From the NCBI GenBank assembly GCA_913030825.1, contig CAJWCU010000025.1:1-44042 (forward strand): a stretch of DNA of 44,042 nucleotides, read 5' to 3'. A program made the translations under genes and the position numbers. Each line of letters starts with the position of its first letter. Within the stretch, counting starts at the first letter, position 1. Positions 1-44,042 of the stretch are shown here, one piece after another. The DNA is from an uncultured Rhodospirillaceae bacterium (GTDB lineage Bacteria; Pseudomonadota; Alphaproteobacteria; Rhodospirillales; Casp-alpha2). The notes below the pieces were generated by a model. The model saw nothing but the letters and a program-made list of their open reading frames with translations. It was not told the origin of the DNA and did no database searches.

Positions 1-1288
1 CGAGGTCCAGGCCAAGCAGGCCGACCGCATCAAGACCGGCAAGACCGACGACGGCCAGGACAGCCCCTATATCCACCGTCAGACCATGGCGAACGCCATG
101 CGGTTTTCGACGGTCGAACTGGCCGATCTGGAATCGCGCATCGCCAAGGCCGCCGACCGGGCACTTGCCTTGGAAACCGAACTGTTCGCCGATCTCTGTA
201 ACGAGGTCACCGGCCGGGCGCGGGAAATCGCCCTGGCCGCCGATGCGCTGGCGCGTCTCGACGTGGCCTCGGCGCTGGGGGCCTTGGCGTTGGAACGGCG
301 CTATGTCCGCCCGACGGTCGATGCGTCCCGCGTCTTCCGCATTGAAGGCGGCCGGCATCCGGTGGTCGAGGCGGCGCTGAAGCGCCAGGGCGACGCGGCC
401 TTCGTCGCCAACGATTGCGACCTGACGCCGGCGGACGAGATCGGGGCTGCGGCAAGTTCCGGCGACGGCACGGCGCAGGACGACGGGACAGGGGGGCGCC
501 TCTGGGTGCTGACCGGCCCCAACATGGCGGGTAAATCGACCTTCCTGCGGCAGAACGCGTTGATCGCGGTGATGGCGCAGATGGGCGCTTTCGTGCCCGC
601 CGCATCCGCCCATATCGGCGCGGTCGATCAGCTGTTTTCCCGCGTCGGCGCCGCCGACGATCTGGCGCGCGGGCGGTCCACCTTCATGGTCGAGATGGTC
701 GAAACGGCGGCGATCCTCAACCAGGCCGGGGAAAAGGCGCTGGTCATCCTGGACGAGATCGGGCGCGGGACCGCGACCTATGACGGCCTGTCGATCGCTT
801 GGGCCGTGGTCGAACATCTGCACGACGTCAATCAATGCCGGGGCCTGTTCGCGACCCATTATCACGAACTGACGCAGTTGTCGGGGCGTCTCGACGATCT
901 GGCGCCCCATACCATGCGGGTCAAGGAATGGCAGGGTGACGTGGTGTTCCTGCACGAGGTCGCCGCCGGCACCGCCGACCGGTCCTACGGCATCCATGTC
1001 GGCCAGCTGGCGGGCCTGCCCGCCGCCGTCACGGCGCGGGCCGAACAGGTTCTGGAAAAGCTGGAGGAAGGCGACGGCAGTCCCCGCGCCGGCGATTTGG
1101 CCGACGACCTGCCGCTGTTTTCGGCCGCGCCCGTGCGCGCGGCGGGAGCGGGCGGTGGCGGTGGCGGGGCGAAAGGTCCGTCGCCGGTGGACGAGGCGGT
1201 CGCCGGGATGAACCCGGATGAAATGACTCCGCGCGCGGCGCTCGACTTCCTATATAATCTCAAGGACCTGGCCCCCAAGGGCGATTGA
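1..1288 (+). CDS. mutS: DNA mismatch repair ATPase MutS, C-terminal part (5' end outside window)
   Basis: The reading frame is open from base 2, so the gene starts upstream of the window; about 428 residues are present. MutS binds mismatched DNA as a dimer and uses ATP to signal to MutL. What remains is the end of the lever/clamp region, the ABC-type ATPase domain and the C-terminal dimerisation helices. The P-loop GPNMAGKST lies at bases 515-541, a Walker [11 protein letters not shown] begins at base 743, and ATHYHEL follows as the switch histidine motif. A glycine-rich linker near bases 1144-1170 precedes the C-terminal helix-turn-helix tail. The stop lies 80 bases before the glnD start, the usual alphaproteobacterial order. 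Identification is secure; only the N-terminal mismatch-binding domain cannot be seen. Confidence 0.97.
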
Positions 1289-1368
1289 CCGGCCGACCCG
1301 GGGCAGGATCACGGGCACCCCAACGGCGCGGGTGTTACCGCCCCCCCACCCTGGTGTATAAAGGCCGC

Positions 1369-4300
1369 ATGAGCCGTTCTTCCGTTAAAAACCCCCGCGC
1401 GATCATCGACCGCAAGGCGCTGACCAAGAAGCTCGACGACCTGGTCGGCTGGTCGGGCTATACGCCCAAGACCCAGGGCGAGGTGCTGGCGATCTTCAAA
1501 GAGGCCCATACCCAGGGCTGGGACGAGATCAAGAAACGCTTCGAAGCGGGCAAGATGACCGGCCCCGAGGTGACCCGGGCCCATGCGCTTTTGATGGATC
1601 AGTTGATCCGCACGGTTCACGATTTCGCCGATCAATGGGTCTATCCCTCGGCCAGCCCGACCACGGGCGAGACGCTGACGATCATCGCCACGGGCGGGTA
1701 TGGGCGCGGCGAATTGGCACCGTTTTCCGATATCGATCTGATGTTCCTGCTGCCTTACAAAATGACGCCGCGCACGGAACAGATTGTCGAATTCGTGCTC
1801 TACATGCTGTGGGATTTGGGCCTCAAGGTCGGCCATGCGACCCGGTCCGTGGACGAGGCCGTGCGCCTGGCCAAGGAAGACCTGACCATCCGCACGTCGC
1901 TGTTGGAGGCCCGCTGGCTCTGGGGCGATCAGGCGCTGTTCGATAAGTTCCGCCAAGCCTTCTGGGACGATGTCGCCGACGGCTCGGGCATGGCCTACGT
2001 CGAACAGAAACTCGCCGAACGCGACAACCGGCACGACAAGATGGGCGACACGCGCTACGTGCTGGAGCCCAACATCAAGGAAGGCAAAGGCGGCCTGCGC
2101 GATCTGCAGACCCTGATCTGGATCGCCAAGTATCTTTACCGCGTCGGCGACATGAACGACCTGGTCGACGAAGGCGTGTTGACCCGCGCCGACATGAAGC
2201 TGTTCGAAAAGGCCGAGAACTTCCTTTGGACCGTGCGCTGCCATCTGCATTACCTGATCGGCCGGCCCGAGGAACGCCTGACCTTCTCCGTGCAGAAGGA
2301 TATCGCGCAGCGCCTGGGCTATCGCGACCGGGCCGGGACCAACGGCGTCGAGCGGTTCATGAAGCATTACTTCCTGATCGCCAAGGACGTGGGCGACATC
2401 ACCCGCATCCTTTGCGCCGTTCTGGAACATCAGCAGAAAAAGGCGACGAAGCGGTTCCGCCTGCCGTTCTTCCGCTTCGCCGACCCGGACGTGCCGGGGT
2501 TCAAGTTGGACGGCGGGCGGCTGACCGTCGAAAACAAGAAAGCCTTCGCCACCGATCCGGTGAAGCTGGTCGGCCTGTTCCATGCGGCGCAAAGCCACGA
2601 CCTGGATATTCATCCGGAAGCGCTCCGCCTCGTCACCCAGAACCTGAAACTGGTCGATGCCAAGCTGCGGCGGAATAAAGAAGCCAACCGGATGTTCATG
2701 GAAATGCTGACGGGCAAGGATCCGGTGAAGACGCTGATGCGCTTCAACGAGGCCGGTGTGTTCGGCCGGTTCATTCCCGACTTCGGCCGCGTCGTCGCCC
2801 AGATGCAATACGACATGTATCATGTCTACACGGTCGACGAGCACACCATCCGGGCCATCGGCCTGTTGAACGGGATCGAGACCGGCCGGCTCAAGGAAGA
2901 CCACCCCGTCGCCTGCGAAGTGATTTCGGAAGTGCAATCGCGCGAAGCGCTTTATGCGTCGGTCCTGCTGCACGATATCGCCAAGGGCCGGGGCGGGGAC
3001 CATTCGGAACTGGGCGCCGAGGTCGCGATGAAGCTTTGCCCCAGGCTCGGCCTCAACGCCTGGGAAACGGAGACGGTCGCCTGGCTGGTCCGTCATCACC
3101 TGTTGATGTCGGCGACGGCGTTCAAACGCGATCTGGACGATCCCAAGACGATCCAGGATTTCTGCAAGGTCGTGCAGTCACCGGAACGCCTGCGCCTGTT
3201 GCTTTGCCTCACCGTGGTCGATATCCGCGCCGTCGGGCCCAACGTCTGGAACAATTGGAAAGCGGGCCTGCTGCGCGAACTCTATTGGCAAGCCAAGGCC
3301 GAACTGACCGGCGACCCCACCGCCGACCGGCGTAAGAACCGGGTCGAGCGCGCCAAACGGTCGCTTGAGGAAGCCCTCGCCAAATGGCCCGAGGCCGAGC
3401 GCGAAACCCATATGGAGCGCTGCACCGACGCCTATTGGCTATCGGCCGATACGGACACCCAGGTCCGCCACGCCGAACTGGTGCGGAAGGCGGAAAAGGC
3501 CAAGGCCGACCTGACCATCGAAATGACGGTCGACAAGACTCGCGCCGCCAACGAAATCATCGTCTACACCGCCGACCATCCGGGCCTGTTCGCCAATATC
3601 GCGGGCGCGCTGTCGCTCGCCGGCGTCTCGGTGCTGGACGCCAAGATCGCGACCCTGACCAACGGCATGGCGCTGGATACCTTCTGGGTCCATGACGCCG
3701 ACGGCAAGGCGATCGACGAAAAGGGCCAGATCCAGCGCATGACCCAGCGCATCGAGGATGCGTTGCGCGGCAAGCGCGACCCGGCCCGCGAACTGACCAA
3801 GGCGGCGGAGACGGCCCTGCCGTCCAAGAGCCGCGCCTTCACCGTGTCGCCGCGCGTGATCGTCGATAACCAGGCGTCCAACACTTATACGGTCATCGAA
3901 ATCAACGGTCAGGACCGCCCGGGCTTTCTCTACGACATTACCTCGGCGCTCAGCGAGGAAGGGTTGCAGATCGCCTCGGCCCAGATCACGACCTATGGCG
4001 AACGCGTCGTCGACGTGTTTTATGTGAAGGATATTTTCGGGCTGAAGATTCAGCACCGGGAAAAGCTCAAGTCCATCGAGGCCAGTGTGTTCGAGCGCAT
4101 CGGCGGCAAGAAACCGGCGGCGAAGGCCGAGCCCAAGGCCAAGGAAGCGACCAAGGTGGCGGGCAAGCCCGCCGCGAAAGCGCCCGCCAAGACGTCGGCC
4201 AAGGCGGCGGCCAAACCGCCATCGAAATCCGCCGCGAAGCCCGCCGCCAAAACGCCCGCCAAGGGTGCTGCGGCGCCTGCCGCCAAGACCGCCCAGAAAG

Positions 4301-4452
4301 CGCCTGCCAAGGCGGCGGCCAAGGCCAAGCCTAAGGCCCCTGCAAAAGCATCCGCCAAACCGGCGGCGAAGCCCGATGCGAAATCATCGGCGAAGGCCAA
4401 ACCCGGGCCCAAGACCAAACCCGGCGGCAAATCCATGGAAGCGGCCGAATAG
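1369..4452 (+). CDS. glnD: Bifunctional uridylyltransferase/uridylyl-removing enzyme GlnD with a Lys/Ala/Pro-rich tail
   Basis: GlnD senses glutamine and adds UMP to, or removes it from, PII proteins (GlnB/GlnK). Over 1027 residues the domain order is: nucleotidyltransferase with GGYGRGELAPFSDIDL at 109-124 (metal-binding D121 and D123), an HD phosphohydrolase domain with HD at 535-536, and two ACT domains beginning near 728 and 838 that bind glutamine. The core ends near residue 913, a normal length. About 114 further residues form a low-complexity tail of lysine, alanine and proline, resembling histone H1 C-termini; this is not part of usual GlnD. The ATG at 1369 is chosen because the upstream TTG at 1285 overlaps mutS and would add 28 residues unlike the family. 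Confidence 0.96.
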   Translation: MSRSSVKNPRAIIDRKALTKKLDDLVGWSGYTPKTQGEVLAIFKEAHTQGWDEIKKRFEAGKMTGPEVTRAHALLMDQLIRTVHDFADQWVYPSASPTTGETLTIIATGGYGRGELAPFSDIDLMFLLPYKMTPRTEQIVEFVLYMLWDLGLKVGHATRSVDEAVRLAKEDLTIRTSLLEARWLWGDQALFDKFRQAFWDDVADGSGMAYVEQKLAERDNRHDKMGDTRYVLEPNIKEGKGGLRDLQTLIWIAKYLYRVGDMNDLVDEGVLTRADMKLFEKAENFLWTVRCHLHYLIGRPEERLTFSVQKDIAQRLGYRDRAGTNGVERFMKHYFLIAKDVGDITRILCAVLEHQQKKATKRFRLPFFRFADPDVPGFKLDGGRLTVENKKAFATDPVKLVGLFHAAQSHDLDIHPEALRLVTQNLKLVDAKLRRNKEANRMFMEMLTGKDPVKTLMRFNEAGVFGRFIPDFGRVVAQMQYDMYHVYTVDEHTIRAIGLLNGIETGRLKEDHPVACEVISEVQSREALYASVLLHDIAKGRGGDHSELGAEVAMKLCPRLGLNAWETETVAWLVRHHLLMSATAFKRDLDDPKTIQDFCKVVQSPERLRLLLCLTVVDIRAVGPNVWNNWKAGLLRELYWQAKAELTGDPTADRRKNRVERAKRSLEEALAKWPEAERETHMERCTDAYWLSADTDTQVRHAELVRKAEKAKADLTIEMTVDKTRAANEIIVYTADHPGLFANIAGALSLAGVSVLDAKIATLTNGMALDTFWVHDADGKAIDEKGQIQRMTQRIEDALRGKRDPARELTKAAETALPSKSRAFTVSPRVIVDNQASNTYTVIEINGQDRPGFLYDITSALSEEGLQIASAQITTYGERVVDVFYVKDIFGLKIQHREKLKSIEASVFERIGGKKPAAKAEPKAKEATKVAGKPAAKAPAKTSAKAAAKPPSKSAAKPAAKTPAKGAAAPAAKTAQKAPAKAAAKAKPKAPAKASAKPAAKPDAKSSAKAKPGPKTKPGGKSMEAAE
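4108..4449 (+). repeat. Degenerate KAP-type (histone H1-like) coding repeat at the 3' end of glnD
   Basis: From base 4108 to the glnD stop the code is a run of short degenerate units such as AAKP, PAKA and KAAAK, about 114 residues made almost only of Lys, Ala and Pro with a few Ser, Thr, Gly and Glu. It is strongly basic and should be disordered. Similar tails occur in bacterial H1-like proteins and in some DNA- or RNA-associated enzymes. Its role in GlnD is unknown; nucleic-acid or membrane association is only an inference. Confidence 0.85.
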
Positions 4453-4479
4453 GCGCGGAATTGCTAGCCAGGGCCCTGG

Positions 4480-4689
4480 TTAATCTTGTCCAAAATGCTT
4501 TTTGTGGTAGTCGGCCTGGAACATCTTATCGAGTTCTCTAACTAGAATGTGTACGGCCGCTTCGTTCACTTTTGTCCCCAGACGGGACATCCGAACTAAA
4601 TGTTCTAGGTAGTCGTGATGGTGTTTCGGGATCGTTATTTGAAACGACACCGACTGCCCGATTTGTGGTTTTGGGCCTCGTTCAGCCAT
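4480..4689 (-). CDS. Small ribbon-helix-helix-like protein, possible regulator
   Basis: Product of 69 residues from the ATG at 4689; in-frame ATGs at 4698 and 4713 are alternatives. The later one is preferred because GGATGAG lies just upstream of it and because a -10-like CATTATAAAT overlaps the 4713 ATG. The centre reads as a beta strand (SVSFQITIP) followed by two amphipathic helices, the layout of RHH/CopG-type DNA-binding proteins. Similarity is by pattern only and no named family is assigned. It lies in the AT-richer insert between glnD and murJ, convergent with glnD; a 12-base palindrome (4468-4479) abuts its stop. The composition differs from its neighbours and suggests acquisition by transfer. 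Confidence 0.55.
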   Translation of the reverse strand: MAERGPKPQIGQSVSFQITIPKHHHDYLEHLVRMSRLGTKVNEAAVHILVRELDKMFQADYHKKHFGQD

Positions 4690-4923
4690 CAGACTCATCC
4701 AATTACAATTCATTTATAATGCAATTAGATTTGTTGACTGGCGAGTCGTTTTCGGTAACACTAAATGTTGTGCCGTGATGTCTTCACGGAAACAAGAACG
4801 GGCGGCCCACAATGTGACCGCCCGCCTTGGAGAGGAGAAGGATGGCCAATCCTGTCTCCGTGCCGCCCAATCGGCGACTGCGAACGACGGCAGTGGATCC
4901 AACTCCCGTCACCCGGATGAAGG

Positions 4924-4948
4924 CCCGCTCGTTGCAGGAGCGGGTTTT
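4924..4948 (+). terminator. Rho-independent terminator-like hairpin in the glnD-murJ interval
   Basis: A perfect 7-base stem CCCGCTC/GAGCGGG (4924-4930 with 4938-4944) has a 7-base loop and is followed by TTTT. It points along the plus strand and no confident plus-strand gene lies just before it, so it may end a short transcript starting near 4770, or stop read-through from glnD before murJ. Confidence 0.55.
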
Positions 4949-5064
4949 CACGGTCAAATCATGGCCGAACTGGACGTTCCGCGCAACAGTATTTCAATAT
5001 ATAGTGTCTTGTGATCCTTTAAATTATTTAAAACCAATGAGTTAAGCCAAACTATATCTTGTGT

Positions 5065-5073
5065 TGCTATAAT
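5065..5073 (+). promoter_or_regulatory. Extended -10 promoter for murJ
   Basis: TATAAT, a perfect -10 hexamer, sits at 5068-5073 and is preceded by TG one base upstream (TGCTATAAT), the extended -10 form. No good -35 is visible, which extended -10 promoters tolerate. A start near 5080 would give a leader of about 78 bases before the murJ ATG. No other gene start lies between. Confidence 0.6.
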
Positions 5074-5157
5074 GTTCTCCCCAGGCTCATGTGGGCAACA
5101 GTGGGATAACTCAGCAAATACCTTGTTTTCGCCCCGAACGCGGCGTACCAGCGTTTC

Positions 5158-6738
5158 ATGAATTTGTTGAAGGCCATTACGACGGTCGGTGGATACACGC
5201 TGCTGTCGCGCGTGTTCGGCTTCGTCCGCGACATGCTGATCGCCAATTTCCTGGGCGCCGGCATGGTCGCCGACGCCTTCGTCGTCGCCTTCCGTCTGCC
5301 CAACCTTTTCCGGCGTCTGTTCGCCGAAGGGGCCTTCGCCGCCGCCTTCGTGCCGATCTTCGCCCGTGAATTGGAAAGCGGGAGTGACGAGGATGCGGCG
5401 GCCCGCGACGCCGCGCGGGAAAAGGCGCGGCAATTCGCCGACCAGGCGATGGCGCTTTTGGCGGTCATCCTGATCGTCTTCGTCGGCCTGTTCGAATTGA
5501 TCATGCCCTGGGCCATGGTGATCCTGGCGGGCGGGTTCGACGCCGTGCCCGGCAAAATGGAATTGGCGACGGATCTGTCGCGCATCGCCTTTCCTTATTT
5601 GATGTTCATCTCGCTGGTCTCGCTGCAATCGGGGGTGCTGAATTCCATCGGCAAGTTCGCCGCCGCCGCCGCCGCCCCGGTGCTGTTGAACCTGACCCTG
5701 ATCGCGGCCTTGCTGGGGTTCGCCGACCATATGGAAACGCCGGGCCATGCCTTGGCCTGGGGCGTGTTCTGGGCCGGGGTGGTGCAGTTCGCCTGGCTGG
5801 CCTGGCATTGCCGGGCGCACGGTTTTCCGCTGCGCCTCGTCCGCCCGCGCTGGACCGAGAAGGTCGCGCTTCTGGTCAAACGCATCCTGCCCGTGGTGTT
5901 CGGCGCATCGCTTTATCAGGTCAATCTTCTGATCGGTACGATCCTCGCAACCTACGTGTCGGACGGCGCCGTCTCTTATTTGTATTACGCCGACCGGGTG
6001 ACGCAGTTGCCACTGGGCGTCGTCGGCGTCGCCGTCGGCACGGCGCTGTTGCCGTTGCTGGCGCGCCAGTTGAAGGCGGGCGAGGACGCCGCCGCCCTGA
6101 ACAGCCAGAACCGGGGCATGGAATTCGCCCTGCTGCTGACCCTGCCGGCGGCGGCGGCCTGCCTGATCATCCCGGAAGACATCATCCGCGTGCTGTTCGA
6201 ACGGGGGGCGTTTGGGGCGGAGGCGACCGCCGCCACGGCATCGGCGCTGTTCGCCTATGCCACGGGCTTGCCCGCTTATGTTCTGATCCGCGTGCTGGCG
6301 CCTGGATTCTATGCCCGCGAAGACACGACAACGCCGGTGCGTATCGCCATCGCCGCGATGGTCGTGAACATTGCCTTGATGATCGTGTTGATGAAGTCCA
6401 TGGGCCATGTGGGGATCGCGCTGGCGGCCTCGGCCTCGGCCTGGCTCAACACGATCCTGCTGGCCGTGGTGCTGGCGCAGCGCGGTCATTTCGCCCTGGA
6501 TGCGCGCCTGCGCGGACGGCTGCCGCGGATCCTTTTGGCGACGGCGGGCATGGTCGGCGTGCTGGAGATTGCCCGCCAGAACCTGCAATTCATGCTGAAC
6601 GCCGGCACGGCTGAACAGGTCCTGGGGCTGGCCGTTCTGGTCGGCCTGGGCTTCGCGGCCTATCTCGCCTTTGCCGTGGTGCTGCGGGCTGCCGGGCTGC
6701 AGGACGCCAAGTCGATGCTCAAGGCCCGCGACCTTTAG
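5158..6738 (+). CDS. murJ: Lipid II flippase MurJ (MviN)
   Basis: MurJ moves the peptidoglycan precursor lipid II from the inner to the outer face of the cytoplasmic membrane. The 526-residue product is hydrophobic throughout, with about 14 membrane segments of the MOP exporter fold. The N-terminus has the family signature: a VGGYTLLSRVFGFVRD stretch followed by ADAFVVAFRLPNLFRR and FAEGAFAAAFVP, which carry the conserved arginines and acidic residues lining the central cavity. Length is typical. The start ATG at 5158 fits the family N-terminus, though no good Shine-Dalgarno sequence precedes it. It is transcribed with trpS, 93 bases downstream; the extra DNA upstream and an extended -10 element suggest its own promoter rather than read-through from glnD. 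Confidence 0.97.
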   Translation: MNLLKAITTVGGYTLLSRVFGFVRDMLIANFLGAGMVADAFVVAFRLPNLFRRLFAEGAFAAAFVPIFARELESGSDEDAAARDAAREKARQFADQAMALLAVILIVFVGLFELIMPWAMVILAGGFDAVPGKMELATDLSRIAFPYLMFISLVSLQSGVLNSIGKFAAAAAAPVLLNLTLIAALLGFADHMETPGHALAWGVFWAGVVQFAWLAWHCRAHGFPLRLVRPRWTEKVALLVKRILPVVFGASLYQVNLLIGTILATYVSDGAVSYLYYADRVTQLPLGVVGVAVGTALLPLLARQLKAGEDAAALNSQNRGMEFALLLTLPAAAACLIIPEDIIRVLFERGAFGAEATAATASALFAYATGLPAYVLIRVLAPGFYAREDTTTPVRIAIAAMVVNIALMIVLMKSMGHVGIALAASASAWLNTILLAVVLAQRGHFALDARLRGRLPRILLATAGMVGVLEIARQNLQFMLNAGTAEQVLGLAVLVGLGFAAYLAFAVVLRAAGLQDAKSMLKARDL

Positions 6739-6831
6739 CGCGGGGCACTTGACCCACGCGGGCCCAGCGGCCATAACCGGCGCCTGATTTTCACCCGCTT
6801 TCCACCACATCACAACACGAGACGGCAGACC

Positions 6832-7833
6832 ATGCGGCGCATCTTCTCAGGCGTTCAACCGACCGGGAACCTCCATCTGGGCAACTACCTGGGGGCGATC
6901 CGCAACTGGGTGCGCCTGCAACAGGATTACGAGGACTGCCTGTTCTGCGTCGTCGACCTGCACGCCATCACCGTGTGGCAGGACCCGGCGGGGCTGCGGT
7001 CGTCGACCCGCGAAGTGGCGGCCGCGATGATCGCCGCCGGTATCGATGCTGAGAAATCCGTGATCTTCAACCAGTCCCAGGTCCCGGCTCATGCGGAACT
7101 GGCCTGGATCTTCAATTGCGTGGCGCGCATGGGCTGGCTCAACCGGATGACCCAGTTCAAGGAAAAGGCGGGCAAGAACCGGGAAAACGCCTCGGTCGGC
7201 CTGTTCGCCTATCCGAACCTGATGGCCGCCGACATCCTGGCCTACAAGGGCACGCACGTCCCCGTCGGCGACGACCAGAAACAGCATCTGGAATTGGCCC
7301 GCGACATCGCCCAGAAATTCAACAACGACTTCGGCGTCGACTTCTTCCCCGTGGTCGAACCGTTGATCTTCGGCACGGCGACGCGGGTCATGTCGCTCCG
7401 CGACGGATCGAAGAAAATGAGCAAGTCCGACCCGTCGGATCAGTCGCGCATCACCCTGACCGACGACGCCGACGCCATCGCCAAGAAGGTCCGCAAGGCC
7501 AAAACCGACCCCATGGAATTGCCCGACAGCAAGGACGGCATGGAAGGCCGGCCCGAGGCGGCGAACCTCATGGGCATCTATGCGGCGCTGGCCGATCAGG
7601 ACCTGGAACAGGTGATCGCCGACCACGGGGGTCATCAGTTCTCGCAGTTCAAACAGGATCTGGCCGACCTGATGGTCGACAAGTTGCAGCCGATCACCGC
7701 CGAAATGCGCCGCCTGACCGAGGATACGACCTATATCGACGGTGTCCTGAAGCGCGGCGCCGAGAAGGCGCGCGCGATCTCCGAGCCGATCATGGCCGAG
7801 GTCCAGGACATCGTCGGATTCCTGCGCCCCTGA
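6832..7833 (+). CDS. trpS: Tryptophanyl-tRNA synthetase
   Basis: Class I aminoacyl-tRNA synthetase charging tRNA-Trp in the cytoplasm. The 333-residue length is normal for the bacterial enzyme. The HIGH-type motif appears as HLGN at residues 15-18 in the context [12 protein letters not shown], and the KMSKS loop is exact at 195-199. The intervening [13 protein letters not shown] motif belongs to the tryptophan/adenylate pocket. It follows murJ by 93 bases without a clear terminator, as is usual in alphaproteobacteria, so co-transcription is likely. Confidence 0.98.
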
Positions 7834-7990
7834 GACGGGGAATTTCCGATATACCTGAGCCCGTTTGTCGGACTTGATTGCAAGGCGCATTGGCCCCATG
7901 TTAGGGACAACGAACGCAGGTGGATGCCTGCCACAGGATGACGGCCCACCCGCGAAGCGACGGGCCGAAGAATTGGAGACCGAAAGAGCC

Positions 7991-8542
7991 ATGTTCATTC
8001 AAACCGAAACCACCCCGAATCCGGCGACCCTGAAATTCCTTCCCGGCTGCACGGTGATGGAAGAAGGCACCGCCAACTTCACCGAGGCCGAAACCGCCGG
8101 CCGCTCGCCGCTCGCGACGGCCCTCTTCGCGGTCGACGGCGTGACCGGGGTTTTCTTCGGCCATGACTTCATCACCGTGACCAAGGGCGAAGACCGCGAT
8201 TGGGATACGCTCAAGCCGCGCGTCCTGGGCAGCATCATGGAACACTTCACCCAGGGCCGGCCGGTGATCGCCGAGGCCGCCGCCGAATCGGAAGAAGATA
8301 CCGGCGACGACACGGAAATCGTGACGCAAATCAAGGAGTTGCTGGAAACCCGGGTGCGCCCGGCGGTGGCTCAGGACGGCGGCGATATCATCTATCACGG
8401 CTTCGAGGAAGGCATCGTTTACCTGCAGATGCAGGGCGCCTGTCAGGGCTGCCCGTCGTCGACGGCAACGTTGAAGCACGGTATCGAAAACATGCTGCGC
8501 TACTACGTGCCCGAGGTGAAAGAAGTCCAGGCCGTCATGTAA
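7991..8542 (+). CDS. NifU-like Fe-S scaffold/carrier protein (Nfu type)
   Basis: A 183-residue protein with an N-terminal Nfu domain (MFIQTETTPNPATLKF start, the family hallmark) and a C-terminal NifU-like domain with CQGC (C151, C154), which bridges a [4Fe-4S] cluster between two subunits. Such proteins pass Fe-S clusters to targets such as aconitase and radical-SAM enzymes. The ATG at 7991 fits the family N-terminus and has TTGGAGA upstream; longer in-frame extensions back to 7865 lack similarity. The 157 bases after trpS contain a possible 6-base-stem hairpin around 7939-7966 and room for a promoter. The gene is often called nfuA in annotation, but the domain layout is closer to mitochondrial NFU1, so no symbol is given. 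Confidence 0.92.
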   Translation: MFIQTETTPNPATLKFLPGCTVMEEGTANFTEAETAGRSPLATALFAVDGVTGVFFGHDFITVTKGEDRDWDTLKPRVLGSIMEHFTQGRPVIAEAAAESEEDTGDDTEIVTQIKELLETRVRPAVAQDGGDIIYHGFEEGIVYLQMQGACQGCPSSTATLKHGIENMLRYYVPEVKEVQAVM

Positions 8543-8880
8543 CGGCCCCGGCCTCAGCCCGGGCGCCGGTGGCGCCTGCCGGCTGGGGAAAAATTTCTTG
8601 CCGTTAACTATGCCTTTGGTGATATAAGGCGCGCCACTAACGAGGACGCGGTGAACCGCTCATTCCGGAACCAACCGGCGCAACGACGACCGGACCGGAT
8701 CATGTCGAATCCTTGAGGGAGTATTTGACAATCGGTTTAAGGGACGGCCTACGCAAAAGGTCTCCTTCTAAAAAACTCAAGAAACGTTCTTCCACTTAAT
8801 TGGCCCCTTCGGGCCTGCACCCTGGGCAAGGTTGCAAACAGGTGCGGAAGACGTTCCCTGACCGATTTCGTAGATTTAAA
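8543..8880. other. Intergenic region between the Nfu gene and the Bax-like gene
   Basis: This 338-base stretch holds no convincing gene. A hairpin-forming GGCGCC-GGT-GGCGCC lies near 8560-8575 without a T run. Two promoter-like elements are visible: TTGCCG at 8598-8603 with TATAAG at 8623-8628 (19-base gap), and a perfect -35 TTGACA at 8725-8730 with only a weak TACGCA at 8750-8755. A small GGCCC/GGGCC hairpin sits at 8802-8815. Its length suggests a long leader or an unseen small RNA. Confidence 0.45.
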
Positions 8881-9906
8881 ATGAAAACTTTTTTCGAACG
8901 CTCGGTAATGGCGGTCGCCCTGACGGCTGCGGTTACCGCCGGATATCTCGCCGTTGAACGCTCGCCCCAGGCCGCGGTCACGCCGGCGGGCGGCGACGCC
9001 GCCGCGATGCTGGCGCCGCAGGACGAGGCGCCGGTCGAACAGGCGACCCTGTCCCGCCCGGACGAGCCCCTGTTTCCGCCCAAGCGCCCGGACGCGCCGC
9101 AGCGCGAAAGCAAACGCCAGCCGACGGATTCCGTGACGGCGCTGCATGACTGGTTCGCCGAACTGGATTACGACCTGGAACACATCCGTGACGGCCGCGC
9201 CCATGTGCCGCCCGCCTATCTGGCGTCGCTGCCGCCGGATCTGGCGCAGGTGCGGGAGACGGAGAAACGCAAACGCCTGTTCTTCCAGGCCATGCTGCCG
9301 CTGATCCTGCGCGCCAATCAGGACATCCTTTCCGACCGCCGCCGCCTGTGGCAGATCCGCGCCGATCAGCGTTTGGGCCGGCCGGTCGCCGCCGAGGATC
9401 GTCTGTGGTTGGCCGCTCTCGCCGAACGCTACAAGGTTTCTGCCGACGATATCGACGTCCTGATCCGCCGGGTCGATGTGGTCCCGCCGTCCATGGCTTT
9501 GGCCCAGGCGGCCGAGGAAAGCGGCTGGGGCACCTCGCGCTTCGCGCGCCTGGGCAATGCCATGTTCGGCCAATGGACGACGGCCGAAGGTAATGGCCTG
9601 ATCCCACGCGAACGCGACGAGGATAAGGACCATAAGGTTCGCGCCTTCGGCACGCTGATCGATTCCGTGCAGGCCTATATGCTGAACTTGAACACCCACC
9701 GGGCGTACCGCGAATTGCGGCGCGCGCGCGCGGCGCTGCGCCGGTCGGGCGATCCGTTGAATGGCTTGTCGCTTGCGCGCTTTCTGACGCGGTATTCGGA
9801 ACGCGGCGAAAAATACGTCGCGGCGATCCGCGCGATGATCCGCGTCAACGGGCTGGAGCGTCTGGACGATGCCCGCCTGGTCCGCTGGCCCCGTCCGGAG
9901 GCCTAA
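8881..9906 (+). CDS. Bax-like glucosaminidase-domain protein (putative peptidoglycan hydrolase)
   Basis: The 341-residue product begins with a short basic stretch and a hydrophobic segment (about residues 9-25), a signal anchor or secretion signal, followed by an alanine/proline-rich linker. The C-terminal half, from about residue 195, is a FlgJ/Bax-type glucosaminidase domain: PPSMALAQAAEESGWGTSRF carries the probable catalytic glutamate (E212 or E213), followed by NAMFGQW and a DSVQAYMLNLN stretch typical of Bax. Such enzymes cut the glycan strand next to N-acetylglucosamine. Start chosen at the ATG that gives the signal segment. It is monocistronic, closed by a strong terminator immediately downstream. 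Confidence 0.85.
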   Translation: MKTFFERSVMAVALTAAVTAGYLAVERSPQAAVTPAGGDAAAMLAPQDEAPVEQATLSRPDEPLFPPKRPDAPQRESKRQPTDSVTALHDWFAELDYDLEHIRDGRAHVPPAYLASLPPDLAQVRETEKRKRLFFQAMLPLILRANQDILSDRRRLWQIRADQRLGRPVAAEDRLWLAALAERYKVSADDIDVLIRRVDVVPPSMALAQAAEESGWGTSRFARLGNAMFGQWTTAEGNGLIPRERDEDKDHKVRAFGTLIDSVQAYMLNLNTHRAYRELRRARAALRRSGDPLNGLSLARFLTRYSERGEKYVAAIRAMIRVNGLERLDDARLVRWPRPEA

Positions 9907-9940
9907 GGCGCCAGACCGAATTCGAGATTATGAAAGCGAA

Positions 9941-9973
9941 CGCCCGGGGCTGACCGCCCCGGGCGTTTCTTTA
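9941..9973 (+). terminator. Strong rho-independent terminator after the Bax-like gene
   Basis: A perfect 10-base GC stem (9941-9950 with 9956-9965), 5-base loop TGACC, followed by TTTCTTTATTT. It separates the plus-strand Bax-like gene from the convergent deacetylase gene, and may act on both strands. Confidence 0.88.
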
Positions 9974-11008
9974 TTTCACGAAGAACTGACGGCCCAGCCA
10001 ATACCATCGCCCGTCCGGGCCCGGCAGGGTGCAGTTGATGCGCGAGCGGCCCTTGGGAAAGGGTTTGGTCACACGGACTTCGAACCGCACGTCGCCCAGG
10101 TTTTCCAGATGGGCGCGGCCTTCGCTCGACGCGAAGCAGGCGATCCGGTCCAGGCCCTTGGGCTTTGGGTCGGTCAGGGTGAAGCCCATGGCCGGCGGGT
10201 TGTTCTTTTCCGTGACCAGGGGGTCGGCCGGGGTCAGATCGGCGACCGGCATGGCCAACGCGTTGACGGCCAGACGGAACCGGTCCATCCCGCCGAAGGC
10301 TTCGTTCATGGCGAACCGGGGCAGATAGAAGAACCCCAGGCTTTTGTGCAGAACGCCCGAATGCTGGCCGAAGGCGGCGATGAAGCCCTGCTCCTTCGCC
10401 ATGGCCTCGACGGCCAACGACGCCTCGCCGTAAGGATAGGCGAACAGTTCGGGCATCTTGCCCAACTCTTCCCGGTATCGCTTGCCGGCGTCTTCGAATT
10501 CGGCCTGGTTGAGGTCCTCGGACGCGCCCGCCATATGCGAATGCTGCACCGTGTGATGGCCAATGGTGACGCCCGCCGCCTGCAGCTCGCGGATCTGGTC
10601 CCAGGTCATCATCCCGCCCAGTTTGCGGTCGACCTGGCCTGTCGAAACGAAGACGGTGAAGGGCAGGCCCGCCTTCTTCAATCGCGGCCAGGCGACGGTG
10701 TAGGTCGAGGCATAGGCATCGTCGATCGAAATGCCGACCGTGCGGTCCGGCAGGCTTTCGCCCGCCTTCAACGCCTTCACGATATCGGGCAGGTCCATCA
10801 CGTTGTATTTGCCGGATGTCAGCTCGGCCAGGTGGGCTTCGAACTGTTCGACGCGGATGTTGGTCGATGGATAGTCCTGTTCGCCGAACCGGTGGTACAT
10901 GATGACCACCGCCTGATCGGCGGCCTTGGCGGCCATCGGCCAGATCAACAGCAAACAGAAGACCGCGAGAGCGGCGGCGCGGCGCCCGCCTGTGATGCGG
11001 CCGGTCAT
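9971..11008 (-). CDS. Secreted polysaccharide deacetylase family protein
   Basis: A 345-residue protein with a typical signal peptide: basic start, hydrophobic core about residues 11-25, and a likely cut after AKA near residue 29. The NodB-type domain follows: MYHRFG, then SIDDAYAS with the metal-binding aspartate pair (D96, D97), and GHHTVQHSHM carrying the H-x3-H zinc ligands H152 and H156. These carbohydrate esterase family 4 enzymes remove acetyl groups from glycans; the substrate cannot be told from sequence. The usual TFDDG is altered to SIDDA, as in divergent members. AAGGA lies 9 bases before the ATG. It is divergent from the nitroreductase gene. Confidence 0.85.
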   Translation of the reverse strand: MTGRITGGRRAAALAVFCLLLIWPMAAKAADQAVVIMYHRFGEQDYPSTNIRVEQFEAHLAELTSGKYNVMDLPDIVKALKAGESLPDRTVGISIDDAYASTYTVAWPRLKKAGLPFTVFVSTGQVDRKLGGMMTWDQIRELQAAGVTIGHHTVQHSHMAGASEDLNQAEFEDAGKRYREELGKMPELFAYPYGEASLAVEAMAKEQGFIAAFGQHSGVLHKSLGFFYLPRFAMNEAFGGMDRFRLAVNALAMPVADLTPADPLVTEKNNPPAMGFTLTDPKPKGLDRIACFASSEGRAHLENLGDVRFEVRVTKPFPKGRSRINCTLPGPDGRWYWLGRQFFVK

Positions 11009-11157
11009 GGTCTTTTATCCTTATGGGTACTCTTCATGGTCTCTCACCCCCGTTTTCGTTCAAATATGCCGGGTTGCGCGGTGATTTTTCCCCCTTCCGC
11101 GCTGCAGCACAAGTGTCCTAGGGTCAGAGGTAAGCTCCAAACCATTCCCACGCCACC

Positions 11158-11763
11158 ATGAACGAGGCCGTCATGCCCGACAAAATTGCCGAATCCGCGC
11201 TCGACCAATTGTTCCGGGACGCCCGGACTTACAATACATGGACCGACGACCCGGTGGGCGAGGACGCGCTGCGCGCCATTTGGGATCTGACCAAAATGGG
11301 CCCGACCAGCGCCAATTGCTCGCCCGCGCGCATCGTTTTCGTCGCCTCGCCCGAGGCCAAGGAGAAGCTCAAGCCCTGTCTGATGGAAGGCAACGTCGAC
11401 AAGACGATGTCCGCGCCCGTCACCGCGATCATCGGCCAGGACATGGAATTCTATGAGAAGCTGCCCGAACTGTTCCCCCATACGGACGCCCGATCCTGGT
11501 TCGTCGGCAACGACGATTTGATCGCCCAGACGGCGTTCCGCAATTCGACCCTGCAGGGCGGCTATCTGATGATGGCGGCGCGCGCGCTGGGCTTCGATTG
11601 CGGGCCGATGTCCGGCTTCGACGTGGAAAAGGTCGATGCCGCCTTCTTCGCCGGGACGAAGGTGACCGCCAACTTCCTCTGCAACATCGGCACCGGCACG
11701 ACCGAGGACCTGTTTCCGCGCAGCCCGCGCATGGCTTTCGACGACGCCTGCAGCGTCCTGTAA
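11158..11763 (+). CDS. Nitroreductase-family protein, RutE/HadB type (malonic semialdehyde reductase-like)
   Basis: A 201-residue FMN-dependent oxidoreductase of the small RutE/HadB subfamily. Characteristic stretches are [14 protein letters not shown] near the N-terminus, [19 protein letters not shown] (FMN binding), [27 protein letters not shown], and the C-terminal [16 protein letters not shown]. In E. coli RutE reduces malonic semialdehyde during pyrimidine breakdown, but no other rut gene is present, so here the substrate is open. The ATG at 11158 is used; an in-frame ATG at 11173 is an alternative, and neither has a strong ribosome site. The next gene starts three bases after the stop. 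Confidence 0.85.
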
Positions 11764-11766
11764 CCC

Positions 11767-13155
11767 GTGCCCGATATCGACGTCACCGCACAGCAGGCCG
11801 AGGCGCCGCCGCCTCGCCCGGGCCTTTCGGCCTGGCTTTATCTGGCGCTCTGCGTCATCGCCGTCGGCCACGTGTTCTGGGAACCGGAGGGCTGGCGCAT
11901 CTTCACGGTCGCCCTGGCGGCGCTGTTCCTGATCCTGGAATTCAACCGGACCACGGTCCTGCAGCGTGCCGTCGGCTACGGCTTAGGCGCGAGTGGCCTG
12001 TTGCTGGCGGCGCAGGCCAACCTGTTTCTGCCGGTGTTGTTGGACGGCATCGCGTCGTCGCTCAAGTTCCTATTGGTCTTCTTCGCCGTCGCCTGGATGC
12101 AGGTCCCGGCCAAGACCAGCCCGACCCTGATGTCGGCGCGGCAGTTCGTGCTGGACCAGCCGGCGGGCCGCCGGTTTCTGATCCTCGGCTACGCCGCGCA
12201 TATCCTGGGCGCCTTTCTCAATCTGGCGGCGTTGACGCTGCTGTCCGACATGGTCGCCCGGCCCAAGGACCGGCAGTTGAAGGACCGCCTGGCCGTCGCC
12301 TTGATGGTTGGCTTCACCTCGGCTTCGGCCTGGTCGCCTTTCTATGTCAGCGTCACCGTCGTGCTGGCCGCCTTGCCGGGTTTGAAATGGGTCGATATCG
12401 CCCTGCCGGGGTTGGCCATGGGGTTCCTCGTGGTTGCCGTCACGGCGCTGATCGACCGGCTTTTCGTGCGGGGCGCGCGGCCCCGCCCGGCGCCGGGGCC
12501 CCGGGTCGAAAACGCCAACTGGCGGAAACTGTCGATGCTGCTGGGCGCCTTGATGATTTCGGTCATCGCGCTGGAGACGATCTATCATCTGTCGATCCCG
12601 GTGGTTCTCGGCCTGCTCGCGCCGCCTTTTGCGGTGATCTGGCTGTTCATTTCGTTGGGCCGCCGGCACGAGGCGCGGGGCTTGCCGCGCCGGGTCGTCT
12701 CATCCCTGCCCAACCTGCGCGGCGAGGCGCTGATTTTCATCGGCGCCAATATGTTCGGCACGGGGGTGTCGCGGGTGCTCGACCCCGAAGCGGTCGCGGG
12801 CCTTCTCAACATCGCCGCCTGGCCGGACCTGGCCAAGCCGTTGGCCTTGGCGATGTTCATCATCGTCATCGCCGGGATCGGCCTGCACCCGGTGGTTCTG
12901 GTTATCCTCGTCGGCACGGTCCTGCCGCCGGAGGTCTTCGGTATGCCGCCCGTGGTCATGGCGTTGGTCATGCTGGGGACCTGGGGGCTGTCGACGACCT
13001 CGTCGCCGTTCTCGGGCACGACCCTGGTGGTCGCGCGGCTGACCGGTGAGAACAGCTTCCGCCTCGCCTGGCGGCGGGCGCCTCTGTATACCTTGACCGG
13101 CGGTTTGGTCGTGGCGGTGGTCGCCACGGCTTACTGGAAGCTTGGATCCCCCTAG
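11767..13155 (+). CDS. Polytopic membrane protein, probable ion/anion transporter of unknown substrate
   Basis: A 462-residue, strongly hydrophobic protein with about 12 predicted membrane segments and a short charged N-terminus. Two similar motifs occur in the two halves: TSASAWSPF at residues 184-192 and STTSSPFSG at 409-417, each inside a hydrophobic stretch and followed by a TxxLV-like or VTVV run. Paired serine/threonine-proline motifs of this sort are seen in the ion-transporter superfamily, where they form re-entrant hairpins at the substrate site; assignment beyond that is inference. It starts with GTG at 11767, three bases after the nitroreductase stop, so the two are probably translated from one message. 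I cannot name the transported compound. Confidence 0.6.
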   Translation: MPDIDVTAQQAEAPPPRPGLSAWLYLALCVIAVGHVFWEPEGWRIFTVALAALFLILEFNRTTVLQRAVGYGLGASGLLLAAQANLFLPVLLDGIASSLKFLLVFFAVAWMQVPAKTSPTLMSARQFVLDQPAGRRFLILGYAAHILGAFLNLAALTLLSDMVARPKDRQLKDRLAVALMVGFTSASAWSPFYVSVTVVLAALPGLKWVDIALPGLAMGFLVVAVTALIDRLFVRGARPRPAPGPRVENANWRKLSMLLGALMISVIALETIYHLSIPVVLGLLAPPFAVIWLFISLGRRHEARGLPRRVVSSLPNLRGEALIFIGANMFGTGVSRVLDPEAVAGLLNIAAWPDLAKPLALAMFIIVIAGIGLHPVVLVILVGTVLPPEVFGMPPVVMALVMLGTWGLSTTSSPFSGTTLVVARLTGENSFRLAWRRAPLYTLTGGLVVAVVATAYWKLGSP

Positions 13156-13169
13156 GACATGACGCGGCG

Positions 13170-13871
13170 ATGAATCTCTTGGCCTTCGATACGGCGACGT
13201 CCGGATGCTCGGCGGCGGCGTTGCGGGACGGCGCCCTTGCGGCGTCGCAGGCCCGGGCCATGACGCGCGGCCAGTCCGAATCCCTGATGCCGATGATCGA
13301 CGACGTCCTGGCCGCGGCCGGTCTGACCTATGGCGATCTGGATGCCTTGGCGGTGACCGTCGGCCCCGGGGCCTTCACCGGCCTGCGCATCGGCCTGGCG
13401 GCGGCGCGGGGCCTCGCGTTGGCGCTGAACATTCCCTGCGCCGCGGTGACGACGCTGGAGGCCGTGGCCAAGGCCCAGCCGCCGTTGCCGGATCGTGTCG
13501 CAGACGGTGCGGCGGGATTGTTGGTCGCCCTCGATTCCAAACGCGAAGACCTCTACGTCCAACTGTTCGACCGTGACCTTGCCCCGATGACCGACCCGGC
13601 GGCGGTGATGCCGGATGCCTTGGCCGGTCTGTTGCCCGGCGGCGGCGCAATCTCGGTTGCGGGGGATGCGGCGGGCACGGCCTGCGACGCCCTGGCGGCG
13701 GCCGGAATCGCGGCCCACGCGACGGGCGGCCCGGGTGTGCCCGATGCGGTGGTGGTCGGCGAGATTGCGATCGGACGCGACCTGCCGCCGGTGGGCCAGG
13801 CGCCGGGGCCGATCTACCTGCGCCCGCCCGACGCCGTGCGGCCGAAAGACGGCGGGCGTCTTCGGCCTTGA
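13170..13871 (+). CDS. tsaB: tRNA threonylcarbamoyladenosine synthesis protein TsaB
   Basis: TsaB is the ASKHA-fold partner of TsaD in making the t6A modification at position 37 of ANN-decoding tRNAs. The 233-residue length is typical. The N-terminus MNLLAFDTATSGCSAAA and the VTVGPGAFTGLRIGLAAARGLA stretch are diagnostic. The gene starts 14 bases after the transporter stop. In many relatives rimI (the S18 acetyltransferase) follows directly and fur comes next; here a minus-strand TusA-like gene and mucR lie in that place. Confidence 0.95.
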   Translation: MNLLAFDTATSGCSAAALRDGALAASQARAMTRGQSESLMPMIDDVLAAAGLTYGDLDALAVTVGPGAFTGLRIGLAAARGLALALNIPCAAVTTLEAVAKAQPPLPDRVADGAAGLLVALDSKREDLYVQLFDRDLAPMTDPAAVMPDALAGLLPGGGAISVAGDAAGTACDALAAAGIAAHATGGPGVPDAVVVGEIAIGRDLPPVGQAPGPIYLRPPDAVRPKDGGRLRP

Positions 13872-13897
13872 GTTAAAATTGATGATGGGATGACGGG

Positions 13898-14179
13898 TCA
13901 GCCTGCCTTGCGGATGATCAGGCGGTGGGGGTGCTCGGGCGCATCCTCGGCCGGGTTTTCCGGCGCCAGGGAGACCACCTCGTGCCCGTGATCGACGACG
14001 GAGCGGGGAACGTTGCCCAGGGGTTCCGGTCCCTTGAGGCGCACCTCGAGAACCGCGCCGGGATCGAGCCGTTCAAGAAACAACTTCGTCTTCACGAATG
14101 TCATTGGACAAATATCGCCGGTTATATCTAAGAACGCGGCCGTGTCCGGGGATTTCTGTATTTCTTCGGCGTTTGTCAT
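13898..14179 (-). CDS. TusA-family (SirA-like) sulfur-carrier-like protein
   Basis: A 93-residue protein with a TusA fold pattern: LDITGDICPMTFVKTKLFLE, then LDPGAVLEVRLKG, and a C-terminal GHEVVSL strand. The single conserved cysteine (C24) is in CPMT rather than the usual CPxP motif of sulfur-relay TusA, so it belongs to a side branch whose role is not known. The ATG at 14179 gives a normal N-terminus. A longer reading from 14275 would add 32 residues encoded by the AT-rich promoter region and is unlikely. A promoter-like TTGGAC (14233-14228) and AATACT (14210-14205) on the minus strand, 17 bases apart, fit this start. It diverges from mucR. Confidence 0.8.
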   Translation of the reverse strand: MTNAEEIQKSPDTAAFLDITGDICPMTFVKTKLFLERLDPGAVLEVRLKGPEPLGNVPRSVVDHGHEVVSLAPENPAEDAPEHPHRLIIRKAG

Positions 14180-14188
14180 CGTATTCGC

Positions 14189-14217
14189 TTGTGTACAGTA
14201 GTTCAGTATTTTATATA
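14189..14217 (+). promoter_or_regulatory. Promoter for mucR
   Basis: TTGTGT at 14189-14194 and TATATA at 14212-14217, separated by exactly 17 bases; the same pair of hexamers and gap occurs before rimP. Predicted start near 14224, leaving a leader of about 170 bases. It overlaps, in the opposite direction, the proposed promoter of the TusA-like gene. Confidence 0.55.
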
Positions 14218-14227
14218 AGCGCCGACT

Positions 14228-14289
14228 GTCCAATTGAAATACATTCGTCCTGTGTTTTTTTAAGTCACGGACCAAGTCAATAATTGGAC
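14228..14289. repeat. Inverted repeat GTCCAATT/AATTGGAC in the mucR upstream region
   Basis: Perfect 8-base arms at 14228-14235 and 14282-14289 are separated by 46 AT-rich bases that include a run of seven T. Regulators of the MucR/Ros family favour AT-rich DNA and often control their own genes, so this is a candidate operator; the link is inference. Confidence 0.45.
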
Positions 14290-14397
14290 TCGTCGCGGTT
14301 CAGGGGCTCGACCGGCCCCCAATACGGCAGGGCGCCGTGGGCCCGCCGCACGCGCCTCTCAAAGCCATTCGTTTCAAACACCAAGAGGTTTGTCCTG

Positions 14398-14808
14398 ATG
14401 ACCGAAAAACCCAATGCATCGGAACTGATCGAATTGACGACGGAAATCGTCGCCGCTCATGTCGGCAACAATACGATCGCGCCGTCCGACATCCCGAACC
14501 TGATCAACGAGGTGTACACCGCGCTGGCCAATGTCGGCGCCGCCCCGGAGCAGGCCCAGCGCCCACGCCCGGCCGTGTCGCCGAAGAAATCCGTGTTCCC
14601 GGACTACATCGTCTGCCTGGAAGACGGCAAGAAGCTGAAGATGCTGAAGCGTCATCTCAAGACCGCCTACGACATGACGCCCGAGGAATACCGCGAGCGT
14701 TGGGGCTTGCCCGCCGACTATCCGATGGTCGCGCCGAACTACGCCAAGCACCGTTCGAACCTGGCCAAGAAGATCGGTCTGGGCACCAAGCCGCGCCGCC
14801 GCAGTTAG
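14398..14808 (+). CDS. MucR/Ros-family transcriptional regulator
   Basis: A 136-residue DNA-binding protein of the alphaproteobacterial Ros/MucR family, which acts as a global H-NS-like silencer. The N-terminal helix (SELIELTTEIVAAHVGNN) is the oligomerisation region. The zinc-finger-like core reads VCLEDGKKLKMLKRHLKTAY, then MTPEEYRERWGLPADYPMVAPNYA. C73, D76 and H86 are in ligand positions, but the second histidine region of Ros is replaced by alanine/tyrosine (residues 90-91). Members lacking zinc ligands are known in the family and keep the fold. Start chosen at the ATG matching the family; the upstream TTG reading adds unrelated sequence. Confidence 0.93.
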   Translation: MTEKPNASELIELTTEIVAAHVGNNTIAPSDIPNLINEVYTALANVGAAPEQAQRPRPAVSPKKSVFPDYIVCLEDGKKLKMLKRHLKTAYDMTPEEYRERWGLPADYPMVAPNYAKHRSNLAKKIGLGTKPRRRS

Positions 14809-14937
14809 GCGTTGCGAGTCCGTTCGATTCGGGTGGCTCCACACCGCAGGACACCCCCCGCCGGACCGCCCGTACGGGGAATTTCGGCGTCTGCCGCAAC
14901 GCCAGCACCGATGCGGCGCGCAGGGGCAGCTTGGGCT

Positions 14938-14965
14938 TTGGACCCCGGCCCTATCGGGGTATAGT
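14938..14965 (+). promoter_or_regulatory. Promoter for fur with a hairpin/operator-like repeat in the spacer
   Basis: TTGGAC at 14938-14943 and TATAGT at 14960-14965 with a 16-base gap. The spacer is filled by an inverted repeat, ACCCCG (14942-14947) and CGGGGT (14955-14960), placed where a regulator would block polymerase. Predicted start near 14972, 39 bases before the fur ATG. Confidence 0.5.
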
Positions 14966-15010
14966 GAAACAGCCAATCCTTTAGGTTTAAAAAGAACCGG
15001 CCGGGGGATC

Positions 15011-15436
15011 ATGACGAATTCACGTATCGAGCAGTTGTGCATCGACAAGGGAATGAAAATGACGGATCAGCGCCGCGTGATCGCGCGCGTACTGTCCGAA
15101 TCGGAAGACCACCCCGACGTCGAAGAAGTTCACCGCCGGTCGGCGGAAATCGACGATCGCATTTCCATCGCCACGGTCTATCGGACCGTTCGACTGTTCG
15201 AGGAAGCGGGCATCATCGAGCGCCACGATTTCGGCGACGGCCGCGCGCGCTATGAAGAAGTGACCGAGGAACACCACGATCACCTGATCAACGTCCAATC
15301 GGGCGAGGTGATCGAATTTCAGAACGACGAGATCGAACAACTCCAGGATGTGATCGCCCGCGATCACGGCATGAAACTGGTTGGGCACAAATTGGAACTA
15401 TATGGCGTGCCCCTGAAGAAAGGCGCCGATAAATAG
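15011..15436 (+). CDS. fur: Fur-family metalloregulator (Fur/Mur)
   Basis: A 141-residue protein with an N-terminal winged helix (MTDQRRVIARVL, ISIATVYRTVRLFEEAGII) and a C-terminal dimerisation domain with EEHHDHLIN metal-binding histidines. In alphaproteobacteria the Fur orthologue at this locus, upstream of miaB, is often mainly a manganese sensor (Mur), while iron is read by Irr or RirA; an Irr gene is present in this window. There are no CxxC structural-zinc pairs; the only cysteine is C10. GGGGGA precedes the ATG. The 70-base gap to miaB is short, so co-transcription is possible. Confidence 0.93.
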   Translation: MTNSRIEQLCIDKGMKMTDQRRVIARVLSESEDHPDVEEVHRRSAEIDDRISIATVYRTVRLFEEAGIIERHDFGDGRARYEEVTEEHHDHLINVQSGEVIEFQNDEIEQLQDVIARDHGMKLVGHKLELYGVPLKKGADK

Positions 15437-15506
15437 GCATGATCCGACGTGAGATTTCCCTGAACGTATTTTCGGGGCCGGCACGATGCGGGGCGCGAGG
15501 TAACCG

Positions 15507-16907
15507 GTGACGGACACGGCGCCCAAGAAACTGCATATCAAGACCTATGGCTGTCAGATGAACGTCTACGATTCCGATCGTATGGCGGGTCTTCTGGCGC
15601 CGCTCGGCTATGCCCTTACGGATGCCGTGGACGATGCCGACATGGTCTTGTTGAATACCTGCCACATCCGTGAAAAAGCGGCGGAAAAGGTCTATTCCGA
15701 ACTGGGCCGCATCAACAAGGTGAAGCAGGCCCGCCATAAAGACGGCGGGGCGATGATCCTTGGCGTGGCCGGCTGCGTCGCCCAGGCCGAAGGCGAGGAA
15801 GTGCTCAAACGCGCGCCCTACGTCGACATGGTCTTCGGGCCACAGACCTATCATCGCCTGCCGGAAATGGTCGCCAAGCTGCACCGGGAAAAGGGCGCCC
15901 AACTCGACACCGATTTCCCCGAGGAATCCAAGTTCGATCATATGTCCGCGCCCGCTCGGGTCGAAGGCCGCGCCGCCTTCCTGACCGTGCAGGAAGGCTG
16001 CGACAAGTTCTGCACTTTCTGCGTCGTGCCCTACACGCGGGGTGCCGAATTCTCCCGCCCCGTTGCGCAAGTGATCGCCGAAGCCCGCGATCTGGCCGCC
16101 GCAGGGGCCCGCGAGATCACGTTGCTGGGCCAGAACGTCAACGCCTATCACGGGGAAGACGCGGGCAAAGACGGGGCGGAAGAACTGGGCCTCGGCGGCC
16201 TGATCCGCCGGCTGGCCGACATCGACGGCATCGACCGCCTGCGCTACACCACGTCTTACCCGGCCGAAGTCGACGACGCCTTAATCGCCGCCCACCGCGA
16301 CGTGCCCGAACTGATGCCTTATCTGCATCTGCCGGTGCAGTCCGGATCGGATCGGGTGCTTCAGGCCATGAACCGCCGCCACGGCCGCGATTTCTATCTC
16401 GATCTGGTCGACCGGCTGCGCGCGGCCCGGCCCGACCTGGGCCTGTCGTCGGATTTCATCGTCGGCTTCCCGGGTGAAAGCGACGCCGATTTCGAGGAGA
16501 CACTCGACCTGGTCCGCGCCGTCGGCTACGTCCAGGCCTATTCCTTCAAATACTCGCCGCGCCCCGGAACCCCGGCCGCGGCCATGGAGATGCAGGTGCC
16601 CGAAGACGTCAAGGATGCCCGCCTGGCGGCCCTCCAGGATTTGTTGAACGAACAGCAGCGCGCCTTCAACGAAAGCTGCGTCGGCCGGACCCTTCCGGTG
16701 TTACTCGACCGGCCCGGCCGTCACGAAGGCCAGCTCGTCGGGCGCAGCCCCTACATGCAGGCGGTCCATGTCGAGGCCCCGTCCGATTGGATGGGGCGCA
16801 TCGTCGACCTGGATATCGTCTCGGCCGGCGGCAACAGCCTGGGCGGTGTGCCGCGCGGCGGCGGAAACGGCGAAGACGCCGGACAGCCCGCGAGGTTGAC
16901 CGCGTGA
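15507..16907 (+). CDS. miaB: tRNA-2-methylthio-N6-dimethylallyladenosine synthase MiaB
   Basis: Radical-SAM methylthiotransferase that converts i6A37 to ms2i6A37 in tRNAs reading UNN codons. The N-terminal UPF0004 domain has its three cluster cysteines in YGCQMN (C16), NTCHIRE and VAGCVAQ. The radical-SAM triad is C165, C169 and C172 (CDKFCTFC). A C-terminal TRAM domain ends the protein. The 466-residue length is normal. It starts at GTG 15507 with GCGAGG upstream. This is the first gene of a compact operon whose following stop/start codons overlap. Confidence 0.97.
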
Positions 16908-16987
16908 GCCGCGGGCGGTCCCGGCGCCCGGCGCGCGCCACGGCCGAAGCCGCGGGTGCGACGAGCGGCGGCAAGGGAACGACGGCC

Positions 16988-18013
16988 ATGACCACGGAAC
17001 AAATGACATTCGCCAACAACGGCCTGGCGGCGGCCTTATTCGGATCGCATCACGCCCATCTGGCACAGATCGAACAAGGCCTGGGCGTCACCATCCATGC
17101 CCGCGGCAACGAGGTCGCGATCACCGGTGACGGCCCTTCGGTCGATCGCACGGCGGCGGTCCTGGCGGCGCTTTACGATCGGCTCAAGCAGGGGCTCAGC
17201 GTCGATACACCCGATGTCGACGCCATGGTCCGCATGTCCGGCGGATCGCGCGGCGGTGACGTCCCCGCGACGCCGCAGGAAGGGCTGAAAGACGCCGGGG
17301 TCGCCGTTCATACCCGGAATAAGATGATCAACGCGCGGACCTCGACCCAGGCGGAATACCTGCGCGCCATCGACGAAAACCCCTTGGTCTTCGGGATCGG
17401 CCCGGCGGGCACGGGCAAGACCTATCTGGCGGTCGCCAAGGCCGTCGAACGTCTGGTCCAGGGCCGGGTCGACCGCATCATCCTATCGCGCCCGGCGGTC
17501 GAGGCCGGCGAGCAATTGGGGTTCCTTCCCGGCGACATGCGGGAAAAGGTCGATCCCTACCTGCGCCCGCTTTACGACGCGCTTTACGACATGTTGCCCA
17601 AGGAGCAGGTCGAAAAGCGCCTGGAATCGGGTGAGATCGAGGTTGCCCCCCTGGCCTTCATGCGCGGCCGAACCCTGTCCAACGCCTTCGTTATTTTGGA
17701 CGAAGCGCAGAACACCACGCCCGTGCAGATGAAGATGTTCCTCACCCGTCTGGGCGAGAATTCGGCCATGGTGGTGACCGGCGATTTGTCGCAGGTCGAT
17801 TTGCCGCGCGGCACCCGATCGGGCCTGCGCGATGCCCAGGAAGTCCTGATCGGGACCAAGGGCATCCGTTTCGCCGAGTTCACGGAACAGGACGTCGTCC
17901 GTCATCCGCTGGTCTCGCGCATCGTCCATGCCTATCAGAACGTGGAGACGGCGCGCGGCGCCGGCGCCCGCTACGAGCACTACAAGAGCGACGGCGAAAA
18001 AGGCGATGATTGA
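16988..18013 (+). CDS. PhoH-family ATPase
   Basis: PhoH-like P-loop ATPase of 341 residues (PhoL/YbeZ type). The N-terminal region resembles a small KH-like domain; the ATPase core begins near residue 120 with [21 protein letters not shown]-loop GPAGTGKT at 138-145, and a Walker [10 protein letters not shown]. In enterobacteria the equivalent gene also sits just before ybeY and the products interact, pointing to a part in rRNA processing. The ATG at 16988 is favoured by AAGGGA upstream. An in-frame GTG at 16904 overlapping the miaB stop (GTGA) would add 28 mostly Arg/Ala/Gly residues and cannot be excluded. Confidence 0.93.
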
Positions 18014-18545
18014 CGTGGTGCCCGTGCCGGTTCCGCCCTCGGGCACGGCCGATGGGGGTCTTGAGATCGGAATCGAGGTCGCCGATGCGGCCTGGACCGC
18101 GGCCCTGGCCGATGCCGAGGCGCTGGTCGAACGCGCACTTCTCGCCGCTTATGCCGGGGGCTCTGGTGTCCACGCGGAAGCCGCCGAGGTCTCATTGGTC
18201 CTGGCGTCGGACGCCATGGTCGCCGACCTCAATCGCGACTACCGGGGTAAGGACGGGCCGACAAACGTTTTGTCTTTCGCCCAATCGGACGGTGAGCAGC
18301 CCCCCGCCGTCGCCGGAATGCCGGAGATGTTGGGCGACGTGATCATCGCCTTCGGCGTGACGCAGGCGGAGGCACGGGACCAAGGCATTCCGCTCGCCGA
18401 CCATTTATCTCATCTTTGCGTCCATGGTATGCTGCATCTTCTCGGATTCGACCACGAAGACGCGGCCGAAGCCGACGAGATGGAGCGGTTGGAAACGGAT
18501 ATTCTGGGGACCCTCGGGGTGCCCGATCCATATGGAAAGGAATAA
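18006..18545 (+). CDS. ybeY: Endoribonuclease YbeY, 16S rRNA maturation factor
   Basis: A zinc metalloprotein of 179 residues that helps process the 3' end of 16S rRNA and ribosome quality control. The signature HGMLHLLGFDH gives the three zinc histidines H140, H144 and H150. The NRDYRGKDGPTNVLSF stretch is also diagnostic. The ATG at 18006 overlaps the end of the phoH-like gene by 8 bases, indicating translational coupling. The N-terminus is slightly longer than in E. coli, as usual in alphaproteobacteria. Confidence 0.97.
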   Translation: MIDVVPVPVPPSGTADGGLEIGIEVADAAWTAALADAEALVERALLAAYAGGSGVHAEAAEVSLVLASDAMVADLNRDYRGKDGPTNVLSFAQSDGEQPPAVAGMPEMLGDVIIAFGVTQAEARDQGIPLADHLSHLCVHGMLHLLGFDHEDAAEADEMERLETDILGTLGVPDPYGKE

Positions 18546-19537
18546 TGAGCGCCCGCGCAAGCAAGGGCATCGATCCTGGTGACATGAACGATCAATCATC
18601 GAGTCCTCCGCCCCGGGACGCCGGGGCCGCCACATCGTCCGCCGCGCGGGATATTCAGGACGCGCCGCAGGACAGTAAACCCCCTTCTGCCTGGCAGCGA
18701 TTTTTCCGCCGGTTCCGTAACGGCGGCAACGGCTCCGTTCGCGAAACGCTCGAGGAAATCATCGAGGAACGGGCCGACGACGCAGCCCCCATCGGCGACG
18801 ACGAACGTCTGCTTCTGACCAACATCCTGAACCTGCGCGGGCGCACGGTCGGCGACGTCATGGTGCCGCGCGCGGATATCGTCGCGGTCGAGGTCGAAAC
18901 GCCGTTGAAGGATATCGTCGCGATCATCGCCGAACAGGGGCATACGCGTTTGCCGGTCTATCGCGGGACCTTGGACGACGCCATCGGCATGGCGCATATC
19001 AAGGATCTGTTCCTGTGGGAAGGCCGCGAACAGGACTTCAAGCTCGCCGAACACCTGCGCCGCATTCTGTTCGTGGCACCTTCGATGGAGGTTCTGGAAC
19101 TGCTTCTGGAAATGCGCGCCCGGCGATCGCACATGGCGCTGGTGGTCGATGAATACGGCGGGGTCGACGGCCTGGCGACCATCGAAGACCTGGTCGAGGA
19201 AATCGTCGGCGAGATCGAAGATGAACACGACCGCACGGACGAGCCGATCCTGCGTGAAAATACCGACGGATCGTTCACCGCCGACGCGCGGGTGACGCTG
19301 GAGGCGCTGGAGGAAAAGTTCGGCCCCTTCATGGAACCGGAAGAACGGGAAAACATCGACACCCTGGGCGGTCTCGTCTTCGCCCTGGCCGGCCGGGTCC
19401 CGATCCGGTCCGAACTTCTGAGCCATCCCGGCGGGTTGGAGTTCGAGGTTCTGCAGGCCGATCCGCGCCGCGTCCATCGGGTCAAGGTCCGGCGCAGCGC
19501 GCCCCTGGACCAGGACAAGAGCGCGGCCACCGCATGA
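18545..19537 (+). CDS. CorC/HlyC-family CBS-domain protein
   Basis: A 330-residue cytoplasmic protein with a disordered N-terminus (about 45 residues), a conserved VRETLEEIIEER helix, two CBS domains at about 90-215 (VMVPRADIVAVE, GHTRLPVYRG, GVDGLATIEDLVEEIVGEIEDEHD), and a C-terminal CorC_HlyC transporter-associated domain. In E. coli CorC is linked to magnesium/cobalt efflux; the protein has no membrane segments. The ATG overlaps the ybeY stop by one base (TAATG) and its own stop overlaps the lnt start, so it is translated as part of one operon. Confidence 0.93.
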   Translation: MSARASKGIDPGDMNDQSSSPPPRDAGAATSSAARDIQDAPQDSKPPSAWQRFFRRFRNGGNGSVRETLEEIIEERADDAAPIGDDERLLLTNILNLRGRTVGDVMVPRADIVAVEVETPLKDIVAIIAEQGHTRLPVYRGTLDDAIGMAHIKDLFLWEGREQDFKLAEHLRRILFVAPSMEVLELLLEMRARRSHMALVVDEYGGVDGLATIEDLVEEIVGEIEDEHDRTDEPILRENTDGSFTADARVTLEALEEKFGPFMEPEERENIDTLGGLVFALAGRVPIRSELLSHPGGLEFEVLQADPRRVHRVKVRRSAPLDQDKSAATA

Positions 19538-21171
19538 CCGGGACCCTGTCCGGGTTCCGGCGTCTCTATTCCATTGTCGGCGGTTTGTCCGGCTGGCGCC
19601 GCCGTGGTCTCGCGGCAGGCCTCGGCATTCTAGCCGCGGGGGCGTTGCCGCCGCTCCATCTGGTGTTTCTGCTGATCCCCGGCTTGACCGGGCTGCTCTG
19701 GCTCTGCCTGTCGCGGGCCCGCACGCGCGGCGCCTTCGCCGACGGCTGGTGGTTCGGTGCGGGCCTGGGTGGGGCGGGCACCTTCTGGATTTCCCATTCC
19801 CTGACCATCGACCTCGCGCGGTTCGGTTGGCTGATCCCCATCGCGGTGCTCGGCTTCGCCGCCGTGCTGGGCCTGTTCCCGGCCATCGCCGCGGCGCTGG
19901 TTCATCGTCTCGCCGGGCCGGGCCGGGGGGCGGAAAAGGCCTTTGTCGGGCCGGGCATCGGCGCCGTCCTGGTCTTGGCCGGGGCCTGGACCATGACGGA
20001 ATGGCTGCGCGGCTGGGTCTTCACCGGCTTCCCTTGGAATCTGGCGGCGACGGTCTGGACCTTCTCCGACGCCATGACGCAATCCGTTGCCCTGTTCGGC
20101 GCCTATGGTTTGGGACTCGTCACCGTGGCGATCGCGGCGGCTCCGGCCGCGCTGGCCGGGCCGGGCCGCCGGCCCTGGTCGGCGACTGTATTGGCGGCGG
20201 TCTTCCTGGTGGGTCTCTGGGGCGGTGGGGCTTATCGGCTGGGCGGCGCCGAGGAGGCGTTCGCCCCCGGGGTGCAATTGCGGCTGGTCCAGCCCAACAT
20301 CGCCCAGGCGGACAAATGGAAACCCGAGCTGAAGGCCGGTCACGTCGCCCGTCAGTTGGAGATGAGTTACGCGCCGCCCGCCGCCGGCGCGCCCGCGCCG
20401 ACGCATATCATCTGGGCCGAGACGGCTGCACCCTACGTCATGAACCGCCAGCCCAATCTGATCCGTGCCCTGGCCGAGGCCGCGCCGACGAAGGGGGCGT
20501 TGATCACCGGGGCGTTGCGCGTCACGGGCGGCCGCCCGGCGGATGCCCTCGCCTACAACAGCCTGTACGTGGTCGAGGCATCGGGGCGCATCGCCGATGT
20601 CTACGACAAACACCATCTGGTCCCGTTCGGTGAATACGTGCCGTTCGAAGCCTGGTTGTCCTGGCTTAAGATCACTGTCGGGCGGGGGAATTTCTCACCC
20701 GGCCCGGGCGGCCGCGTCATGGAGGTGCAGGGCCTGCCGCCGGTCTCGCCGTTGATTTGTTACGAAGTGATCTTTCCCGGCGCCGTGGTGCCGGAGGACG
20801 GTGTGGAAGCGGGGGAAAGCCGACCCCGGCCGCGCTGGCTGCTGAACATCACCAACGATGCCTGGTTCGGCGTCACGCCCGGCCCGTACCAGCATTTCGC
20901 CGCGGCGCGTCTGCGCGCGGTCGAGGAGGGCGTGGCGCTGGTCCGTGTCGCCAACACGGGTATTTCGGCGATCGTCGACCCCTGGGGGCGGGTGCTCGAG
21001 CGTCTCGATCTCGATACTTCCGGCACTTTGGACGGCGGTCTGCCCGAGCCGATCGGCGGGCGAACTTTCTATTCGCTATGGGGGAATGCCGGGCCCTTGG
21101 CCCTGTCCGTGCTGTTCCTGGGACTGGGCGGGTTCCTTGCGAGGCGCGCCGGGCGATCCGAACGGCCATAG
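19534..21171 (+). CDS. lnt: Apolipoprotein N-acyltransferase Lnt
   Basis: Integral membrane enzyme adding the third acyl chain to the N-terminal cysteine of lipoproteins. In 545 residues it has an N-terminal set of about seven membrane segments followed by a nitrilase-like periplasmic domain. The catalytic triad is visible: E296 in WAETAAP, K359 in YDKHHLVPFGEYVP and C409 in LICYEVIFP. A last membrane segment follows. The start ATG overlaps the upstream stop (ATGA). The corC-lnt pairing is conserved widely in proteobacteria. Confidence 0.97.
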   Translation: MTGTLSGFRRLYSIVGGLSGWRRRGLAAGLGILAAGALPPLHLVFLLIPGLTGLLWLCLSRARTRGAFADGWWFGAGLGGAGTFWISHSLTIDLARFGWLIPIAVLGFAAVLGLFPAIAAALVHRLAGPGRGAEKAFVGPGIGAVLVLAGAWTMTEWLRGWVFTGFPWNLAATVWTFSDAMTQSVALFGAYGLGLVTVAIAAAPAALAGPGRRPWSATVLAAVFLVGLWGGGAYRLGGAEEAFAPGVQLRLVQPNIAQADKWKPELKAGHVARQLEMSYAPPAAGAPAPTHIIWAETAAPYVMNRQPNLIRALAEAAPTKGALITGALRVTGGRPADALAYNSLYVVEASGRIADVYDKHHLVPFGEYVPFEAWLSWLKITVGRGNFSPGPGGRVMEVQGLPPVSPLICYEVIFPGAVVPEDGVEAGESRPRPRWLLNITNDAWFGVTPGPYQHFAAARLRAVEEGVALVRVANTGISAIVDPWGRVLERLDLDTSGTLDGGLPEPIGGRTFYSLWGNAGPLALSVLFLGLGGFLARRAGRSERP

Positions 21172-21377
21172 AAACCCTAGGGTTATAGACCACATCTGAC
21201 TTGACGCCGGGCGCGATCCTTGCCACAAACGGCGGCTCGGGATCAGTTGTTCCCGGCGTGGCGTATTTGGACCGTTTGCCGCCACGAAAAATATAGCGCT
21301 AAGCGGACGAGCGTCGCCCCCGAACGTTTCGTCCTCATAGTCCTACATCTGTAACGACGTTACCGGAGGCTACATCT
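21172..21377 (+). promoter_or_regulatory. metK leader with a palindrome flanked by a direct repeat at the ribosome site
   Basis: Within this 206-base gap, CTACATCTGT occurs twice, at 21343-21352 and 21370-21379, the second containing the first two bases of the GTG start codon. Between the copies lies the palindrome GTAACG-A-CGTTAC (21351-21363), directly followed by the ribosome site CGGAGG (21364-21369). Further upstream a 7-base hairpin CGTGGCG/CGCCACG spans 21257-21286. The arrangement suggests control of metK at transcription or translation initiation. I could not match it to a known SAM riboswitch. Confidence 0.5.
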
Positions 21378-22586
21378 GTGACTCTATCCAACTATCTCTT
21401 CACGTCCGAATCCGTTTCCGAAGGACACCCGGACAAAGTTTCCGACCGCATTTCCGACGCGGTCCTTGATGAATTCCTGCGCCGTGACCCGGGCAATTGC
21501 CGGCTCGGCTGCGAAACCTTCACCACCACCAACCGCATCATCGTCGGCGGCGAAGGCCGCTGCGGCGACGATGGTCAGGGCCCGATCTTCGACGCCGACG
21601 GCAACGCCGACGCCGAATTGATCGAACACATCGCCCGCGAATGCGTGAAGGATATCGGCTACGAACAGGACAACTTCCATTGGAATACGGCCAAGGTGCA
21701 GGTTTATCTGCATGGCCAGTCCGCCGACATCGCGGTTGGCGTCGATTCCGCCGGCAACAAGGACGAAGGTGCCGGTGACCAGGGCATCATGTTCGGTTTC
21801 GCTTGTAACGAAACGGAACAGCTGATGCCGGCGCCGATCCAGTTCTCGCACGAGATTTTGAAAAACATGGCCGCCGCCCGTCATTCGGGCAAGACGCCCG
21901 GCCTGCTGCCCGATTCCAAAAGCCAGGTGACCCTGCAATACGAAAACGGCAAGCCCGTGCGTGCGACCTCGGTCGTCGTCTCGACCCAGCATGTCGAGGA
22001 ACTGACCACCGACGAAGTGCGCGAGATCGTTCGCCCCTTCGTGACGGACGTCCTGCCGGACGGCTGGATGCCCCCGGAAGACGAATTCTACGTCAACCCG
22101 ACGGGCCGTTTCGTCATTGGCGGGCCGGATTCCGACGTCGGCCTGACCGGCCGTAAGATCATCGTCGATACCTACGGCGGTGCGGCCCCGCATGGCGGCG
22201 GCGCGTTTTCCGGCAAGGATCCGACCAAGGTCGACCGCTCGGCCGCTTACGGTGCCCGCTACCTCGCGAAAAACGTGGTCGCCGCCGGTCTCGCCGACAA
22301 ATGCGTGATCCAGCTGGCCTACGCCATCGGCGTGTCCAAGCCGTTGTCGGTCTACGTCGACACCCAGGGCACGGGCCGCGTTTCCGAAGAGCAGATTTCC
22401 AAGAAGCTCCAGGAAATGGTCAACCTCAGCCCGCGCGGCATCCGCGAGCATCTCGAGCTGAACAAGCCCGTCTATGCCCGCACCGCCGCTTACGGTCACT
22501 TCGGCCGCCAGCCCACGGAAGACGGCGGGTTTTCCTGGGAAAAGACCGACCTGGCCGACGGCCTCAAGGCCGCCTTCGGCGCCTAA
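21378..22586 (+). CDS. metK: S-adenosylmethionine synthetase
   Basis: Makes SAM from methionine and ATP. The 402-residue protein has the standard three-domain fold: [18 protein letters not shown] near the N-terminus (ATP/metal site), the [10 protein letters not shown] active-site loop, and the [19 protein letters not shown] phosphate-binding region. Starts at GTG with CGGAGG 8 bases upstream. trmB follows 17 bases after the stop, probably on the same message. In several relatives a helix-turn-helix gene lies between lnt and metK; it is absent here. Confidence 0.98.
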
Positions 22587-22603
22587 GGGTCCCGAGCGGG
22601 CCG

Positions 22604-23296
22604 TTGAGCGAAAGCGGCCCGCGCTTCTACGGTCGCCGGCGGGGCAAAAAGCTCCGTCCCGGCCGTCAGGCGCTCATCGACGATCTGTTACCGACGCTCC
22701 GCGTTCCCCTTCCGGGGGACGCGGGCGCGCCGATCGATCCCAAAACCCTGTTCGATCCCCAGCCGGAGGCTGTCTGGCTGGAGATCGGCTTTGGTGCCGG
22801 CGAACATCTGGCGGCCCAGGCGGCGGCCCATCCCGAGATCGGCATGATCGGGGCGGAGCCATTCGTCAACGGGGTCTCGACCCTGCTGTCCCAGATCGTC
22901 GCGCAAGACCTTAAGAACATCCGAATTCTCGATGACGACATCCGGTTGTTGCTGCCGGGATTGGCGGCGGCGTCGCTTGGCCGGGTCTATCTGCTCTATT
23001 CCGATCCCTGGCCCAAGAGACGCCATTGGAACCGCCGCGTGGTGCAGCCGGAAACGCTCGACATGCTGGCCCGGGTGTTGCGCCCCGGCGGCCTGTTCCG
23101 CTTCGCCACGGACCATATGGGCCATGCCCGATGGGCGCTCTGGCATCTTTCCCGCCACCCCGATTTCGAATGGACGGCGCGCGGGCCGCAGGACTGGCGC
23201 GACCGCTGGCCCGACGGTTTTCCCACGCGATACGAAGAAAAGGGCCTGGCCGGGGACAAGCGGGTCTATCTGGAGTTCCGACGCAAAGGCGGATGA
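22604..23296 (+). CDS. trmB: tRNA (guanine-N7-)-methyltransferase TrmB
   Basis: SAM-dependent enzyme forming m7G46 in the variable loop of tRNAs. The 230-residue frame has the SAM-binding motif WLEIGFGAGEHL and the family signature YSDPWPKRRHWNRR, then ATDHMGHARW and the C-terminal TRYEEKGL. The start is set at TTG 22604, since the N-terminal SESGPRFYGRRRGKKLR matches the family and everything further upstream overlaps metK. No strong ribosome site precedes it, consistent with coupling to metK 17 bases before. Confidence 0.94.
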   Translation: MSESGPRFYGRRRGKKLRPGRQALIDDLLPTLRVPLPGDAGAPIDPKTLFDPQPEAVWLEIGFGAGEHLAAQAAAHPEIGMIGAEPFVNGVSTLLSQIVAQDLKNIRILDDDIRLLLPGLAAASLGRVYLLYSDPWPKRRHWNRRVVQPETLDMLARVLRPGGLFRFATDHMGHARWALWHLSRHPDFEWTARGPQDWRDRWPDGFPTRYEEKGLAGDKRVYLEFRRKGG

Positions 23297-23331
23297 CGGA
23301 CCCGCACCCTGTCTTGGTCCCACTGCAACGC

Positions 23332-23360
23332 TTGTGTTTCAACGCATTTGGGACTATATA
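23332..23360 (+). promoter_or_regulatory. Promoter of the rimP-nusA-infB operon
   Basis: TTGTGT at 23332-23337 and TATATA at 23355-23360, with an exact 17-base gap. Predicted start near 23367, so the transcript would begin within the 9-base-stem hairpin listed next. It lies just after trmB and before any rimP coding sequence. Confidence 0.65.
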
Positions 23361-23365
23361 GACCT

Positions 23366-23388
23366 CGCGTTTTCGATATGAAAACGCG
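23366..23388 (+). promoter_or_regulatory. 5'-terminal stem-loop of the rimP leader
   Basis: Perfect 9-base inverted repeat CGCGTTTTC (23366-23374) and GAAAACGCG (23380-23388) with a 5-base loop. It would form at the very 5' end of the message made from the promoter upstream and may protect it or act in leader control. Confidence 0.55.
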
Positions 23389-23417
23389 CTTCGTTAAGTC
23401 CGATATGGGTTTGATGG

Positions 23418-23446
23418 GGCGGGCCGGTGGCCCGCCTTTTGTGTTT
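23418..23446 (+). terminator. Terminator/attenuator hairpin in the rimP leader
   Basis: Stem GGCGGGCC/GGCCCGCC (23418-23425 with 23429-23436), 3-base loop, then TTTTGTGTTTT. It has the form of an intrinsic terminator but lies about 50 bases inside the predicted leader, 54 bases before rimP. Either it ends transcripts from trmB or it attenuates the operon. Since nusA, whose product affects pausing and termination, lies downstream, attenuation feedback is plausible. Confidence 0.65.
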
Positions 23447-23499
23447 TCTGGGCCCCGTCCTTTTGCGTTCGGGGTTGAATTGACAGAGGTTCCGCCTAG

Positions 23500-24000
23500 G
23501 TGACTTTGGAACAACGTATCGCCGAAATCATCGGCCCGGCCATCGAGGATTTGGGGTTCGAGCTCGTGCGCGTCCTGTTGTCGGGACAGCGCCGCAAGAA
23601 GCTGCAGATCATGGCTGAGCCTTTGGACGGCAGCGCGATGAACGTCGATCATTGCGCGGATATCTCGCGCGCCGTCTCGGCCTTGCTGGACGTTGAAGAT
23701 CCGATCGACGACGCCTACGTGCTGGAAGTCTCGTCGCCGGGTATCGACCGGCCGTTGGTCAAGCTGGTCGATTTCGACCGGTTCAAGGGCTTCGACGCGC
23801 GGGTGGAAATGCATACGGGCATCGATGGCCGCCGCCGGTTTTCCGGTCGCCTGCTGGGGATTGCCGACGACCATGTCCTGATGGACGTGGAGGAAGGCGA
23901 GGTCCGCCTGCCCTATGCCGACATCCAGAAATCGAAGCTGCTGATGACCGACGAATTGATCCAGGCGCATATGAAGGCGGAGGCCGAGGCCGAGGGTTGA
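23500..24000 (+). CDS. rimP: Ribosome maturation factor RimP
   Basis: Cytoplasmic factor needed for assembly of the 30S subunit. The 166-residue protein has both domains: the N-terminal part with GFELVRVLLSG and YVLEVSSPGIDRPL, the family signature, and a C-terminal Sm-like barrel (RVEMHTGIDGRRRFSGRLLGI). It begins at GTG 23500 with a weak ribosome site. nusA follows after 78 bases. Confidence 0.96.
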   Translation: MTLEQRIAEIIGPAIEDLGFELVRVLLSGQRRKKLQIMAEPLDGSAMNVDHCADISRAVSALLDVEDPIDDAYVLEVSSPGIDRPLVKLVDFDRFKGFDARVEMHTGIDGRRRFSGRLLGIADDHVLMDVEEGEVRLPYADIQKSKLLMTDELIQAHMKAEAEAEG

Positions 24001-24078
24001 GCCTCCGACCGTCCCATACGCGTCTGATTTGGAAACGAATTTTGACTTTGAGCTTGAGAGTGTGAAGGAACACCAGAC

Positions 24079-25680
24079 ATGAGCGAAGCCATGCAAAGCG
24101 AAGCCGTCCACGCCCGCCCCGAACTGCTGGCCGCCGCCGATCAGGCTGCGCGCGACAAGGGCATCGAACGGGACGAGGTTCTGGAAGCCATGGAACAGGC
24201 GATCCAGAAGGCCGGCCGGTCCAAGTACGGTCATGAGCACGACATTCGCGCCGTGATCGACCGGACCTCGGGCGCCATCACCCTGGCCCGCTATCTGGAA
24301 GTCGTCGAAGACGCCGATGCCGTCGAGAACGAAATCACGCAGCTGACCCTGGAACAGGCCAAGCAACGCAAGGCCGACGCCACCGTCGGCGAATTCCTGG
24401 TCGATCCCCTGCCGCCGATCGATTTCGGGCGCATCGCCGCCCAGACGGCCAAGCAGGTCATCGTTCAGAAGGTCCGCGAAGCCGAACGCAAGCGCCAGTA
24501 CGAGGAATACCAGGACCGCATCGGCGAAGTCGTCAACGGCCTGGTCAAGCGGATCGAATACGGCAACGTGATCGTCGACCTGGGCCGCGCCGAAGCGCTG
24601 CTGCGCCGGGATGAATCGATCCCGCGCGAGCATTTCTCCAACGGCGACCGCGTGCGCGCCTACATCATGGACGTCCGCGAGGAAACCCGCGGCCCGCAGA
24701 TTTTCCTGTCGCGCACCCACCCGCAGTTCATGTCGTCGCTGTTCAAACAGGAAGTGCCGGAAATCTACGACGGCATCATCGAAATCAAGTCGGTCGCCCG
24801 CGATCCCGGCTCCCGCGCCAAGATCGCCGTGTTGTCGCATGACAGCTCGATCGATCCCGTCGGCCCCTGCATCGGCATGCGCGGCTCCCGCGTTCAGGCC
24901 GTGGTCGGCGAACTGCAGGGCGAAAAGATCGACATCATCCAATGGTCCCCTGACGAAGCGTCTTTCATCGTCAACGCCCTGGCCCCGGCCGAGGTTTCCA
25001 AGGTCGTCATGGACCAGGACACCCACCGCATTGAAGTCGTGGTGCCCGACGATCAGCTGTCGCTGGCCATCGGCCGGCGCGGCCAGAACGTGCGCCTGGC
25101 CTCGCAGCTGTCCGGCTGGGACATCGACATCTTTACCGAGGCGGAAGAATCCGAGCGCCGCAACGAAGAGTTCCGCGCCCGCTCTGCCCTGTTTGTCGAG
25201 GCCCTGGACGTCGATGACGTGATCGCCCACCTGCTGGTCACCGAAGGCTTTTCCAAGGTCGAGGAAGTCGCCTTCGTGTCGCTCGACGATCTGACCGACA
25301 TCGAAGGGTTCGACGAAGCGGTGGCTCAGGAACTGCAGGCCCGCGCCCAGAACTATCTGGAAACGCGCGACGCCGAATTCGAAGCCAAGCGCAAGGAACT
25401 GGGCGTTGACGACGATCTCGGCGAATTCGAAGGCATTACCACCGAAATGATGGTGTTGCTGGGTGAAGCCGGAGTGAAGACCCGCGACGATCTGGCCGAT
25501 CTGGCTGGTGACGAGCTCCTGGAAATCGTGCCGCAGGGCGCGATGACCCTGGATGCCGCCAACGACATCATCATGCAGGCCCGTGCCCATTGGTTCGCCG
25601 ATGAGGAAGGGGCCGAAGGTGAGGGCGAAGGCGAAACGGCGGCCGAGGCCGCCGGCGGCGACGCCGAGAAGACCGAGTAA
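24079..25680 (+). CDS. nusA: Transcription termination/antitermination factor NusA
   Basis: Binds RNA polymerase and nascent RNA, influencing pausing, termination and rRNA antitermination. In 533 residues: N-terminal polymerase-binding domain, S1 domain near 135-200, two KH domains near 230-370 (VGPCIGMRGSRVQAV, LAIGRRGQNVRLAS), and two acidic helix-hairpin-helix repeats near 370-505. The last 25 residues are an acidic Glu/Gly/Ala tail. GAAGGA precedes the ATG. Central gene of the operon between rimP and the YlxR/L7Ae gene. Confidence 0.97.
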   Translation: MSEAMQSEAVHARPELLAAADQAARDKGIERDEVLEAMEQAIQKAGRSKYGHEHDIRAVIDRTSGAITLARYLEVVEDADAVENEITQLTLEQAKQRKADATVGEFLVDPLPPIDFGRIAAQTAKQVIVQKVREAERKRQYEEYQDRIGEVVNGLVKRIEYGNVIVDLGRAEALLRRDESIPREHFSNGDRVRAYIMDVREETRGPQIFLSRTHPQFMSSLFKQEVPEIYDGIIEIKSVARDPGSRAKIAVLSHDSSIDPVGPCIGMRGSRVQAVVGELQGEKIDIIQWSPDEASFIVNALAPAEVSKVVMDQDTHRIEVVVPDDQLSLAIGRRGQNVRLASQLSGWDIDIFTEAEESERRNEEFRARSALFVEALDVDDVIAHLLVTEGFSKVEEVAFVSLDDLTDIEGFDEAVAQELQARAQNYLETRDAEFEAKRKELGVDDDLGEFEGITTEMMVLLGEAGVKTRDDLADLAGDELLEIVPQGAMTLDAANDIIMQARAHWFADEEGAEGEGEGETAAEAAGGDAEKTE

Positions 25681-25745
25681 GGGAACGGCATGTTGGCGAC
25701 GACCGACAGACCCGTGACCGAAATGAGCTGACGAGAGGGACCCGG

Positions 25746-26402
25746 ATGGCCGGTGGCGTGAACAGCCTGGCGGAAAAAGACGAGGTTTCGGCGCCCGACG
25801 AGGACGCCGGACCGATCCGCCGCTGTATCGTCAGCGGCGAGAAACGGCCCGTCGAAGAGCTCATCCGGTTCGTCGTCGGTCCCGACGATACGGTCGTTCC
25901 GGACCTGGCGGGCGACCTGCCCGGTCGGGGTTTATGGTTGAGTGCCCGCCGCGATGTGGTAAATACAGCCAGCGAAAAGAACCTTTTCGCCAAGGCGGCC
26001 AAGCGCAAGGTCTCCGTTCCGCCGGGTTTGGCGGACGCGGTCGAGGCGCAAATGGTTCGCCGCTGCATGGATGCGCTGGGTTTGGCGCGCCGTGCGGGCC
26101 AGGTGGTCGCCGGGTTTGAAAAAACCGACGCCTGGCTGAGAACCGCCCAACGCGGTTTGTTGGTCGCGGCGCGGGACGGCAGTGAGGACGGCAAGTCCAA
26201 GTTGCGGGCCTTGGCGCCGGGATTGGCGCAATTCACGGTCTTGGACGCTGGCGAACTGGGCCGCGCCCTGGGCCGGGACCATGTGGTCCATGCAGGGGTC
26301 GCGTCCGGCGGCCTGGCGGATCGATTGGTATTTGAACAAAACCGGCTGATGGGGTTTCGCGAGGGTCTCCCGGCCGGTACGACTTCTCCCTCGCAAGAAT
26401 AG
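25746..26402 (+). CDS. YlxR/DUF448 RNA-binding protein fused to an L7Ae-like domain
   Basis: A 218-residue protein. The N-terminal DUF448 (YlxR) domain has RRCIVSGEKRPVEELIRFV and PGRGLWLSARRDVV; the part from about 105 on is an L7Ae/YlxQ-like RNA-binding domain (LGLARRAGQVVAGFEKT). In Firmicutes these are two genes, ylxR and ylxQ, also between nusA and infB; the fused form is usual in alphaproteobacteria. The exact function is unsettled; a role in ribosome biogenesis or RNA handling fits the operon. Confidence 0.9.
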   Translation: MAGGVNSLAEKDEVSAPDEDAGPIRRCIVSGEKRPVEELIRFVVGPDDTVVPDLAGDLPGRGLWLSARRDVVNTASEKNLFAKAAKRKVSVPPGLADAVEAQMVRRCMDALGLARRAGQVVAGFEKTDAWLRTAQRGLLVAARDGSEDGKSKLRALAPGLAQFTVLDAGELGRALGRDHVVHAGVASGGLADRLVFEQNRLMGFREGLPAGTTSPSQE

Positions 26403-26462
26403 GCGGGTTCGTCTGGAACCCGCACAACCGGGGTTCCGGATCACGCCGATCGGAAGGTATTG

Positions 26463-29015
26463 ATGGCTGAGACGACTGAAAAAGACAAAGCGGACAAGGG
26501 CGGCAGCGGCGGCAAGCTGGGACTTTCTGGTTCCGGCGGCAGCACCCTGACCCTGGGCGGCAAGACGGTCGAGAAGCGCCAGACCCGGCAGAACTTCTCC
26601 CACGGGCGGTCCAAGATGGTCACGGTCGAGGTCAAGAAGCGCCGTACCATTTCGACCGGCAAGGACGACGCCCGCCCGGCAGCGCCCGAGGCCGAGGTCG
26701 AAGCCACGTCCACGACGGAAGACGGCGACGCGCCGCTGCGCGAGCTGACCGAACAGGAACGGGTCGCCCGTCAAAAGGCGCTCGAAACCGCACAGCAGGC
26801 CAAGGACGAGCCGGTCGAAGAGCTGCCGCAGCGTCCGCTCGGCCCGACCATCGTCGAACGCGAGGTCGAAGAGCCGGAGCCCGAAGAAGAGCCCGCAGCC
26901 GAAGCGGCGCCCGAGCCCGAGGCAGCGCCCAAGCCCGCCGACCCGGTTGCCGAGGCACCCGCCCCGGCGCCCGAGGAAGCGCGTCCCGCGCGCCCGCGCC
27001 CGGCCGCCCGCGAGGCCGCAGACGACGACGATGGCCCCCGCGCCAAAACCCGCAAGCCCGGTGGTGGCGGCGGTCGCGCCGACGCCCGCCGTCCGGCGCC
27101 GACCCGCAACTACGACGAACGCCGTCGCCGCGGCAAGCTGACGATTACCGACGCCCTGGAAGGCGAAGAAGAGCGCCAGCGGTCCATCGCGTCGGTCAAA
27201 CGCGCGCGCGAACGTGAAAAACAGAAGCAGCGTGAATTTCTGCAGGAAGGGGCCAAGGTCGTGCGCGAGGTTATCGTCCCCGAAGCCATCACTGTGCAGG
27301 AATTGGCCAACCGTATGGCCGAACGCGGCGCCGACGTCGTCAAATCGCTGATGAAGATGGGCGTCATGGCGACCATCACTCAGACGATCGACGCCGATAC
27401 GGCGGAACTGGTGATCGAGGAATTCGGCCACCGCATCCGCCGCGTGTCGGAAGCCGACGTCGAACAGGGCCTGCGCCGCGACACCGACGACGCGAAGGAC
27501 CTGCAGCCCCGCGCGCCGGTCGTGACCGTCATGGGCCATGTCGACCACGGCAAGACATCGCTGCTCGATGCGCTGCGTGCGACCGATGTGGCGGCCGGCG
27601 AAGCCGGCGGCATCACCCAGCATATCGGCGCCTATCAGGTGACGACCCCGTCGGGGGCGAAGATTTCGTTCATCGATACGCCGGGCCACGCCGCCTTCAC
27701 CGAGATGCGTGCCCGCGGCGCGCAGGTAACGGACATCGTGGTGCTTTGCGTCGCGGCCGATGACGGCGTCATGCCGCAGACCATCGAGGCCATTCACCAC
27801 GCCAAGGCCGCCGAAGTGCCGATCATTGTCGCGATCAACAAGATCGACGTGCCGGGATCGGACCCCAACCGGGTCCGCACGGAACTGCTGCAGCACGACG
27901 TCCAGGTCGAGGAAATGGGCGGCGACGTCCTGTCGATCGAAGTTTCGGCCCTGAAGAAGACGAACCTGGACAAGCTGGAAGAAGCCATCGTCCTGCAGTC
28001 GGAACTTCTCGATCTCAAGGCCAACCCGGATCATGCGGCGGAAGGCGTCATCGTCGAATCCCGCATGGAACAGGGTAAGGGCTCGGTCGCCACGGTTCTG
28101 ATCCAGCGCGGTACGCTGCACGTCGGCGAGATCTTTATCGCCGGTTCCGAATGGGGCCGCGTGCGCGCCATGATGGACGCCCATGGCGACAACCTGGAAG
28201 AAGCCGGGCCGTCGGTGCCGGTGGAAATCCTGGGTCTCAACGGCACGCCGCAGGCCGGCGACGATTTCGTCGTCGTCGACAGCGAAGGCCGGGCGCGCGA
28301 GATCACCGAATTCCGCCAGCGCACCGAACGCAACAAGGCCGCCGCCGCCGGTGGCCGCGGCACCCTGGAGCAGATGTTCGAGCAGATCAAGGAAGGCGAG
28401 GCCCAGGCCGTGCCCCTGGTCATCAAGGCGGACGTTCACGGGTCGGTCGAAGCGATCGTCGGCACGCTGGAGAAGCTCTCGACCGACGAGGTCAAGGTTC
28501 AGATCCTGCATACCGGTGTCGGCGGCATCAACGAAAGCGACGTGACGCTGGCCCGTGCCTCGGGTGCGCTGATCGTCGGCTTCAACGTGCGCGCCAACCC
28601 GCAGGCCCGCGACCTGGCCAAGCGTGACGGTCTGGAAATCCGCTATTACTCGGTGATCTACGACCTGACCGACGACATCAAGGCCGTCCTCTCGGGTCTG
28701 CTGGCACCGGAGGTCCGCGAGACCTTCCTGGGCTACGCCGAAGTGCGCGAGGTGTTCAACGTTTCCAAGGTCGGCAAGGTTGCCGGTTGCATGATCACCG
28801 AAGGCACCGTCAAGCGCGGCGCCAAGGTGCGCTTGCTGCGTGACGACACGGTCATCCACGAAGGCGACCTGAGCCAGCTCAAGCGGTTCAAGGACGACGC
28901 CAAGGAAGTCCAGTCGGGCACGGAATGCGGCATGGCGCTCGCCAATTACCAGGATATCCAGGTCGGCGACGTCATCGAATGCTTCGAAACCGAGGAAATC
29001 GCTCGCGAACTGTAA
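26463..29015 (+). CDS. infB: Translation initiation factor IF-2
   Basis: GTPase that places initiator tRNA on the ribosome. The 850-residue protein begins with the alphaproteobacterial IF2-associated region ([16 protein letters not shown] and [15 protein letters not shown]), a long disordered Pro/Ala/Glu-rich linker, then the GTPase domain with GHVDHGKT at 358-365, DTPGH from about 405, NKID from 459, and finally domains II to IV. The ATG at 26463 is used with GGAAGG five bases away; a TTG just before it would add only one residue. rbfA follows after 72 bases containing a small GC hairpin (29043-29060). Confidence 0.98.
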
Positions 29016-29087
29016 GGTTCCGGGCATTTAGGGCCGCGGCCGCGGCGCCAAGGGGCGCCGTCCGCCGGCTGTTGGTAGTGCATCGCC

Positions 29088-29576
29088 ATGTCAGACAAAT
29101 CCCGTAAACGCCACGAAGGGCCCAAACCGCCCTCGCAGCGCCAGCTTCGCGTCGGCGAGGAACTGCGCCATATCTTGGCGCGCATCCTGGAACGCCACGA
29201 TTTCCGCGACCCGATCCTGGAAGGCGCCAGCCTGACCGTGACCGGCGTCGACGCCAGCCCCGATCTCCGCCGGGCGACGGTCTTCATCGTGCCTTTGGGC
29301 GGCAATCTCGCGGACGGCGGCGACGCCGAGACCGAGGCCGTTCTCAAGGCGCTCAACCACGCGGCCCCTTATATCCGCCGCCAGGTCGCGGGCGAGGTCC
29401 GCATGAAGTTCCTGCCGGCCTTCACCTTCCGCCTGGATCACAGTTTCGAGCACGCCGGGCGGATCGACGCCCTGTTGCACGACCCTCGCGTCGTTCGCGA
29501 CCTGCATTCCGACGATGACCGGGCGGACGACGAATGGAACGACGCGGGCGACGACGACGACCGGGACGACGCCTGA
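29088..29576 (+). CDS. rbfA: Ribosome-binding factor A
   Basis: 30S assembly factor with a KH-like fold. 162 residues: SQRQLRVGEELRHILARIL at the start, then GASLTVTGVDASPDLRRATVFI and RMKFLPAFTFRLDHS, all family marks. The C-terminus is a highly acidic, Asp-rich tail of about 25 residues. It is followed by truB after three bases, the typical order. Confidence 0.96.
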   Translation: MSDKSRKRHEGPKPPSQRQLRVGEELRHILARILERHDFRDPILEGASLTVTGVDASPDLRRATVFIVPLGGNLADGGDAETEAVLKALNHAAPYIRRQVAGEVRMKFLPAFTFRLDHSFEHAGRIDALLHDPRVVRDLHSDDDRADDEWNDAGDDDDRDDA

Positions 29577-29579
29577 TCC

Positions 29580-30515
29580 ATGGGCCGCCGGCGCAAGGGC
29601 GATCCCGTTCACGGTTGGATCAATCTCGACAAGCCCAAGGGCGTGACCTCGACCCAGGCCGTCGGCCGGGTCAAACGGCTGTTGAACGCGGCGAAGGTCG
29701 GCCATGGCGGCACGCTCGATCCCTTGGCCTCGGGCATCCTTCCGATCGCGCTCGGCGAAGCGACCAAGACCGTTTCCTGGGCCATGGACGGCGAAAAGGA
29801 ATACGTCTTCACGATCAAGTTCGGCGAAGCCACGGCGACCGACGACCGTGAAGGCGAGGTCACGGCGGAAAGCGACGTTCGCCCATCGGATGACCGGATT
29901 TCCGAGGTTCTGCCGGCCTTCATCGGTGAGATCGACCAGATCCCGCCGCGCTATTCGGCGATCAAGATCAATGGCGAGCGGGCCTACGACCGGGCCCGCG
30001 AGGGCGAGGATTTCGAAATGAAATCGCGCCGCGTGACGATCGTCGACCTGGTTCTCGAAGACCGGCCCGACAGGGACCATGCGGTGGTGCGCTGCCGTTC
30101 GGGCAAGGGGGTCTATGTGCGTTCGCTGGCCCGCGATATCTCGGTCGCGCTGGGCACCGTCGGGCACGTCGCGGACCTTCGCCGGACGGCCGTCGGACCC
30201 TTCCGGGAAAAGGATGCGATTTCGCTAGAAAATCTAGAGGCTCTGGGGCATAGTGCGCGCGATTCCGGGCCCCTCCTGCCCGTTGAGACCGCGCTGGACG
30301 ACATCCCGGCGCTGGCCCTGACGGAAGCGGAGGCCCGGCGGCTGACCCAGGGACAGGCCATACCGGCCCTTCCCGTCGCCAGCCGATCGCCGTTCAAGGA
30401 CATCAGCCAAGGCGACATGGTCTCGACCATGTTCGGCAATCGTTTGGTGGCTCTGGCGGAAATCAAGGGCGGAGAAATCCGCCCGGTTCGGGTGATGAAC
30501 CTTGATGGGGCGTGA
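29580..30515 (+). CDS. truB: tRNA pseudouridine(55) synthase TruB
   Basis: Makes pseudouridine 55 in the T loop of all tRNAs. 311 residues. The catalytic aspartate is D47 in GGTLDPLASGILPIALGEATK; KEYVFTIKFGEATATDD, PPRYSAIKINGERAYDRAR and YVRSLARDI are the other conserved stretches, and a PUA-like C-terminal domain follows. The ATG lies three bases after the rbfA stop, so translation is coupled. rpsO follows after 39 bases. Confidence 0.97.
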   Translation: MGRRRKGDPVHGWINLDKPKGVTSTQAVGRVKRLLNAAKVGHGGTLDPLASGILPIALGEATKTVSWAMDGEKEYVFTIKFGEATATDDREGEVTAESDVRPSDDRISEVLPAFIGEIDQIPPRYSAIKINGERAYDRAREGEDFEMKSRRVTIVDLVLEDRPDRDHAVVRCRSGKGVYVRSLARDISVALGTVGHVADLRRTAVGPFREKDAISLENLEALGHSARDSGPLLPVETALDDIPALALTEAEARRLTQGQAIPALPVASRSPFKDISQGDMVSTMFGNRLVALAEIKGGEIRPVRVMNLDGA

Positions 30516-30554
30516 CCCGATGACCCTTAAACAATTAAGAACAGGAGTATGACG

Positions 30555-30824
30555 ATGTCGATTACCGCTGAGCGGAAGCAGGAACTCATTGGCGAGTTCC
30601 AAGCCGGAAACGGCGACACCGGGTCCCCCGAAGTTCAGGTCGCCATTCTGACCGAACGGATTTCCAACCTGACCGAACACATGAAGACCCACAAGCGCGA
30701 CTTCCACTCGCGTCGTGGTCTTTTGATGATGGTCGGCCAGCGCCGCCGTCTGTTGGACTATCTGAAAAAGAAGAACGACGGACGTTACGACGAGCTGGTC
30801 AAGCGTCTGGGCATCCGCCGCTAA
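30555..30824 (+). CDS. rpsO: 30S ribosomal protein S15
   Basis: Primary 16S rRNA-binding protein of the small subunit. The 89 residues equal the usual length, with [12 protein letters not shown] at the start and [25 protein letters not shown] as the rRNA-contacting core (first and second halves contiguous). The ATG at 30555 is chosen over an in-frame ATG at 30549 because AGGAG (30543-30547) is then at a proper distance and the length matches. pnp comes next, as in most proteobacteria. Confidence 0.97.
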
Positions 30825-31069
30825 GGCAGCGGATCCCGATTTGTCTGAATGGGCGTGCATTCCGGAAATGATCCGGATGTTCTCCGTGGGCGGCCAAAGT
30901 ACGGATGCCGCCTTTGCCCCGCCGTCTTCCGCAATCCCCGTTAAATCAGATGTGGAAGACGCCTCGGGGCCGGGCCGGCCGGCAGGGTGCCGGCGGCCCA
31001 ACGGGCAGGAAGCCCGCGATCCGCGCGGGCGTCCGGTCCCACGTACGTTTGTAGGAAGAGTAGAAAAAT
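30825..31069 (+). promoter_or_regulatory. rpsO-pnp intergenic region with a GC-rich hairpin leader
   Basis: A moderate hairpin CATtCCGG/CCGGATG lies around 30859-30879 near the rpsO end. Downstream, GGGCC-G-GCCGGC (30972-30983) pairs with GCCGGC-GGCCC (30989-30999) across a 5-base loop with one bulge. CGGGC/GCCCG (31002-31016) and GCCCGCG/CGCGGGC (about 31012-31029) can form alternative stems. In E. coli the pnp leader is a long stem cut by RNase III and used by PNPase to limit its own synthesis; this leader has the right position and form for a similar role, which is inference. A short open frame across it is not gene-like. Confidence 0.5.
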
Positions 31070-33232
31070 ATGTTCCAAGAGTTTCGTAAGGAAATTGACT
31101 GGGGCGGCCGCAAGCTGACCCTGGAAACCGGCAAGATCGCGCGGCAAGCCGATGGCGCCGTTCTCGCCACGTACGGCGACACCAAGGTGCTTTGCACCGT
31201 CGTCGCGGAAAAGACGCCCCGCCCGGGCATCGATTTTTTCCCGCTGGCCGTTCACTACGTCGAAAAAGCCTATGCCGCCGGTAAAATTCCGGGCGGCTTT
31301 TTCAAACGTGAAGGCCGTCCCGGCGAAAACGAGGTTCTGACCTCGCGCCTGATCGACCGGCCCATCCGGCCGCTGTTCGCCGACGGCTTCAAGAACGAAG
31401 TCCAGGTCATCTGCACGGTCTTGACCCACGACCTGGAAAACAACCCCGACATTCCCGCCATGATCGGCACCTCGGCCGCCCTTTGCATTTCAGGCGCCCC
31501 GTTCCTGGGCCCGATCTCGGGCTGCCGCGTCGGCCTGATCGAAGGTGCGTATGTCCTGAACCCGACCCTGGACCAGATGGAAGACACCAAGCTGGACCTG
31601 ATCGTCGCCGGTACCCAGGAAGGCGTGCTGATGGTCGAATCCGAAGCCCACGAATTGTCGGAAGACGACATGCTGGGTGCGGTGATGTTCGGTCATAAGG
31701 CCAACCAGGACGTGATCAACGCGATCATCGAACTGGCCGAAGCTTGCGCCAAGGAGCCGTTCGACATTCCGGCCAAGCCGGAAGGCATCGACGCCCTGGC
31801 CGATAAGGTCAAGGGCATGGCCGAAGGCGGCCTGCGCGACGCCTACAAGGAAACCGTCAAGCAGCTGCGCCAGGAAAAGATCTCGGCCGTCAAATCCAAG
31901 GTCACGGAAGATCTCGCCGCCGACGAAAGCCTCGACCAGGACCTGGTTGGTGCGGCCCTGGGCGGTATCCTGAAGAAGCTGGAAAGCGACATCGTACGCC
32001 GCGACATTCTCGATACGGGCAACCGCATCGACGGCCGCGACACCAAGACCGTGCGGCCGATCGTGGCCGAAGTGGGCATCCTGCCCCGCACCCACGGTTC
32101 GTCGCTGTTCACGCGCGGCGAAACCCAGGCCATCGTGGTCGCCACGCTGGGCACCGGTCAGGACGAACAGATCATCGACGATCTGGCCAACGACCATCGC
32201 CGGACCTTCATGCTGCATTACAACTTCCCGCCGTTCTCGGTCGGTGAAGCGGGCCGCTTCGGGTTCACCGGGCGCCGCGAAATCGGTCACGGCAAGCTGG
32301 CTTGGCGGGCGCTGAACCCGCTGATGCCGTCCAAGGACGAATTCCCCTATACGATCCGCGTGGTGTCCGAAATCACCGAATCGAACGGCTCGTCCTCGAT
32401 GGCCACGGTCTGCGGCACCTCGCTGTCGCTGATGGATGCTGGCGTTCCGCTGCCCCGTCCGGTGGCCGGTATCGCCATGGGCCTGATTAAGGAAGGCGAC
32501 GAGTTCGCGGTCCTGTCCGATATCCTGGGTGACGAAGATCACTTAGGGGACATGGACTTCAAGGTCGCCGGTTCCGAAAACGGCATCACGTCCCTGCAGA
32601 TGGATATCAAGATCACCTCGATCACCGAGGAGATCATGAAGATCGCCCTGGCCCAGGCCAAGGACGGCCGTCTGCACATCCTGGGCGAAATGGCCAAGGG
32701 CCTGACCTCCGCCCGCGAAGGTGTCTCGGACATGGCGCCCCGGATCACCCAGTTCCAGATCAACAAGGACAAGATCCGTGAAGTCATCGGCCCGGGTGGC
32801 AAGATGATCCGCGAAATCTGCGAAGAAACCGGTGCCAAGATCGACATTGAAGACGACGGCACCGTCCGTGTCGCCGCCGTCGATGCGGCGGCCGGCGAAG
32901 CGGCGGTCGACTGGATCAAGTCGATCACCCAGGAACCGGAAGTCGGCGTGATCTACAACGGCAAGGTCGTGAAGGTCGTCGATTTCGGCGCCTTCGTGAA
33001 CTTCATGGGCGCCAAGGACGGCCTGGTTCATATCTCCGAGCTCGCCAACGAGCGGGTCGGCCAGGTCACCGACGTCGTCAATGAAGGCGATCAGGTCAAG
33101 GTCAAGCTGATCGGCATCGACGATCGCGGCAAGGTCAAGCTGTCCATGCGCGTGGTCGACCAGGAAACCGGTGAAGACATCACCGAACAGGTCGGCGAGC
33201 GTGGCGGTAAGGGCGGCAAGGGCCGCGAATAG
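31070..33232 (+). CDS. pnp: Polyribonucleotide nucleotidyltransferase (PNPase)
   Basis: 3'-5' phosphorolytic exoribonuclease and degradosome component. 720 residues with two RNase PH domains: the first with [22 protein letters not shown], the second with GRRAEIGHG-like [15 protein letters not shown] and [20 protein letters not shown] (metal-binding acidic residues). A KH domain ([15 protein letters not shown], about 560-610) and an S1 domain (about 625-695) follow, ending in a Gly/Lys-rich tail. AGGAAGAG lies upstream of the ATG. A strong terminator follows, closing the operon. Confidence 0.98.
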
Positions 33233-33277
33233 CAGCCGGCCCAAGGCTCATGCCGGACGGTAAACGACAATAGCCGA

Positions 33278-33310
33278 GGGCGGCGCCGGATTAGGCGCCG
33301 CCCTTTGTTG
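33278..33310 (+). terminator. Strong terminator after pnp
   Basis: Perfect 10-base stem GGGCGGCGCC/GGCGCCGCCC (33278-33287 with 33294-33303), 6-base loop, followed by TTTGTTG. It ends the rimP-pnp superoperon and insulates fabA. Confidence 0.85.
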
Positions 33311-33328
33311 TCCGGGCGTTTGCTACGG

Positions 33329-33372
33329 TTGCCTTGGGGCGGTATCTCTGGGTATTGTGCGGCTCAGAGATA
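33329..33372 (+). promoter_or_regulatory. fabA promoter with an overlapping inverted repeat
   Basis: TTGCCT at 33329-33334 and TATTGT at 33353-33358 (18-base gap) form a plausible promoter. A perfect inverted repeat TATCTCTG (33343-33350) and CAGAGATA (33365-33372), arm centres 22 bases apart, brackets the -10. Two helical turns between arms is what a dimeric repressor would need. It resembles neither the FabR nor the FadR site that I know. Confidence 0.5.
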
Positions 33373-33507
33373 GGTGGAAAAACTGGGCCTGAACGGCCTG
33401 GAATAAAAAGAGAAACCAATCATCAGAAACGAAAAGCCGTGTCGCCGGGGATGCCCGCAAGGACACCGGCAAATCCAAGGGAGGCGGGCAGCAATGGCCG
33501 CAAAAGC

Positions 33508-34020
33508 GTGACCAAGAAAAACGCCTATTCCTATGATGAATTGATCACCTGCGCGAAGGGCGACCTGTTCGGGTCCGGCAATGCGCAATTGCCCATGCCG
33601 CCGATGCTGATGATGGATCGCATCACCGCCATCCACGAAGACGGCGGCGCCTTCGGCAAGGGCTATGCCGAGGCCGAGATGGATATCAATCCCGACCTCT
33701 GGTTCTTCAAATGCCATTTCGAAGGCGATCCGGTGATGCCGGGTTGCCTGGGCCTGGATGCGCTCTGGCAATTGACCGGGTTCTACCTGGGTTGGACCGG
33801 GGCGCCGGGCCGCGGCCGGGCGTTGGGCGTCGGTTCGGTCAAGTTTACCGAACAGGTGCAGCCGGACGCCAAATTGCTGCAGTTCCGCATCGACATCCGG
33901 CGCATCATGTCGCGCCAGATCACGCTTGGAATCGCCAACGGGACGATGCTGATCGACGGCAAAACGGCTTACGAAACCGAAGATATGCGCGTAACCTTGT
34001 TCTCGGACCCCGAAGGGTAG
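33508..34020 (+). CDS. fabA: 3-hydroxydecanoyl-ACP dehydratase/isomerase FabA
   Basis: Dehydrates and isomerises C10 intermediates, the branch point to unsaturated fatty acids. From GTG 33508 the product is 170 residues, close to the E. coli length, and the catalytic pair falls at H70 ([13 protein letters not shown]) and D84 ([10 protein letters not shown]), matching the known numbering, which supports this start. The only good ribosome site, GGGAGG at 33479-33484, serves an ATG at 33494 in another frame, which encodes MAAKA and stops with TGA overlapping this GTG. Thus fabA seems to be translated by coupling to a five-codon minicistron, or a base is missing near the start. It heads fabA-fabB-fabI. 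Confidence 0.95.
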
Positions 34021-34032
34021 TAAGAGAGGCCC

Positions 34033-35253
34033 ATGAAACGCGTCGTCGTTACCGGAATGGGAATTGTGTCGCCCATCGGCAATAATATTGCCGAGGTGAC
34101 GGACAGCCTGCGCGCCGGGCGCTCGGGCATTGTGTTTTGCGATGAATATGCCGAGCGCGGCTTCCGCAGCCACCTTCATGGTGCGCCCAAGATCGACATG
34201 GACGATAAGATCGACCGCAAACTGCGCCGCTTCATGGGCGACGGGGCGGCCTATTCGTATATCGCCATGGGCGAAGCCATCAAGGACGCGGGCCTGTCGG
34301 AAGCCGAGGTTTCCAGCGAGCGAACGGGCCTTGTGATGGGTTCCGGCGGGCCGTCGACCTCGGCTCAGGTCGATGCCGTCGATACGGCCCGCGACCGTGG
34401 CGCCAAACGCGTCGGTCCCTACGCCGTGCCCAAGGCCATGTGTTCCACCATTTCGGCCAACATGGCGACGGCCTATCACATGCGTGGCCTCAGCTATTCC
34501 ATTTCGTCCGCCTGTTCGACCTCCGCCCATTGCATCGGCAACGGAGCGGAACTGATCCAGATGGGCAAACAGGACGTGGTCATCGCCGGTGGCGGGGAAG
34601 AACTGCATTGGACGTTGAGTGTCCTGTTCGACGCCATGGGGGCCCTGTCCTCGAAGTTCAACGACACGCCCGAGCGCGCCTCGCGTCCCTTCGACGTTGA
34701 CCGCGACGGCTTCGTCATCGCCGGCGGCGCCGGTGTGGTGGTGTTGGAAGACCTGGAACGCGCGACCGCGCGGGGTGCCAAAATCTATGGCGAGATCGTC
34801 GGCTATGGGGCCACGTCGGACGGTGTCGACATGGTGGCGCCGTCGGGCGAGGGCGCCATGCGCTGCATGCGCCTGGCGACCCAGGGGCTCGGCAATACCA
34901 AGGTCGACTACATCAACGCCCATGGGACCTCGACCCCGGCGGGCGACATGACGGAATTGAAGGCCATCGCCGACGTGTTCGGCGCGGACCGGCCGAAAAT
35001 TTCGTCGACCAAATCCCTGACCGGTCATTCCCAGGGGGCGACCGGCGCCCACGAGGCGATTTATTCCCTGATCATGCTGAACAACGATTTCATCGCCGCC
35101 TCGGCCAATGTCGAAAATCTCGACCCGGCGGCCGGCGACGCAGAAATCGTGACCCAGCGCATCGACGATGCGGGGCTCAACTGCGTCCTGTCCAACAGCT
35201 TCGGCTTCGGCGGCACCAATGCCTCCCTGGCCTTCAAACGCTTCGAGGCGTGA
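34033..35253 (+). CDS. fabB: 3-oxoacyl-ACP synthase I (FabB)
   Basis: Condensing enzyme that elongates the cis-3-decenoyl product of FabA. 406 residues of thiolase fold; active-site C161 in SSACSTSAHCIG, H297 in NAHGTSTPAGD, K327 and H332 in KSLTGHSQGATGA, nearly the E. coli FabB numbering. This, plus pairing with fabA, supports FabB over FabF. It begins 12 bases after the fabA stop with AAGAGAGG upstream. Confidence 0.97.
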   Translation: MKRVVVTGMGIVSPIGNNIAEVTDSLRAGRSGIVFCDEYAERGFRSHLHGAPKIDMDDKIDRKLRRFMGDGAAYSYIAMGEAIKDAGLSEAEVSSERTGLVMGSGGPSTSAQVDAVDTARDRGAKRVGPYAVPKAMCSTISANMATAYHMRGLSYSISSACSTSAHCIGNGAELIQMGKQDVVIAGGGEELHWTLSVLFDAMGALSSKFNDTPERASRPFDVDRDGFVIAGGAGVVVLEDLERATARGAKIYGEIVGYGATSDGVDMVAPSGEGAMRCMRLATQGLGNTKVDYINAHGTSTPAGDMTELKAIADVFGADRPKISSTKSLTGHSQGATGAHEAIYSLIMLNNDFIAASANVENLDPAAGDAEIVTQRIDDAGLNCVLSNSFGFGGTNASLAFKRFEA

Positions 35254-35293
35254 TCGGTCCAGCGTCCAACGGCGGACCTGCAGGAGAAATTGA

Positions 35294-36154
35294 ATGAACG
35301 GCCCTGTTGACGGTTCAGGCGTGCCCCCGGCGGATAGCCAGGATACGCCTGCGTTGCAATCCAACATCATGGCCGGCCGCCGAGGCTTGATCATGGGCGT
35401 CGCCAACGACCATTCGATCGCCTGGGGTATTGCCCGTGAATTGCGCCACCACGGCGCCGAATTGGCCTTCACCTATCAGAACGACGCCATCGCCAAGCGG
35501 GTTACGCCGCTGGCCGCCGAGGTCGGATCGGACCTCGTCCTGCCGTGCGAGGTCGAGGACCAGGCCTCCATCGACGCGCTGTTCGGGGAATTGAAAAGCC
35601 GGTGGGGCGGGTTGGATTTCCTGGTCCATGCCGTCGCTTATTCGGATAAGGAAGAGCTCAAGGGCAAGTACCTGAACACGTCGCGCGACAACTTCCTGCG
35701 GACCATGGACGTCAGCTGCTATTCCTTCACGGCCCTGGCCCGCGCGGCCGCCGACTTGATGGGTGACGGCGGCTCCATGGTCACCTTGACCTATACGGGC
35801 TCGACCCGCGTGATGCCGAACTACAACGTCATGGGCGTCGCCAAGGCGGCGCTCGAGGCCAGCGTGCGGTATCTCGCCGCCAACCTGGGCCCCGACGGCA
35901 TCCGCGTCAACGCGATCTCGGCCGGGCCCATGCGGACCCTCGCGGGCAGCGCCATCGGCGGCGCCCGCCATGTCTACAAATGGAACCAGCGTCACGCGCC
36001 GCTCAAGCGGACGGTGCGCCTGGAAGACGTCGGCGGCTCGGCTCTTTACCTGCTGTCCGATTTGTCGGCCGGGGTCACGGGCGAGGTCCATCACGTCGAT
36101 TCCGGCTACAACATCATCGGCCTGCCGAACCCCGAGGACATGATCGACGAGTGA
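35294..36154 (+). CDS. fabI: Enoyl-ACP reductase (NADH) FabI
   Basis: Short-chain dehydrogenase-type enzyme performing the last reduction of each fatty acid elongation cycle; it is the target of triclosan and isoniazid-like inhibitors. 286 residues with NAD binding at GLIMGVANDHSIAWGIA and catalytic Y177 and K184 (Y-x6-K), plus Y167. About 25 extra residues at the N-terminus precede the core; AGGAG sits 7 bases before the chosen ATG, while internal ATGs (for example MAGRRG) would also give a full domain. Third gene of the fabA-fabB-fabI operon. Confidence 0.95.
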   Translation: MNGPVDGSGVPPADSQDTPALQSNIMAGRRGLIMGVANDHSIAWGIARELRHHGAELAFTYQNDAIAKRVTPLAAEVGSDLVLPCEVEDQASIDALFGELKSRWGGLDFLVHAVAYSDKEELKGKYLNTSRDNFLRTMDVSCYSFTALARAAADLMGDGGSMVTLTYTGSTRVMPNYNVMGVAKAALEASVRYLAANLGPDGIRVNAISAGPMRTLAGSAIGGARHVYKWNQRHAPLKRTVRLEDVGGSALYLLSDLSAGVTGEVHHVDSGYNIIGLPNPEDMIDE

Positions 36155-36201
36155 TCCCGGAACGGGTCGAAAATCGGATGTATCCAGCGAACAATTAAGT
36201 C

Positions 36202-36240
36202 TGGAAAATCCCTTATCCATTTTTATATAATCATTCTAAG
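36202..36240 (+). promoter_or_regulatory. irr promoter with an Irr-box-like palindrome on the -10
   Basis: A perfect -10 TATAAT lies at 36226-36231, with a modest TGGAAA (36202-36207) 18 bases before. The imperfect palindrome TATATAA-TCA-TTCTAAG (36224-36240) covers the -10; it agrees at 11 of 14 arm positions with the Irr box as I recall it (TTTAGAA-N3-TTCTAAA). That would let Irr repress its own gene. It lies in the 157-base gap after fabI. Confidence 0.5.
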
Positions 36241-36311
36241 TTTTAATCGGTGCCTATCCATGCCGTAATAAGAAGGCGCGTGGCCTGTCGGTCCGCGAAT
36301 TGACCCACGAT

Positions 36312-36806
36312 ATGACTCGCACCTCCATCACACCTTCGGGCATCACACCGTCGGGCATCACACCGTCGGACGACGCGGCCCCGGCGGCCGAAGGCCGCCC
36401 GTTCAGCCAGATTCTCGACCGCCTGCGCGGCGCCGGCCTGCGCCCGACGCGCCAGCGCATGGCGCTCGCCAAGCTTCTGTTCGACGGTGGCGACCGCCAT
36501 CTGACGGCGGAAATGCTCCATGCCGATGCCCAGTCCGCCAACGTGCGGGTCTCGCTCGCCACGGTCTACAACACCCTGCATCAATTCCACCGCGCCGGTC
36601 TGCTGCGGGAAATCGTCGTCGATTCCCAGCGCACCTATTTCGATACCAACATGTCCGACCATCACCATTTCTATTTCGATGAAACGGGTGAGTTGTCGGA
36701 TATTCCGGGTGACCAGGTCGAAGTCGCCGCCCTGCCGCCGGTGCCCGACGGCATGGCCGTGTCGCGCGTCGACGTCGTCGTTCGCGTCCGTCCCGCCGAC
36801 GCCTGA
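36312..36806 (+). CDS. irr: Iron-responsive Fur-family regulator Irr
   Basis: A 164-residue Fur-family protein. The winged helix is LRPTRQRMALAKLLF and VSLATVYNTLHQFHRAGLL. The Irr hallmark is the histidine run SDHHHFYF (H117-H119), which binds haem or metal, and the absence of cysteines: no Cys-Pro haem motif and no zinc CxxC, as in rhizobial-type Irr. The N-terminus carries three tandem copies of a 15-base unit encoding ITPSG or ITPSD. The ATG at 36312 is used; the TTG at 36300 is less likely. In rhizobia irr also adjoins fabA-fabB-fabI. It precedes rubrerythrin, its probable target. Confidence 0.9.
   Translation: MTRTSITPSGITPSGITPSDDAAPAAEGRPFSQILDRLRGAGLRPTRQRMALAKLLFDGGDRHLTAEMLHADAQSANVRVSLATVYNTLHQFHRAGLLREIVVDSQRTYFDTNMSDHHHFYFDETGELSDIPGDQVEVAALPPVPDGMAVSRVDVVVRVRPADA
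36327..36371 (+). repeat. Three tandem 15-base units in the 5' coding part of irr
   Basis: Units at 36327-36341, 36342-36356 and 36357-36371 differ at one or two bases and encode ITPSG, ITPSG and ITPSD. They lie before the DNA-binding domain. In-frame copy-number change by slippage would alter only the tail length. Confidence 0.9.
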
Positions 36807-36825
36807 CGCCTTGCTCCGCCGTTTT

Positions 36826-36870
36826 GCCGGGCCCTCATTCGCCCGGCCTGCCGCAGGCCCCATCGGGGCC
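36826..36870 (+). terminator. Cluster of GC hairpins after irr
   Basis: GCCGGGC/GCCCGGC (36826-36832 with 36841-36847), GGCCTG/CAGGCC (36846-36857) and GGCCCC/GGGGCC (36856-36870) follow the irr stop. There is no T run, so this is only a possible weak or factor-aided terminator. Confidence 0.35.
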
Positions 36871-36893
36871 GCGCTCCGGCTTGCCTACATCAG

Positions 36894-36940
36894 ATTAAAA
36901 TAATTCTAAACTTGACACCAATTGCCTGTCATAGCATAAC
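36894..36940 (+). promoter_or_regulatory. Rubrerythrin promoter preceded by an Irr-box-like site
   Basis: A perfect -35 TTGACA (36912-36917) and CATAAC (36935-36940) are 17 bases apart. Directly upstream is ATTAAAA-TAA-TTCTAAA (36894-36910), matching the recalled Irr box at 12 of 14 arm positions, with the right arm exact. Lying just upstream of the -35, it could serve activation or partial block by Irr. Predicted start near 36947, leader about 45 bases. Confidence 0.6.
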
Positions 36941-36991
36941 ATTTGCCTCCATAAATTAACTGTCCACCAGTCCACCTAAGGGAGTCAAACC

Positions 36992-37408
36992 ATGAGCCTT
37001 AAAGGCAGCCAGACCGAAGAAAACCTCAAAGCCGCGTTCGCCGGGGAATCCCAGGCCAACCGCCGCTATCTCTATTTCGCGCAGAAGGCCGACGTCGAAG
37101 GTTACAACGATGTCGCCGCCGTGTTCCGGTCCACCGCCGAAGGCGAAACCGGCCATGCCCACGGCCATCTGGAATTCCTGGAAGAAGTCGGCGACCCTGC
37201 CACGGGCGAGCCGATCGGCCCGACCGGCGACAACCTGAAGGCCGCGATCGCCGGTGAAACCCACGAATACACCGACATGTATCCCGGCATGGCCAAGACC
37301 GCCCGCGACGAAGGCTTCGATGAAATCGCGGATTGGTTCGAAACCCTGGCGAAGGCTGAAAAGTCCCATGCCGGTCGCTTCCAGAAAGCGTTCGACACCC
37401 TGGACTAA
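36992..37408 (+). CDS. Rubrerythrin-like diiron peroxidase without rubredoxin domain
   Basis: A 138-residue ferritin-like protein. The diiron ligands can be placed: E19 ([11 protein letters not shown]), E52 and H55 (EGETGH), E89 and E92 (AGETHEY), E123 and H126 (AEKSH). It therefore keeps the rubrerythrin-specific extra glutamate E92. There is no cysteine at all, so the C-terminal rubredoxin domain that normally feeds electrons is missing and an outside donor is needed. Rubrerythrins reduce hydrogen peroxide to water. AAGGGAG precedes the ATG. It is followed by the Fe-S CCG protein and DUF3501 genes on the same strand, with two hairpins in the 190-base gap. Confidence 0.92.
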
Positions 37409-37436
37409 CGCCGGGATTTGATCTCGGACCGGTTTC

Positions 37437-37505
37437 GGCGCGGGCGGTTTTCGCCCGCGCCGGCCGGTTTCCGATGTCGGCCGCCGCGCCCACTTCCGGC
37501 GCGGC
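37437..37505 (+). other. Two strong hairpins between rubrerythrin and the Fe-S protein gene
   Basis: A 10-base stem GGCGCGGGCG/CGCCCGCGCC (37437-37446 with 37452-37461) is followed by an 8-base stem GCCGCGCC/GGCGCGGC (37483-37490 with 37498-37505). Neither has a clean T run. They may reduce read-through or protect the rubrerythrin 3' end, giving more rubrerythrin than downstream protein. Confidence 0.5.
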
Positions 37506-37598
37506 CCCTTTCCGATATTCATGAGTTCCGGACGTTCTTCCGGGAAGACACGACCCGACGGGTCCGTCCGGCCCCCCAGCCCGTGAAGAGGACTTGTC

Positions 37599-38939
37599 AT
37601 GAGTGAAGGCAGCCTGGAAGCCCCGACCCGCCATCCCCTGCCCTGGCAGGACGCGGAATTCTACGACGAACAGAAACTCGACGAGGAACTGCGCCGTGTC
37701 TTCGACATCTGCCACGGCTGCCGTCGCTGCTTCAATCTCTGCGACAGCTTCCCGCGCCTGTTCGATCTGATCGACGAGTCCGAATCCGGAGAACTGGACA
37801 CGGTCGACAGTAAGGATTTCAAGCCGGTCATCGACGCCTGCACGCTTTGCGACATGTGCTTCCTGACCAAATGTCCCTACGTGCCGCCCCACGAATTCAA
37901 CCTGGATTTCCCGCATCTGATGCTGCGCGCCCGCGCCATCGACCAGAAGAAGGGCAAGGTTCCCTTCGCCGCCCGGGAAATGACCAAGACCGACCGCAAC
38001 GGCAAGTTGGCCTCGGCCATGCCGGGCGTCGTCAATTGGGCCTGCAACTGCGACAACAAGCTGACGCGCCCGATCATGGAATCCGTCGGCGATATCCACC
38101 GCGACGCCAAGTTGCCGGAGTTTCACGCCGACACGTTCATGGCGCGCGCAAAGACACCGCCCGCCGTGAACACGGAAGCCCCGGCCCATGGCCGCAAGGC
38201 GGTGTTGTATGCGACCTGTTTCGCCAACTACAACAACCCGAACATCGGCAGCGCCGCACAGGCCGTGCTGGCCAAGAACGGCGTCGAGACCACGGCCGTC
38301 TATCCGCGCTGCTGCGGCATGCCGCAGTTGGAACAGGGCGACATCGCCGCCGTCGCCGAAGCCGCCAAGGAAGTCGCCGACGAACTGTGTGAATGGATCG
38401 ACAAGGGGCACGAAATCATCGCCCTGGTGCCGTCCTGTGCGCTGATGATGAAGTTCGAATGGCCGCTAATCCTGCCGGACGACGAAAACGTCAAGAAGCT
38501 GGCGACCCATACGTCCGATATCACCGAATACATCGTTTCCATCGCCAAGAAGGAAGGCCTTGCCGACGGCATGTCACCGCTTTCCGGCGGCGTCACGGCG
38601 CATATCGCCTGCCACGCCCGGGCCCAGAACATGGGTCAGAAGGGCGCCGAAATGCTCAAGCTGGTGCCCGACACCGACGTCAAGGTGATCGAGCGATGCT
38701 CCGGCCACGGCGGCTCCTGGGGCGTGACCAAGGAATTCTTCGAGGTCGGTCTCAAGGTCGGCAAGCCGGTCGCCCGTCAGGCGGCCAAGAACGAAACGCC
38801 CTATATCGTTTCCGAATGTCCGCTCGCCCGTGACCATATCCTTCAGGGTATGGAGAAGCTGGATGCCGATACCTCCGGCGTCAAACAGGCACAGCACCCG
38901 ATTGAACTGATGGCCACCGCCTACGGCCTGGCCGACTGA
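37599..38939 (+). CDS. Double [4Fe-4S] protein with two CCG domains (HdrB/GlpC-like)
   Basis: A 446-residue Fe-S oxidoreductase-like protein. Two ferredoxin-type clusters are predicted: C38, C41, C44, C48 (CHGCRRCFNLC) and C81, C84, C87, C92 (CTLCDMCFLTKCP). Two CCG domains follow, as in HdrB, GlpC and GlcF: C207 with C238-C239 (RCCGMPQ), and C338 with C367, where the expected CCG reads CSG. No membrane segment or flavin motif is seen. The CCG layout suggests electron transfer, possibly with a noncubane cluster in the first CCG domain. GAGG lies upstream of the ATG. Between rubrerythrin and DUF3501, it is the likely electron partner of the former; this is inference. Confidence 0.88.
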   Translation: MSEGSLEAPTRHPLPWQDAEFYDEQKLDEELRRVFDICHGCRRCFNLCDSFPRLFDLIDESESGELDTVDSKDFKPVIDACTLCDMCFLTKCPYVPPHEFNLDFPHLMLRARAIDQKKGKVPFAAREMTKTDRNGKLASAMPGVVNWACNCDNKLTRPIMESVGDIHRDAKLPEFHADTFMARAKTPPAVNTEAPAHGRKAVLYATCFANYNNPNIGSAAQAVLAKNGVETTAVYPRCCGMPQLEQGDIAAVAEAAKEVADELCEWIDKGHEIIALVPSCALMMKFEWPLILPDDENVKKLATHTSDITEYIVSIAKKEGLADGMSPLSGGVTAHIACHARAQNMGQKGAEMLKLVPDTDVKVIERCSGHGGSWGVTKEFFEVGLKVGKPVARQAAKNETPYIVSECPLARDHILQGMEKLDADTSGVKQAQHPIELMATAYGLAD

Positions 38940-38974
38940 GAGTTTTAATGACCCCGACCATGCAAGAGGCCGCA

Positions 38975-39565
38975 ATGCCCAACAAGCACGAGATCGCCCC
39001 CGCCGATATCATGTCCATGGAGGACTATGGCCGTGAACGCTCGGAACGCCGCAAACGCGTGACCGAACTGAAACGCAACCGGCGCCTCGCCATCGGCCCG
39101 GACGCGACCTTCTATTTCGAAAGCTACGACACCATGTTCCATCAGGTGCATGAGATGCTGTTCATCGAAAAGGGCGGCGAGGATCAGATCGAAGACGAGC
39201 TGTCCGCCTATAACCCCCTGATCCCCAAGGGCCGGGAGCTGGTCGCGACCTTGATGTTCGAAATCGACGATCCGGTCCGCCGGGCGCGATTCCTGGCCGG
39301 CCTGGGCGGGGTCGAGGAAACCGTTTCCTTCGAATTCGCGGGCGAAACGGTCAAAGGCATTCCGGAAGACGACGTCGACCGCACCACGGCGGACGGCAAG
39401 GCATCGAGCATCCAGTTCCTGCATTTCCCCTTCACCGACGACCAGGTCGCCAAGTTCAAGGAGCCGGGCACCGAGGTGATGTTGAAGGTGGCGCATGAAA
39501 AATACGGCCACATCGCCATCCTGAGCGACGCCGTGAAGGAAGCCTTGGCGAGCGATTTCGACTGA
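38975..39565 (+). CDS. DUF3501 family protein
   Basis: A 196-residue cytoplasmic protein of a family of unknown function. Conserved stretches visible are DIMSMEDYGRERSERRKRV, GPDATFYFESYDTMFHQVHEML, the acidic EKGGEDQIEDELSAYNPLIP and TLMFEIDDPVRRARFL; a HEKYGHIA motif is near the C-terminus. There is no cysteine and no signal peptide. The ATG at 38975 has AGAGG at good distance; an upstream ATG at 38948 would add nine residues. From memory, DUF3501 genes commonly stand beside rubrerythrin and HdrB-like Fe-S genes, so a shared pathway is likely. Confidence 0.88.
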   Translation: MPNKHEIAPADIMSMEDYGRERSERRKRVTELKRNRRLAIGPDATFYFESYDTMFHQVHEMLFIEKGGEDQIEDELSAYNPLIPKGRELVATLMFEIDDPVRRARFLAGLGGVEETVSFEFAGETVKGIPEDDVDRTTADGKASSIQFLHFPFTDDQVAKFKEPGTEVMLKVAHEKYGHIAILSDAVKEALASDFD

Positions 39566-39592
39566 TCCGCCCAACGCCGGATCCAAACGACG

Positions 39593-39625
39593 ACGGCGCG
39601 GCCCGAAGCGGGACGCGCCGTTTTC
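39593..39625 (+). terminator. Terminator after the DUF3501 gene
   Basis: Stem ACGGCGCG/CGCGCCGT (39593-39600 with 39614-39621), 13-base loop with further pairing possible, followed by TTT. It marks the end of the rubrerythrin group, before the convergent SH3-domain gene. Confidence 0.65.
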
Positions 39626-39646
39626 ATATGCGGATGGGGGGCGTCG

Positions 39647-40243
39647 TTATTCGACCGCTTCGCCCTTGCGGATACCCCAAAGTTCGACCCGGCGGATCCA
39701 GCCTTCGAACCCCGATGCCTTGACCCGGCACCACCCGCCCTCGGCCGGGCAGACGACGATGCGGACGATTACATCCGGCTCCAGCCGCGCCAGCGCCCGG
39801 GCGGTGCTGTCCGGGTCGGCGCGCAGCGTCCGGGTGCGGCCCAGCACGATGGCCGTGCGGTCCCCGTCCAACATGGTCTGATGGACCCAACCCTGAGTTC
39901 CCTGATGGTCGCGGACCTTTCGCCAGGTCTGGAATTCGGCGATCACCTCCATGGGAAGGTGGCGCCGTTTGTAGACCCAGTCGACGGGATACTGCACGCC
40001 GGGGCCCGACCGCATGTTGACCTCGCCCGCGCGCAACGACACGAACCTGGGCAGCGGCAGGCCCGAGGGTGCGGTCGTCGTCGCCGGAGCGCCCGCGCCC
40101 GCGGGGGCCTGGGCACCCACCGGAACCGGCGCCATGGCCATAGCGGCGACCATCATCAGGGCGGTCAGAAACCCACATCCCCGCACCGTCCGGCCGTGGC
40201 CGACGTCGGTCAATTCGGGATGGGTGGCGGAATGCCGGATCAT
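39647..40243 (-). CDS. Secreted bacterial SH3-domain protein
   Basis: A 198-residue protein with an N-terminal signal (hydrophobic stretch about residues 22-42, cut likely after GAQA) and a Pro/Ala-rich linker. Two SH3-like units follow: SLRAGEVNMRSGPGVQYPVDWVY with GWVHQTML, and TLRADPDSTARALARLEP with GFEGWIRRVELWG. Such proteins bind cell wall or other proteins in the periplasm. It is divergent from the 2-hydroxyacid dehydrogenase gene, an arrangement seen in other alphaproteobacteria. Confidence 0.88.
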   Translation of the reverse strand: MIRHSATHPELTDVGHGRTVRGCGFLTALMMVAAMAMAPVPVGAQAPAGAGAPATTTAPSGLPLPRFVSLRAGEVNMRSGPGVQYPVDWVYKRRHLPMEVIAEFQTWRKVRDHQGTQGWVHQTMLDGDRTAIVLGRTRTLRADPDSTARALARLEPDVIVRIVVCPAEGGWCRVKASGFEGWIRRVELWGIRKGEAVE

Positions 40244-40453
40244 GTGGTCCTCGGGTCTGGGCGCGGCCCCGGGTTGGGGCGGCCCTGCCTGTCCTTGCGG
40301 CGTTCGAAGGGTCTTATCGCCGCCCCGCCCGAACCCGTCAAGGGGATAGCCCCAAGAGCCTATTCTCCGGGGCCTTGCGGCACTTCATCGTGCTATAGAC
40401 AAGGGATATGATAAGTTGCTATGGCCCCCGGGTAGAACGGAGACCCTGCCACC

Positions 40454-41440
40454 ATGCCAAGTACCAAACCCCGCGTCGTCGTTACGCGCAAACTGCCGGA
40501 CGCCATCGAAACCCGGATGATGGAACTGTTCGATGTGCAGTTGAATCTGGACGACAAGCCGATGACCAAGGCACAACTGATCGAGGCCGTGGCCAAGGCC
40601 GATGTCCTGGTGCCGACGGTCACCGACCGTATCGACGCGGCGATCCTGGCGCAGGCGGGGGATCGATTGCGGCTGATCGCCAATTACGGCACCGGCGTTG
40701 ACCATATCGACCTGGCCAGCGCCCGCCAGCGGGGCATGACGGTCACCAACACCCCCGACGTCCTGACCGAGGATACCGCCGATATGACCATGGCGCTGTT
40801 CCTCGCCGTGTCGCGCCGCATCGCCGAAGGCGAACGCGTCATGCGCACCGGCGATTGGAGTGGCTGGTCCCCGACCTGGATGCTCGGCCACCGGATCAAC
40901 GGCAAACGCCTGGGCATCATCGGCATGGGCCGCATCGGCCGCGCCGTGGCGCGCCGGGCCCGGGGTTTCGGCATGGCGGTCCACTATCACAACCGCAAGC
41001 GCGTGCATGAATCGGTCGAAAACGAATTGGAGGCGACCTATTGGGAAAGCCTCGATCAGATGCTGGCCCGGGTCGATCTGGTATCGGTCAACTGCCCGCA
41101 TACGCCCGCGACCTATCACCTTCTGTCGGCGCGGCGCCTGCAGCTGTTGCAGCCCCATTCGATCATCGTCAACACGGCACGCGGCGAAGTCATCGACGAA
41201 AACGCCCTGACCCGCATGTTGGAAGCGGGCGAGATCGCGGGTGCCGGCCTGGACGTGTTCGAACACGAACCGGCGGTTAATCCGAAGCTGCTGGCGCTCG
41301 ATAATACGGTCCTGCTGCCCCACCTGGGCAGTGCGACGGTCGAAGGCCGCATCGACATGGGCGAGAAGGTTCTGATCAACATCAAGACCTTCGTCGACGG
41401 CCACAAGCCGCCCGACCGCGTCCTGGCCGACGTTTTCTGA
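40454..41440 (+). CDS. D-2-hydroxyacid dehydrogenase (glyoxylate/hydroxypyruvate reductase type)
   Basis: A 328-residue NAD(P)H-dependent enzyme of the D-isomer 2-hydroxyacid family. The cofactor motif is GIIGMGRIGRAVARRARGFG, and the catalytic residues are R243 (NTARGE), E272 (FEHEP) and H290 (LPHLGSAT). Closest in pattern to glycerate dehydrogenase/GyaR enzymes that reduce glyoxylate and hydroxypyruvate; exact substrate not fixed by sequence. GGAG lies 11 bases before the ATG. A weak hairpin GGCGCG/CGCGCC (41452-41469) separates it from pabB. Confidence 0.9.
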   Translation: MPSTKPRVVVTRKLPDAIETRMMELFDVQLNLDDKPMTKAQLIEAVAKADVLVPTVTDRIDAAILAQAGDRLRLIANYGTGVDHIDLASARQRGMTVTNTPDVLTEDTADMTMALFLAVSRRIAEGERVMRTGDWSGWSPTWMLGHRINGKRLGIIGMGRIGRAVARRARGFGMAVHYHNRKRVHESVENELEATYWESLDQMLARVDLVSVNCPHTPATYHLLSARRLQLLQPHSIIVNTARGEVIDENALTRMLEAGEIAGAGLDVFEHEPAVNPKLLALDNTVLLPHLGSATVEGRIDMGEKVLINIKTFVDGHKPPDRVLADVF

Positions 41441-41495
41441 TTTCGTCTTTCGGCGCGCCTGGACGCGCCCTTCTCGATAATCGTCACGTTCCGCC

Positions 41496-42890
41496 ATGCA
41501 CATCACCCAGCCCGTTCACGTGCAGCCGATACCCTTCGTCGATCCCGTGGTCGCCTTCGAGGCCTATGCGGATGACCCGGTGGCGGCGTTGTTGGACAGC
41601 GCCGATGCCGTCGGCGGGCGGGGCCGGTATGCCTTCCTGGCGGGCGATCCCTACCATGTGATCTCCGCCGACGCGGCCGACGATCCCTTCGGCCAACTGG
41701 CCCGCGAACTGGCCCGCGCGCGCATCGAACCCGTGCCCGGTCTGCCGCCGTTCCAGACGGGGGCGGTGGGTGTGCTGGGCTATGAGTTGGGCTCGGCCCT
41801 CGAACGCCTGCCGGAGCGAAAGCCGGGCGGCCTCGATTTCCCCGACATGGTGATGGGTCTATACGACACCGTCTGCGCCTTCGACATGAAGTTGAAGAAA
41901 GCCTGGGTGATCGCGACGGACGTCGCCGGTAACCGGGACGGATCGGTCAAGGCGCCTCGCCGTCCGGGGCCGGAGGCCCGTGCGCGGGTCATGGCGGCGC
42001 GCGTCGTTTCGGCCCGCGCGTCGGACGAGCCCCCGCCCCTGGGCCTCGATTGGCGGGCCGACCAGACGCGGCCCGAGATGGAGGCCCGCATCGCCCGCGC
42101 CATCGACTACATCCACATGGGCGATATCTTCCAGGCCAACATCGCGCAACGGTTCCTGGCCGATCTACCGGCGGAGACCCGGCCCTTCGACGTCTACCGG
42201 CGGCTGCGCCGTCTGTCTTCGGCCCCCTTTGCGGCGTTCCTCAAGTGCGGTGCGGATAAGGCCGTGATCTCCGCCTCGCCGGAACGGTTCCTGTCGTTGG
42301 GCCCGGGCGGGGTGATCGAAACCCGGCCCATCAAGGGCACCCGGCCGCGCGGCGTGACGACCGAGGAAGACCGCACCCTGGCGGCCCAGCTGATCTCCAG
42401 CGAAAAGGACCGGGCTGAAAACCTGATGATCGTCGATCTGTTGCGCAACGATCTGTCGCGGGTCGCCAGGATCGGCTCGGTCCAGGTCTCGAAACTATTC
42501 GAACTGGAGACCTTCGCGCGGGTGCATCATCTGGTGTCGGAAGTCCGCGCCGATATCGGCGAAGGCCTGGATGCCATCGATCTGTTGCGCGCGACCTTCC
42601 CCGGCGGCTCGATCACCGGGGCGCCGAAAATCCGCGCCATGGAAATCATTCACGAGATCGAACCCGTGGCCCGTGGGCCATACTGCGGGGCCGTCGCCTG
42701 GATGGGGTTCGACGGGGCCATGGATTCCGCCATCGCGATCCGCACCATGACCTATGCGAACGGCGTCGTCGCGGCCCAGGCCGGCGGCGGCATCGTCGCG
42801 GACTCGGACCCCGCGGACGAGTATGATGAGTCCATGACCAAGATCCGCCCCCTTCTGGCCGCCCTCGACGGGCGCATGGCTTTATCGTGA
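41496..42890 (+). CDS. pabB: Aminodeoxychorismate synthase component I (PabB)
   Basis: Makes 4-amino-4-deoxychorismate from chorismate for folate synthesis. 464 residues with the anthranilate synthase/PabB fold. The PIKGT motif (K280) is the mark of PabB, where the lysine attacks chorismate, as opposed to the PIAGT of TrpE. DLLRNDLSRVA, GSITGAPKIRAMEIIHEIEP and PYCGAVAWMGFDG complete the active site. The aminotransferase class IV gene follows after 16 bases, completing the route to p-aminobenzoate. No glutaminase component (PabA) is nearby; TrpG may serve. Confidence 0.96.
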   Translation: MHITQPVHVQPIPFVDPVVAFEAYADDPVAALLDSADAVGGRGRYAFLAGDPYHVISADAADDPFGQLARELARARIEPVPGLPPFQTGAVGVLGYELGSALERLPERKPGGLDFPDMVMGLYDTVCAFDMKLKKAWVIATDVAGNRDGSVKAPRRPGPEARARVMAARVVSARASDEPPPLGLDWRADQTRPEMEARIARAIDYIHMGDIFQANIAQRFLADLPAETRPFDVYRRLRRLSSAPFAAFLKCGADKAVISASPERFLSLGPGGVIETRPIKGTRPRGVTTEEDRTLAAQLISSEKDRAENLMIVDLLRNDLSRVARIGSVQVSKLFELETFARVHHLVSEVRADIGEGLDAIDLLRATFPGGSITGAPKIRAMEIIHEIEPVARGPYCGAVAWMGFDGAMDSAIAIRTMTYANGVVAAQAGGGIVADSDPADEYDESMTKIRPLLAALDGRMALS

Positions 42891-42906
42891 TGATGGGTGC
42901 CGCGTC

Positions 42907-43710
42907 ATGGTGATCGATTTCAACGGCCATCTGGTCCCGCCCGAGGCGGTGCGCATCGATCCCTTCGACCGGGGCTTCACCCTGGGCGACGGCATTTTCG
43001 AAAGCCTGCGGGTCACCGGCGGTCAGGTGGAATTCGCCGAGGAACATTTGGATCGCCTGAACCGGGCGGCCGAGGTCACGGCCATGCCGCTGCCCTTTAC
43101 CCGGTCGGAGATCCTCGTCCGCATGGTGCGCCTGATCGCCGCCACGGAAATGGCCGACGCGGCGTTGCGCCTGATGGTCAGCCGGGGCCCCGCCGCGCGC
43201 GGCGTCGCCGCACCCCCGCCCGAGGATTGCCGCCCGACCGTGGTGATGGCCCTGCACCCCCTGCCACCGACCCGCAACGCCGCGGTCGCCGCCGTCGTCG
43301 CGACGGTCACCCGGCGCAACGAATTCTCGCCCTTTTCCCGGGTCAAGGCCGCCCCCTATCTGGACAGCATCGTCGCCTTGGAAGAAGCCAAAGGAAAAGA
43401 CGCTCAGGATGCCGTTCTGTTGAATACGCAGGGCCGAGTGGCCTCTGCCTGCTACGCCAATCTGTTCGCGGTGATCGGCGGACGTCTGGTCACGCCGCCG
43501 CTGGCCGACGGGCCCTTGCCGGGGGTCACGCGGGGCCGGGTGCTGGCGGCGCTGGACGGGGCGGAGGAAGGCATGTCGGCGGACGATCTCGCCGGGGCCG
43601 AGGAAATCTTCCTGACCAACAGTTTCGGCATCCGCAGCGTCACGGCGCTGGACGGCCGCCCCCTGCCCGAAGGGCCCATGGCCGCCAAGGCGCGCGAGAT
43701 CGCGGGTTAG
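42907..43710 (+). CDS. Aminotransferase class IV, probable aminodeoxychorismate lyase
   Basis: A 267-residue fold-type IV PLP enzyme. RGFTLGDGIFESLRV near the N-terminus, the PLP lysine K147 (RVKAAPYLDS), QGRVASACYANLFAV and the TNSFGIRSV phosphate-binding loop are visible. Position directly after pabB points to 4-amino-4-deoxychorismate lyase (PabC), giving p-aminobenzoate and pyruvate; branched-chain or D-amino acid transamination is the alternative. The ATG at 42907 is 16 bases after the pabB stop. Confidence 0.88.
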   Translation: MVIDFNGHLVPPEAVRIDPFDRGFTLGDGIFESLRVTGGQVEFAEEHLDRLNRAAEVTAMPLPFTRSEILVRMVRLIAATEMADAALRLMVSRGPAARGVAAPPPEDCRPTVVMALHPLPPTRNAAVAAVVATVTRRNEFSPFSRVKAAPYLDSIVALEEAKGKDAQDAVLLNTQGRVASACYANLFAVIGGRLVTPPLADGPLPGVTRGRVLAALDGAEEGMSADDLAGAEEIFLTNSFGIRSVTALDGRPLPEGPMAAKAREIAG

Positions 43711-43719
43711 CCCGGCCGA

Positions 43720-44042
43720 TCAGATAAACAGGATCGCGCCGTCTTTCGATGCGTCGTTCAGGAAGGTCACCAGGCCGCCCGGCGTGATCGTGATGTCGCC
43801 CCGCAGCGGCATGTCTTCCAGGCCGCGCGCCCGCAGGCCCATTTCGCAGACCATGAAGACGACGCCCATTTCGGCGCAGGACGTGATCAGGGTTTCGAAA
43901 TCGGCGACGCCCAGATCCTGGAAACCATCATCCATGGCGCCCGCGTCCTTGTGCCCGCCCTGGCCGACGGGCATGGCGCGCCAGGCTTTGTCGCGGCCCA
44001 GCGCCTCGCAGGCGTCCATGGTGAAGAACAGCGTCACGGCCC
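43720..44042 (-). CDS. DsrE-like protein, 5' end outside window
   Basis: At least 105 residues of a DsrE/DsrF-like fold, with VTLFFTMDACEAL as the first strand and helix, then LITSCAEMGVVFMVCEMG (conserved cysteine in the second strand-helix), GDITITPGGLVTFLNDAS and a short C-terminus. The frame stays open past the window edge, and the GTG seen at 44037 is probably internal. DsrE-fold proteins act in sulfur transfer or are of unknown role. It is convergent with the pabC-like gene. Confidence 0.75.
   Translation of the reverse strand, partial: AVTLFFTMDACEALGRDKAWRAMPVGQGGHKDAGAMDDGFQDLGVADFETLITSCAEMGVVFMVCEMGLRARGLEDMPLRGDITITPGGLVTFLNDASKDGAILFI

Follow-up and report, generated by a model that had tools for sequence, protein, structure and literature searches.

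Three open genes on the plus strand at 36992-39565 of the window (the whole stretch of 44,042 nucleotides analysed here, from an uncultured Rhodospirillaceae bacterium), encoding a rubrerythrin (RBR), an Fe-S protein (RFO) and a DUF3501 protein, with irr upstream and a terminator downstream, are best explained as an Irr-controlled aerobic-type rubrerythrin operon in which RFO would relay electrons to an RBR peroxidase and DUF3501 would act as an accessory (probability about 0.6). The features of the locus are collected in the table. A first-pass annotation had described three same-strand genes closed by a terminator, an arrangement borne out by the open reading frames, by Pfam matches (E-values of 1.1e-30 for Rubrerythrin in RBR, 8.2e-11 for CCG in RFO and 4.4e-57 for DUF3501, with 2.8e-20 for FUR in Irr) and by the fold of the terminator. 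The latter comprises a stem at 39593-39621 followed by T, built from an 8-bp outer stem with one mismatch, an inner CCCG-AAG-CGGG and a T run, the fold of 39585-39632 reaching -25.9 kcal/mol (z -3.7); a simple terminator scan missed it, its rule (stem of at least 5, loop of 3-8) accommodating neither the inner stem of 4 bp nor the outer one. The window contains no tRNA and no RNA family at the gathering threshold.

Features of the irr-rbr-rfo-DUF3501 locus, in window coordinates
Feature	Position	Strand	Basis
irr, Fur-family iron response regulator (IrrA)	36312..36806 (alternative start 36300, TTG)	+	NF045678, ORF
Irr-box/ICE-like palindrome ATTAAAATAATTCTAAA	36894..36910	.	2 mismatches to TTTAGAANNNTTCTAAA
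Predicted promoter: -35 TTGACA at 36912-36917, 17-bp spacer, -10-like CATAAC at 36935-36940	36912..36940	+	
rbr, 138-aa rubrerythrin of the aerobic type, lacking a rubredoxin domain	36992..37408	+	Pfam, alignment
11-bp G+C-rich hairpin in the rbr-rfo gap	37436..37462	+	fold
rfo, 446-aa soluble Fe-S protein, GlpC/EtfD/HdrB-like, carrying two [4Fe-4S] motifs and a CCG region	37599..38939	+	
DUF3501 protein, 205 aa	38948..39565	+	PF12007, predicted model, match to 3fjv
Intrinsic terminator	39593..39624	+	fold

All seven diiron ligands (E19, E52, H55, E89, E92, E123 and H126) are present in RBR, as mapped by alignment from sulerythrin, whose ligands are those given in the available text of PMC12851003, and the protein contains no Cys; translation and alignment thus agree with the initial description of a rubrerythrin that has the complete ligand set without rubredoxin or cysteine. 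Among 84 RBRs from other DUF3501-holding genomes, the full set of 7/7 ligands is found in every one and Cys is absent from 83. The nearest solved relatives are the Burkholderia pseudomallei rubrerythrin (about 3.5e-72 to 3.8e-72) and sulerythrin (2.8e-52), with the classical rubrerythrin of D. vulgaris more distant (1.6e-28), and RBR falls below the classical rubrerythrin model NF045767 (139.5 vs a cut-off of 200 bits). By sequence matches and gene context, RBR can be placed in group 4 of Cardenas 2016, the aerobic-type lineage of rubrerythrins, as indicated by the lack of rubredoxin and Cys, the proximity to 4DI0 and 1J30 and the co-localization with DUF3501 and RFO. It has also to be considered that RBR might be an iron-handling ferroxidase and that the set might serve to store or release iron instead of removing peroxide, in line with the Irr/ICE-type iron control and with the annotation of the Pelagibacter rbr as a putative ferroxidase (PMC2864753). 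However, this appears quite improbable given the full rubrerythrin ligand set, the description of sulerythrin as likely detoxifying via peroxide reduction (PMC12851003) and the fact that Fe(II) oxidation needs no Fe-S reductase partner.

The N-terminus of RFO carries two four-Cys motifs (C38/41/44/48 and C81/84/87/92), besides which the protein has a CCG region. HdrB possesses two CCG motifs of five Cys each, whereas the first CCG half of RFO holds four (C207, C238, C239 and C280, retaining the CC pair C238, C239) and the second only three (C338, C367 and C407), the second Cys of the pair being Ser; the five-Cys sites of the HdrB catalytic subunit are therefore not found in RFO. Fifteen Cys of RFO, including those of both CCG halves, are invariant in 91/91 relatives, a count from which one short RFO (267 aa) was left out beforehand. 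The fold matches EtfD 9ojn (409 columns), LutA in the integrative model 9a6l and HdrB 8rwn, and similarity to HdrB is also seen at the sequence level (E 2.3e-4), while RFO lies below both GlpC cut-offs (TIGR03379, 115.6 vs 279.9; NF008369, 188.7 vs 278 bits). The best 19-residue hydropathy of 1.55 over the 446 residues falls short of an EtfD-type membrane segment, and it is the soluble part of EtfD that is matched. The earlier view of an HdrB/GlpC-like protein with two [4Fe-4S] motifs consequently holds for motifs and fold but not for the full HdrB cysteine set. Because RFO has fewer CCG cysteines than HdrB, it more probably passes electrons on than reduces disulfides. If RFO and DUF3501 formed an enzyme of their own that reduces disulfides or persulfides and has only the promoter in common with rbr, this would be compatible with the relationship to HdrB and with a reactive cluster possibly residing at the CC pair of the first half. 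Such an arrangement is nevertheless very unlikely in view of the reduced cysteine complement, the Ser in the second-half pair, as opposed to the displaceable bridging Cys described for Hdr (PMC13083937), and the co-occurrence of RFO with aerobic RBR in 84/86 genomes.

The gene set behaves as a conserved unit in a non-random neighbourhood. In an even draw of 190 genomes from one class, all three genes occur in 84 (Fisher p <1e-40 for each pair, kinship being ignored), and 72 of 90 DUF3501 loci show irr>rbr>rfo>DUF3501 as a same-strand series. In these counts RBR was taken at ≥64% identity, a threshold of our own choice (90/107 matches), RFO at E ≤1e-60 and irr at E ≤1e-20 (115 genomes, 98 above the curated cut-off), and gene absences include contig ends and fragments (e.g., G007, G127, G181, G027 and G125). 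RFO never occurs without DUF3501 (0/86 genomes), and DUF3501 is retained in the genome even when distant from rbr (G065, G185, G141 and G152). Mere synteny is ruled out, as irr stands beside 71/76 three-gene loci compared with only 27-42 of 76 for the other window neighbours fabA, fabB, fabI, SH3 and gyaR and 0/76 for pabB/pabC. Against the proposed operon, eight further loci (three from the same class; box not scored) keep rbr>rfo>DUF3501 with irr adjacent in none. Five genomes retain irr and aerobic RBR with neither a DUF3501 match nor an RFO match at 1e-60, and RBR can therefore exist without an RFO donor; in these genomes RBR stays beside irr, and E92 is replaced by D in 3/5, two of which are from one genus. 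An RBR-DUF3501 pair without RFO has also been described for Thermoproteales (PMC5114695). Mirror-tree analysis revealed no special coupling among RBR, RFO and DUF3501 (RFO-DUF3501 given Irr, 0.33; RFO-Irr given DUF3501, 0.43), and co-evolution was accordingly dropped as a demonstration of the Fe-S donor. A second collection of 80 named loci represents the best 80 of 581 confirmed relatives and overlaps with the first sample (L155 apparently corresponds to the G064 contig, with which it agrees in length and in the position of the match); in L135 and L136, where tblastn clipped RBR, the C-terminal ligands were taken from ORFs (shown for L135 only). Carriers of the operon in this collection include Magnetovibrio blakemorei (L158), Parvibaculum sedimenti (L184) and Methylocystis rosea (L160), the last with a non-adjacent irr.

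The DUF3501 protein, which would have 196 aa if the ATG at 38975 were used (an AGAGG leader can be read before it), yields a predicted model with a pLDDT of 92.6 that matches the solved structure 3fjv, itself of unknown function, and represents an orphan fold devoid of conserved Cys. This solved structure adds to the first-pass description of a protein of unknown role. The probable role of DUF3501 is to bring RBR and RFO together or to assist in assembling one of them. In the gap between rbr and rfo lies a hairpin (z -3.1 for the gap; 3 T in the next 8 bases) that is a candidate leaky terminator or mRNA stabiliser and may render RBR more abundant than its reductase. Among gaps of 40-300 nt, stems of ≥8 bp occur in 62/73 rbr-rfo gaps vs 27.8 expected and in 35/68 irr-rbr gaps vs 14.3 expected, as counted in the first 150 nt against plain letter shuffles; a T-rich tail follows the hairpin in 30/73 rbr-rfo gaps vs 1.7 expected. 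A possibly lower abundance of RFO, together with the orphan, Cys-free character of DUF3501 and the only partly filled metal sites described for crystals of B. pseudomallei RBR (PMC12585693), could also be understood if RFO and DUF3501 served in assembly or repair, by loading or re-reducing the diiron site after its inactivation, with no electron chain involved. This is unlikely, since B. pseudomallei RBR, presumably made without these partners, is described as a stable binder of Mn, Co and Fe (PMC12585693), and since the architecture of RFO is that of the electron relays EtfD and GlpC.

The product of irr, which contains no Cys, scores above the NCBIfam IrrA model NF045678 (221.6 vs a cut-off of 150 bits). 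The reported position of the gene set behind irr, with an Irr-box-like palindrome in its promoter, has been confirmed, and the link to iron has become stronger through the conserved gene order and the boxes of related loci. Box-like palindromes lie upstream of rbr at 60/78 loci (window included) vs 1.5 expected; TTGACA follows 1-6 nt downstream in 53 of these 60 vs 2.7 expected, and the distance is exactly 3 nt in 37 of the 53. The box is present in 64/83 genomes with irr and aerobic rbr, a clear one being missing from the other 19, vs 0/7 genomes without irr (p 8.8e-5, kinship ignored), and it is specific to rbr, as it precedes rfo at 1/79 and DUF3501 at 0/71 loci. Bias from the preset motif is ruled out by an EM search supplied with no motif, which recovered TTAGAAtnaTTCTAAAc with an occupancy of 0.92. 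The 4-Mb host genome contains three sites with ≤2 mismatches to the box vs eight for a reversed control pattern, such that chance occurrence cannot be excluded when judged in this genome alone; since the box is not rare there, the comparison among relatives was relied on, and its weight derives from position and conservation rather than rarity. Two other host sites, one (L122) close to an ORF that by eye resembles a cyclopropane-fatty-acid synthase and one (L123) near no clear gene, were no better than chance as Irr targets. A stricter consensus scan, which demands T at the last -10 position, missed the rbr promoter. The ICE-like box at the promoter and its dependence on irr in the genome place rbr in the predicted Irr regulon, and as far as our searches reach, no earlier description of a box next to the -35 of rbr was found.

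Transcription would start from this sigma-70-type promoter, and because the box nearly touches the -35, it is proposed that iron/haem status controls the operon through Irr. Repression at low iron, which would spare iron, is considered a little likelier than activation. It is quite possible, if somewhat short of an even chance, that Irr instead binds upstream of the -35 at low iron and recruits RNA polymerase, so that synthesis of the peroxidase would coincide with the failure of catalase and other haem enzymes. The box centre, near -48 from the predicted start by our own arithmetic, lies outside the core promoter, and the rigid 3-nt spacing may be taken as typical of activators. Moreover, in Candidatus Pelagibacter ubique an rbr transcript rises 1.57-fold on iron limitation (PMC2864753), and the surveyed SAR11 loci carry the same box-promoter layout; provided that the Pelagibacter gene is the rbr considered here, simple repression would not account for this rise. 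On the other hand, according to PMC3413700, Irr acts as a repressor at low iron in the species that have been studied, and R. sphaeroides ccpA, whose Irr-box precedes the start by about 40 nt, is slightly higher in an irr mutant at low iron; both RBR and RFO also consume iron.

In the preferred mechanism, H2O2 would be reduced to water at the RBR diiron site, each turnover needing two electrons. Since RBR lacks rubredoxin, it is proposed that RFO, a soluble protein relaying electrons through two [4Fe-4S] clusters and CCG-bound cluster(s), re-reduces RBR. The donor to RFO would be encoded elsewhere than in the operon or be a small molecule, family precedent suggesting a flavoprotein or quinol. 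A broader and rather doubtful extension is that irr, the -35-locked box and aerobic RBR constitute a peroxide-defence unit gated by iron that is ancient in the Alphaproteobacteria and both older and more stable than RFO-DUF3501, and in which RFO, with CCG clusters of fewer Cys than HdrB, would drive the peroxidase from such a donor, DUF3501 would dock the two and the leaky terminator would supply many RBR per RFO.

Cardenas 2016 (PMC5114695) described this set, RBR-RFO-DUF3501, under the name "aerobic-type rubrerythrin system", and the mitochondria of Andalucia have one too (PMC7050145); the three clustered genes and the rubredoxin-less RBR are the same, and a role for RFO as electron donor in the place of rubredoxin was proposed there. 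The first-pass statement that the joint function was not established stands insofar as the donor is still a hypothesis, but the association and the donor idea had been published in 2016 (PMC5114695). Such systems occur in many aerobes and some mitochondria, and in the present surveys DUF3501 stands out as an orphan fold linked to RFO; the conserved Irr-box promoter offers a cheap and concrete test of the system's purpose and timing that extends to the SAR11 group, whose members rank with the most abundant bacteria of the sea. The word Irr is absent from the main text of PMC5114695, and the available portions of PMC5114695 and PMC7050145 do not report irr as a fourth neighbour, the fixed distance from Irr box to -35 or the post-rbr hairpin. 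Sulerythrin (1j30) and the B. pseudomallei rubrerythrin (4di0, 9onm) share the diiron ligands of RBR and likewise lack a rubredoxin domain, and the accessible descriptions of both name no natural electron donor. Compared with the CCG Fe-S relays EtfD, GlpC, LutA and HdrB, RFO shares the fold but has fewer CCG Cys than HdrB and no flavoprotein gene beside it within the window; EtfD, as outlined in the available account, combines a membrane haem b domain with two [4Fe-4S] and two CCG domains, whereas RFO lacks the membrane haem domain. Finally, the Irr/ICE-controlled genes mbfA, bfr, ccpA and blr7895 described in PMC3413700 similarly have an ICE near the promoter and iron-containing products, some of them in peroxide defence, with mbfA/blr7895 encoding iron exporters of the membrane MbfA family, which is distinct from that of RBR.

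The first-pass annotation had proposed a candidate iron-regulated peroxide system running from a palindrome at 36894 to a terminator ending at 39625, and the iron response regulator gene irr (Fur family, IrrA), the three genes that follow it, their common strand and the closing terminator are all found there as described. The three genes encode an aerobic-type rubrerythrin without a rubredoxin domain (rbr, RBR), a GlpC/EtfD/HdrB-like Fe-S protein (rfo, RFO) and a DUF3501 protein, hereafter the trio. That observation is confirmed, and its interpretation is partly supported. The trio itself is already known. Cardenas 2016 named it, found it complete in 185 genomes and suggested that RFO compensates for the missing rubredoxin (PMC5114695). 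It has also been described from Andalucia, where its products are predicted to be targeted to mitochondria, and from other eukaryotes (PMC7050145). In excerpts of literature mentioning both rubrerythrin and Irr, no description of an rbr-rfo-DUF3501 operon as an Irr target was found; an earlier prediction of this site, for example in Rodionov 2006 or Rudolph 2006, is possible. As far as the literature searched extends, the conserved Irr-box promoter, the hairpins 3' of rbr and the RFO cysteine count are added here.

Features of the irr-rbr-rfo-DUF3501 locus (window coordinates)
Feature	Position	Strand	Basis
irr	36312-36806	+	ORF, family search
Irr-box-like palindrome	36894-36910		
rbr	36992-37408	+	ORF, family search
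rfo	37599-38939	+	ORF, family search
DUF3501 gene	38948 or 38975 to 39565	+	ORF, family search
Terminator (strong stem + T run)	39593-39624	+	fold -25.9 kcal/mol, z -3.7

The host genome comprises 68 contigs (3.99 Mb), and its closest named DUF3501 relatives, among the best-matching named loci, are alphaproteobacterial. The 5' end of irr also holds a near-perfect 15-bp tandem repeat (36326-36369, 2.9 copies) coding for PSGITPSGITPS. In an even draw of 190 genomes from the class, DUF3501 is present in 90, RFO (E up to 1e-60) in 86 and a rubrerythrin match at 1e-10 in 107, 90 of which hold an RBR of at least 64% identity. The neighbourhood survey found the trio to be conserved, being complete in 84 genomes and entirely absent from 95, with RFO never occurring without DUF3501 (0/86) and five genomes each holding RBR without DUF3501 or the converse. 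Among 90 DUF3501 loci (89 fetched plus the window), 72 show the order irr>rbr>rfo>DUF3501 on one strand, the remainder being rbr>rfo>DUF3501 (5), rfo>DUF3501 (5), rbr>DUF3501 (1) and DUF3501 alone (7); contig ends explain some incomplete loci, and others, G065, G185, G141 and G152 among them, are true splits with DUF3501 elsewhere in the same genome. The 80 named loci, which include SAR11, SAR116, Kiloniellaceae, Magnetovibrio and Methylocystis (irr non-adjacent in the last), comprise 64 with the four-gene order, 12 with three genes, 3 with rfo>DUF3501 and 1 with DUF3501 only. irr is retained in 71/76 three-gene loci, whereas the other window neighbours fabA, fabB, fabI, SH3 and gyaR are retained in 27-42/76. 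A wider phylum draw yielded DUF3501 in 13/249 genomes, 5 of them outside the class; no irr match was found in the 8 new loci (5 outside the class, 3 inside), all arranged as rbr>rfo>DUF3501. Linkage to irr therefore has exceptions, inside the class as well. Separately, L223, a locus recorded under Candidatus Marinimicrobia, resembles the alphaproteobacterial four-gene loci and is perhaps a binning error, while decaying or misassembled copies occur in G125 (DUF3501 split over two frames, G125:C16:37526-38091) and G027 (DUF3501 fragmented, RFO partial, G027:C1:96036-97555).

The Irr-box-like palindrome claimed for the promoter was likewise upheld. When the 200 bp preceding rbr were scanned in 78 loci, allowing up to 3 mismatches, TTTAGAANNNTTCTAAA, which we take to be the ICE/Irr box, was present in 60, compared with about 1.5 in shuffles; an EM search run without this motif returned TTAGAAtnaTTCTAAAc. 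The string TTTAGAANNNTTCTAAA is not printed in the main text of either Irr paper checked for it. Starting 1-6 nt 3' of the box, 53/60 loci have a hexamer within one mismatch of TTGACA (2.7 expected); in 37 the distance is exactly 3 nt. The box does not accompany rfo (1/79 loci, 0.8 expected) or DUF3501 (0/71), and it is weak ahead of irr (14/67, 0.8 expected). In the named set, it accompanies 54/64 loci with adjacent irr vs 3/12 without, all three Methylocystaceae. Irr (NF045678, E up to 1e-20) was detected in 115/190 class genomes, comprising 83/90 with aerobic RBR vs 32/100 others, and the box in 64/83 genomes with irr and aerobic RBR vs 0/7 without irr, counts not corrected for kinship. No box was found at 8 lower-identity control rubrerythrins, just one of whose genomes has irr. 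The box-irr association is strong in these genome comparisons, with kinship uncorrected. Two further palindromes were seen: L115 carries a second one upstream of rbr, which starts 32 nt after the first one starts, and the top match in the host genome of the window (L122:1501-1517, 1 mismatch, chance possible) lies ~80 bp upstream of an ORF resembling cyclopropane-fatty-acid synthase (named by eye).

The direction of control is a closer question, with repression of the rbr operon by Irr at low iron slightly favoured over activation. Low-iron repression by Irr has been reported, and an irr mutant of R. sphaeroides had slightly more ccpA at low iron; the ccpA box is located about 40 nt from the start (PMC3413700). 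Activation, slightly disfavoured, would fit the rigid box-promoter spacing and the location of the box on the 5' side of -35, as well as the finding that rbr mRNA rose 1.57-fold when Pelagibacter was iron-limited (PMC2864753); SAR11 loci, which may or may not include the gene of that study, share the box and promoter.

The rbr-rfo gap (190 nt in the window, median 107) is structured, with z of -2 or lower in 53/72 gaps, stems of at least 8 pairs in 62/73 (27.8 expected) and T-rich tails in 30/73 (1.7 expected). Stems also exceed expectation in the irr-rbr gap (35/68, 14.3 expected; tails 5/68, 2.1 expected) and 3' of DUF3501 (39/89, 30.0 expected; tails 8/89, 2.6 expected); the stem excess is therefore partly general, and it is the T-rich tails that distinguish the 3' side of rbr. 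The window's own hairpin has a short tail (3 T of 8). These features suggest partial termination or stabilisation 3' of rbr, which would leave rbr mRNA in excess over rfo-DUF3501 mRNA.

RBR (138 aa) proved, as annotated, to be cysteine-free with all seven diiron ligands: those of sulerythrin (E20, E53, H56, E92, E95, E126, H129; PMC12851003) map to E19, E52, H55, E89, E92, E123 and H126. The full set recurs in 84/84 RBRs of other DUF3501-bearing genomes, 83/84 being Cys-free. Among solved structures, B. pseudomallei rubrerythrin (9onm, 4di0; about 1e-72) comes closest, then sulerythrin (1j30, 2.8e-52) and classical D. vulgaris rubrerythrin (1.6e-28). Five genomes with irr and aerobic RBR (G016, G033, G162, G164, G169) gave no match to RFO or DUF3501. 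In four, rbr lies directly 3' of irr and the box is absent; in G016 (L132:5188-7387), a peroxiredoxin-like ORF (by eye) intervenes and the box is present. Ligand E92 is replaced by D in 3/5, all irr-adjacent (L134, L135, L136), two of them from one genus (G033, G162; L135, L136). These sequences indicate that the irr-rbr pair can outlast the trio and that RBR can persist, perhaps altered, without RFO. The model of the DUF3501 protein (pLDDT 92.6) matched nothing below 0.001 except 3fjv (both chains), a B. pseudomallei protein without known function, with 4eae next (0.011, TM 0.28). No conserved cysteine was found among its relatives (51/93 Cys-free); the charged residues R45, E58, E69, E74, E84 and R112 are conserved in 92/92.

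RFO retains 15 invariant cysteines in 91/91 relatives, non-alphaproteobacterial ones included: two N-terminal four-Cys motifs, then C207, C238, C239 and C280 in the first half of the cysteine-rich CCG region and C338, C367 and C407 in the second. The first half keeps both Cys of the pair, the second half just the first of them. The predicted structure (pLDDT 93.1) resembles LutA (integrative model 9a6l), EtfD (9ojn; 409 aligned columns, TM 0.51 by query length) and HdrB (8rwn, 7bkb, 5odc), and hydropathy gave no clear membrane segment (best value 1.55). Of the initial description as HdrB/GlpC-like with two [4Fe-4S] motifs, the two motifs and the HdrB fold stand (profile match 2.3e-4), while GlpC cut-offs were not reached and a full HdrB-type site is not supported. 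Hdr clusters have a bridging cysteine displaced by substrate, and EtfD clusters are fully coordinated without one (PMC13083937). RFO thus shares its fold with HdrB but carries 4 + 3 CCG cysteines, the second half without its paired Cys, which makes an electron relay its more likely role, and the first half may hold a reactive cluster.
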